Below the pieces are notes generated by a model. The model ran no database searches, was not told where the DNA came from, and saw nothing but the letters and a program-made list of their open reading frames with translations. A stretch of DNA of 39,859 nucleotides from a virus. The stretch spans positions 1-39,859 of the IMG/VR virus record IMGVR_UViG_3300027714_000043. One strand, given 5' to 3'. Made by a program: the position numbers and the translations under genes. Below are positions 1 to 39,859 of the stretch, one piece after another (position 1 is the stretch's first letter; each line of letters begins with the position of its first letter).

Positions 1-62
1 ATAGTTAAATCTCCAGATATTGTACCACCACCAACTAAATGTGCTGAACTTGTAAATTTCAT
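1..62 (-). CDS. Partial virion-region gene, N-terminus only
   Basis: The start of a minus-strand gene is seen: ATG at 62 behind AAGGAGTAGGAT, a strong ribosome binding site of the same kind as its neighbours. About 20 residues are visible (begins MKFTSSAHLV, then a Gly-rich stretch) before the left edge cuts it. It lies 10 bases after the previous gene's stop, so it continues the capsid-side operon. The product is not recognised; the position suggests a small virion or head-tail protein. Confidence 0.6.
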   Translation of the reverse strand, partial: MKFTSSAHLVGGGTISGDLT

Positions 63-72
63 ATCCTACTCC

Positions 73-408
73 TTAGTACATTGCTAATAGTGAAAAAGCA
101 GTCTCAGCTGAACTAAACTGCCAAGATTTTATTGCTAATGGAAGAATAACGCCCTTTAAAAAAACTGTTTTTGCTTGAGCATTAGTTAAACTTGAAGTAG
201 AATCATCTCCAAAAGTTATAACTAAATTACCACTACCTCCAATTTGAGCCGCAACAAGTACACCTCTTGGAACACCTTTAGCCCCAGTTGCAAACGCACC
301 AGAAGGGGTTGCATCTGCCGACGTAACGTATTCTAACGCAAAACTTGCAGATACATTCTCTTGTACGGAAAAATTGTGGATTGCGTTGGACTTATTAATA
401 TTTGCCAT
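73..408 (-). CDS. Small virion-associated protein, unknown (111 aa)
   Basis: Unrecognised protein of 111 residues. It is Ala/Ser/Thr/Gly-rich with alternating beta-like segments and almost no charge clustering, which fits a surface or decoration-type virion protein. The start ATG at 408 follows AAGGAGTGAATAA, a good ribosome binding site. It is the first gene after the hairpin at 471-493, so it may be read from leftover read-through of the capsid message or from its own promoter. Virion role is inferred from position next to the capsid genes. Confidence 0.7.
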   Translation of the reverse strand: MANINKSNAIHNFSVQENVSASFALEYVTSADATPSGAFATGAKGVPRGVLVAAQIGGSGNLVITFGDDSTSSLTNAQAKTVFLKGVILPLAIKSWQFSSAETAFSLLAMY

Positions 409-470
409 TTATTCACTCCTTGAGTCGAGTTTAAAGGTCTGGTAGACCGTGAACACTCTGTTAAATTATT

Positions 471-493
471 AAGGGGGCTAAAAAAGCCCCCCT
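471..493 (-). terminator. Hairpin terminator after the capsid genes
   Basis: On the minus strand a GGGGGCT/AGCCCCC stem (7 bp; 473-479 with 485-491) closes a loop of five T, followed by TTAATAATTT. It sits 78 bases past the stop of the 172-residue gene and before the 111-residue gene. The stem is strong but the tail is only moderately T-rich, so partial termination, which would give a step-down in expression after the abundant capsid proteins, is likely. Terminators just after the capsid gene are common in phages. Confidence 0.65.
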
Positions 494-568
494 AACATAC
501 CTAAACATCGCTATTTAAGTCAATCTTTATATAGGGCTATTACCTCCCTAATTTTTGATTGTTATTTA

Positions 569-1087
569 TTATGCATTAACAGCATCTGTGCTAAAATGAG
601 CTGTCAAGGTCGGAGCATCAATTTCAGAGATTAAATCACCTCTGTAAACTACTTTATCAGCAGTTCCAGTATAGTAAAAATCTAAAACTGTACCACCAGT
701 ACCACCAGCGGATTCTACAGTATCTAAATTAAAACGTACACTATTGAAAGCATCCGCAACGTCAGCTATTGCCGAAGCATGAGCTGGAGAAGCCGCTTCA
801 TTAGTATCACCAAGTGCAGTTGCACCACCTTGGATAACACTTGTAACAAAGCCAATTGCAAGGTCGTCTGCACAAGCAATACCCATCACAACTCTTACAT
901 GAAGACCTGTGTTTGAAGTAGTTGCTTCTGGCAATCTGATAAAAGTGCCATCTGCCATAGCCGCATTAACAAGAATTGTCTTGTCTCCGCCATGCCAAGG
1001 CTCATCACTATAATCGTAATTACCACTTGCTGAGATTGCAATAGTTTCATCTGAATATGCATTTTTATACATTGTTGAACTTTTCAT
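569..1087 (-). CDS. Probable capsid decoration/head protein (172 aa)
   Basis: Protein of 172 residues directly after the major capsid gene, three bases apart, with ribosome binding site AAAGGAGTAGAAT before ATG at 1087. It is acidic, rich in Ala, Thr, Gly and Asp, and reads as a beta-rich compact protein with no membrane segment. In phages with DUF4043/N4 gp56-type capsids a small protein often follows the capsid gene, and many of these decorate or stabilise the head. That role is inferred from position; no diagnostic motif was seen. A strong hairpin lies downstream. Confidence 0.7.
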   Translation of the reverse strand: MKSSTMYKNAYSDETIAISASGNYDYSDEPWHGGDKTILVNAAMADGTFIRLPEATTSNTGLHVRVVMGIACADDLAIGFVTSVIQGGATALGDTNEAASPAHASAIADVADAFNSVRFNLDTVESAGGTGGTVLDFYYTGTADKVVYRGDLISEIDAPTLTAHFSTDAVNA

Positions 1088-1090
1088 ATT

Positions 1091-2365
1091 CTACTCCTTT
1101 GTCGCTATTATTAGCGAGCCAGTATTGATTGCGGCTAAAACAGCTGCATCATCTGATGAAGAGTTTCCTTTATAGAAAGCGTCACCACTTACTTCTAAGG
1201 CATCGCCTTCAACATAATACTCTGCACGATTGTAACCGTTAATAACTGCACCACCAAGCTCGATAGTATTTGCATGGTCGTCTATTTCTGAAGTGAAATG
1301 AAGGTCTTCTGCAATTGCTTTACCCATAGCACCTTTACCAAAGACTATAGCATTACGAACTCTTAATGTTCCACTTGCTAGTGTTACAGCTGAGTCTTCA
1401 AAACGACTAGAAACAGTCGAACCAAAGAAGTACCCTGCTTCATCCCATTCACGAATACCAACAATATCTTCAAAGATACAGAATCCAGCGTAGTAACCTG
1501 CCATACCAGTTATTTCTGGCATTTTAGTTCCACCTGAACCCATAAAACCATATCTCTGAGCTTCTTTGTAATCAGTATCAGCTTGAAGACTTGCAAGTTG
1601 AGATGGATGCATCACAATACAATAGAAATGATGACCATCAACAGTTTCCATGTGAGGTATTTTAAGAGACATACACTTCACTCGTAACTGTCGTAGTAAC
1701 CCAGCAGTCATTGCTGTGTTAGCAGTTGCATCCGCACCAGCAGTCATACCAATAGCAGCATCTAACTCAGCATTAGTTTTAGTTGATTTTTCAGCTCCAA
1801 CCGCTGTTAGTACAGCTGTAGCATTAATATACCAGTTTGGATGATACCTACGGACAAGTCCTAAACCATCAGAGGCTGTACCAGTAGAAAGATTTGGCGA
1901 TACACCTTCGTAGAAGGATTGAAATACCGACTGATTTTCCCATTTAGTAAACCATTTAGCTAATTGAGGTCTTGCTTCGTCCATTAACTTGAACACTTTT
2001 TGACGTTGTTCACTCATTGAACCAGACTTTTTCATAACTGCTTTACGATACTGGTTACAGTATGCACGCAACCATCTCATAGACTGGTCTTCTCCTGTTC
2101 CTTTTAGCACAGTATCACCATATACTGGTGAGCCTGTTAAATCACTCAAGAAAGGAATAAGCATATTGTCTCTACCTTGAGCAACATAGTCGCTTAAGAT
2201 TTCCATTGGATTACCTGATGGAGTGTATACGGTGTTACCGTTGTCATCCGAGGATATATCCACATTTCCAGAGAATTTTGCCCAGAAAGTATTATACCAA
2301 CTTTCTTTCCTTAACAATGAGTTTAGAATTTCTACATTTGCAATAAATGATTGTGAAGATTCCAT
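1091..2365 (-). CDS. Major capsid protein, N4 gp56/DUF4043-like
   Basis: HK97-fold major capsid protein candidate, 424 residues, the usual length for the N4 gp56/DUF4043 family. Family-like features seen: an N-terminal block with WYNTFWAKFSG (about 23-33), then PSGNPMEILSDYVAQGRD and a SPVYGDTVLKGTGEDQSMRW segment (about 78-97), where the family shows its G-D-x-x-L-x-G-x-E-E signature, followed by a long helix. The C-terminal half has the lysine- and glycine-rich beta segments of capsid subunits. The start ATG follows AAGGAGTTTTAA. Scaffold lies upstream and decoration protein downstream, the classic order. Family assignment is by eye. Confidence 0.85.
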   Translation of the reverse strand: MESSQSFIANVEILNSLLRKESWYNTFWAKFSGNVDISSDDNGNTVYTPSGNPMEILSDYVAQGRDNMLIPFLSDLTGSPVYGDTVLKGTGEDQSMRWLRAYCNQYRKAVMKKSGSMSEQRQKVFKLMDEARPQLAKWFTKWENQSVFQSFYEGVSPNLSTGTASDGLGLVRRYHPNWYINATAVLTAVGAEKSTKTNAELDAAIGMTAGADATANTAMTAGLLRQLRVKCMSLKIPHMETVDGHHFYCIVMHPSQLASLQADTDYKEAQRYGFMGSGGTKMPEITGMAGYYAGFCIFEDIVGIREWDEAGYFFGSTVSSRFEDSAVTLASGTLRVRNAIVFGKGAMGKAIAEDLHFTSEIDDHANTIELGGAVINGYNRAEYYVEGDALEVSGDAFYKGNSSSDDAAVLAAINTGSLIIATKE

Positions 2366-2417
2366 TTAAAACTCCTTATTTCATTATAGTTTATAACTTA
2401 CGTTATGTTTTTATTTA

Positions 2418-3392
2418 TTAGTTATTAAGCTGTCCATATAACTTTTGAAGTTCGCTTACTGATAAATTATCGAGAGTGCTGCGGAGTTCTTTTTTATTCA
2501 TGTCAGCAACACGAATAAGTTTAGCGTTTTTGCCAGTACCTCTTACATCGACTTTCTCTGTCTGCTTGGCTGAAGCATTTTGAATGTCTTGTCTAGCTTT
2601 TCGCTCTCCTGCCATCTGGTAGTTTTTAGCTACCTTCCCTACCCCAAACTCATCAATCATGGCTTTGTGGTAGGCTCTCTCGGTTAACAGCCCATTTTCA
2701 GTATATCCCTTCGCCAGTTCACTTACAGCATTGAACTCATCATCAGATACTTCAATCCCATCCGTATTAAACCTTTCTTTCATTGTAGAAACAAAGGCTT
2801 CATTATCTCGACCATTAAGTCTCGATTCTAGATGTTCTTGTGTGCGTTTGTTTATCAAGTCGTTTTCCATTTCCCTTATGAGTGTCTTCTGTGTTTCCAC
2901 AGCGTCTATGTCATATGGGTCAACTTCTTCCAGTTTAACTTTCTCAGTAGAGATAGCGTCTTGAACATCGTTTGCACTAAGTCGTTCCAAAAGTTCAGAT
3001 TCAGACAAATTATCGTCATCGGCTGTTAACTGTCTAAGTTGACCAATTTCGCTAGACTGGTCGCCAATCATCTTTTGGGCGTTGACTACCATGCTAACAA
3101 GGTCTTCTTTTGACTTGTCGTGGAACGGAGATGTTTGTTCACTTTTATCGGTGGTGCTATCATCTGATTCTGATAAGTCCTGATTTGATTCTCCCCCTTG
3201 AGGGTCTGCGTCATTATCATCATCACCTGATGTGCTGTTAATATACAACTCACCGTCTTTTTCAATTAATTGAACAGTAGGTTCGGATTCTTCTTTTTCT
3301 TGAGTCTTCGGGGTAATTTGATTGTCAAGTGCATTTAACTCTTTTTGTAAATTTGGGTCTACTTGTGCTTTGTTATCTTGGGTTTCTTCCAT
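2418..3392 (-). CDS. Scaffold-like acidic protein (324 aa)
   Basis: Protein of 324 residues between the portal-side small genes and the major capsid gene, where a head scaffold is expected. The N-terminal third (1-105) is very acidic and low-complexity (runs of Asp, Glu, Ser, Gln), the middle (about 105-215) is helical and likely coiled coil, and the C-terminus is basic with KKELRSTLDNLSVSELQKLY, a short helix like the capsid-binding helix of scaffolds. Sequence conservation in scaffolds is low, so the call rests on composition and position. Start ATG at 3392 follows AAAGGAAAG. Confidence 0.75.
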   Translation of the reverse strand: MEETQDNKAQVDPNLQKELNALDNQITPKTQEKEESEPTVQLIEKDGELYINSTSGDDDNDADPQGGESNQDLSESDDSTTDKSEQTSPFHDKSKEDLVSMVVNAQKMIGDQSSEIGQLRQLTADDDNLSESELLERLSANDVQDAISTEKVKLEEVDPYDIDAVETQKTLIREMENDLINKRTQEHLESRLNGRDNEAFVSTMKERFNTDGIEVSDDEFNAVSELAKGYTENGLLTERAYHKAMIDEFGVGKVAKNYQMAGERKARQDIQNASAKQTEKVDVRGTGKNAKLIRVADMNKKELRSTLDNLSVSELQKLYGQLNN

Positions 3393-3546
3393 TTTTCTTT
3401 CCTTTGTTGATTATATTACTTCTCTTTGCTCTGTATATATTCCTTAATGAATCTTCTTTTGTGTACTTGACTTTGTTTTCAAAGTCCTTTTCAACAATTT
3501 TATCGTGTTTAATAATAGGTATGTTTATAATATTATTGAAAGTCAT
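3373..3546 (-). CDS. Small basic protein overlapping the scaffold start
   Basis: A 57-residue basic protein (begins MTFNNIINIP). A start at 3546 is chosen because it overlaps the previous gene's stop as TAATG and AAGGAAAAAAG lies upstream; an upstream in-frame start at 3573 would overlap more. Its last 20 bases overlap the start of the scaffold-like gene in another frame, suggesting translational coupling. No family is recognised. Rich in Asn, Ile, Lys and Arg with no membrane segment. It may simply be a small operon filler gene. Confidence 0.5.
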   Translation of the reverse strand: MTFNNIINIPIIKHDKIVEKDFENKVKYTKEDSLRNIYRAKRSNIINKGKKNGRNPR

Positions 3547-3875
3547 TATTTGTTCTTTTTTCCTTTTCCCCAATTCATAGGATTTAAATTTAACGAAATT
3601 TCTTTTTCATAGAACTTTACCTTGTCTTCTAACTCTGCTCTTTTCGAAGCTTCTTCAATTGTATGTTTTGCCAATAAATCCTCAATAACTGTATCCGCAC
3701 TAACAAGTTTATCTTCAAGGTTTTGAATCCTATTCTCCATCCTAAAACCATAGTAACTAATACTACAAACAAGAAATAATATTTGAAATAACCACTTAAT
3801 ATTAAGATGAATAGAAAAGTTATCGTCAATAACATCAGCCCTATAACTTCTCGCAGTCTTAGCATCCTCGCTCAT
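3546..3875 (-). CDS. Membrane-anchored coiled-coil protein (109 aa)
   Basis: The 109-residue product has a short charged N-terminus (1-24), one hydrophobic membrane segment (about 28-43, WLFQILFLVCSISYYGF) and then a long helical charged part (about 45-95) that looks like a coiled coil, ending in a basic tail. This topology resembles small phage inner-membrane proteins such as spanin-like or superinfection-related proteins, but no motif decides between them. It lies in the head-gene operon, ending as TAATG with the next gene. Function unknown. Confidence 0.6.
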   Translation of the reverse strand: MSEDAKTARSYRADVIDDNFSIHLNIKWLFQILFLVCSISYYGFRMENRIQNLEDKLVSADTVIEDLLAKHTIEEASKRAELEDKVKFYEKEISLNLNPMNWGKGKKNK

Positions 3876-3884
3876 CTCTTATTA

Positions 3885-4178
3885 CTATATTACCATCCAC
3901 AATGCCATCCCAGTCTCTACCACAATATCAGCCATTGTATTGTACGCCCATCTTTTTTTAGTTCCATAAGTCCTAGAAGTTCCCTCGACAAATACTTCAA
4001 AGATTTCCCAAAGAACCCCTATTATAAAAACTCCCATGACGCACCAAAAAGAACTCCAGTCCAACCATTGAAATATTTTACAAAAAAAAGCTCCTGCGCC
4101 AATATGGTAAGCTGTCCAACCATCTAGTTGACCAGTTGATAATTGCCATTTTACTAATTTAGCTAATGGGTTATTCAT
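3885..4178 (-). CDS. Small multi-pass membrane protein (97 aa)
   Basis: A start at 4178 (MNNPLAKLVKWQL) is chosen over a start at 4271 because the extra residues would overlap the well-formed gene at 4180-4350. The 97-residue product has an amphipathic N-terminus, a Gly-Ala hydrophobic segment (WTAYHIGAGAFFCKIFQWL), a second strong segment (VMGVFIIGVLWEIFEVF) and a hydrophobic C-terminus (VVETGMALWMVI), so two or three membrane passes. The His and Glu within the segments are notable. The family is not recognised. Lies between basic small genes and the scaffold side of the head operon. Confidence 0.6.
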   Translation of the reverse strand: MNNPLAKLVKWQLSTGQLDGWTAYHIGAGAFFCKIFQWLDWSSFWCVMGVFIIGVLWEIFEVFVEGTSRTYGTKKRWAYNTMADIVVETGMALWMVI

Positions 4179-4179
4179 T

Positions 4180-4350
4180 TTATCTTGAGTATGCTTTTTT
4201 GTAAACTTTTTTCTTTGCTGTTTTAGCAGAATCTTTAAAATCTTTAGAAGTTGGTGCGCCTTTTGCTCCAACTTTTTTCATTTTTTCATTGCTACCAGCT
4301 TTAATTCTTTTCTTTTTAGCGTTTATATTTGCGTATAATCCTCTTTTCAT
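4180..4350 (-). CDS. Small Lys-rich basic protein (56 aa)
   Basis: Short gene, 56 residues, beginning MKRGLYANINAKKKRIKAGS and ending KKAYSR. ATG at 4350 follows AAAAAAGGAGTTGTT, an excellent ribosome binding site, and the stop lies one base before the next ATG. It is about one third Lys/Arg with Gly-Ala-Pro spacers. Similar short basic proteins are often found in aquatic phages next to portal and terminase genes; they may bind DNA inside the head, which is inference. No Cys, no membrane segment. Confidence 0.7.
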   Translation of the reverse strand: MKRGLYANINAKKKRIKAGSNEKMKKVGAKGAPTSKDFKDSAKTAKKKVYKKAYSR

Positions 4351-4366
4351 AACAACTCCTTTTTTA

Positions 4367-4651
4367 TTAACATCTACATTTCCATTTTCTTAAAGCTAAA
4401 TTAATCCTAGAATCAGGGTCGTTAGCTGTTTTAGCACTTGTTAGTTTTTTCTTCATCCCACACATTCTAGCACAGAAACTTGACTTTCTCGATTTCTGCT
4501 TACCTTTTGGGTTACTAGATGTTACTGGAGGCTTTAATGTTCCACCAGTTTGAGCTTTGTAACTTGCCCTACCTTTTGCGTTTAATCCACCAGTTTTAGA
4601 TTTTCCAGATTTTTTTTGCCATGCAGCAGTATACTTTTTTTTGGCAGCCAT
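4367..4651 (-). CDS. DUF6321-like small basic phage protein (94 aa)
   Basis: A 94-residue basic protein. The pattern NAKGRASYKAQTGG at about 24-37, then SSFCARMCGMKKKLTSAKTA and NDPDSRINLALRKWKC near the end, matches my memory of the DUF6321 family, whose molecular role is not known. The Cys-x-x-x-Cys and C-terminal Cys-x-Cys could bind metal. The start follows the portal... the gene in fact begins at 4651 where the portal gene ends, sharing one base (TAATG overlap), so the two are translationally coupled. A role with packaged DNA or the portal is inference. Confidence 0.75.
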   Translation of the reverse strand: MAAKKKYTAAWQKKSGKSKTGGLNAKGRASYKAQTGGTLKPPVTSSNPKGKQKSRKSSFCARMCGMKKKLTSAKTANDPDSRINLALRKWKCRC

Positions 4652-6564
4652 TAACTAACACCTTGTTTTTGTGCATCCAACCTTATCTTTTCTTCATCTG
4701 TAACCATTCCACGTTCTGTCTTCATATTATCTAACGTCTGTTTTGTTGAATCTAATTCAGATTGCCTTTGAGCTGACTCTGATTGCATTTGCATTGTTTG
4801 GTCTATGTATTCTAAGAATTTTTCAGAACCAGTTATTGGTGCATTCTCTACTAAAGTTCTAACATCAACTAATTGAGGGTTAATAGAACCTATTAAGTTT
4901 GCCATTGCAACCATACGGTTGAAGTTATCTTCTTTTTGAGTTATGTTGCTCTCCCCCTCATCTAATTCAACATACAATGAGGGGTTACGAACATCGTTAA
5001 AGACTTGTGAGCCAACACTAAGGTTCATTATTGTTTCATTAAACTTCCCTTCTTCTTTAACACGAATAACTCTATCCATTTCCGAATAGACATAGTTAAA
5101 ATTGTCTACAAAATCTTTTGCTAAAGTTTTTCTTAATCTACTTAAATTTTTAAAATATGGGTTTATTGCGGCCGCAGCTCTTTGTACTTTTTGTTCAAAT
5201 AAAACACCTGACTCTCCACTTCGTGCCGTTTCTCCTTTCATTGCTTCTGATACCAATGAAACTCTTTGAGCAAAAGCCACACTATTTTCGGCATTTAACA
5301 TAATGTCTGGTGGCAAGGAAGAGGGTGAAAGTCTTTGAGGAAGAATTGCAGGGTTATTTAACTCATAAACCATGTTAGGTTGATTCCCTTTTTCTTTCAA
5401 AGCCTTTATTGTTTCTTTCTCACGTTTATCAATAAAAACACCACCTGATAAAATTTGAGTTACATAGTCTCTTACTTGAGACTTAGCTTTGTTTACATCA
5501 TCTTGTATGTCTAATAAATGGTCAACAAGTGATGTCTGTTCATTTATTTGAACATTGTAACTATAACTCCAAACAGGAAAACAATCAAAATTTGACGTTG
5601 GGTTTTCCATATCTTCGTCTTTAACTACTAAATTTTTAAAATAAGGAATAATTGTTGTTGTGTGTATTTGGTCTCTATTAAATCTTTTCACAACCATTAA
5701 ACTTGGATTTTCTTTTTCAGCTCGTTTATATTCTTGTTGAGTCATTATTTTATAATCATTGCCATCAAAAGAACTAACCATTTTCATCGTGACACGCTCT
5801 TGCATTTCAAGAACACGATACCTGTCATTTATTTTATCATAATTTTCAAGATTTGAAGAATATGTTTTGTCTGTCATCCTTCTTATTGTTTCAGATAAAG
5901 ATTGATACCACGCCTTTGACCTTTCGACTTTCATATCGTGAGGGTCAATACTATATTGTTCACTTATAACGTCTAAAGACTCCCATCCTTCTTTTACAAG
6001 CCACCTACAATGTTTTAGCTCGTAATCATTTGCTCTTGTTTCTGGGTCTATATATACACGAAAATTATTTAGCACATCGTATTTAAAATCAAGATAACCT
6101 TCTTCGTTTATCTCCCAACTTCTCTGTATCCAACCACCTAGTTTTGTAGACAAAGCATCGATAAAAGCTATTTGAAGTTTATCTTCTAAATCTTCTTCAT
6201 CAATAATTGCATTCCACCTGCCTTGCAATATATCTGTTACTTCTACAGATTCAATTGTAGTTGGTTTAAATTTTGCAGTCTTTCGGTTTAATTGCTCGTT
6301 TCCTACCAACGTACTTATTATAGGGGTAATTATATTATATTTAAGTAAAGGTTTCTTGTATTTTTTAGCGTTATTTCTTTCTTGAGAAGTAAAGGTATCT
6401 CCATTAACATATCTTACTGCCTTCTCAGAATCTTTCCTTGCAATTTCAAATGAATCTCTACTATACTTCCATGACTTTAAAACTTTATCAGCTTGCTTAG
6501 ATAGTATACCTGCTGCATATTGTGAGCCTGAAGGTGAATCGTTAGTATACGCATCTTTAGCCAT
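4651..6564 (-). CDS. Portal protein, P22-like
   Basis: Portal protein of 637 residues, the ring at the special vertex through which DNA enters and leaves. The start at 6564 is chosen because it overlaps the TerL stop as TAATG; an in-frame TTG at 6579 is less likely. Features seen: N-terminal helices with YVNGDTFTSQERNNAKKYKK, then FNIITPIISTLVGNEQ-like stem segments, a SYSYNVQINEQTSLVDHLLDIQDDVNKAKSQ wing region split here for brevity, and a Gln/Ser-rich helical C-terminus (about 595-637) that would form the barrel. Order TerL then portal is standard. Length suits the P22-type portal family (about 600-750). Confidence 0.88.
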   Translation of the reverse strand: MAKDAYTNDSPSGSQYAAGILSKQADKVLKSWKYSRDSFEIARKDSEKAVRYVNGDTFTSQERNNAKKYKKPLLKYNIITPIISTLVGNEQLNRKTAKFKPTTIESVEVTDILQGRWNAIIDEEDLEDKLQIAFIDALSTKLGGWIQRSWEINEEGYLDFKYDVLNNFRVYIDPETRANDYELKHCRWLVKEGWESLDVISEQYSIDPHDMKVERSKAWYQSLSETIRRMTDKTYSSNLENYDKINDRYRVLEMQERVTMKMVSSFDGNDYKIMTQQEYKRAEKENPSLMVVKRFNRDQIHTTTIIPYFKNLVVKDEDMENPTSNFDCFPVWSYSYNVQINEQTSLVDHLLDIQDDVNKAKSQVRDYVTQILSGGVFIDKREKETIKALKEKGNQPNMVYELNNPAILPQRLSPSSLPPDIMLNAENSVAFAQRVSLVSEAMKGETARSGESGVLFEQKVQRAAAAINPYFKNLSRLRKTLAKDFVDNFNYVYSEMDRVIRVKEEGKFNETIMNLSVGSQVFNDVRNPSLYVELDEGESNITQKEDNFNRMVAMANLIGSINPQLVDVRTLVENAPITGSEKFLEYIDQTMQMQSESAQRQSELDSTKQTLDNMKTERGMVTDEEKIRLDAQKQGVS

Positions 6565-8123
6565 TATGCTGTTTTCCAATTTGTGTTTTCATTTGATTTT
6601 TTATCATTTTGTCTAAAACGCCATCCTTTTTTACGTTTTTCATATATAGCAAGGCTTGGCAAGACCTTTAATGCTCCATATCTCAAAGCATCATAATGAT
6701 GGTCATCAGCTTTCGTATCAATATCTTCAGGGTCGTTTTGTGCTGATGGTAAATTAGGGAATGTTTCTATACATTGTAAACAATTTTCTGTGAATCTAAT
6801 TCGAGGAAATCCTTCGTCTGGTTGTTCTAAACCTTCATAAACAATTTTAGCACCAGACTTTCTATCGTTATTTCCTTTTGATAAATAAATTCCATCATCC
6901 CCATAAAAATCAGCTGGAGAATATAGCATCCCTTCTTTTTCAGAATGTTTTGTCCAATAAGCTGGGTCAGCAATATCGTCATCAAAGTCTTCAGGTTTTA
7001 ATTTATAAGTATCCCATGTGTATTTATTTACTAAACTTGCTTGTTTAGAGGCTGATAATCCAGTTTCTGTTATTTCATCAAATATTATCATATTTTGGTC
7101 TCTATCTACTGCCGCAAACAAACAGACAAACGGAGCTTTAGTACCATAGTCATAAAATCTGTAAAGGGTATGAGTGCTAACTCTAAAATGCACATTAAAT
7201 TGAAAATAAGAACTAGGTATTACATGGTTCATTGGATTCCAATTATCAAAATATGTACCAGCAAATACATCCCATCTACCTTCTAACCACATAGCTCTTA
7301 ATACTGGATTTAAATTTTTAAGTTTTCGTACATAGTTAGGGTCATTTTTTAAAAGAGTTGGATTGTCAAATACAGTTGCTGGTATAAAATGAAAACTAAT
7401 ACCCTCTTCATCTATAAAAGGTTTTCCAGTTTTTTGATTTTGAAAAGAAACATCAAACTCTTCATTGTATCTTGGTGTTTTAGATGGGACTGGAGGGCAT
7501 CTATCAATAAATTTTCTTTTTAACCATACATGACCAATGTTACCCGGATTTGAGGTTAAGCATATTTGAGGTTGCAACAACTGATTATCTGTACGAGCTG
7601 ATGTTGAAAGTTCCTCAATCCAATCTTCTGGAAATTGGTTAGCCTCATCGACTCCAATAAAATTGTAGTTACCACCAATGTAGTTATCCAAAGCTCTTCT
7701 ATCTTGGCAATGGACTAAATATATCTTAGCACCACTTGGAAAAACATAACATTTGTTTCTCTCTTGCCACCTAGCGTTATACAATTTATAAAGTTTATCA
7801 CATTCAGGTTTTAAGTTTCTTTCAAGCTGAGGGAATGTCCTTCTCATCAGAATACCAATATAATCGGGAAAATCAATTGATACAGCATCAACAACTGTCT
7901 TAACTGCCTTACCCTCAGCTTTAAACTTTTTCGCTTCTTTTAGCTCTATTTTTCGTTTCAGTCTTTCGTAGTGATAAACCCTTGGTACTAATGCAGCTTT
8001 CCAAGCAAGCATAAGGGATTTACCTCCTCCCCTTGCTCCACCATAGAATATCCAGTTAGCAGTAGATTTTAAAAATTCTGTTTGCTTACCACTATGAGGT
8101 CTAAACTTATATTTACCAGTCAT
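6564..8123 (-). CDS. terL: Terminase large subunit
   Basis: DNA-packaging motor and nuclease, 519 residues. The start at 8123 (MTGKYKFRPH) follows GGGGAGGTAACG; a start at 8153 lacks this. ATPase motifs: Walker A GGARGGGKS near residues 29-37, Walker B FIGVDEANQF near 153-162, then a coupling motif LTSNPGN. Nuclease motifs: RFYDYGTKAP (first Asp) near 320, DPAYW in the middle and DDHHYDALRYG near the end (last acidic residues). All are intact. Its ribosome binding site lies inside the last codons of the preceding gene, so it is coupled to it. No small terminase gene lies next to it. Confidence 0.95.
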   Translation of the reverse strand: MTGKYKFRPHSGKQTEFLKSTANWIFYGGARGGGKSLMLAWKAALVPRVYHYERLKRKIELKEAKKFKAEGKAVKTVVDAVSIDFPDYIGILMRRTFPQLERNLKPECDKLYKLYNARWQERNKCYVFPSGAKIYLVHCQDRRALDNYIGGNYNFIGVDEANQFPEDWIEELSTSARTDNQLLQPQICLTSNPGNIGHVWLKRKFIDRCPPVPSKTPRYNEEFDVSFQNQKTGKPFIDEEGISFHFIPATVFDNPTLLKNDPNYVRKLKNLNPVLRAMWLEGRWDVFAGTYFDNWNPMNHVIPSSYFQFNVHFRVSTHTLYRFYDYGTKAPFVCLFAAVDRDQNMIIFDEITETGLSASKQASLVNKYTWDTYKLKPEDFDDDIADPAYWTKHSEKEGMLYSPADFYGDDGIYLSKGNNDRKSGAKIVYEGLEQPDEGFPRIRFTENCLQCIETFPNLPSAQNDPEDIDTKADDHHYDALRYGALKVLPSLAIYEKRKKGWRFRQNDKKSNENTNWKTA

Positions 8124-8850
8124 CGTTACCTCCCCTATCTGATTCTTGCACATAAGCTCTACTATTACTTCTTATGGAGTCAAGGCTTCTTGTACTAAGG
8201 TTCTCTTTGTCTGCTATCTCCCATGAACGCACAGCTGCTTGCCAATCTTTCATTTTATTCTTACCAACCATCCAACCTTTAGATATATAAAAATTAACAA
8301 ACTTAACAGCATTGACTGAGTTCTTCCTTTCTTTGCAATAATTGATAACCATTTCTTCTGATGGAATTTCAAACACCTTTCTTTTTATTTTTATAGAACT
8401 ATTATTAATAACTTTATCTTTATCTTTATCTTTAGCCCCTTCCATTTCTTTGGATGCCCCTAGTATGACCCTAGTATGACCCTTACTAGCTTCATCTAAG
8501 GGTCTAAATAAATTATCATACTTTTTGATTCGGTCATAGACAGACTTATGGACTCTATTGCTAAGATTTAATTTGTCTGGATGAGACACTTTATATTGGA
8601 ATTGTAAAAATTTAGGAATAAACCACTTCCCATTTTCTAAATACTCAATTCTATCTGAAAATATTTCCATTAACTTTTTTTCATCAATATCTTCACCTAC
8701 AAATATACTCATTATATCTATATCTGGTTCAAAAAAACCAGCATGGTCGCATTGACTTATTATATACCACCACGCACTCTTATACTTAGGGGTTAATCTT
8801 CTAAACCACCTCTTCTTCCAAATATCTGTATCAAAATACCTCTTTGCCAT
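8113..8850 (-). CDS. Replication-initiator-like protein (phage O/DnaD type)
   Basis: The 245-residue product starts MAKRYFDTDIWKKRWFRRL and has an N-terminal alpha/beta part (about 1-100) with AWWYIISQCDHAGFFEPDID, like the winged-helix N-domain of phage replication and DnaD-like proteins. A charged linker follows (about 125-155, alternating Lys/Asp), then FVNFYISKGWMVGKNKMKDW with AAVRSWE at about 190-215, matching the K-G-W...K-x-W-x-x-A-x-R-x-W ending typical of DnaD-like C-domains. It would recruit the host helicase together with the DnaC-like loader at 19525-20094. Odd point: it sits in the late packaging operon just before TerL. Function by resemblance only. Confidence 0.6.
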   Translation of the reverse strand: MAKRYFDTDIWKKRWFRRLTPKYKSAWWYIISQCDHAGFFEPDIDIMSIFVGEDIDEKKLMEIFSDRIEYLENGKWFIPKFLQFQYKVSHPDKLNLSNRVHKSVYDRIKKYDNLFRPLDEASKGHTRVILGASKEMEGAKDKDKDKVINNSSIKIKRKVFEIPSEEMVINYCKERKNSVNAVKFVNFYISKGWMVGKNKMKDWQAAVRSWEIADKENLSTRSLDSIRSNSRAYVQESDRGGNDDW

Positions 8851-9001
8851 CTTCTTCCCTCTCTCTTTCTTTGTATGTGTTACTATCTAATTTAATACGT
8901 TCAATTAACCCTTGTCTTGTATCCGATTCTGCAATCGTAATATAACGACCAGACTTAGTCTTCTTTTGTGCGTAGAACTTCGGCTCTCTCTTCTTTACCA
9001 T
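8831..9001 (-). CDS. Small overlapping ORF (56 aa)
   Basis: A 56-residue reading frame, ATG at 9001 (begins MVKKREPKFYAQKK) and TGA ending at 8831. It overlaps the end of the HTH gene by 47 bases and the start of the next gene by 20, filling an otherwise empty 104-base gap. The composition is protein-like: a short beta segment (GRYITIAES), then a charged helix. No clear ribosome binding site, so it would depend on coupled translation. No family recognised. Moderately sure it is translated. Confidence 0.45.
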   Translation of the reverse strand: MVKKREPKFYAQKKTKSGRYITIAESDTRQGLIERIKLDSNTYKEREREEDGKEVF

Positions 9002-9176
9002 TTTTGTTTAACCATTCCATAACCTCTTTTAAATTATACCTAATTAACTTTCCACCACTACTTGTATTATTAATAGCAGTAGGGATAGGATTATCTTGAT
9101 TCCTCCACTTATACACGCATTGCCTAGACACTCCCAATACGCCACATAACTCACTTGTCTTTAATAACTCTAGCAT
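8955..9176 (-). CDS. AlpA/excisionase-like HTH protein (73 aa)
   Basis: Small DNA-binding protein of 73 residues. The N-terminal half is a MerR/AlpA-type winged helix: LLKTSELCGVLGVSRQCVYKW (residues about 4-24), then NPIPTAIN and LIRYNLKEVMEWL, the usual wing and following helix of HTH_17 and excisionase-type proteins. Such proteins act as excisionases paired with a tyrosine recombinase (one lies at 14902-15498) or as transcription regulators. ATG at 9176 follows AAAGGTTAAAA and sits two bases from the upstream gene. It is near the divergent promoter region, so regulation of that region is plausible. Confidence 0.75.
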   Translation of the reverse strand: MLELLKTSELCGVLGVSRQCVYKWRNQDNPIPTAINNTSSGGKLIRYNLKEVMEWLNKNGKEERAEVLRTKED

Positions 9177-9178
9177 TT

Positions 9179-9388
9179 TTAACCTTTTTTATTGTCTTTT
9201 TGAGCAAAACCTGCCCCTAATGGACTATTATACACTTGGACATCCCAATCTGGTTCAGGTGATTCTAAATCCTCACCGCAATCAACACAGGTTAAAGACT
9301 CTGGTGTATTCGTATCTCTCTCTGCTGGCTGATACTCTGTATTAATATGCTCACAGAAACTATCCTTTTCCTCTAATTCAATAATCAT
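9179..9388 (-). CDS. Small acidic zinc-ribbon-like protein (69 aa)
   Basis: An acidic 69-residue protein with a Cys-x-His near 12-14 (FCEHIN) and a Cys-x-x-Cys (CVDCGEDL) near 33-36, together a likely single zinc-binding ribbon. The C-terminus is Asp/Pro-rich then ends in a short Gly-Lys tail that encodes the ribosome binding site of the next gene. The start codon shares bases with the stop of the upstream membrane gene (ATGA). The family is not recognised; small zinc ribbons of this type are common among early phage genes, where some bind RNA polymerase or DNA. Confidence 0.65.
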   Translation of the reverse strand: MIIELEEKDSFCEHINTEYQPAERDTNTPESLTCVDCGEDLESPEPDWDVQVYNSPLGAGFAQKDNKKG

Positions 9389-9519
9389 ACATTCCTCTCT
9401 TCTCTTTTTATTTTGTTTATACTACTAGTAGCCTTCTCATCCCTTATTACTAAGGCAGTACCACATATTATAAACATGAAGACTACACCTAAAATAAACC
9501 CTATGACGAAAGCTACCAT
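9385..9519 (-). CDS. Tiny single-span membrane protein, possibly leaderless
   Basis: A 44-residue frame, ATG at 9519 and TGA ending at 9385, overlapping the next gene as ATGA. Residues 2-25 (begins VAFVIGFILGVVFMFIICG) form one strong membrane span, followed by a basic tail, so the N-terminus is probably outside and the tail in the cytoplasm. The start codon lies only five bases past the -10 box of the promoter at 9525-9554, so the message would have almost no leader. Function unknown. The clean span and coupled overlap argue that it is real. Confidence 0.6.
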   Translation of the reverse strand: MVAFVIGFILGVVFMFIICGTALVIRDEKATSSINKIKREERNV

Positions 9520-9524
9520 ACCCT

Positions 9525-9554
9525 ATTTTACTACACATCAGTAACATATGTCAA
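9525..9554 (-). promoter_or_regulatory. Sigma70-like promoter for the leftward operon
   Basis: On the minus strand a perfect TTGACA (9554-9549) is followed after 18 bases by TAAAAT (9530-9525), five of six matching the -10 consensus. The expected start point, 6-7 bases on, falls on or beside the ATG at 9519. It faces away from the early promoter at 9991 and would drive the HTH, replication-initiator-like, TerL and head genes. Confidence 0.65.
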
Positions 9555-9990
9555 CCCATTTAAAAACACCTAAAATATAACAATACTAGACATATATATG
9601 AGAAGGGGGGGTGACCCTTTGACTGGGGGGGTCGAGATACACCATATGTTTTTATACTCGCACATTGACCCAGCATTTAACCTCTAGATATGCCATCATG
9701 GCTCATTACAGCACCAATTGACCTTTTATATATGCCCACCGAGGAGAAACTTCATAACATAATACTTATAATGTTATATAAAAAAAATAAGGATGGTATC
9801 CTCTCTTTATATAGGAGGTGAGGTGTAGTGACATACACTTATCAATCTATCCATGAACCCTAACCTAGATGAGCCTATGTGTTATCCTCTAAGAATATGT
9901 AATTATTAACCTATATATATATGAAGACATCCAAGCCAACATCATTCTACCTATATATAATAATTGTATAACATTATATAAAATAACGTA
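9555..9990. other. Divergent non-coding control region, candidate origin
   Basis: No gene was found in this stretch. Visible structure: two runs of seven G at 9605-9611 and 9625-9631, 20 bases apart, the first overlapping the palindrome GGGTGACCC (9609-9617); an inverted repeat ATAACAT/ATGTTAT at 9754-9760 and 9771-9777; a related ATAACATTATATAAAA at about 9969-9984; and a long AT-rich block from about 9890 to 9990. An AT-rich block with inverted repeats between divergent promoters fits a replication origin or a packaging start, but no clear DnaA-box cluster was seen. Confidence 0.4.
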
Positions 9991-10018
9991 TTGACAATTA
10001 AAGTAAACTGTGTAAGTT
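9991..10018 (+). promoter_or_regulatory. Early promoter with GTAAAC doublet (ArdC gene)
   Basis: TTGACA (9991-9996), 16-base spacer, TAAGTT (10013-10018). The spacer and -10 carry GTAAAC at 10003 and GTAAGT at 10012, nine bases apart, the doublet shared by four other plus-strand promoters. The message would lead into the ACATGGAG-type leader at 10049 before the ATG at 10065. Confidence 0.6.
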
Positions 10019-10064
10019 TAGATGTATCCAATAAGGGATGCACGAACAAACATGGAGTTTTAAA

Positions 10065-11006
10065 ATGAATAAAGCAAATTATACTAAAATATGCGAAAGA
10101 GTTAACGACAGGATATTAGGCTTTTTAGAAGAAGGTATTGTACCTTGGCAGAAACCTTGGGTAGGAGGTAAGGCAAATGCACCACGTTCAGTATCATCTA
10201 ATAAAGTGTACAGAGGTACAAACTTAAGTATTCTTAGCTGTGCAGGTTATGAGAGTCCTTGGTTTCTTACATATGGTCAAGCTTCTAAATTAGGTGGAGC
10301 TGTTAAGAAAGGTGAAAAGTCTTATCCTGTAGTATATTGGAAGTTTAACCCATCAGAAAAATGTACTGGATATTATGGTACAACCTCTGGATGTTCGGGT
10401 AAGACTTGTGGCAAGTGTAAAGGTTCAGGTACTTATAAACCATTACCCAACCTATTTAGTTTTAATGTGTTTAATGCTAATCAATGTGAGGGCTTACCTG
10501 AGAAGTATTATCCAATGATTAAAGAGGATAAGGATGCAAGGGATTTTACACCTGTTGAAGCTTGTGAGGAGATTGTAAAGAACTATCAATCTAAACCACA
10601 AATTATGCATGACCAAAAGGATTCATGTCATTACTTACCATCTAAGGACGAGGTACACATGGTAAGAGCTGAGAAGTTTATTTCTGACGAAGAGTATTAT
10701 TCTACATTTTTTCATGAGTTGGTTCATTCAACTGGGCATAAGTCTAGGTTAGCTAGAGAAGGTGTTACTGGTCAGCATTTTTTTGGGTCTCATGTCTATT
10801 CTAAAGAGGAATTAGTAGCTGAGTTAGGTTCAACTTATTTATGTGCCATAGCCGATATAGATAGAACATCAGTAATAAAGAATAGCGCAAGCTACATTAA
10901 TTCATGGAAATCGAAGCTTGAAGATAATGTAGATTGGATTGTTTGGGCTGGCACTAGAGCAAGCAAAGCAACAGACCATATACTAGGTGTAAGCTACGAT
11001 AAATAG
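10065..11006 (+). CDS. ardC: ArdC-like antirestriction protein with zincin domain
   Basis: A 313-residue protein. The N-terminal part (about 5-115) matches the ArdC ssDNA-binding domain: VNDRILGFLEEGIVPWQKPW, then SNKVYRGTN and YGQASKLGGAVKKGEKSYPV. A Cys-rich insert (four Cys within CSGKTCGKCKGSG and just before, about 105-122) looks like a zinc knuckle. The C-terminal part is a zinc-metallopeptidase-like fold with HELVHSTGH (HExxH) near 216 and the downstream EELVAELGS glutamate. ArdC proteins protect incoming DNA from restriction early in infection. The start at 10065 follows ACATGGAGTTTTAAA; an ATG at 10038 lies before this binding site and is rejected. First gene of the early block. Confidence 0.88.
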   Translation: MNKANYTKICERVNDRILGFLEEGIVPWQKPWVGGKANAPRSVSSNKVYRGTNLSILSCAGYESPWFLTYGQASKLGGAVKKGEKSYPVVYWKFNPSEKCTGYYGTTSGCSGKTCGKCKGSGTYKPLPNLFSFNVFNANQCEGLPEKYYPMIKEDKDARDFTPVEACEEIVKNYQSKPQIMHDQKDSCHYLPSKDEVHMVRAEKFISDEEYYSTFFHELVHSTGHKSRLAREGVTGQHFFGSHVYSKEELVAELGSTYLCAIADIDRTSVIKNSASYINSWKSKLEDNVDWIVWAGTRASKATDHILGVSYDK

Positions 11007-11050
11007 GATAGTTTGGAAGTTGGGCAGGTTCGAGTCCTGCCCTATCCTCT
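11005..11050 (+). ncRNA. tRNA-like acceptor/T-arm minihelix (possible att site)
   Basis: A textbook T arm, GCAGG-TTCGAGT-CCTGC (11024-11040), is followed by CCTATCC and a discriminator T (11041-11048). The 5' strand GGATAG (11006-11011), right in the ArdC stop codon, pairs with it, giving an acceptor stem. Between them are only 12 bases, including AAGTTGG, which resembles a D loop. D and anticodon arms are absent, so it is not a working tRNA. It may be a tRNA 3' end used as phage attachment site (a tyrosine recombinase lies at 14902) or an RNase P/tRNase Z processing signal in the message. Confidence 0.6.
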
Positions 11051-11066
11051 ATGGCAATTATGCCAT
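11051..11066 (+). ncRNA. Short hairpin before the 11087 gene
   Basis: ATGGCA-ATTA-TGCCAT forms a perfect 6 bp hairpin directly after the minihelix and 4 bases before the AAACATGGAG leader. It could protect or expose the ribosome binding site after processing. Purely structural observation. Confidence 0.4.
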
Positions 11067-11086
11067 TCTTAAACATGGAGTACAAA

Positions 11087-11527
11087 ATGCATAATACTAA
11101 AAAATATAATGGATACGCTAACTGGGCAACATGGGATTTCCACATGATTAGCAACAATGACTATAACTTGTACAACCAGATAAGAGATGTTGTCAGTAAT
11201 AACTTAGATGATAAAGCAAAAGTCATTCAATTCTTGCGGAATGTAGCCTCAGACGATTATGGTGTAGACTACTACAATGTAGACTTTAGCGAGGTTGCAG
11301 AAACTTGGATAAATGATATTAAGGACGAGCTGTATAATAACTGGTTAGATAATAAGGTAGCTAAATGGGAAGTATATGTTGCTGATGAAAATGGTAAAAA
11401 AATAATAATGAAAGTAGCTGAATCTAAAAGAGCTGGAGTTATTCTTTACAATAAATTAATTAATTCAGATAATTATCACGAAGTTGGAATGAGAGTAGTA
11501 AAAGAATCTGTAAATAAAGAAGGTTAA
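11087..11527 (+). CDS. Small phage protein, DUF7249-like (146 aa)
   Basis: Acidic, aromatic 146-residue protein. The N-terminus has YNGYANWATWDFHM (about 6-19), the motif found in a family of small phage and plasmid proteins (Y-N-G-x-x-N-x-x-T-W; I recall it as DUF7249), whose function is unknown. The middle is helical with Asp/Asn/Tyr; the last third (about 95-146) looks like a separate small alpha/beta unit. Start at 11087 follows AACATGGAGTACAAA. The stop codon forms part of stem I of the hammerhead at 11522. The gene at 11864 shares the N-terminal motif. Read as an accessory early gene. Confidence 0.65.
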   Translation: MHNTKKYNGYANWATWDFHMISNNDYNLYNQIRDVVSNNLDDKAKVIQFLRNVASDDYGVDYYNVDFSEVAETWINDIKDELYNNWLDNKVAKWEVYVADENGKKIIMKVAESKRAGVILYNKLINSDNYHEVGMRVVKESVNKEG

Positions 11528-11578
11528 CTGATGATGGGCTGAATGCCCGAAACTCTCACTTCGGTGAGAGTCTTAACC
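11522..11578 (+). ncRNA. Hammerhead ribozyme (type I) in a message leader
   Basis: Stem I is GGTTAA (11522-11527) with TTAACC (11573-11578). Then comes the conserved CTGATGA core (11528-11534), one extra T, stem II GGGC-TGAAT-GCCC (11536-11548), GAAA (11549-11552), and stem III ACTCTCAC-TTCG-GTGAGAGT (11552-11571) capped by a UUCG loop, followed by C17 at 11572. The GTC triplet before the predicted cut is canonical. Both ends leave through stem I, so type I. Cleavage after 11572 would leave a message starting TTAACCAAACATGGAG, 22 bases ahead of the next start codon. Departure from consensus: the extra T between A9 and stem II; one viroid hammerhead has an extra base in this same place. No obvious stem I loop for tertiary contact was seen. 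Confidence 0.82.
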
Positions 11579-11594
11579 AAACATGGAGTACAAA

Positions 11595-11795
11595 ATGCAT
11601 AAATATTATTTTGAAATTAATGGTGAAGAGTTTTTAATCAGAGTAAACATCTCAACTGGCAAATATGAGATATTCAATGGTCAGTTAGAATTAGTCGAAG
11701 AAGACTTTACATTATTTGAGGTGACTAAAGAAAATGCCTATAATAATTGCTTAAGTATTTATTATAATTTTATAGATGAACAGTACGCATCATAA
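11595..11795 (+). CDS. Small acidic protein after the hammerhead (66 aa)
   Basis: A 66-residue acidic protein with Glu/Asn/Tyr-rich beta-like N-terminus (HKYYFEINGEEFLIRVNI). The start at 11595 lies at the usual distance from ATGGAG in AAACATGGAGTACAAA; an in-frame ATG at 11583 is inside the binding site. No family recognised. Its leader is identical over about 20 bases to that of the gene at 11087, and it is the gene whose message the hammerhead would release. Followed by a promoter at 11804. Confidence 0.6.
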   Translation: MHKYYFEINGEEFLIRVNISTGKYEIFNGQLELVEEDFTLFEVTKENAYNNCLSIYYNFIDEQYAS

Positions 11796-11803
11796 AATAA
11801 TAC

Positions 11804-11832
11804 TTGTATACTAAGGTAAACAATAGTAAACT
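11804..11832 (+). promoter_or_regulatory. Early promoter with GTAAAC doublet
   Basis: TTGTAT (11804-11809), 17-base spacer, TAAACT (11827-11832). GTAAAC occurs at 11816 and 11826, ten bases apart, the second overlapping the -10 box. It leads to the gene at 11864. Confidence 0.55.
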
Positions 11833-11866
11833 AAGTTAATAAATGAAACACATGGAGAAACAAATG
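11816..11866 (+). repeat. Promoter/leader repeat, copy 1 (copy 2 at 12707-12757)
   Basis: About 51 bases, from the GTAAAC doublet through the -10 box, CTAAGTTAA, AATGAAA and ACATGGAGAAACAAA to the start region, recur nearly unchanged at 12707-12757 with only a few differences. The repeat carries a whole control module, and each copy leads a different gene, so gene cassettes seem to have been inserted or copied together with their promoter. Confidence 0.75.
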
Positions 11867-12199
11867 GAAAATACAAATAAAGATTCAAATGACTATTATG
11901 GATATAATAACTGGTCAACCTTTACTTTCAAAGCTTTTATTGATAATTATGAGCCAGCTTATTTAGAAGCTAATGAAATTGTTAGAATCCAAATTGCTAG
12001 AACTGAAAATCCAGTTATTGAAACTGCATTCTTATTAAAATCTTGGATGCATACAATGGCTATAGCTAAAAGTGGTAAAGGTACAATGTTTACTGATAGC
12101 TCTAGTAAAGAAGATAAATTAGATATTTACTATAATATTGATTACTATCAAATAGCTAAAGTTTTAGTTGCTGATATAAAAGAACTAGGAGGTAAGTAA
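11864..12199 (+). CDS. Small phage protein with YGYNNW motif (111 aa)
   Basis: A 111-residue acidic helical protein. The motif YYGYNNWSTFTFKAF (about 11-25) matches the N-terminus of the gene at 11087, so the two are distant relatives with different C-termini. The rest is helical with repeated Ala/Ile/Glu. ATG at 11864 follows ATGGAGAAACAA; an in-frame ATG at 11843 lies upstream of that site and is rejected. The protein ends in Gly-Gly-Lys because its last codons are also the ribosome binding site (GGAGGTAAG) of the next gene, whose ATG overlaps the stop. Confidence 0.6.
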   Translation: MENTNKDSNDYYGYNNWSTFTFKAFIDNYEPAYLEANEIVRIQIARTENPVIETAFLLKSWMHTMAIAKSGKGTMFTDSSSKEDKLDIYYNIDYYQIAKVLVADIKELGGK

Positions 12200-12414
12200 T
12201 GAATCAACTTATTTTAAAAGGATTAGGAAAAAGGAAGGTTAAGTCTATTCTAAATAAATGGGTTAAACACCAGATTAATGTCTGTTTAGAGCATGCTAAT
12301 GGTCGCATAACTTTTGATGAATATATTTATTTAGATAGATATGGTGTAGATGGGTTTGATGAAGATGGCATGCCTGTAGATGATTTATTTAAATTTATTG
12401 GCAATAGGCTTTAG
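12199..12414 (+). CDS. Small unknown protein (71 aa)
   Basis: A 71-residue protein, basic N-terminal half (LGKRKVKSILNKWVKHQ) and acidic C-terminal half (FDEDGMPVDDLFKFIGN). ATG at 12199 overlaps the upstream stop as TAATG and uses GGAGGTAAGTA. It is probably helical throughout. No family recognised. Translationally coupled to the gene before it, so the two may act together. Confidence 0.55.
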   Translation: MNQLILKGLGKRKVKSILNKWVKHQINVCLEHANGRITFDEYIYLDRYGVDGFDEDGMPVDDLFKFIGNRL

Positions 12415-12424
12415 GGGGTAAGTA

Positions 12425-12730
12425 ATGAAAATAAGCACAACCATAAACTGGGTTCCTCTGGAGAATCTCAGCGAAAGAAAACCCAATGAAATAAACTGCT
12501 GTGATTATATGCACATGGGCGCAGTTGTAAACAGCGACAGCAGAAAGGGTGCTATTGGTGAAATCAACCTGTACAAGAGCATAGCCACCAGACGTTATAT
12601 CAACATAGATACTGATGGCGGGTACTGGAATTACCATAGAGGTGCATACTGGCAGATTGACGAAAGGACTGCGCTCAGGAGAGTTAATGAGTCCTTGCAT
12701 CAGAACGTAAACAATAGTAAACTAAGTTAA
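12425..12730 (+). CDS. Unknown protein with different base composition (101 aa)
   Basis: A 101-residue protein with INWVPLENLSERKPNE near the start, then NCCDYMHMGAVV and a C-terminal WNYHRGAYWQIDERTA. The DNA between about 12430 and 12700 is clearly richer in G and C than its neighbours and uses codons (CTG, AGC, GCG) that are rare around it, suggesting recent arrival. ATG at 12425 follows GGGGGTAAGTA. The last codons run through the promoter at 12695-12723, so the C-terminus (NNSKLS) may not be the original one. An antisense frame over the same stretch is judged a shadow. Confidence 0.55.
   Translation: MKISTTINWVPLENLSERKPNEINCCDYMHMGAVVNSDSRKGAIGEINLYKSIATRRYINIDTDGGYWNYHRGAYWQIDERTALRRVNESLHQNVNNSKLS
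12695..12723 (+). promoter_or_regulatory. Early promoter with GTAAAC doublet, inside upstream CDS end
   Basis: TTGCAT (12695-12700), 17-base spacer, TAAACT (12718-12723). GTAAAC occurs at 12707 and 12717. It lies within the last codons of the preceding gene and leads to the gene at 12756. Second copy of the 51-base control repeat (12707-12757). Confidence 0.55.
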
Positions 12731-12755
12731 CAAATGAAATACATGGAGAAACAAA

Positions 12756-13094
12756 ATGTATAAACCTTGTTTATTGAAATTAAAAAAACTACCTCATAAA
12801 TCTACAATGGAAGAAAAACAAAACAAGAAGATGTTTGACAAAATTGTTAAAGCATTGGAAGATGTCAAGTTTCGTGCTACAATTCACTTAAACGATAACG
12901 ATAAAATAACTATAGCTTTGGGTGGAAATTATGATAGAAAAGGATATGATGTTGAAGTAGAAAAAAGATTAAAAAAAGCTGGAATAACAAAAGGATTTCA
13001 GCTACCACAAGGGATTGATATAATGGCGAACTCATCGGATATTGGAGATAATGGATATACTAAAGCTCAACATGATATAAGAGGGGGAGTGTAA
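12756..13094 (+). CDS. Small unknown protein (112 aa)
   Basis: A 112-residue basic protein. The middle reads KFRATIHLNDNDKITIALGG, a beta hairpin followed by a turn, and the C-terminus is Gly/Asp-rich. ATG at 12756 follows ACATGGAGAAACAAA, the standard leader here. No family recognised. The stop shares bases with a short frame (TAATG) that continues to 13122 only, see the next entry. Confidence 0.55.
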   Translation: MYKPCLLKLKKLPHKSTMEEKQNKKMFDKIVKALEDVKFRATIHLNDNDKITIALGGNYDRKGYDVEVEKRLKKAGITKGFQLPQGIDIMANSSDIGDNGYTKAQHDIRGGV

Positions 13095-13123
13095 TGATTA
13101 AATTGAAAGACTTGAAGCAGTAA
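13094..13123 (+). pseudogene. Possible gene remnant (9 codons) before 13162
   Basis: ATG at 13094 overlaps the upstream stop as TAATG and opens a frame of only nine codons (MIKLKDLKQ) before TAA. The opening resembles the start of many phage proteins, and the next 38 bases before the ribosome binding site of the 13162 gene have no frame. It may be what is left of a deleted gene, or a short leader peptide. Confidence 0.3.
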
Positions 13124-13161
13124 TTCTAAATTGTGTAATGGTCAAAAAGGGGAGGTAAGTA

Positions 13162-13410
13162 ATGGATAAAGCATATATAGTACGTTATAAAAATAGGTAT
13201 TTAGGGAGTACCTATAATAAAAGTTTAATAGACTGCGTAAAGACAGCAAAAGAAGAAATAGAAAAAAGTAAAAGTAGTGAGTATCCACTAGATTTAAATT
13301 TTTTAACAATAGAGAAAACAGTTATAACAGATGTTGGTAGTTTAAAAACAGCGATAGAAGTTTTGGATGAAAACTTTGTTAGTGAACTTAGATTAAAAGG
13401 AGGTAAGTAA
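13162..13410 (+). CDS. Small unknown protein (82 aa)
   Basis: An 82-residue mixed-charge protein starting MDKAYIVRYKNRYLGSTYNK, a beta-rich start followed by a helix with KTAKEEIEKSKS. ATG at 13162 follows GGGGAGGTAAGTA. It ends in Gly-Gly-Lys, again because the last codons hold the binding site for the next gene, whose ATG overlaps the stop. No family recognised. Confidence 0.55.
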   Translation: MDKAYIVRYKNRYLGSTYNKSLIDCVKTAKEEIEKSKSSEYPLDLNFLTIEKTVITDVGSLKTAIEVLDENFVSELRLKGGK

Positions 13411-13532
13411 TGAAAAAAAATATTATAGAATCTTTAATTGAAGTTTCAATCATAACTGCATTTGTAGTTACGTTTATAATTGGAGTTAGTATGATTATTG
13501 TTGTTATGAATTCTTGCAAATTAGGAGTCTAA
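13410..13532 (+). CDS. Tiny single-span membrane protein (40 aa)
   Basis: A 40-residue frame from ATG 13410 to TAA 13532. Residues about 10-33 (begins IEVSIITAFVVTFIIGVSMI) form one long membrane span, with a short basic N-terminus likely in the cytoplasm and a single Cys near the end. It uses the strong GGAGGTAAGTA site and overlaps the upstream stop as TAATG; its own end GGAGTCTAAA serves as binding site for the next gene at 13534. Small early membrane proteins in phages often modify the host envelope or block superinfection; that is only inference here. Confidence 0.6.
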   Translation: MKKNIIESLIEVSIITAFVVTFIIGVSMIIVVMNSCKLGV

Positions 13533-13533
13533 A

Positions 13534-13809
13534 ATGGTATTAAACATAAATAAGAATTTAAGAAATCTTGAATCATATTCTAAGATGAACCAATTTGATG
13601 CAGTTGGTATTGCAGAGGGTTGGATAGAACCTGAATCTCAGCAAGAGACTTTGGTTGCTTGGCAGATACTTGTAGATACTGAATTAGTTTGGACTTTGCA
13701 AGGGATGTTTGGCAGAGCTGCACATGATTTATTAGAGCTTGGATTAATAGATAAAGCAAATAAAAGAGCATACACTAAATCTCGTTATGAGAAGAATGAG
13801 TCTGATTAA
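13534..13809 (+). CDS. Small phage protein with LVDTxLVWxLQGxFGR motif (91 aa)
   Basis: A 91-residue protein. The second half reads AWQILVDTELVWTLQGMFGR then AAHDLLELGLI, a pattern seen in many small early proteins of unrelated phages (helical, conserved Leu-Gln-Gly-x-x-Gly-Arg; I recall the DUF7417 label with low certainty). Its role is unknown. ATG at 13534 follows AGGAGTCTAAA. A folded RNA element starts 12 bases after the stop. Confidence 0.65.
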   Translation: MVLNINKNLRNLESYSKMNQFDAVGIAEGWIEPESQQETLVAWQILVDTELVWTLQGMFGRAAHDLLELGLIDKANKRAYTKSRYEKNESD

Positions 13810-13821
13810 ATTATAATATAA

Positions 13822-13887
13822 ACAGTCACTTGAGGATTCTACCTTACCTCGGTATAGGACTCCGCAAGTCTCTCCTCTTGTGGCTGT
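13822..13887 (+). ncRNA. Three-way-junction RNA element before the methyltransferase
   Basis: Paired segments: ACAGTCAC (13822-13829) with GTGGCTGT (13880-13887), a TT/TT internal loop, GAGGA (13832-13836) with TCCTC (13873-13877), then two hairpins, TACC-TTACCTC-GGTA (13840-13854) and GACT-CCGCA-AGTC (13858-13870). The element ends 18 bases before the methyltransferase start, ahead of its AAAAGGA binding site. The loop TTACCTC could also pair with the GAGGA strand. I do not recognise a known class. Translation control, processing or a ribozyme are all possible. Confidence 0.5.
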
Positions 13888-13905
13888 AAATTTTAAAAGG
13901 AAACT

Positions 13906-14889
13906 ATGAATAATATTTTACAAGGGAGTGTACTAGATAAATTAAAAGACATTGAAGCAAACTCTGTTCAATGTGTTGTAACAAGTCCACCTTATTGGGG
14001 GTTGCGAGATTATGGAACTGCTGAATGGGTAGGTGGGGTTTCTAATTGTAGTCATAAAAGAGACTCTAAGAAATCTGATAAAACAATTACAGGTCATAAA
14101 AACTTTGATGAAATGGGTGGGGTTAGTGATGCTATATATAAAAGTAAGTGTAAAAGATGCGGTGCAATTAGAAAAGACTCTCAACTGGGATTAGAAGAAA
14201 CACCTGAAGAGTATGTAGAAAATATGGTGAAAGTATTTAGAGGAGTTAAGAAAGTATTAAAAGATGATGGTACATTATGGTTAAATCTTGGCGATAGTTA
14301 TGCTAGTTCTGGCGAAGTAGGTAGAAAAGATGCTCACAAATATGGAGGTATTTCTAAAGTCGAGCATTTACATTCAGGAGGAGTTAAAGGATTAAAACCT
14401 AAAAATTTAATTGGTATTCCTTGGAGAGTGGCATTTGCATTACAACAAGATGGTTGGTATTTACGACAGGACATAATATGGCACAAACCTAATCCTATGC
14501 CTGAATCTGTCAAAGATAGATGCACAAAAGCACATGAGTATATATTTTTATTAAGTAAGTCACCTAAATACTATTATGATTCAGATGCAATAAGAGACAA
14601 ACCTCATTATGGTGAAGAAGTAGGAGCAAATAAAAGGTCAGTCTGGTCTATTAATGTTAAGCCATATAAAGATGCACATTTTGCTGTATTTCCTGAGAAA
14701 TTACCTGAGCTATGTATCAAGGCAGGAAGTAAAAAAGGTGATATAATTTTAGACCCATTTTTTGGTAGTGGGACAACTGGATATGTGGCTCAAAAATTGG
14801 ATAGAAAATGGTTAGGGATTGAATTGAATCCAGAGTACATCAAAATATCTGAAAATAGATTTAACCAATATGAATTATTTAACATATAA
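13906..14889 (+). CDS. DNA methyltransferase (beta class, N4-C or N6-A)
   Basis: Site-specific DNA methyltransferase, 327 residues, using S-adenosylmethionine. The catalytic motif TSPPYWGLRDYG sits at 26-37 and the cofactor motif DPFFGSGTTG at about 285-294, so motif IV precedes motif I as in the beta class. Between them lies a Cys/His cluster (C-x-H near 48, CKRCG near 82) that looks like a zinc finger insert, then a target region. SPPYW is common in N4-cytosine enzymes but also in N6-adenine ones. No restriction nuclease is beside it, so an orphan protective enzyme is likely, working with the ArdC-like protein against host restriction. It is preceded by AAAAGGAAACT and the RNA fold at 13822. 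Confidence 0.9.
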   Translation: MNNILQGSVLDKLKDIEANSVQCVVTSPPYWGLRDYGTAEWVGGVSNCSHKRDSKKSDKTITGHKNFDEMGGVSDAIYKSKCKRCGAIRKDSQLGLEETPEEYVENMVKVFRGVKKVLKDDGTLWLNLGDSYASSGEVGRKDAHKYGGISKVEHLHSGGVKGLKPKNLIGIPWRVAFALQQDGWYLRQDIIWHKPNPMPESVKDRCTKAHEYIFLLSKSPKYYYDSDAIRDKPHYGEEVGANKRSVWSINVKPYKDAHFAVFPEKLPELCIKAGSKKGDIILDPFFGSGTTGYVAQKLDRKWLGIELNPEYIKISENRFNQYELFNI

Positions 14890-14901
14890 AGAGAGAGTAA
14901 A

Positions 14902-15498
14902 ATGACCGTACAACCAGTTAAAGATATACGAAAAATAGCTATGATGATTAATGTTTTAGAAAAGAAAGGTAATAAACGTGACCCATTGCTTTTAAAATTT
15001 GGACTTAATACTGGTTTAAGGATTTGCGACATCTTACGAATGAAAGTTAAATATTTATTTAATACCGATGGAACCTTAAAAGAGTATTTAGATTTGTTTG
15101 AAAGCAAAACTATTAAAAATAGGAATAGAAGATTAAAGCAAATTAAGCTAAATAGTGTTATTAGACCAGAGCTAGAATCTTATGTCCAATTTTATGAACT
15201 TGAGCCAGAGGATTGGATATTCTTTTCATTAAAAAATCCAGCAAATGCTTTGGATAGGGTTAGAGCTTATTCATTACTTCGTGAGGCAGCTTTAAAATCT
15301 GGAGTTACTAAATTTGGTACACATTCAATGAGAAAAACATTAGCATATAATATTTATAATAAAACTAAAGACCTCGCATTAGTTATGAGGCTGTTAAACC
15401 ACTCCGACCCAGACCACACACTAAGGTATATTGGTATTGTACAGCACGATTTAGATGAGGCTTATGAAGAGTTTTCAATTGATGCGGAAACTAAGTAA
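14902..15498 (+). CDS. Compact tyrosine recombinase
   Basis: A 198-residue tyrosine recombinase containing the catalytic domain only. Seen: LNTGLRICDILRMK with the first Arg at about 36, the beta-hairpin Lys region (ESKTIKNRNRRLKQIKL), GTHSMRKTLAYNIY with His-x-x-Arg at about 145-150, LLNHSDPDHTLRYIGI with the second His and nucleophile Tyr at about 172-184. Typical phage integrases are 320-400 residues with arm- and core-binding domains in front, which are missing here. It may resolve genome multimers or integrate with a helper; the tRNA-like site at 11005 and the AlpA-like protein at 8955 are possible partners. Start ATG follows GAGAGAGTAAA. Confidence 0.82.
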   Translation: MTVQPVKDIRKIAMMINVLEKKGNKRDPLLLKFGLNTGLRICDILRMKVKYLFNTDGTLKEYLDLFESKTIKNRNRRLKQIKLNSVIRPELESYVQFYELEPEDWIFFSLKNPANALDRVRAYSLLREAALKSGVTKFGTHSMRKTLAYNIYNKTKDLALVMRLLNHSDPDHTLRYIGIVQHDLDEAYEEFSIDAETK

Positions 15499-15506
15499 GT
15501 TTAGAC

Positions 15507-16103
15507 ATGGATAAATTAAAAGCAGATAAAATAAAACAAAAAATAAACTATTCTAAAAATGAAAGTGAAATCAAATTTGTAAAAGAACAAGGCAAGTCTA
15601 TTGGTTTAGCTGTTGAAAATATGAAACCATTAGAATTAGATGAGCCAGTTTTTGATGGAGAACCTCTACTTGCTAAGAAAAATGGAAAGTATAGAATTGA
15701 TGAGCAACATTTTGCTTTAATGTTTTTAGAAGCTTTCCAAAATGAAGATAAAATTACTGGTGATTTAGCACCTTTATATTCGAGGGTTGAACAGATGGTA
15801 GGTATACCAGCAAGTACATTAAGGGGTTGGTGGCTTAAACGTGAGGAGATAATGGCACAAAGAGCAACCACACTACACCAAGGATTAAATTATATTAGTA
15901 CAGCGATGATGGTAGAGATGATGAGGATGACCCAAGCTATGGCTAATATAGATTACAAAGAGATGGTAAGTAATAAACCTCAAGATATGCATAATTTTAT
16001 AAGCCTGTTTAATACTTTGATTAATAAATTTAGATTAATGAACAATCAATCCACTAGCAATGTAGCTCATGCACATGAAGTTGAGCTTGTTATACCAGAT
16101 TAA
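15507..16103 (+). CDS. HTH protein, possible small terminase-like (198 aa)
   Basis: A 198-residue protein. The N-terminus is basic (1-45), followed by EQHFALMFLEAFQNE and an HTH-like block YSRVEQMVGIPASTLRGWWLK broken here (about 92-112, Arg-Gly-Trp-Trp at its end), as in phage HTH and small terminase proteins. The C-terminal half is helical with many Met (AMMVEMMRMTQAMA). Since no small terminase lies next to TerL, this is one candidate; a regulator is the other option. No decisive motif. ATG at 15507 follows AGTTTAGAC, a weak site, nine bases after the recombinase stop. Confidence 0.5.
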   Translation: MDKLKADKIKQKINYSKNESEIKFVKEQGKSIGLAVENMKPLELDEPVFDGEPLLAKKNGKYRIDEQHFALMFLEAFQNEDKITGDLAPLYSRVEQMVGIPASTLRGWWLKREEIMAQRATTLHQGLNYISTAMMVEMMRMTQAMANIDYKEMVSNKPQDMHNFISLFNTLINKFRLMNNQSTSNVAHAHEVELVIPD

Positions 16104-16105
16104 AC

Positions 16106-16134
16106 TTGCGCCTAGTCGTAAACTATAGTAATTT
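16106..16134 (+). promoter_or_regulatory. Early promoter with GTAAAC motif (recombination genes)
   Basis: TTGCGC (16106-16111), 17-base spacer, TAATTT (16129-16134). GTAAAC occurs at 16118 and GTAATT at 16128, ten bases apart. It leads to the exonuclease at 16160 through the AACATGGAGATATA leader. Confidence 0.5.
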
Positions 16135-16159
16135 AAGCATAACAGAACATGGAGATATA

Positions 16160-17083
16160 ATGACATATAGAAAAGCACCAAAAGATTACGATGAGTGGCT
16201 ATTAGACCGAAAAGATAATCCTAGCATCGGAGCATCTCAATCAGCAGCAGTTCTAGGTCTACATCCTTGGATGACAGCAGTTGATTTATGGTCAGAGTTA
16301 ACAAATGGATTCCAGCCTAAAGATGATAATCTTGCAATGTATTTAGGTAGAGAAATGGAGCCTATATTAAGAGATTTATTTTATAAAGAAACTGGTATGA
16401 AGGTTAAGCAAGATAATAAAATACGAATTGATTCAGAGTATAAATATATAACTACAAACCTAGATGGAATGGTTGTGGGTGAAAAAATACCAGTTGAGTT
16501 TAAGACAACAGCAAAAAAATGGGATGGCGAGATACCAGACCATTATTTTGTGCAATTACAGCATCAAATGATGGTAACAAACAGCCCATCTATTTACTTT
16601 GCAAGTTTGTCTATGGGTTTTGATAAGCAACTAATTATTGAAAAATACAATCGAGATAACAAGTTTATTAAGAAACTAAGAACAGCCTTAGTTGATTTTT
16701 GGAAAATAAATGTAGAAGGTAATGTAGCACCTGAATGTCAGAACATTGAGGATGCAAATAAAGTATTTAATCAAATCTCTGAGGAGGATGTATTAGAAGC
16801 TGATGAAAATATTCATGGAATAGTTCATAACCTTAGAAACCATTACGAACAAAAAAATGAGGCTGATAGAGAGATTAAACATCTAAAGCTAAAGTTAATG
16901 ACAGCCTTAGAGGATAAGCAGATATTAATGCATAATGGTAGCCAGATTGTTACATGGAGGTCGACAAAAGATAGGGTTGTGTTTGATAAAAATACATTTC
17001 AAAAAGAAAATCAAGATTTATACAATCAATATTTAGTCACTAAGAAAGGTAGTAGAAGATTTGTACTTAAAAAGGAGTTATAA
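16160..17083 (+). CDS. YqaJ/lambda-exonuclease-type recombinase nuclease
   Basis: 5'-3' exonuclease of phage recombination, 307 residues. Motifs in order: GASQSAAVLGLHPW (about 23-36, the G-A-S conserved block), GREMEPILRDLFY (about 70-82), NLDGMVVGEKIPVEFKTT with the catalytic Asp and Glu-x-Lys (about 103-124) and HYFVQLQHQMMVT with the metal/DNA-binding Gln pair (about 133-145). A charged helical C-terminus follows. The enzyme trims DNA ends and loads the RecT annealing protein encoded next, with overlapping TAATG. ATG at 16160 sits at the usual distance from ATGGAG; an upstream in-frame TTG at 16106 is the -35 box and is rejected. Confidence 0.9.
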   Translation: MTYRKAPKDYDEWLLDRKDNPSIGASQSAAVLGLHPWMTAVDLWSELTNGFQPKDDNLAMYLGREMEPILRDLFYKETGMKVKQDNKIRIDSEYKYITTNLDGMVVGEKIPVEFKTTAKKWDGEIPDHYFVQLQHQMMVTNSPSIYFASLSMGFDKQLIIEKYNRDNKFIKKLRTALVDFWKINVEGNVAPECQNIEDANKVFNQISEEDVLEADENIHGIVHNLRNHYEQKNEADREIKHLKLKLMTALEDKQILMHNGSQIVTWRSTKDRVVFDKNTFQKENQDLYNQYLVTKKGSRRFVLKKEL

Positions 17084-17955
17084 TGTCTGAAATAAAAAAC
17101 GCAAAAAACAGGTCTGTCGCATTGACACCTAAACAATCGGGTCTTAAAGAAACTATTAAAAGCCAAGAGTTTTATGTCCAAATATCCAATGCACTACCTC
17201 AAGGCAATCTATCAACTAAGAGATACCAATCTGCTTGTTTAACGGCTTTAGCTGTTCAACCTAAATTGTTACAATGCAACCCATCTTCTGTTATAAAAGC
17301 GATGATGGAATCTGCTAGGTATGGATTAGAGCCAAACAGTCCTTTGAGCGAAGCAGCTCTCGTTCCATATGGTCAAGATTGTAAATTTTTAATTGAATAC
17401 CGAGGTATGATGAAGTTAGCTTGGAATACTGGATTAATTAAATCATTGGATTATGATAAGGTTTGCCAAGATGATGAGTTTGAATACTCAAAAGGTAGTA
17501 AAGGTTTATCTTTTCACCATAGACCAAGTCTTTCATCTAGTCGTGGTGAAGGTAACATATATTATGCTTATGCAGAATTAAAACATGGAGGAACAGCTTT
17601 TCAAGTTATGACAAGAGAAGATATAGTGTCACACGCTAAACAATTTAGCCGAGGATACTCTTCTAAAAGCAGCCCTTGGCAAACAGATTTTGATGCAATG
17701 GCTTATAAAACTGTTATAAGGCAACTTTGTGACAAGAAACTTCCTAAGTCTACAACTGAGCAAAGTGTTTTAATGAGAGAAGCAGCTCATATAGATGATT
17801 TTGTAGAGGAACCAAGGCATTCGTTAATGCAAGAAAAAGAAATTGAGATTGGGAAAGTTAATGCATCTACGCAAGAGTCAACTAGGACTCCAATGCCTAA
17901 ATTTAATGATGAAGATGACCCTGCAATTTTATTTCCAGAAACAAGAGAAGCATAA
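17083..17955 (+). CDS. recT: RecT-family single-strand annealing protein
   Basis: A 290-residue RecT homologue. Seen: NALPQGNLSTKRYQSACLTA (about 32-51), LLQCNPSSVIKAMMESARYG then LEPNSPLSEAALVPYG (about 63-99), the strongly conserved core of the family, and YRGMMKLAWNTG (about 106-117). The MTREDI and SPWQTDFDAMAYKTVIRQL segments (about 183-215) end the DNA-binding domain; the tail is variable and acidic. RecT coats single strands left by the exonuclease and anneals them, for replication by recombination. Start overlaps the exonuclease stop. The stop codon begins the RNA fold at 17954. Confidence 0.92.
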   Translation: MSEIKNAKNRSVALTPKQSGLKETIKSQEFYVQISNALPQGNLSTKRYQSACLTALAVQPKLLQCNPSSVIKAMMESARYGLEPNSPLSEAALVPYGQDCKFLIEYRGMMKLAWNTGLIKSLDYDKVCQDDEFEYSKGSKGLSFHHRPSLSSSRGEGNIYYAYAELKHGGTAFQVMTREDIVSHAKQFSRGYSSKSSPWQTDFDAMAYKTVIRQLCDKKLPKSTTEQSVLMREAAHIDDFVEEPRHSLMQEKEIEIGKVNASTQESTRTPMPKFNDEDDPAILFPETREA

Positions 17956-18047
17956 CACCTTATGTTACGCAACCACAACTACACATCGTCTAGCGTGACA
18001 ATATATAATGGTGTTCTGAGGGTGGGCGACTCCATGCGCCTGCCCTC
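17954..18047 (+). ncRNA. Two-domain RNA fold after recT
   Basis: Domain 1: AACACC (17954-17959, overlapping the recT stop) pairs with GGTGTT (18010-18015), and GTTACGC (17964-17970) with GCGTGAC (17993-17999), leaving a 22-base loop. Domain 2: an 11 bp hairpin, GAGGGTGGGCG (18018-18028) with CGCCTGCCCTC (18037-18047), two G-T pairs, 8-base loop. The latter ends 15 bases before the next start. No T tract follows, so it is not a normal terminator. It may protect the upstream message or control the next gene. Class not recognised. Confidence 0.5.
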
Positions 18048-18062
18048 TATTAAAAGGGTTCT

Positions 18063-18257
18063 ATGAAAGTTAAAAAAGAAATGGTTGAGTATTGGGTAGG
18101 TGATAAATATGATGATGCTATTAAGGTTATTTTAGAAATTGCAAATAGTCATAAAGATAAATTACCTTGGAAACCCGATATGCTTTACAACGATATTAAA
18201 CAAAGTTGGTTACAAAAAAGGAGCAAGAAATATGGAAGAAACAGTTTATATAAATAA
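18063..18257 (+). CDS. Small unknown protein (64 aa)
   Basis: A 64-residue basic protein starting MKVKKEMVEYWVGDKYDDAI, helical, with two Trp in the second half. ATG at 18063 follows AAAAGGGTTCT. No family recognised. It overlaps the next gene by 26 bases, indicating coupled translation with the SSB-tail protein and a possible role in replication or recombination by context only. Confidence 0.55.
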   Translation: MKVKKEMVEYWVGDKYDDAIKVILEIANSHKDKLPWKPDMLYNDIKQSWLQKRSKKYGRNSLYK

Positions 18258-18516
18258 ATGTAGCATTAAAGAAAAAATGTTTGATAATGGGTCAAGTGTT
18301 TTAAACATGGCTATCCATTTAGATGAGTTTGAAATGCATCAAAATGCCGATGGTTGGGTTAATATAAGTATTTGTAAACGTAAAGAGCCTAGTGATAAAG
18401 GACATACTCATTATGCTAAATTAAATAGTTATACTCCTAAAATAGAATCTAACCAACCAGAATCTAACCAACCAGAGGATAGCCCTAAAATAGACAATGA
18501 TGATTTACCATTTTAG
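18232..18516 (+). CDS. Small protein with SSB-type acidic C-terminal tip (94 aa)
   Basis: A 94-residue protein. ATG at 18232 follows AAAAAAGGAGCAAGAAAT, an excellent site; an earlier frame start at 18139 lacks one. The N-terminal 60 residues form a small beta-rich domain (VLNMAIHLDEFEMHQN, GWVNISICKRKE, THYAKLNSY). Then comes a linker with a repeated ESNQPESNQPE, and the end is KIDNDDLPF, the acidic Asp-Asp-Leu-Pro-Phe tip by which bacterial SSB recruits repair proteins. This fits a phage single-strand-binding or SSB-mimic protein working with exonuclease, RecT, RusA and the helicase loader. The domain itself is not clearly an OB fold by eye. Confidence 0.65.
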   Translation: MEETVYINKCSIKEKMFDNGSSVLNMAIHLDEFEMHQNADGWVNISICKRKEPSDKGHTHYAKLNSYTPKIESNQPESNQPEDSPKIDNDDLPF

Positions 18517-18573
18517 TAAATTTTGTTTATAAAAAATAACAATAGAAAAATCTCGCAATCCAGCGATTATTAT

Positions 18574-18711
18574 ATGTCTTTAAGGGATAGTATAAAATAT
18601 TATAGTAATTTGCTTGATAAAAATAAAATTAGTATTAATGGAGCTGCACATCATAGACTAATGGTATTACAGAAAAAGCAATTTAAAATCGATAGAGAGA
18701 GGTATAGATGA
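18574..18711 (+). CDS. Tiny basic helical protein (45 aa)
   Basis: Basic helical protein of 45 residues (MSLRDSIKYYSNLLDKNKIS onward). The start is uncertain: ATG at 18574 and an in-frame TTG at 18523, giving 62 residues, both lack a clear ribosome binding site. The stop overlaps the next ATG (ATGA), which favours a real gene. No family recognised. Confidence 0.45.
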   Translation: MSLRDSIKYYSNLLDKNKISINGAAHHRLMVLQKKQFKIDRERYR

Positions 18712-18938
18712 GTCAATTAAAACAAGTAAAACATTTTTTAGAAGGTGGGAACAAGTTAACGCCCCTTGAAGCTTTGGATAAATTTGGATGCATGAGGTTG
18801 GCTGCTATTGTCCACACATTAAAAAATGATGGATTAGAGGTAAAAACAACAATGATAACTCATAATAAAAAAACTTTTGCTCAATACGAAATTGAAAAAT
18901 CAGTTGAGCCAAACAATCAAGTTAAGATATTTGTATAA
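18708..18938 (+). CDS. Winged-helix HTH protein (76 aa)
   Basis: A 76-residue DNA-binding protein resembling the small phage HTH_39 family: QVKHFLEGGNKLTPLEALDK, FGCMRLAAIVHTLKNDGLEV as recognition helix region (about 22-45), and a beta wing (TTMITHNKKTFAQYEI). Proteins of this kind are often found among replication and recombination genes and may regulate them. The gene is coupled by ATGA to the one before and by one base to the next. Confidence 0.7.
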   Translation: MSQLKQVKHFLEGGNKLTPLEALDKFGCMRLAAIVHTLKNDGLEVKTTMITHNKKTFAQYEIEKSVEPNNQVKIFV

Positions 18939-18939
18939 A

Positions 18940-19113
18940 ATGAATATTAAAAGTGAAAAAAGAACTCGCAGATTTCCATCGACTCACACTAGGAAAGGAT
19001 ATATAATTGAATCTTACAGATTATTAATAAAAGAAGGTAGGATAAAAGAGGGTAGCTACGCAATGAATAGATGGAATTATTTAAAATTAAATAACTTTAA
19101 ATTGAATAGTTGA
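18940..19113 (+). CDS. Small basic protein (57 aa)
   Basis: A 57-residue very basic protein, ATG at 18940 one base after the HTH gene stop. An N-terminal Arg/Lys/Thr stretch (KRTRRFPSTHTRKG) is followed by helices (ESYRLLIKEG, NRWNYLKLNN). The start lacks a strong binding site and probably depends on coupling. An alternative frame start at 18877 overlaps the HTH gene and is less likely. A DNA-binding role is possible from charge only. Confidence 0.5.
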   Translation: MNIKSEKRTRRFPSTHTRKGYIIESYRLLIKEGRIKEGSYAMNRWNYLKLNNFKLNS

Positions 19114-19117
19114 CCTT

Positions 19118-19528
19118 ATGCAATTTTTTACAATAAAAGTCAAAGGAAAGCCAAAACCTCAACAGAGGCATAGGCATACAAAAGCTGGGTTTACTTACGA
19201 CCCATCAAGCCAATACAAGAAAGACTTTATTGCTCAAGCTATGGCTCAAGCTCCTAAACTACCCTTAAAAGGGATTATATCATTAAGAGCAATATTCAAG
19301 ATGCCTTATGTCAAAAAACATTATAGAACTGGAAAGTTTGCAGGGCAACTAAAGCCAAACCCACCTATTGAATATATTATTAAACCTGATATAGATAATC
19401 TAATTAAATTTGTATTAGATGCTGGTAATAAAATTTTATGGCATGACGATTCTCAAGTATATAAAGTTGAAATGGAAAAAATATATTGTGAAGAACCTTG
19501 TACTTTATTGGAGATAATGGAAGAATGA
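19118..19528 (+). CDS. rusA: RusA-family Holliday junction resolvase
   Basis: A 136-residue RusA-like endonuclease, matching the family length. Start FTIKVKGKPKPQQRHRHTK (early basic loop), TYDPSSQYKKDF (about 24-35), then IIKPDIDNLIKFVLDAGN (about 86-103) carrying two catalytic Asp and WHDDSQVYKVEMEKIY (about 108-123) carrying the third. It cuts four-way junctions made by the exonuclease/RecT pathway before packaging. ATG at 19118 lies four bases past the preceding stop with a weak site (TTGACCTT). Stop overlaps the helicase-loader start. Confidence 0.9.
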   Translation: MQFFTIKVKGKPKPQQRHRHTKAGFTYDPSSQYKKDFIAQAMAQAPKLPLKGIISLRAIFKMPYVKKHYRTGKFAGQLKPNPPIEYIIKPDIDNLIKFVLDAGNKILWHDDSQVYKVEMEKIYCEEPCTLLEIMEE

Positions 19529-20094
19529 GTAACTTTTTCAAATTACATAATCCGATTGTAAAAACAGATAGCTTTGAAATAGAAAACCCTAAAATTATTG
19601 AAAAAATTAATAATGATATGACGAATGGTAATTCTTTTCATTATATATTTTTTGGTTCAACTGGTGTTGGTAAAACGTATTTAGGCACACATATTTCTAT
19701 AAAATGTAAAGAGCAATGGGAGATATTAAGTTGCATAAAACATTACAAGGAGCATATATCTATTATAAGTTCTAGTTATACTGATAAAATGGAAGCAGAC
19801 AGAAAAAATGATAATAAATTTAGTTCTAATTGTTTAATGATTGATGATTTAGGAGATGAAAAACCAATTACTCCAGCTTCCCATGATTATTTTAGCGGTT
19901 TATTAGAAAAAAGATATTTATATATAAAAAGAAATAATATTAGTAGAACTATTATTACAACAAATTTAAAATCTGAAGAAATAGTAGCTATGTATGGCTC
20001 AAGAGTTTATGATAGAATTTGTGAACATTTTATTATATGTAAATTTAATAACGATTCATTTAGAAAAAAGAATCTTCAAATTATAGTAGGGTAA
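19525..20094 (+). CDS. DnaC-like helicase loader ATPase
   Basis: AAA+ ATPase of 189 residues. Start ATG 19525 shares ATGA with the RusA stop; an in-frame ATG at 19498 is inside RusA. Motifs: Walker A GSTGVGKT at about 44-51, Walker B CLMIDDLGDE at about 104-113, sensor-type RTIITTNLKSEEI at about 146-158, and YGSRVYDRICE with the arginine finger at about 162-172. Short forms like this resemble the C-terminal domain of DnaC and phage loaders, which place the replicative helicase on DNA. Partner could be the replication-initiator-like protein at 8113-8850; no helicase gene is visible, so it would use the host DnaB. Confidence 0.85.
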   Translation: MSNFFKLHNPIVKTDSFEIENPKIIEKINNDMTNGNSFHYIFFGSTGVGKTYLGTHISIKCKEQWEILSCIKHYKEHISIISSSYTDKMEADRKNDNKFSSNCLMIDDLGDEKPITPASHDYFSGLLEKRYLYIKRNNISRTIITTNLKSEEIVAMYGSRVYDRICEHFIICKFNNDSFRKKNLQIIVG

Positions 20095-20121
20095 ACCCTA
20101 ACTCCAAGTATTACACAATTT

Positions 20122-20147
20122 GTAAAATCTTCGAGGAAAGGTTTTAC
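20122..20147 (+). terminator. Hairpin between helicase loader and last early promoter
   Basis: GTAAAATC (20122-20129) pairs with GGTTTTAC (20140-20147), 8 bp with one wobble and a 10-base loop, ending at the -35 box of the next promoter. It lacks a T tract, so it may be only a weak terminator or message 3' end. Confidence 0.35.
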
Positions 20148-20176
20148 TTGACATTGTTATTTATTAGCTGTAAACT
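20148..20176 (+). promoter_or_regulatory. Early promoter with GTAAAC doublet (20204 gene)
   Basis: Perfect TTGACA (20148-20153), 17-base spacer, TAAACT (20171-20176). GTAAAC at 20170 and 20179, nine bases apart, here overlaps and follows the -10 box rather than preceding it. It drives the last gene before the terminator. Confidence 0.6.
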
Positions 20177-20203
20177 GTGTAAACAAAAATCATGGAGATT
20201 AAA

Positions 20204-20416
20204 ATGAAAAAACAAAAATGCAATGGTAAACTTGCCGTTGTCAAAACAGAAAAAGGATATTCACATATGCAAACAATTTGGAGTGGTGGGGGTCATAGTG
20301 GCAACGTCAATTACACATCCTACAAGTGTGAGCATGGGCATGAATATGAGACTACTGGAAGAGATAAATCTTGTAGTTTACCATTAAATGTTTTTGGCAA
20401 AGGTTATTCTAAATAA
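20204..20416 (+). CDS. Small Cys/His protein with own promoter (70 aa)
   Basis: A 70-residue basic protein starting MKKQKCNGKLAVVKTEKGYS. Cys at about 6, CEHGHEYETTGRDKSCS near 44-60 and scattered His suggest a small zinc-binding fold. Gly-rich middle (WSGGGHSGN). ATG at 20204 follows TCATGGAGATTAAA; an ATG at 20192 lies inside the binding site. It has its own strong promoter and terminator, thus is an independent unit, as for some early host-takeover genes. Function unknown. Confidence 0.6.
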   Translation: MKKQKCNGKLAVVKTEKGYSHMQTIWSGGGHSGNVNYTSYKCEHGHEYETTGRDKSCSLPLNVFGKGYSK

Positions 20417-20431
20417 AACAAACAGCAAAAC

Positions 20432-20468
20432 AAAAAAAGGGGTGACCATTAGGTTGCCCCTTTTTTTT
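20432..20468. terminator. Bidirectional terminator between converging blocks
   Basis: A7, then GGGGTGACC-ATTA-GGTTGCCCC (20439-20460, 9 bp with two G-T pairs), then T8 (20461-20468). The A run makes a T run on the other strand, so it can stop both the early plus-strand message and the late minus-strand message whose last gene ends at 20527. Confidence 0.9.
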
Positions 20469-20526
20469 ACCCGAAGAAGTAAGAACGAACCTTACTAATT
20501 TTTTTAACTTTTCTGTTTATTGTTAT

Positions 20527-23500
20527 TTACTTTTCAGTCTTTAGTTCTCCAAAAACATCTGGATATAATATTTGTGCTTCCATTATTTTTGGTAAAATTA
20601 TTTCAAGCATTAATTTAGAATCTTTTGATAATAAAATATCTGCTTTTTTTTCAGCAATTTTTTTCATATAATAACCTTTATCTTGTGGTTTAGTCTTTGG
20701 ATTATTAATTGCTTCTTCTAAATCTTTTATTTCTTTTAATAACCTTGTCTCTTCTGCACGATATTCAATTATCATTCGGCTCTTTGTATTATCAAAAACC
20801 TTTACACTATTTATTTGGTTAAAGGTACATGCAATAACTACTTGCCTAATCATTTCTAAATCATTTATAATTAAAGCAGTTTCCATTAGTTTGCCTGCAC
20901 TTCTTGATGTCATACCCTTACTACTTGGAACAACAAAATCGCTGGCGTTAAAGTCTTTTGTTTTATCAAGCATTGTAGAAGTAGAGAAAGGTAAAGGAGC
21001 TTTCATTAATGTTTTTAATACTCCAAAAACATATTCTTGACCTTTTTTGTCTTTTAAATCATAATTTTGAAAGCCACTTAAAGTAACACCTCCATTAAAT
21101 AGTTGAGGAATTATTTGTAAAGCTGGTGCAGCTTTACCTACAAGTTTTTTCCCAGCAGCTTGAGGAACATTGAAACCAGTCTCGTCATAAAAAAGCTCTG
21201 GTAATTCCCTAAACTGCTTACCCCATCTTATGTATCTTTCTGTGCCATCGCTATATCTACCCATAAAGAGTCTTGTTTGACTTCCAATTGAATTTCCAAA
21301 CATTGTATAATCCCAAAAACCAAAATCTTCTTTGTCTGGATAAAACTCTTCATTATCCTCCATGTCTTTTTTTCTATTTAGAATATTTAAACTATTAATT
21401 AAAACTCCATAATAGAGAAAAGCTTTTAACCAAAATCTTGCACCAGCTTTTCTCCTTATTGCCCTTCCTTCTTTTGTTTTCATTGCTGAACCAATCCCAG
21501 TAGGAGCCAATGCTTGTCTCATTGTAGAGACTAACCAATCAGGAGATAATAAAAAGTTTGTCATCATTTGTACTGTCTGCGGATTAACCATCAGAACATC
21601 CCAATTCTGACCTCCAAAAGTATCATTAACTAAAGATGCCATCTCAAATTTATACGTTTCAATATCTTTACCTTTGTAGTTAGAGACTAATGATTCATAA
21701 GCATATAGCTTAAAATGGTCATGTAGATAATCCCATAATGCAAAATTCCATCTTTCGTAAAATCCAAAAGCTAATTTGGTTGCCTTTCCAGCAATAGGAG
21801 TACCTTTAAATTTTACTTCTAATCCTTTTAATTGCGATGTTATCTTTTGTACTGGTATATCAGCAGAAACACCAAGTTGACCTAGATGCTCAATAAAATC
21901 AATGGCACTATCTTCTTTTTGCCAAACTTCGCTTTCCATTTTTAAAAAACCTTTCCATGGAGTCTTAAGTAAAACGCCTAACATTTTAGGCACATCACGA
22001 TAATTAGCTAAAGGCATTGCTGTTTCAGACAATGCTAAATGATGAAATAAAGAGACAGCTAATTGAGTTTGTTTTAAAAGACCATTTATAGTTTCATAAG
22101 AAGATAAAACCTTACCAGCTGTACCATCAAGCTCTATCCTATTACTTAAAACAACTTTTAAAGGGGCTTTTAAATCTGGATGAATCTTATAATATTGTTT
22201 TGTAAAAGGATTTCGCATTGCAGGATGATGTATCTCAACCCAACCATCTGGTGCATTACTTGCGTTAGCAATTAAAGGCTTTCCTTTTACATTTATAGCT
22301 CTTACATCTTTTACAAATTCTTTATTTGCTAATGAATTATTTGTAATGCTTGAGTAGATATTAAAAATATCTGTAATGTCTGTAAATTTTGGTTTTAAAT
22401 CGTAATCTTCTATCCCTTCTACAAGAGTTTCTATATATCTTTTATTTGTAAATTTATTTGAGGTGCTAAACCATGAAGCAACATCGGATGTTTTAGAAGA
22501 TGGTATATCCCAAATATGAGTAACATAATCTTTTATTTCTTTATTAGATAATTTTTGGTTGCCTTCAGCAATCTCTTTCCATAATATATTATATCTTTCT
22601 CTAAAAGATTTTACGACTGGCTGTAAACTTTCAACTAACTTTTTATCTTGAATCATTGACTCAAGGTCAGGTCTTTTTAATTTTTTAGGTATTGATGTTG
22701 AGCCTTCAAGTAAAAAAGGAATCAACTCTCTTTGTGTAGGAGTTGTTATTGTTCGGACTTTATTTAAGAATTGATTTGTTTTATAAGCTCTTTTACCTAA
22801 AAAAATTCTTCTTTTTATAATAGACTGAGGCACTTTCTTTGCCTCCATCTTAGAACCTTCGTTTGTTATTTCTGCAAGTCTTATCTTAGCGTCTTCACGC
22901 AACTTACGCTCATCTGGCGTTATTTTTTTGAGTTGGTAAGTCGGCTTGGTTTTTTTGGGGAGGACACTACGGTTAAATCTCGGTCTGTGAATTGGTAAGC
23001 GGTCTCGGAGGACTTTAGAGTAACGTCCTGTATCGCCTTCATATTTTCTGATGATTCCAATGTAGATTTCGTCTGCTTTGGCTCTGTTTCCAAAATTTCC
23101 AATAAATCTTGCATTGCCCCTTTGTAATCTGGTCTTGGCATTGTATTCCTTCCTTATTTTGTTTACATAGTTGACTAAGCTACCACCTTCATCCACAATA
23201 ACCAAATCAATTTTATTACCTTTAATTGGTAAAGTTTTATGTTCAATACCTCTTTCTGTTAAAGATTTGAATATTTTTGGTAAAGTTTTTAAATCAGCAT
23301 TTAGATTAATTGTATATAAATTATCAAGACCTTCTTCATTAATTTGAAAATCAAGGATGGCTTCTTGTGTTCCTAAAAGACCTTTTATAGCTGCTAAATA
23401 TTCACGCTTATCATATGCAACCTCTTCTGTAATAGTAGTCATTACAGTTGCTTCTGCTCCTGTATTCCCTTCACCAATAGCAACAGTAGTCATAGACTTA

Positions 23501-26500
23501 ATACCTAGTTCAACTTCTACCTCAGCTATTGACCTATGGTACTGAATTAATTCTTTTGACTTAATATTTTTAATTGCTTCGTCTAAACCAATCTCTTTTA
23601 TTTGTGGACTAGCAAATTGATACGACTCTGGCTCTGCATCAAATATAGATGCGTCACCTGTATCTGCAAAATCAGATAACATTTTAACTTGTGGAGATTC
23701 TTGGTTTAATATTGTCAGCCAATATTGTTTAGCTGCGTAAAATGGCATTTTAGCCCTTGAATCTTCTTGAGGCAATGCCTTAACAAAAGTATCAAGGTCT
23801 ATTGGCTGTGGTAACTCTCTATACCCAGAAATATCATCAGGGAAATTAACTTCTATTTTATATTCTGGATGCTTTCTATTCCTAGAATCACCAGTTCTAA
23901 AATCTTTAATTTTGGCTACTGCAACAACTTTTCGTGAAATTTGTGAAAAATCTGGGACTGCTGTTTGTTTTGCAATCTCAACTGCATTTACTTTCCCTTC
24001 TTTAGCTGCTTTTATTACATCTTCATGTTTTTTTAATAATGACTTAGCCTTAACCTTACCAACTTTATCTTCTAAAGCTCTGTATAACGCATTCAAATAT
24101 GATTTATTTTTAACCATCGAGCCTTTAACATCAACTAAAGATGTAATTGCCAGTACGTTATATCCTTTTTCTGTGTCATTCAACAGTTTTGTTGCATTTG
24201 CTGGGTTATCTAATGCCCAACCTCTATATGTTCTTGGATACCTTATTCCAAAGTCTTCATAATCACCCTTTAAATTAATATTAACTGGGTCGCCAGTAAT
24301 AAAGGTTACACCTTGATTCTTAACCTTAGAAGGCATTACTATTTCTTTTGTTTGCTTTAGACTATAAGTTATTTTTGTTGGAGAAGGTCTGCCATCTACA
24401 TCAGCCATTAGTTCAGAATGAATTTCTTTAGGTGATTTTATTTTTTCTGTTATAGACCTATCTAATAAAGATTTTAATTTTTTTGAAACTTTACCTTCTT
24501 TAACATTTTTAACAAATCTTTCAGAGCTTTTGATAAGAGATTTGGCGTATTCTCTAAATCTTTTGAGTAATTGTGTGAGAGCATTACCGAATTTCCCTTT
24601 TGGTCTGCCACTAATCGCATTGTCTTTCGCCCTATTACTAAACCATTCGAGGTTGCTTTGCGATGCATCATCTGATTCTTTTGTTTGCTCATAATACTTT
24701 TTTCTCTCTTTTGTTATTAGTGAATCAAAGTTTTTATTTGACTCTTCTTGTTTTTTATACCACACTTCTGCACGCTCTTCTATAACCGTTCCAATGTCTG
24801 CTCCTTTATAAAGCTTAACAACATCTACTAAAGTGGTATCTCTATTTTCTGTATAATTTTCACCAGCAATCACAACATCAGAAGGCTCTAAACCTTCTAA
24901 ATCCCTGCCAGCATTATTAAGTTGGGCATAGGCGTTTTGTAATGTTTCGGGGCTATCAGGGTCTTCTATGTTGTCTTGCAGAGTTCTTAACTCATCAAGC
25001 TTAGTTGTATACTCAACCCCTGTGTCTTGTCCTTGAAATAAATCAACAACCTCTTGAATCGCTTGAGTTTCTGTTGTTTCTACTTCAGTCTTTATATTTT
25101 TTGGAACTCTATACATTAATTCCTTAGTAGTAAAATCTTTATTTTTTCCTTTGTTTTCAACAAACCCAAATTTCTTATATAAATCTTTTAACCTTTTAAC
25201 AGATGTTGCCCCAAATTCTTTTGTTGGGGTAAGGACAATACGTTTGTTATTTCTATCTGCATATTCTATAATATCAGCTATAACCTTTGTACCGACTCCC
25301 TCTCCTCTTTTTCCTTCTGGAACAACTATTCTTGACAATGAAATATCATTTTTCTCAAGTGTCCCTAAAAGGTCTAATGTAACATTATATTTTTTTTCAA
25401 TTTGTTTAGAAAAATCAATAGGCTCAACCTCTGTTTCTGTTGTTTCTGTTGTTTCTGCTGTTTCTGATGCCTCTACAGGCTCAACTTCTGTATCTGACTC
25501 CAAATCTGATTTTACTTCTTTTACGTTAAAAACTTCATAAGACCCATCATCAGCAATGTTCAAACCACGATTTTCAAAAACATCTATTATGCCATCAATT
25601 GCTTGTTGAGCTTCATAAACATTATCTAAAATCAAATCGTTCTCACTATCTTGTCTTTCGTCTACATATTTTTCTAATTTTTTCAAAAGACTAATTGCTT
25701 GCTTTGGTGTCTTTGGCTCGGCTTGCGCCCACTTAAGAGTCTCCCCTTTTTTATTAACAATATCTGAAGTGTATACGCCAACTAACTCTTCTTCAGTTAA
25801 AACCTCTTTTGACCGAACCTCATATTCTTGGTCAATAAGATTAGTTTTATCTTTAACTTCTGGCTCGCCCTCTATTTCACTCGATACTTGGTCTGCCTCA
25901 ATTTTAGTTTCGTCTACCTGTGGTGGTTTTACAGCCTCAGTTTCTGGCGGAACCTCTGTTTTTGGTTGTTCTTTAGCATCTTTTGTTGTTTCAGCGTTAT
26001 CAATTTCTGTAGATTGTTTTGCTGAAGAAGATTGTACAGCACCTTTACCAGCACCAAGTGTGCTACCTAATACTCCACCACCTATACCAGAAGCTAAAAG
26101 CCTATCTGTAATTCCTTTATCAGTAAGTTCTATCCCAAGCGATTGAGTTTCTGCGTAGATATTTACAGTCTCTTGAAGAACCTCTTCAGCCATTTCAGCC
26201 AAACCTTGCTCTAACGCATTCTTTTTTATATTTTTATATAAACCTCTTTTAATTATTTCTTTAACAAAAACATCATTCATAGCCTTTTTACCAAGACCCA
26301 TTTTACTTAGCAAAGTACTTGCTGGTAATGCACTTATTAACCCATTTATCATACCAACAGTTAAAGCCACATTTGCAGCTTCGCTTGGCTCTATACCTTC
26401 TTCAATAGCAGTTTGCATCATACCACCAGTTTCTATACCAAAAGCAGCAGATGAAGCTACTGCCACACCAACAGTTGGATTCTTTGTTACAAGTGTAGCT

Positions 26501-27249
26501 ATAGTTGCTGGAACTACTATTTCTAAAAGAGTCGGAATTGCTTCACCTACAATACTTGCTATTTTTCTTGGGTCTAACCAACTATAGTCCATATAATTCT
26601 CAGTAGGCTGTAAATCAGGTCTATTTGTATAATCTTTGACACCATCTTGGTATAACTTGACTCCTTGTTGAAAAAATACATTCTCTTTTGTTTTTTGTAT
26701 GGCTTCGGCTACAGATATTTCTGGCTTATATCCACCATATCCTTGTCTTGGGGATATAAGTTCTTCTTTTTCTCCTCTTGGAGATGTTGCACCTATTGTT
26801 TGTAAATAACTTCCTGCTGTCTTTTTGAAACCACCTCCAGAGTATCTTCTTGCAGAAGGCAATGCAACTAGCCTCTCCCAATAATTTGGCAATTCTTTTT
26901 GTATAGGTTTAGGAGATAGCTGGGCTAAAGGTTTTCTTGTCTCATATTTTGGTAAATTTAAATTTAGATTAGATTCAATATTTTTATTGATAGATTCAAG
27001 ACCTTTATCTTCATAAGCAATAGTAGATTTAAAAGTATCATTAACTACAGTATCATCTTGCAAAATAGCATTTGGATTTTGCTTCATAAATGTATCTTGA
27101 AGCAATGGAGGTATATCGTTAAAAGAACTATCTCCGACTAGATAATTAAGACCTTTTTGAGCTTCAGGCTCATTAGCTAAAAACTGCTCTGTTAAATTTT
27201 CAGGTATCTTATATTTTTGTTCACCAACATAATAGATATTTTCTTTCAT
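20527..27249 (-). CDS. Giant internal virion protein with acetyltransferase domain (2240 aa)
   Basis: A 2240-residue protein, probably packed in the head and ejected with DNA, as for large internal proteins of podoviruses. N-terminus: about 50-residue unit then Pro-rich part. About 230-410 are Gly/Ala-rich hydrophobic helices (IVVPATIATLVTKNPTVGVA, GIGGGVLGSTLGAGKG) that could span a membrane. Then an acidic Glu/Thr/Val linker (about 410-620), a GNAT acetyltransferase domain at about 630-720 with the acetyl-CoA motif KRGEGVG and FGFVENKG, a mixed region to about 1400, and helical regions to the end. Near 1920-2030 (FYYGVLINSLNILNRKKD, FMGRYSDGTERYIRWGKQF) it resembles LPD38-type polyvalent protein segments. 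ATG at 27249 overlaps the previous stop as TAATG. Role is inferred. Confidence 0.75.
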   Translation of the reverse strand: MKENIYYVGEQKYKIPENLTEQFLANEPEAQKGLNYLVGDSSFNDIPPLLQDTFMKQNPNAILQDDTVVNDTFKSTIAYEDKGLESINKNIESNLNLNLPKYETRKPLAQLSPKPIQKELPNYWERLVALPSARRYSGGGFKKTAGSYLQTIGATSPRGEKEELISPRQGYGGYKPEISVAEAIQKTKENVFFQQGVKLYQDGVKDYTNRPDLQPTENYMDYSWLDPRKIASIVGEAIPTLLEIVVPATIATLVTKNPTVGVAVASSAAFGIETGGMMQTAIEEGIEPSEAANVALTVGMINGLISALPASTLLSKMGLGKKAMNDVFVKEIIKRGLYKNIKKNALEQGLAEMAEEVLQETVNIYAETQSLGIELTDKGITDRLLASGIGGGVLGSTLGAGKGAVQSSSAKQSTEIDNAETTKDAKEQPKTEVPPETEAVKPPQVDETKIEADQVSSEIEGEPEVKDKTNLIDQEYEVRSKEVLTEEELVGVYTSDIVNKKGETLKWAQAEPKTPKQAISLLKKLEKYVDERQDSENDLILDNVYEAQQAIDGIIDVFENRGLNIADDGSYEVFNVKEVKSDLESDTEVEPVEASETAETTETTETEVEPIDFSKQIEKKYNVTLDLLGTLEKNDISLSRIVVPEGKRGEGVGTKVIADIIEYADRNNKRIVLTPTKEFGATSVKRLKDLYKKFGFVENKGKNKDFTTKELMYRVPKNIKTEVETTETQAIQEVVDLFQGQDTGVEYTTKLDELRTLQDNIEDPDSPETLQNAYAQLNNAGRDLEGLEPSDVVIAGENYTENRDTTLVDVVKLYKGADIGTVIEERAEVWYKKQEESNKNFDSLITKERKKYYEQTKESDDASQSNLEWFSNRAKDNAISGRPKGKFGNALTQLLKRFREYAKSLIKSSERFVKNVKEGKVSKKLKSLLDRSITEKIKSPKEIHSELMADVDGRPSPTKITYSLKQTKEIVMPSKVKNQGVTFITGDPVNINLKGDYEDFGIRYPRTYRGWALDNPANATKLLNDTEKGYNVLAITSLVDVKGSMVKNKSYLNALYRALEDKVGKVKAKSLLKKHEDVIKAAKEGKVNAVEIAKQTAVPDFSQISRKVVAVAKIKDFRTGDSRNRKHPEYKIEVNFPDDISGYRELPQPIDLDTFVKALPQEDSRAKMPFYAAKQYWLTILNQESPQVKMLSDFADTGDASIFDAEPESYQFASPQIKEIGLDEAIKNIKSKELIQYHRSIAEVEVELGIKSMTTVAIGEGNTGAEATVMTTITEEVAYDKREYLAAIKGLLGTQEAILDFQINEEGLDNLYTINLNADLKTLPKIFKSLTERGIEHKTLPIKGNKIDLVIVDEGGSLVNYVNKIRKEYNAKTRLQRGNARFIGNFGNRAKADEIYIGIIRKYEGDTGRYSKVLRDRLPIHRPRFNRSVLPKKTKPTYQLKKITPDERKLREDAKIRLAEITNEGSKMEAKKVPQSIIKRRIFLGKRAYKTNQFLNKVRTITTPTQRELIPFLLEGSTSIPKKLKRPDLESMIQDKKLVESLQPVVKSFRERYNILWKEIAEGNQKLSNKEIKDYVTHIWDIPSSKTSDVASWFSTSNKFTNKRYIETLVEGIEDYDLKPKFTDITDIFNIYSSITNNSLANKEFVKDVRAINVKGKPLIANASNAPDGWVEIHHPAMRNPFTKQYYKIHPDLKAPLKVVLSNRIELDGTAGKVLSSYETINGLLKQTQLAVSLFHHLALSETAMPLANYRDVPKMLGVLLKTPWKGFLKMESEVWQKEDSAIDFIEHLGQLGVSADIPVQKITSQLKGLEVKFKGTPIAGKATKLAFGFYERWNFALWDYLHDHFKLYAYESLVSNYKGKDIETYKFEMASLVNDTFGGQNWDVLMVNPQTVQMMTNFLLSPDWLVSTMRQALAPTGIGSAMKTKEGRAIRRKAGARFWLKAFLYYGVLINSLNILNRKKDMEDNEEFYPDKEDFGFWDYTMFGNSIGSQTRLFMGRYSDGTERYIRWGKQFRELPELFYDETGFNVPQAAGKKLVGKAAPALQIIPQLFNGGVTLSGFQNYDLKDKKGQEYVFGVLKTLMKAPLPFSTSTMLDKTKDFNASDFVVPSSKGMTSRSAGKLMETALIINDLEMIRQVVIACTFNQINSVKVFDNTKSRMIIEYRAEETRLLKEIKDLEEAINNPKTKPQDKGYYMKKIAEKKADILLSKDSKLMLEIILPKIMEAQILYPDVFGELKTEK

Positions 27250-28334
27250 TATTCAACCATGTATTGCGAAAAATCAACTTTACTAGATGATGCTGAATTT
27301 TGCTCAGGTTCTGGTGTTTCATAAAACTCTCTTACATTAGTCATTTGAGTTTTTGCTGATTTAATTTTTCTTATAAGGTCATTAGAAAAAAGTTGTCTTC
27401 TCGCCTCATCACTTATATCTTTTGCTGGTATGGGCGTCCATTTATCCCCTATCATATAACCTGTTTCATTTTTAAGATAATCTATTGGAGCTTCTTTGGC
27501 TATTTGATTAACATATTGATTCATTTTTAATTGGTCACCTTGCTCCGATAAATCTGGATTCAAATCTTTTAAATATTCAGTTCTAAAGTTATCCAATGCT
27601 GTATTAAAATTTTCTGAAACACCACCTTGAAAATCGCCAACATTTGCAATAGATGTTTCTAAATCTAAATATTCAATCTGCGCTCTACTCTTAAATTCTT
27701 GATTGTTCGCATTGTTTTGAAATCTTGCTTTATCTTGCACACTAATATTTCTATTAGATTGTATTCTAGCGTTTTCTTTTTGAGTCTCTCTACTTTTTAA
27801 AGCGTTATAATGACTAATCCATAAGTTTCTTTCTGTTTTTTCCCAAGAGTTTTTCATTTTTTCATATAAAGGAAGCATACTGGCTGAAGTTGCACCTTCT
27901 TTAAAAAAAACAGCATCTAAAGTTTTCATCGTAGGGCTTAATTCAGATTTTGACATAGATATTGCATCAGCTATTGACATTTCTCCTTTATTGACAGCCG
28001 ACATAATTTCTGCGCCTCTGTTACCTCCTACATTTCTATATACTTGCCTAGTCGCTCCACGCTTCTGGACTCTACTTTTTAACTCCATTAATTGCATTGG
28101 GTTCATTGCGCCAAGTGCTTGATATAAATTAGTTGGCTGTTGAGTCTGTTGAGCCATTTGCTGTACTGGCTCTTGTACTGGCTCTTGTACTGGCTCTTGT
28201 ACTGGCTCTTGTTGTTGTACTAATTGCGATTGTTGAGTTTGTAAACCTTGTAAAATATCTTTTTCTGGGTTCTGCTCTAAAGCTGGTTGCTGATTACTTA
28301 TAATAGATTTTTGTTCGATTTGTCCGTTAGCCAT
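27249..28334 (-). CDS. Internal virion protein-like, Gln-rich (361 aa)
   Basis: A 361-residue protein. Residues 1-65 are Gln-rich and contain four to five in-frame EPVQ repeats (from the DNA repeat at 28162-28209), followed by AMNPMQLMELKSRVQKRGAT and long helices (about 85-330) with many Asn, Gln, Ser; the tail is Ser/Asp-rich. It sits between the giant protein and another helical one in one operon, and resembles internal or ejection proteins by composition only. The stop overlaps the giant gene start. Not recognised by family. Confidence 0.6.
   Translation of the reverse strand: MANGQIEQKSIISNQQPALEQNPEKDILQGLQTQQSQLVQQQEPVQEPVQEPVQEPVQQMAQQTQQPTNLYQALGAMNPMQLMELKSRVQKRGATRQVYRNVGGNRGAEIMSAVNKGEMSIADAISMSKSELSPTMKTLDAVFFKEGATSASMLPLYEKMKNSWEKTERNLWISHYNALKSRETQKENARIQSNRNISVQDKARFQNNANNQEFKSRAQIEYLDLETSIANVGDFQGGVSENFNTALDNFRTEYLKDLNPDLSEQGDQLKMNQYVNQIAKEAPIDYLKNETGYMIGDKWTPIPAKDISDEARRQLFSNDLIRKIKSAKTQMTNVREFYETPEPEQNSASSSKVDFSQYMVE
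28162..28209 (-). repeat. Four exact 12-base tandem repeats in frame
   Basis: Four perfect copies of a 12-base unit (TGTACTGGCTCT on the plus strand) encode the repeated Glu-Pro-Val-Gln in the 361-residue gene. Copy number could change by slippage without breaking the frame, so repeat number may vary between related phages. Confidence 0.85.
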
Positions 28335-28351
28335 GATTAACCTTTAAATAT

Positions 28352-29617
28352 TTAAGTTCTATCTGCAAATTTGTTAAAATTATCAAAACTAATTTCCTCC
28401 TGTTTATTCAATCTGATATTAGTGTAGGTTATTGTTTGGTTTTCTTCATTTACTGCCTTAACAACAATATTATCGTTTTTTAATTTTAATCTTTTATTCT
28501 TTAAATCTGAAGAAATTTTTATTCTTCCAATTCCCATTGCTTTTTTTTGAGCTTTTGTTTTAAAGTTTTTTAAATAATTTTTATGCTTAACACTTCCAGT
28601 TTTTACAATTGAACCATCTGGCAATTTAAAATCCATTTTTTTTCTTGGTGGCTTTACATTTGTTTTTAATTGAGATTTAGCCATAGTTTCATTGTACAAG
28701 GCAGTAGTATCATCTTCTAATTCACTATTTATTTGAGGTTCAACCTTAGTTTTTACTTTAGAACCAATAGAGGCATTAGCTATAGAATTAGCGTCAGAAC
28801 CAACATCGGTAACAACAGTCTTAACGGCATCTTTAACGGCATTGTTAGGATTTAAAGTCCCTGAGTTATAATTAGACATCCCAGTATAGCCTGCTCCTAA
28901 ACCAAGTTCTTTAGTAATATCATTAATTTCCAGACCACTACCTAATAAAGCATTTACTCTTTGGTCAAGCAGAGTTCTTTCTGTTGTAAACATTTCAGAA
29001 CTCCATTTTTGGTCTATCATCTTTTGAACATCAGCCTCACTGCCAAAATAACCAGAACGCACTGCCATTAACTTGGCTTCATTTAATTTCCCCGCTTGGG
29101 TAATACCTGCTGAAGCAACAGATGCTCCCAATCCAATAACATCTGAAGTTAATTGGCTTTTATATTGTGACTGTGCTTGCTTGTAAGCTTGTTCTGCTCT
29201 TGCTTCTTCAGCTCCTATTTGAGCAGTTATACCAGCGGCTTGTTCGCCTATTCTCGCTGTGTCTGCTGTCTGAGCGGCAACTGCTTTATCAGTCGCTGTT
29301 GCTAATGCATCTTGAGTTTGTTGACCAGCCGATAATCTCATTTGAGCTTCAATACCACTTCCACCTAATCCAGATTTAGCAGTATCATACCCTATCTGTT
29401 GTTGCATCTGCCTTCCTTGTCTTCCAGCCATTTTAATAGCTGGTTGCATCGCTTGGTTTACGACTTCTCTATTAGATGAACGACCACGAAGAAAAGATAC
29501 ATACTTCTTCATATATCCTGTGTTTGCTTTGAAATCTTCTTGTTTAGGTTTATTTAAAGCTGTGCCAGCTACTTTTGCGACTGCTGGTAATGCCGCTGCT
29601 AATAATTGCCATGCCAT
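28352..29617 (-). CDS. Internal virion protein-like, Ala/Gln-rich helical (421 aa)
   Basis: A 421-residue protein beginning MAWQLLAAALPAVAKVAGTA, an amphipathic to hydrophobic N-terminus, then Ala/Gln-rich helices (about 55-150; MAGRQGRQMQQQIG, AVAAQTADTARIGEQ), like the Ala-rich ejection proteins of P22- and T7-like phages. After a Gly/Asn linker it ends in a basic domain (about 330-421; KTKAQKKAMGIGRIK, a beta-rich end). ATG at 29617 overlaps the neck/tail gene stop. An ejection role is inferred from position and composition. Confidence 0.65.
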   Translation of the reverse strand: MAWQLLAAALPAVAKVAGTALNKPKQEDFKANTGYMKKYVSFLRGRSSNREVVNQAMQPAIKMAGRQGRQMQQQIGYDTAKSGLGGSGIEAQMRLSAGQQTQDALATATDKAVAAQTADTARIGEQAAGITAQIGAEEARAEQAYKQAQSQYKSQLTSDVIGLGASVASAGITQAGKLNEAKLMAVRSGYFGSEADVQKMIDQKWSSEMFTTERTLLDQRVNALLGSGLEINDITKELGLGAGYTGMSNYNSGTLNPNNAVKDAVKTVVTDVGSDANSIANASIGSKVKTKVEPQINSELEDDTTALYNETMAKSQLKTNVKPPRKKMDFKLPDGSIVKTGSVKHKNYLKNFKTKAQKKAMGIGRIKISSDLKNKRLKLKNDNIVVKAVNEENQTITYTNIRLNKQEEISFDNFNKFADRT

Positions 29618-32600
29618 TAGTATTTTACCTCACTTTCTATATCTAATTCATAAATAATGTTAGAAATAGTTTCTGCGTTTTGAATTTCAAACGTAACAGA
29701 TTTCCCTCTATTTACCCCTAAAGGTATTCCTCTAAATTGTTTTGATTTCGCACTAACAGTATGCCTTTTCTCAACACCATCGTTATTCTCAACTATAGTA
29801 GTTATACTTGCATTAATTCCAGTATACTCAGATTTTACTCTTTTTAAAGTTCCTTTTTCAAAAAACATACTTTTTGTTTTAATACTAGATTCTTCTTCTG
29901 TAAAAGTTTCTGTTGGGTAAGAATCTAATCCTGTACCATTTGCCTTCAAATATAAATTAATGTTGTCTAAACGATTGCCACCAGTAAGCGTAATTGATTT
30001 TTTTACATCTAATCCAGTAAATTGTGTCCACATATTTCGGTCAATATGATAAACAAAACTAATTCCATTATCAATTACATCGTGTAATACATATTGGTTG
30101 TTTAAAGGCACATAATAGCCAAATAACGAATCTTTTATTGGAACGTCTATAATGTTCTTGGTAATTAAGCCAAAGCCCTTACCATCCCATTTTACCACTC
30201 CAACTTCACTTAGCCAAAACAATGCATCTCCAGCTCTGACCAATGACTTCTCAGCCAATAAACCATATTGCTGTTTTTCTTCAATCAATGAACTCGATGA
30301 ACCACTCCATCCGCTTGCAGAACCCTGCAATACAAATCTGTTAATGCTGTTTCTTGTAAAAATAATAAATGTGTTTTGATACTCAAATTGTAGAAAAGAA
30401 GGTGCTGGCATTATTTTTAAAATTGGCTCTCTAACTTTTTTAAAATATAAATCTGGAAATGCCTTACCATTTACATCTGTCCATTTGACCATGTTTCTGT
30501 TAGACTTATATTTAATTTCTTTTGTCTCGTCAAAATCAATATTGTTGTTGTATGTATCATTTAAACAACTTTTACCAATCATATCATCATACATTGGTTG
30601 AAAATTCCACAATTGTGCTATTGTCTGTAAATCATCAAGATAAACACCTTTCTCTACAATAAGATTATCAATGTATAATGTATTAAGCGTATTTCTGGGG
30701 TCGTTTGAATATGAAGTAAGATGCTCAGATGAACCAATGACAATTTTACTCATCTCATCACCGTCTACATCTGACCATTCTGGTAAATCAAGATGGACAT
30801 CAGAATCAATATTAGCAACATTAAACTCACTATTATTATTATTATACATCTGAAGTGTAGATTTGCTTTCAGAAAGACTCCAGCTCCATAATATATTATA
30901 AGTATAATCTATATCATCACCACTATATAAATCATAAATATTAGAACTCCCCAATGCTATTTCAAGATAAGGAAATGTTCCAGAGAGTGTATTACTATTA
31001 TATATTCTATATGCCCAATATGCTGTACCAGATGGATGAATAGGATTAGTACCAACTCCCGATACTAGAGTAGATAATCCCAAAACTATCATGTCTTTTC
31101 CATCGTCACCATAAACAGTAAATATTGCATAAAAATTACCATTTGTAAATGATGGCTGTTTAAAAGTTAAAGTCCCAGATATAAACCCTTTATTAAAATT
31201 TAATTCACTTGCAGTTGCCCCAGATAAATCAGTATATAAAAAATCATATTGAATACGCCCATTTAAATTATTTGAAACATAACTTTGGTTACCTATTTTA
31301 TAATCAGCAAACGACTCAAATTGTGGCAAAGATGATAATTTATCTGGACTTGAACCAAAAGAACTTAATGTACCATCTATATTAGTGTTTGCTTTATTTA
31401 AAGCTCCTTTATTTGGTTCTGCAAATTCTTGTGGAGTAACAATTACTGATGAAGTGTTTCTGACTCGACTATTATTCCACACCTGCTGTCTGTTCCAACT
31501 CATATCGCCAGATTCAGTACCAATTTTATGAAACCTTCCATAATGAACACCGATATTTCCTTTCCAACTAAAATCATTTTGAATTATTTCATTATAAATG
31601 TCTGGGACACCATCATAATCGTTTATATTAGCTTCATCAGTCCAACATAAATAAACTACATGGGAAGACCCAGCAACCAACAATGGGATTTTTATGTATA
31701 AATCTATATGACCAAAATCAGAAGTTGAACTAGCTAATTCTCCTGTTTTAAAAGAAACCATTATTGGTGTTGTGGCATCTTCATCGTATAATCTTATATG
31801 TTTTGCTCTTGAATCTTCAAGACTCAAAAGATTAGTAAAATCATCAACATTAAAATGTTCTATTGCAGTATCATTATTTAATGGATTAGATGCAGCATCC
31901 CATAAACGTATTTTAACAACTGCATCTACATAATGTTTATTATCTTTATTATCAATAGTTATCGGATGATAATATTTAAACTCATGTGGAAATTTAATTT
32001 TTGTCTGGACATTACCGACCATTGTAATACCACCAAGCGATGCCGCTGTTTTTGCTATTGGAGCAACATCATTCTCATAATTAACAGTATCACCTTTTGA
32101 TACTTCAACAGTTAATGTATAATCATTACCAGTAGTTTCAGTTTTATTTGATTTATCTATTATTTCAAATTGTTCTGTAAGGTCTAATGTTTCTATTGTG
32201 TCCCCTTCAGAATAACGCATAACACGCATATAAACTTTGAAATATTTTAAATCTTCTAAATCATTTTCAGGAATATCTGGTACTGATAAACCAGTAATAG
32301 ATACTTTATCAATCCACCTTTCATCTGCTCCATTAGCATCAATCTTAAAAAATTGCATATCTAATGTATCTGATAATGGTGCAGGGTTACTTTCATCCCC
32401 AAATTTTGTTACAGCCGTATATGTACATTGAAACAAACCGAGGTCAGATAATCTTGCATTTGTAGAAACTTCTTCAAATAAAGAACTATCCCATTCATCT
32501 ATATTATAAACTCTAGCTTTATTTTTAGGAGCTGGCATACCTAATTTTCCAGCTCTAAATAAACCATCGTTATCTATTGTCACAAAATGTGCATTATTAA

Positions 32601-33093
32601 CATTGTCAGTAATAATAACCCTATCATCTGAGTTAATAAATTGAATGTCTGATAATTCTGTATATATAATTCCAGAGTCTAATAATAGTTCATTTAAAGT
32701 TTGGTCAGTTTCGTAGTCCGCTATGTTTTCCCATTCTAATTCACCTGAATTATTTATTAGGTATAATACATGGACTTCATAAGTATCATTATGAGTTTTA
32801 CCAAATGCAAGTAAAATATAATTAGTGCTTAATATGTACCCATCTGATTTTTCAAGTTCAATGTCTGTTATAGAATAATAAGGCTCTGATATTGAGATTA
32901 TATCGCTAAAGAGTGTTATAAGTTTATCATCTAGGACATTATCAAATTGAGCTTGTTCTGTTCTTTTTTTTAATACACCATCACCAGTAATTTCATAATT
33001 TATACATTCTTGCAATTGACTATCATCAATTAAATCAGAACGAGCTACGTTGTTAAGCCCTCCAGTAAGAAGAGGTAATGCTCTTTTTGCCAT
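29617..33093 (-). CDS. Large neck/tail protein with DUF2341-like insertion (1158 aa)
   Basis: An 1158-residue virion protein. The start (MAKRALPLLTGGLNNVARSD, then CINYEITGDGVLKKRTEQ) and the C-terminal third (FQYENTFIIFTRNSINRFVLQG-type, GDALFWLSEVGVVKWDGKGF, a beta-propeller pattern) match large podovirus tail tube/stabilisation proteins. Between about 390 and 500 lies a segment with RAKHIRLYDEDATTPIMVSF and SSHVVYLCWTDEANINDYDG, which resembles the DUF2341 carbohydrate-surface domain (W-x-V-x-V... and Y-x-Y-G-N-like), followed by a lectin-like beta sandwich to about 830. Thus a binding module seems to be inserted in the neck protein. ATG follows AGGGCATTTTAA. Domain calls are by eye. Confidence 0.7.
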   Translation of the reverse strand: MAKRALPLLTGGLNNVARSDLIDDSQLQECINYEITGDGVLKKRTEQAQFDNVLDDKLITLFSDIISISEPYYSITDIELEKSDGYILSTNYILLAFGKTHNDTYEVHVLYLINNSGELEWENIADYETDQTLNELLLDSGIIYTELSDIQFINSDDRVIITDNVNNAHFVTIDNDGLFRAGKLGMPAPKNKARVYNIDEWDSSLFEEVSTNARLSDLGLFQCTYTAVTKFGDESNPAPLSDTLDMQFFKIDANGADERWIDKVSITGLSVPDIPENDLEDLKYFKVYMRVMRYSEGDTIETLDLTEQFEIIDKSNKTETTGNDYTLTVEVSKGDTVNYENDVAPIAKTAASLGGITMVGNVQTKIKFPHEFKYYHPITIDNKDNKHYVDAVVKIRLWDAASNPLNNDTAIEHFNVDDFTNLLSLEDSRAKHIRLYDEDATTPIMVSFKTGELASSTSDFGHIDLYIKIPLLVAGSSHVVYLCWTDEANINDYDGVPDIYNEIIQNDFSWKGNIGVHYGRFHKIGTESGDMSWNRQQVWNNSRVRNTSSVIVTPQEFAEPNKGALNKANTNIDGTLSSFGSSPDKLSSLPQFESFADYKIGNQSYVSNNLNGRIQYDFLYTDLSGATASELNFNKGFISGTLTFKQPSFTNGNFYAIFTVYGDDGKDMIVLGLSTLVSGVGTNPIHPSGTAYWAYRIYNSNTLSGTFPYLEIALGSSNIYDLYSGDDIDYTYNILWSWSLSESKSTLQMYNNNNSEFNVANIDSDVHLDLPEWSDVDGDEMSKIVIGSSEHLTSYSNDPRNTLNTLYIDNLIVEKGVYLDDLQTIAQLWNFQPMYDDMIGKSCLNDTYNNNIDFDETKEIKYKSNRNMVKWTDVNGKAFPDLYFKKVREPILKIMPAPSFLQFEYQNTFIIFTRNSINRFVLQGSASGWSGSSSSLIEEKQQYGLLAEKSLVRAGDALFWLSEVGVVKWDGKGFGLITKNIIDVPIKDSLFGYYVPLNNQYVLHDVIDNGISFVYHIDRNMWTQFTGLDVKKSITLTGGNRLDNINLYLKANGTGLDSYPTETFTEEESSIKTKSMFFEKGTLKRVKSEYTGINASITTIVENNDGVEKRHTVSAKSKQFRGIPLGVNRGKSVTFEIQNAETISNIIYELDIESEVKY

Positions 33094-33106
33094 TTAAAAT
33101 GCCCTA

Positions 33107-35731
33107 TTAAAATGTGTGTTGAACAAAAGTCCAATAAGCTGACCATCTCATTGTGTCCGTATCTGAATCATCTAATACTTGTGCGTACAATAAACTAGAG
33201 ACTATCGCTACTTGAGCATTAAATGAGGTGTCCTCACTATCATAGCTTCTTACCGTTTGTTGTATAATAGCCTCAGTTCCACCATCATTCTCAAGAAGAA
33301 ATTCAATTATAAATCCTATAGTTTTTGCCGCTCCAGCTTTTGAGCCTACAATTCTAACTGTTCCACAAGCAACAGAATCTGAATCAAAAGGTATTCCCCC
33401 ACCAGTAACAGCACCGTTTATACTCTGCATACTTGAGGTCATTGCAAAAGAATCAAGTTTATGCATTGTTACACATCTACTATCTCCAACTGCTGCAAAC
33501 ATACCAGCAGAATAAGAAAGTTCACTTTTCCTATCGGATTTTGCATTTCTACCAAATGCAATTGAATAAGAATTTGTAGCTTGACTTGTTGTACCAATCA
33601 CAATAGAACCTGTACTTGAAGCTGTATTTGTGTCTCCAATCGCAACCGAATTACTAGCTGAAGCTGTAGAACCATCTCCTATAGAGATACTATCTGTTCC
33701 GCTAGCCCTAGCAGTATGACCAATTGCAGAGGCGTTTACACCATCTGCATTTGAGGCTTGACCGATACTAACACTATAATTACCCGGTGCATTTGTATTA
33801 AGTATCATTAGTCCACCAGTACCATTTGGAGATATTCCTAAATCTCCGTTAGTATCTGTTGTAGATATTAAATTAGCGTTTAATGTTATATTATCTATAT
33901 TAAGAATTCCACCTGTAATAGCGTTTGTACCAGCTACGATTGCTCCACTAAATGTCGCTGTGTTGTCTGCTGATAATTTTAAAGCCGAACCGGGACTTGT
34001 CCCCTGACTACCTGAGTTTGTTTTAAAATCTATGTACCCTTTCTCATCAGAAGCACTACCTTCATGTGCTACCAAGATATGAGCCATATCATCAACGCTT
34101 GCTCCGCTTCCTTTGTTTCCAGTAAATTTTAAAGTAATATCCCTTGCATTAGTAGAATCACTAGTTTCTTGATTATCAAAGGTAACTACGGTTGCTGTTG
34201 CATGAGAAACGGTTAACGCTGAATAGGCGATTGCTCCACCGACAGATAAATCACCAGTTACAGTTAGATTATCAGAGACCGTTGTTTCAGAAGTGGTATG
34301 CCCAATTATTACTGGCGCACCACTAACATTTGCATTAATTCTTACACCGTGGTCTGTGTCTCCATCTAAAGTTATTCCACCAACATCTGATAATAAAGTT
34401 ATAGACCTTGCGTCTGTTCCTTGGTCTGAATGTATTCTAATTTTTTCAGATGTCCCACCATTTGCCCTAATATAAATAGCATCAGCGGCATTTTCTGTTG
34501 ATGTAAGATTTATAGATGAAGAAGTTGTTATATCAATGTCTTCACCTGCACCTCCACCTGATGTTATATCTATACCACCAGCACTTGCACTTAACACAAT
34601 TGCGTCTTGAGCGTTTTCTGTTGAAGATATATTTACAGACGAACCAGTTGCTGTAATATCAATGTCTTCTCCTGCCGCTGCTCCAGTTGCTCTTATATCA
34701 ATACCACCAGCAGAAGCAAGTACATCAATTGCGTTTGCACCTGTACCAGCCGATGAGAGTGCTAATGTTTGCGTTCCACCACCAGCAACAGATAAAGTCA
34801 AATCTTTAGCTGAACCAGTTATAGTTATATTGGAGTCATCTGTTCCGTCAATTGAAAGGCTACTACCATCTATTATAAATGCCCCTGAATTAATATCTAC
34901 TCTTCCAGACGTTGTTATGTCAATTTCAGAACCATTTGTTCCTGCAATATTTACTCCAGTATGACCATCAATTGTTACAGCACCAGCTTCAGAATCAATT
35001 AATATAGTTCCCGATGTTGTCTTCCAATTTGAATTTGCTGCACCAGTAAGTTCCAATGCACCACTACTCATAATATCTAATTTAGTACCATTCCCTTCAA
35101 TTTTTTCTCCATCATCACCAAAAGTAAGCCCTACATTTATTGGGATGTTAATATCTGTAGATGCTGTTAAATTTATATCAGCAGACGCACCAAGAGTTAA
35201 ATCGGTGCTATTACCAGAAACAAATTCATTACTATCTACAAATTGCATCTTAACGCCGCTTGCAATAGTTACAACTCCAGTATGGGATGTTGCTCCAGTA
35301 ACCGTAAGATTATCATTAATAGTCGTTTCTGAAGTTGAATGACCTATAGATATTGGACTGCCGCTTGTTGCCGCATTAATGACAACTCCGTTACTTGTGT
35401 TTGTGTTATCTATTGTTAAGCTTGTTGTAGAATTAAGGTCTATAGATGCACTAGCTAAATCAATTTCACCATCTGCAACAAGATTTAATATTGTATCTCC
35501 AGAACTAGATATATAAATAGCGTCATCCCTAAATCTTAGTTGATTTGAAGACTCTAACCTTAACGCTACCGTAGACAGTTTTAAAGCCGAGGCATTGCTA
35601 CCTCCAGCTCCATCGTCTGTGAATAAAGGTTTTAAAGCCGATGTTAGTCCAACATGGTCGGCTGAACCTCCAACACTTAAAAGTTGTTGATAAATCGCTG
35701 CTGGTGTGTTACCTTTTAAAAAATCAGTCAT
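33107..35731 (-). CDS. Tail fibre/spike with YadA-like repeats (874 aa)
   Basis: An 874-residue fibre. The N-terminal 60 residues (LKGNTPAAIYQQLLSVGGSA then HVGLTSALKPLF) would attach to the tail. The body is made of Thr/Ser/Gly/Asp/Ile beta repeats (SSTENAQDAIVLSASAGG, EDIDITATGSSVNI and relatives). About 680-760 has YadA-head-type repeats (ISIGDGSTASASNSVAIG, SIVIGTTSQATNSYSIAFG), as in trimeric adhesins. The C-terminal 120 residues are a compact beta domain (FIIEFLLENDG, MRWSAYWTFVQHTF), likely the tip or trimerisation end. No peptidase S74 chaperone is seen. Role in host recognition is inferred. Confidence 0.85.
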   Translation of the reverse strand: MTDFLKGNTPAAIYQQLLSVGGSADHVGLTSALKPLFTDDGAGGSNASALKLSTVALRLESSNQLRFRDDAIYISSSGDTILNLVADGEIDLASASIDLNSTTSLTIDNTNTSNGVVINAATSGSPISIGHSTSETTINDNLTVTGATSHTGVVTIASGVKMQFVDSNEFVSGNSTDLTLGASADINLTASTDINIPINVGLTFGDDGEKIEGNGTKLDIMSSGALELTGAANSNWKTTSGTILIDSEAGAVTIDGHTGVNIAGTNGSEIDITTSGRVDINSGAFIIDGSSLSIDGTDDSNITITGSAKDLTLSVAGGGTQTLALSSAGTGANAIDVLASAGGIDIRATGAAAGEDIDITATGSSVNISSTENAQDAIVLSASAGGIDITSGGGAGEDIDITTSSSINLTSTENAADAIYIRANGGTSEKIRIHSDQGTDARSITLLSDVGGITLDGDTDHGVRINANVSGAPVIIGHTTSETTVSDNLTVTGDLSVGGAIAYSALTVSHATATVVTFDNQETSDSTNARDITLKFTGNKGSGASVDDMAHILVAHEGSASDEKGYIDFKTNSGSQGTSPGSALKLSADNTATFSGAIVAGTNAITGGILNIDNITLNANLISTTDTNGDLGISPNGTGGLMILNTNAPGNYSVSIGQASNADGVNASAIGHTARASGTDSISIGDGSTASASNSVAIGDTNTASSTGSIVIGTTSQATNSYSIAFGRNAKSDRKSELSYSAGMFAAVGDSRCVTMHKLDSFAMTSSMQSINGAVTGGGIPFDSDSVACGTVRIVGSKAGAAKTIGFIIEFLLENDGGTEAIIQQTVRSYDSEDTSFNAQVAIVSSLLYAQVLDDSDTDTMRWSAYWTFVQHTF

Positions 35732-35743
35732 ATTTAGCCCCTG

Positions 35744-36544
35744 CTAATATTTATATGTCATATCTCTTGACATATAGGTTGCCTCTAAGTTTGAGTATTG
35801 GTTTTTTAATGAAAATAATTCCATGTCAAAAATCTCTTTATTTACCGAAAAAATATCTGGGTCTTTAAATTTAGGTCTTGCTGTTAACGCATACAATACA
35901 CCTGAAATTAATAATTGCCTGTAACTTTCGGGTAAATCTATTATTGAATCTTTACCTACAACATTGTCAAGAAATGAATATGATTTTTTGACACGCAAAC
36001 GTAGTATTTCTGTGGTTGTAGATAAATCTTTTGGAAAATAAATAAATCTTCCTATTTGCGCCCAATAATTTTCTGTTGCGTTATTACTATCTTTTACTTT
36101 CTGATAAGGAACTTGTTCCCATTCTACATTATCTAAATATACTTCTTGTATTTCAACAATATTATCTTCTAATCTAAGTCGGCTTTCGCCTGACGTATAA
36201 TCATATTCAAATCTAAATCTTCCGTAATCCTCAACCTCATCAGTTATTTCAAGATTAATGACAGTAGTAGCCATTAAATCTATTGATTGACTTATTGCTG
36301 ATGGAGATACCTGTACTAATTGTTGCCATAACCCAATTTCATCATTAATTCTTCTAATTACTTTATTTACTTCTGCCTTAACAATAGAGATATTTGGTTG
36401 TTGAGGTAATTCTAAAGCAATGTCTTGGTAGACATCGTAAAATAATATTGGGACTATCTGAGTTGCAGTCCCATCTTTTAAATTACTTGCTTGCGTTACT
36501 GCGCTTGCTTGTTTTTTAATTGGTTGTTCTGGAAATAAACTCAT
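35744..36544 (-). CDS. Neck/tail protein (266 aa)
   Basis: A 266-residue virion protein between the two paralogous neck proteins and the fibre. It has helices VNKVIRRINDEIGLWQQLV (about 62-80), beta segments (INLEITDEVEDYGRFRFEYD), and GRFIYFPKDLSTTTEILRLR (about 172-191), which resembles the GN-IYFyp segment in the two genes next to it, so all three may share a head-completion/adaptor fold. The C-terminus is helical and ends YMSRDMTYKY. Start overlaps the upstream stop. Inferred connector or tail tube component. Confidence 0.6.
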   Translation of the reverse strand: MSLFPEQPIKKQASAVTQASNLKDGTATQIVPILFYDVYQDIALELPQQPNISIVKAEVNKVIRRINDEIGLWQQLVQVSPSAISQSIDLMATTVINLEITDEVEDYGRFRFEYDYTSGESRLRLEDNIVEIQEVYLDNVEWEQVPYQKVKDSNNATENYWAQIGRFIYFPKDLSTTTEILRLRVKKSYSFLDNVVGKDSIIDLPESYRQLLISGVLYALTARPKFKDPDIFSVNKEIFDMELFSLKNQYSNLEATYMSRDMTYKY

Positions 36545-37167
36545 TAGCTATATGCTCCCTCTTTAGCTGGTTGACCAGTAAAGGCTGGCAAATTTGAAAT
36601 ATTTACAACTGTTTCAGATATTATCCTGTAGATAAAATTCCTTGAATAATTTAAAGTATTAATTAAATTTGTGTTATCATTCCATTCATCAGGGTTTGGA
36701 TTTTCAATAAATTGAAAGACTACGCTTATTTCAACTTCCTCGTCAGCCAATTGACCTGATACAAAATAAATATTATTGCCTCTTCTAAAATAAAATATTT
36801 CTTCCGAAGTGGGTCTAAACGCAACTTCTAAAGCCATTCTCTTGTATTCTTCTTGAGGAATTTCTTTTAAAGTTAAAGCAGATGCGAAATCTTCATTAGG
36901 TCTTTGAAAAATATCTAAAAATCTTATAACGCTTCCAGAAGAAGCTATAGAAGGCAAACTTACGGTGTATTGTGAGTTTTTTAAATCTAGTGTATGGTCA
37001 ATCTCTTTTATTAAATCTGGTATCTCAACTAAATTATAATTTTCCTCTTTAGCAAGAACAGAACACATACTATCAACAAAACATTGACTTATTAGACCAC
37101 GAAATCTTTTAAGGTCTGGGTCTCCTAACCTTTTTCCAATTTCTTTTTGTACGTCTTTATAAATCAT
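36544..37167 (-). CDS. Neck/adaptor protein, paralogue A (207 aa)
   Basis: A 207-residue protein. The segment FRPTSEEIFYFRRGNNIYFV (about 117-136) matches YRPFDDEIFYYLRGNYIYFY in the next gene, as do the N-terminal helix and the helical C-terminus, so the two genes are paralogues from tandem duplication. The position between lysis genes and fibre/tail genes in the late operon suggests a head-tail adaptor or tail collar. Its stop overlaps the next start by one base. Family not named. Confidence 0.65.
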   Translation of the reverse strand: MIYKDVQKEIGKRLGDPDLKRFRGLISQCFVDSMCSVLAKEENYNLVEIPDLIKEIDHTLDLKNSQYTVSLPSIASSGSVIRFLDIFQRPNEDFASALTLKEIPQEEYKRMALEVAFRPTSEEIFYFRRGNNIYFVSGQLADEEVEISVVFQFIENPNPDEWNDNTNLINTLNYSRNFIYRIISETVVNISNLPAFTGQPAKEGAYS

Positions 37168-37767
37168 TTATTCTCCGCTTTGCTGTTGCTTAATCCTACT
37201 GGTGCTATAATCAATAACTTTATAAATAAAATTTAATGAAAATAATTTTTCAAAAAAAGTTGATTCACTTATATTATCACTATATACATACTCATCTGGT
37301 TCTGCAATATAAGTAATAACAAATTTTTGAGATGTCATTCTTTCTTTAGGGTAAAAATATATATAGTTTCCTCGTAAATAATAAAATATTTCATCATCAA
37401 AAGGTCTATAGTCTATATCATTTAACCTATTTCTTTCTTCTATAGAAATCTCTATATATTTAAAATTTGAACCACTATCAGTTAAATCATCAACTATACT
37501 TACTATTTTAGATGGATTAGAATCTAAATCCCGACCATCACCTTTAATTTGCAATTGAGAAGCATTTGAAAATTCACCAACAATTCGAGTCTCTGATTTA
37601 ATAAGACCAAAAATATCATTTTCTGTTACACCTTCAGCAATCGCTAAAGAAGTTATTCCTTCATACACTAATGATTTTGCTCTATCTAAATAAATATCAC
37701 CCTCTGAATCATTAACTCTTTTAAGAATCTCTTGAACAACATCAAAGTATGTCATAGTCCTAGCCAT
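37168..37767 (-). CDS. Neck/adaptor protein, paralogue B (199 aa)
   Basis: A 199-residue protein, beginning MARTMTYFDVVQEILKRVND, a helix, then a beta-rich domain with YRPFDDEIFYYLRGNYIYFY (about 125-144) that is clearly related to the following gene (paralogue A). The C-terminus is a helix with YKVIDYSTSRIKQQ. It directly abuts paralogue A and overlaps the 111-residue gene before it. Head-tail connector role inferred. Confidence 0.65.
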   Translation of the reverse strand: MARTMTYFDVVQEILKRVNDSEGDIYLDRAKSLVYEGITSLAIAEGVTENDIFGLIKSETRIVGEFSNASQLQIKGDGRDLDSNPSKIVSIVDDLTDSGSNFKYIEISIEERNRLNDIDYRPFDDEIFYYLRGNYIYFYPKERMTSQKFVITYIAEPDEYVYSDNISESTFFEKLFSLNFIYKVIDYSTSRIKQQQSGE

Positions 37768-38095
37768 CTAACTCTACTATCTTATCAATTAAGGCTTCTT
37801 TCTTTACAAATGTTTCTTTATAAGGAACGCCTTTATCTGTGGCTACTTTCTTTAATTTATTGTAAGCAATTTTATTGTAATCATCTGATTTATTATGAAA
37901 CTCTACAGATTCATACTTGTCAACTAAAACTTTAGCGACATCTCTATCAACCATCAAAGGTATCTTATATTTAAAAATAAAATTCTTACGATTATAAATC
38001 CATTCTGAATCAAATGCTAATATTTCTTTTTTACTTAAAAATTTTGAAGTAGGAGCATTTGGAATTGTTTCATTGTCAAGCAACCCTATTTTCAT
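37760..38095 (-). CDS. Small virion-region protein with HeH/LEM-like C-terminus (111 aa)
   Basis: A 111-residue basic protein. The N-terminal half reads KEILAFDSEWIYNRKNFIF and IPLMVDRDVAKVLVDKY, and the last 35 residues (KLKKVATDKGVPYKETFVKK, then ALIDKIVEL) look like the short HeH/LEM/SAP-type helix-extension-helix domain that often ends phage head-completion or tail proteins. Its end overlaps the start of paralogue B. A head-completion function is possible from position but not shown. Confidence 0.6.
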   Translation of the reverse strand: MKIGLLDNETIPNAPTSKFLSKKEILAFDSEWIYNRKNFIFKYKIPLMVDRDVAKVLVDKYESVEFHNKSDDYNKIAYNKLKKVATDKGVPYKETFVKKEALIDKIVELDG

Positions 38096-38574
38096 TAGTC
38101 TTTCCTTTTCTCTGCCATTTCTAAAAAATGACTTATTGTTCCAGCTCCAGAGTTTGTATTATATACTCTTTTCCAATATTTAGCAATCTCTGTTATATCC
38201 GTAGGTATCGGATTTGGGTCTCTTCTGTATTTTACTCGGCAGAATACTATCCCAGCCGATATATCATGCCATAACAGTTCTTTTAACTCTTCTTCGCTCA
38301 TTTTAACTAAAGATTCTTTATCTCGCTGCATTGAACTTGCAATTTTTTCAAATGTACCTTCTCTGTAGCCTAAGTAATTATCAATACAATCTTTTGCAGT
38401 TGCAGATTCAACTTGCCAAAAACTTTTAGCAATACCCGACCCAATTTGAGATATATAGCTATACCCAGATTCAACAAGTCCAGTTAAAAAAACTAGCTCA
38501 ACTGCTTCTTTGGAGTGCATCCCCATTTTCCAAAGGACATCATCTATAAGCTTTTTTATTTGTTTATGATGCAT
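38095..38574 (-). CDS. Lysozyme/transglycosylase-like protein (159 aa)
   Basis: A 159-residue single-domain protein. VFLTGLVESGYSYISQIGSG (about 28-47) has the catalytic-like Glu followed by Ser-Gly-Tyr, as in lysozyme-like transglycosylases, then GIAKSFWQVESATAKD (about 47-62), equivalent to the G-x-G-L-x-Q-x-E block, and AGIVFCRVKYRRDPNPIP (about 107-124). It would cleave peptidoglycan, either as endolysin or as a virion entry enzyme. No signal peptide. Its neighbours are small membrane proteins, fitting a lysis cassette. ATG at 38574 overlaps the upstream gene. The family name is not certain. Confidence 0.7.
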   Translation of the reverse strand: MHHKQIKKLIDDVLWKMGMHSKEAVELVFLTGLVESGYSYISQIGSGIAKSFWQVESATAKDCIDNYLGYREGTFEKIASSMQRDKESLVKMSEEELKELLWHDISAGIVFCRVKYRRDPNPIPTDITEIAKYWKRVYNTNSGAGTISHFLEMAEKRKD

Positions 38575-38776
38575 CTTCTTTTTTTTCTAAAGTGTCAAGA
38601 CCTAATATCATGCCATCAAATACACCTTCTATTAACTCTAACTCTTCTTTTTCGTTTAAGATTGGTAGATTTAATTTTTTATTCATTGCATTGCAAAGAA
38701 AATCTTTCTTACTTACAATATATCTCTTTACAAGTTTTGGAAACACACTTTTAAACCAAGAATTTATTTTATCCAT
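38564..38776 (-). CDS. Small protein in lysis cassette (70 aa)
   Basis: A 70-residue protein; ATG at 38776 is chosen for the AAAGGGGAAGTA before it (an in-frame start at 38809 lies in the upstream membrane gene). Basic amphipathic N-terminus (MDKINSWFKSVFPKLVKRYI) and an acidic helical C-terminus (EKEELELIEGVFDGMIL). No clear membrane span. Lies between a membrane protein and the lysozyme-like gene and overlaps both. Function unknown; possibly a lysis regulator. Confidence 0.55.
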   Translation of the reverse strand: MDKINSWFKSVFPKLVKRYIVSKKDFLCNAMNKKLNLPILNEKEELELIEGVFDGMILGLDTLEKKEDAS

Positions 38777-38922
38777 TACTTCCCCTTTATTTTTGTAGCT
38801 TTTAACCATAAGTAGTAAATATTAACTGCAAACATTATACACATCAAAACTCCAGATATAACGTCTGTGTAATATACAACTCCTAGACTTGTGCTGACTG
38901 CACTTGTTTTTAAACTATCCAT
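38776..38922 (-). CDS. Tiny membrane protein, holin candidate (48 aa)
   Basis: A 48-residue frame from ATG 38922 to TAA 38776. It begins MDSLKTSAVSTSLGVVYYTD, then a membrane span (VISGVLMCIMFAVNIYYLWL, about 21-40) and a basic tail with KATKIKGK. It shares TAATG overlaps with the genes on both sides. Position just before the lysozyme-like gene and a single span with short N-terminus fit a class III or pinholin-like holin; this is inference. Too short for usual gene callers. Confidence 0.6.
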   Translation of the reverse strand: MDSLKTSAVSTSLGVVYYTDVISGVLMCIMFAVNIYYLWLKATKIKGK

Positions 38923-39236
38923 TATCTTACGTTAATCCTACTTACTGAACCTTTTATCTCCATAAGTACATCACTCATATCATTAACCTCTTTAACTAAA
39001 TCCATATGCCTTCTGTCACCAATTTCGTCAGACCTATTAATTCTATCTAAAAATTTAAGCAATATTGACTCAATGTTTTCAATATTTTTACTTTGACCTT
39101 CATTCTCTATTTGCAATTCACGCAAAGAACTTGCTTGTATTTCGGTTACCTTGCTTTGCTTTATAAAAGAAATAGTAAATAAAACAATTAACAATCCTAT
39201 TGCTCCGTATTCCGCATATAATTGAATAAAGTCCAT
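38922..39236 (-). CDS. Membrane protein with coiled coil, spanin/holin-like (104 aa)
   Basis: A 104-residue protein. One N-terminal membrane span (about 10-25, GAIGLLIVLFTISFIK) followed by a long charged helix (about 28-95) with heptad-like Leu/Ile. N-in anchor and periplasmic or cytoplasmic coiled coil resemble i-spanins or Rz-type proteins and some phage holin-like proteins; no outer-membrane lipoprotein partner was seen in the window. TAATG overlap with the tiny holin candidate. Likely part of the lysis set. Confidence 0.6.
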   Translation of the reverse strand: MDFIQLYAEYGAIGLLIVLFTISFIKQSKVTEIQASSLRELQIENEGQSKNIENIESILLKFLDRINRSDEIGDRRHMDLVKEVNDMSDVLMEIKGSVSRINVR

Positions 39237-39239
39237 AAA

Positions 39240-39683
39240 TCATTTCCGCATGTGTTTAGTGTTTGAGGCTTCTATATTGATAACAATACGAGACAACAAT
39301 TCCGTTTTAGTTTCACCATTTCCATAAGAGATAGTTCTCTTATCATAAAAATCTTTTATTTCTGTTTTAGTATTTGATTCAGTCGGGTATTCAGATTGAG
39401 AAGTTGCTACACCATTAATTAAATTATGAGTTCCTATAACAATCCTACCATGTCCATCACTATGTTTCTTTTCACATTCATCTACATAAAACTCTTCAAT
39501 AGTTTTAAAACTGTTAGATTTTTTAACTATTGTACCATCTACATCTACAAAGTAATTATAAGACGAAGGATAAGCCAAGGTTTCGGTAGACCCATCTGCA
39601 TAGGTTTTTACACGAGTAACACCCTTAGTCGTATTTCGACAAACACGAACATGATGACCTTGGCTACACCTTCTGATAATCAC
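39240..39683 (-). CDS. Unknown protein, GTG start (147 aa)
   Basis: A 147-residue basic protein, beginning at a GTG that overlaps the previous stop as TAGTG. Short beta-rich repeats with charged turns (HHVRVCRNTTKGVTRVKTYA, YNYFVDVDGTIVKKS, GRIVIGTHNLINGVA) and no membrane segment. Several Cys and His near the N-terminus may be incidental. The family is not recognised. It lies at the head end of the lysis/neck cluster. Confidence 0.55.
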   Translation of the reverse strand: MIIRRCSQGHHVRVCRNTTKGVTRVKTYADGSTETLAYPSSYNYFVDVDGTIVKKSNSFKTIEEFYVDECEKKHSDGHGRIVIGTHNLINGVATSQSEYPTESNTKTEIKDFYDKRTISYGNGETKTELLSRIVINIEASNTKHMRK

Positions 39684-39859
39684 TACGCTACTTCAGCCTC
39701 TATTACTTCAGGTTCTAAAGCAGATTTCAGAGCTTGAACACCTTCTTGGTGTTTTTCTGAAAACACTTTAAGACAAACTTCTAACTGCTGTCTCATAAAA
39801 CCATTACTAGCTAGTTTATTCTGAATATCATTTACATGATTTTGGTCAGTTGCTACACT
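39683..39859 (-). CDS. Partial gene at right edge, C-terminal 58 residues
   Basis: A minus-strand frame enters from the right edge and ends at TAG (39685-39683), overlapping the next GTG. The 58 visible residues are helical and acidic towards the end (KHQEGVQALKSALEPEVIEA). Not recognised. It does not join in frame with the partial gene at the left edge. Confidence 0.6.
   Translation of the reverse strand, partial: SVATDQNHVNDIQNKLASNGFMRQQLEVCLKVFSEKHQEGVQALKSALEPEVIEAEVA

Follow-up and report, generated by a model that had tools for sequence, protein, structure and literature searches.

What does a hammerhead ribozyme do between two genes of a phage early operon? The role of bacterial and phage hammerheads has been a question since 2010–2011, and we have approached it through a single locus in an IMG/VR record of 39,859 bases from an uncultivated virus of bacteria, an AT-rich sequence (33% GC) that is referred to in its entirety as the window. 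Its terminase, portal and capsid-like genes lie on the minus strand and an early/replication operon lies on the plus strand, as do the genes and RNA elements described below between 10038 and 11795. The phage also encodes YqaJ/RecT recombination proteins and a tyrosine integrase. Within the early operon an ArdC-like anti-restriction gene (10038–11006, matching ArdcN and MPTase-PolyVal) is followed by gene 11087 (11087–11527, 146 amino acids), which is weakly DUF7249-like (E = 9e-4, below the gathering score) and has too few relatives for comparison. The next gene downstream (11595–11795, 66 amino acids) belongs to no known family. The putative ribozyme lies at 11522–11578, overlapping the end of gene 11087.

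A sequence-only reading of this DNA had proposed a type I hammerhead here, and every part of it is found where that reading placed it. Stem I comprises 6 bp (11522–11527 with 11573–11578) and is followed by the core sequence CTGATGA (11528–11534) and by one extra T, a U in the RNA, at 11535, between A9 and position 10.1. Stem II has 4 bp (11536–11539 with 11545–11548) closed by the loop UGAAU. The GAA at 11549–11551 forms the conserved GAAA (11549–11552) together with the first base of stem III, a helix of 8 bp (11552–11559 with 11564–11571) that includes the A15.1-U16.1 pair and is capped by cUUCGg. C17, at 11572, is the last base of a GUC triplet (11570–11572) lying ahead of stem I, as required of a cleavable NUH triplet; relatives have GUC, GUA, AUC and similar sequences at this place. 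The parts are thus in the correct order, with the conserved type I core C3 U G A N G A9 … G12 A A A15.1 … U16.1 H17 and with three helices joining at the core, of which stem I is open and stems II and III are closed by loops. The minimum free energy fold of 11515–11600 is exactly the hammerhead structure (z = −2.9), and a loose hammerhead core pattern is expected to occur only 0.02 times per window. By homology to the hammerhead GUC triplet, self-cleavage is predicted between 11572 and 11573, which would generate a downstream RNA beginning with a 5′-OH U at 11573.

In order to ask if the stems are maintained by selection, relatives were collected from 80 terminase-related IMG/VR contigs and from two pattern-derived sets (the first set among the matches listed). 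With a structural scanner we detected about 20 more hammerheads among the terminase relatives, and at least 306 unique ones over all sets. A non-circular test was provided by 93 unique sequences picked by the core and one stem II sequence alone. Both remaining stems form in 86 of these (76 of them with a stem I of exactly 6 bp), compared with 0.7% after shuffling of the flanks. In an alignment of 33 sequences the two sides have both changed in 13 of 15 pairs, with a covariation score of 0.817, against 0.170 on shuffling and at most 0.106 for slid partners; the rows of this alignment were chosen as paired, so that the evidence lies in the both-side changes and not in the 100% pairing. Related phages had been named in the sequence-only reading as the place to look for compensatory changes, and loss of the stems there as a reason to abandon the proposal. 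The changes are present in all three stems, and the stems are clearly preserved. Their caps vary, stem III being closed mostly by UNCG or GNRA loops in the relatives.

A strong UUCG-capped hairpin between two genes might also be an ordinary terminator or stabilizing hairpin that merely resembles a hammerhead. This is scarcely credible, as no U-tract follows the hairpin and the core residues CUGANGA and GAAA do not vary among relatives, even though the stems of these are entirely different. On the sequence evidence, the element at 11522–11578 is a true hammerhead of type I that carries one extra U.

Rfam does not recognize it. Release 15 matched no hammerhead in the window even when E values up to 10 were allowed, and the element falls below the gathering cut-off of 34 bits for RF00163 (Hammerhead_1), a score that is a threshold of the model and not a biochemical definition. 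Among some 75 hammerheads of this phage type in 23 other loci, just two pass Rfam. Because the same models miss nearly all of these covarying relatives, we read the failure as a limit of the models and not as a refutation; this type of phage hammerhead is largely invisible to Rfam. The window element has the same core, the same type I permutation and the same GUC cut site as the schistosome- and newt-like ribozymes of RF00163, but its open stem I is shorter and has no internal loop, and it carries the extra U. We therefore built a covariance model from the 33 aligned phage sequences, with the window left out. It gave one match in the window, at 11522–11578 (58.5 bits, E = 3e-12), and 381 matches in other loci collected, many of which had been gathered by hammerhead patterns and two of which are near-identical copies of the window element. 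The covariance score suggested earlier as a check is thus below threshold with Rfam but high with the model of the phage family.

Isolated phages offered little for comparison. A search of INPHARED gave no DNA match for the region and no convincing match for the ribozyme, and the terminase relatives among isolates are less than 60% identical. The structural scanner found no such hammerheads in the first 50 kb of each of HTVC115P, CRP-13 and HTVC033P.

The extra T after A9 had been noted in the sequence-only reading. It is indeed present, but it is not a singular defect. Among the matches listed, 32 of 306 unique relatives (about 10%) have a single additional base following A9; it is nearly always U, and all the stems of these ribozymes are intact. 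Its occurrence is clustered, with 4 of the 5 hammerheads of locus L180 and several copies in L184, L142 and L170, a distribution that looks like a trait of particular phages. The extra U could slow cleavage. The (+) hammerhead of Chrysanthemum chlorotic mottle viroid reportedly has an extra A after A9 and is active. The likeness lies in the additional nucleotide in the region of the catalytic core; the viroid ribozyme serves replication of the viroid RNA and its extra base is said to be A, whereas the phage element lies in mRNA and has U. An extra core nucleotide in a viroid hammerhead is attributed to De la Pena and Flores (2001), as cited in PMC3705267 and PMC6155905.

It had also been remarked that stem I shows no loop with which to make a tertiary contact. 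Although stem I itself forms no loop, a contact between its open end and loop II is still plausible, because conserved adenines flank stem I and loop II is mostly UNAAU in the relatives. The base immediately 5′ of stem I is A in 98% of relatives, and the two bases immediately 3′ are A in 99% and 82%.

The position of the ribozyme relative to the genes is as constrained as its structure. The stop codon of gene 11087 (TAA, 11525–11527) lies within stem I, as had been proposed, and cleavage after 11572 is predicted to leave 22 nt before the ATG at 11595, a geometry that is kept across hundreds of relatives. The leader of the predicted released message continues from 11579 to 11594 and includes a GGAG ribosome-binding site (11585–11588). 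Among the matches listed, 220 of 240 upstream stop codons fall between −16 and +12 of the core: stem I holds 76 of them, the core 37 and stem II 16, and the others lie just upstream. All three frames are used. The start codon lies 16–30 nt after the cut in 171 of 266 cases, again among the matches listed, and usually at 19–28 nt with a peak at 22. In all 147 cases neighboring hammerheads share a strand, with a median spacing of 556 nt. The 461 flanking proteins belong to 294 families and are mostly small and of no known family; the few known ones are RNA polymerase, DNA polymerase, thymidylate synthase, ligase and ArdC. No common function emerged when the flanking genes were searched for one, and their diversity points to a general processing role rather than the control of one gene.

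These data bear on the proposal that the ribozyme is a switch coupled to translation, in which a ribosome that stops at the TAA of stem I would prevent the ribozyme from folding, and cutting would thereby report the translation of gene 11087 and alter downstream expression. Since so many of the ribozymes contain a stop codon or have one no more than about 16 nt away, a ribosome terminating there would sit over stem I or the core. Yet stops are found in all three frames and often just upstream, as tight packing of the ribozyme behind a gene would give, the flanking genes are diverse, and tRNA-like elements with no such dependence on timing occupy the same places (see below). Control by ribosomes is possible, but no better supported than tight packing, and we consider it unlikely.

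Two further observations concern other hammerhead-bearing loci. At L088 a type P3 twister ribozyme (174–241, plus strand; Rfam 42.5 bits) lies ahead of a gene of 108 amino acids whose stop codon is inside a hammerhead at 607–665; the twister is a possible third kind of gene separator. GGTTAA-type hammerheads are paired on two short MAG contigs, L300 and L301, labeled beta proteobacterium and Streptomycetaceae bacterium, which are probably phage contigs binned with bacteria.

The hammerhead is not the only structured RNA at a gene boundary of this operon. Immediately after ardC, starting at the last base of its stop codon, the window contains a tRNA-like minihelix (11006–11049). This comprises an acceptor stem and a T arm (6 + 6 bp) that would stack as a 12-bp coaxial helix, with a canonical T loop (TTCGAGT). 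The two arms are joined by an 11-nt linker containing UGG, and there is no D stem, anticodon arm or CCA. The element scores 47.1 bits with a covariance model built without the window, its pairs covary in relatives, and ARAGORN does not call it a tRNA. A second small hairpin lies directly 3′ (11051–11066) and is found in relatives with a changed stem sequence; there the minihelix is often followed by such a small covarying hairpin. No description of such phage tRNA-like elements was found in Rfam or in the papers searched.

A tRNA 3′ end in a phage that encodes an integrase might be an attachment site. We rejected this as the main reading of the minihelix because a phage may have up to five different minihelices in its operon, all intergenic and oriented with the operon, and because both helices show compensatory changes. 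The closest analogues are the t-elements of plant mitochondria, which resemble tRNAs but do not serve as such; they lie at the ends of mRNAs, and their cutting by RNase P and RNase Z defines those ends (PMC11658184). The phage element shares a tRNA-like structure at an mRNA end; it differs in belonging to a phage and not an organelle, and in consisting of the acceptor and T arm with a short linker only. By this analogy it would be a likely candidate substrate for the RNase P and RNase Z of the host.

Minihelices between phage genes are widespread, with examples at L016 4117–5674, L072 456–2822, L138 2450–4280 and L324 near 2559 and 2911. The two of L324 lie around one small gene and have the same acceptor stem (AGCATA/TATGCT) with different T stems, a parallel to the stem I matching of hammerheads discussed below. 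Weaker matches to the minihelix model (21–26 bits, about 33 nt, repeated in one operon) at L066 2141–4507 and L078 68–100 (minus strand) are perhaps a shorter variant with almost no linker.

Hammerheads and minihelices exchange places. The 3′ end of ardC is followed by a minihelix in the window and in L009, L016 and L020, and by a hammerhead in L025, L029 and L048; hammerheads or tRNA-like elements flank the gene in relatives. L020 (minihelix) and L029 (hammerhead) align over about 136 nt up to the junction. The two kinds of element mix or alternate within one operon, and in all 25 cases from 17 loci, some of them near copies, they share a strand. In an unrelated pattern set, minihelix pairing was found at 28 of 128 sites (4 of which overlap ARAGORN tRNA calls), compared with 44 of 1240 shuffles. 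The window itself has one of each, with separators at only two of the roughly twenty gene boundaries of its early operon. An exact repeat of 24 nt (11071–11094 and 11579–11602) spans the leaders and first codons of the neighboring genes, including the whole leader of gene 11087 (11071–11086), and its sequence suggests a duplication of a leader cassette. One copy lies behind the minihelix and the other behind the hammerhead. A hammerhead as such is unremarkable in a phage; what surprises is that it interchanges with a tRNA-like element.

The tight arrangement of stop codon, ribozyme, 22-nt leader and start codon, together with the minihelix in the same place, points to RNA cleavage between genes as the selected function. 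We propose that the hammerhead, transcribed as part of the early operon RNA, would fold behind the stop codon of gene 11087 and cut after 11572. The upstream message would then end in the stable hairpins of stems II and III with a 2′,3′-cyclic phosphate, and the downstream message would start with a 5′-OH on a short A-rich leader, 22 nt before its ATG. A 5′-OH end should escape decay that depends on a 5′-monophosphate. Cleavage may affect RNA half-life and translation. The hammerheads would then form a large family of separators dividing polycistronic phage RNA into single-gene messages, with a minihelix taking the same place in sister phages, as it does at 11006–11049 in the window. From the structure, covariation, placement, clustering and replacement observed in the sequences, we put the probability of this whole explanation, a real hammerhead serving as an mRNA separator interchangeable with the minihelix, at about 0.7. 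The extra U, the silence of the Rfam models, the small share of boundaries in this operon that have a separator and the missing CCA of the minihelix weigh against it.

Might the ribozymes instead be remnants or passengers of a mobile, recombining cassette system, with little function in cleavage and with recombination at the core accounting for matched stems? Close relatives differ in the order of the genes around ardC but retain the separators, the neighbors are mostly small genes of no known family, and the window phage has the recombination proteins and integrase noted above. Passengers, however, would be expected to lose the strong selection for pairing that is evident in the core and in the both-side changes of all stems. 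The close placement relative to stop and start codons also speaks against this view. We regard this explanation as quite improbable.

The matching of stems within a phage was analyzed separately. Copies in one phage share stem I above expectation (0.71 versus 0.52, z = 8, in the non-GGTTAA set), whereas the corresponding values are z = −0.3 for stem II, for which the comparison is weaker since some of the sequences had been gathered by one set stem II sequence, and z = 2.2 for stem III, barely above expectation. The matching of stem I, with z about 8 when all copies are taken, persists where stems II and III have diverged (0.71 versus 0.48 expected, n = 28). Gene cassettes may have been exchanged at the ribozyme, or the RNAs may be religated and circularized; the matching fits either. 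In the latter case, an RNA segment bounded by two hammerheads would begin with the 3′ half of stem I and have the 5′ half close to its 3′ end, and the matched halves would let the downstream ribozyme ligate it into a circular or religated single-gene RNA; hammerheads do ligate when tertiary contacts are present (PMC6155905). Against this, Perreault et al. searched for circles and found none (PMC3088659), the window has a single hammerhead, and shared ancestry or cassette exchange could equally keep stem I matched. Circles are thus very unlikely to be the function. A broader scheme, in which hammerhead, minihelix and the twister of one phage are interchangeable RNA punctuation that makes portable single-gene units, with stem I matched for religation into circular or reshuffled messages, is offered as speculation to which we give little weight.

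Clusters of hammerheads in prophages were described in 2011 by Perreault et al. (PMC3088659), who proposed that they cut long transcripts into single-gene mRNAs; some of these, including ones around ardA, cleave in vitro and in E. coli. They share the catalytic core with the present family, lie between or around single small genes, and are found near an anti-restriction gene, ardA there and ardC here. The present elements differ in being all of type I, with an open 6-bp stem I, flanking adenines and a UNAAU loop II, in being mostly missed by Rfam, and in some copies having the extra U after A9. What is added here is the measured, fixed geometry of stop codon, ribozyme and start codon, the matching of stem I within a phage, and the replacement by tRNA-like elements in sister phages. 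The HDV-like theta ribozymes (PMC10879173) are likewise self-cleaving RNAs in phage transcripts close to tRNA structures; they are of another ribozyme class, and they act on the 3′ ends of suppressor tRNAs beside phage tRNAs and not between coding genes, unlike the window hammerhead.

If the separator reading is correct, these elements would provide compact, portable and naturally evolved separators for synthetic operons. For the phages themselves, it would mean that many carry a layer of mRNA processing that is overlooked by current annotation and by Rfam, and that is similar in principle to the tRNA punctuation of mitochondria.
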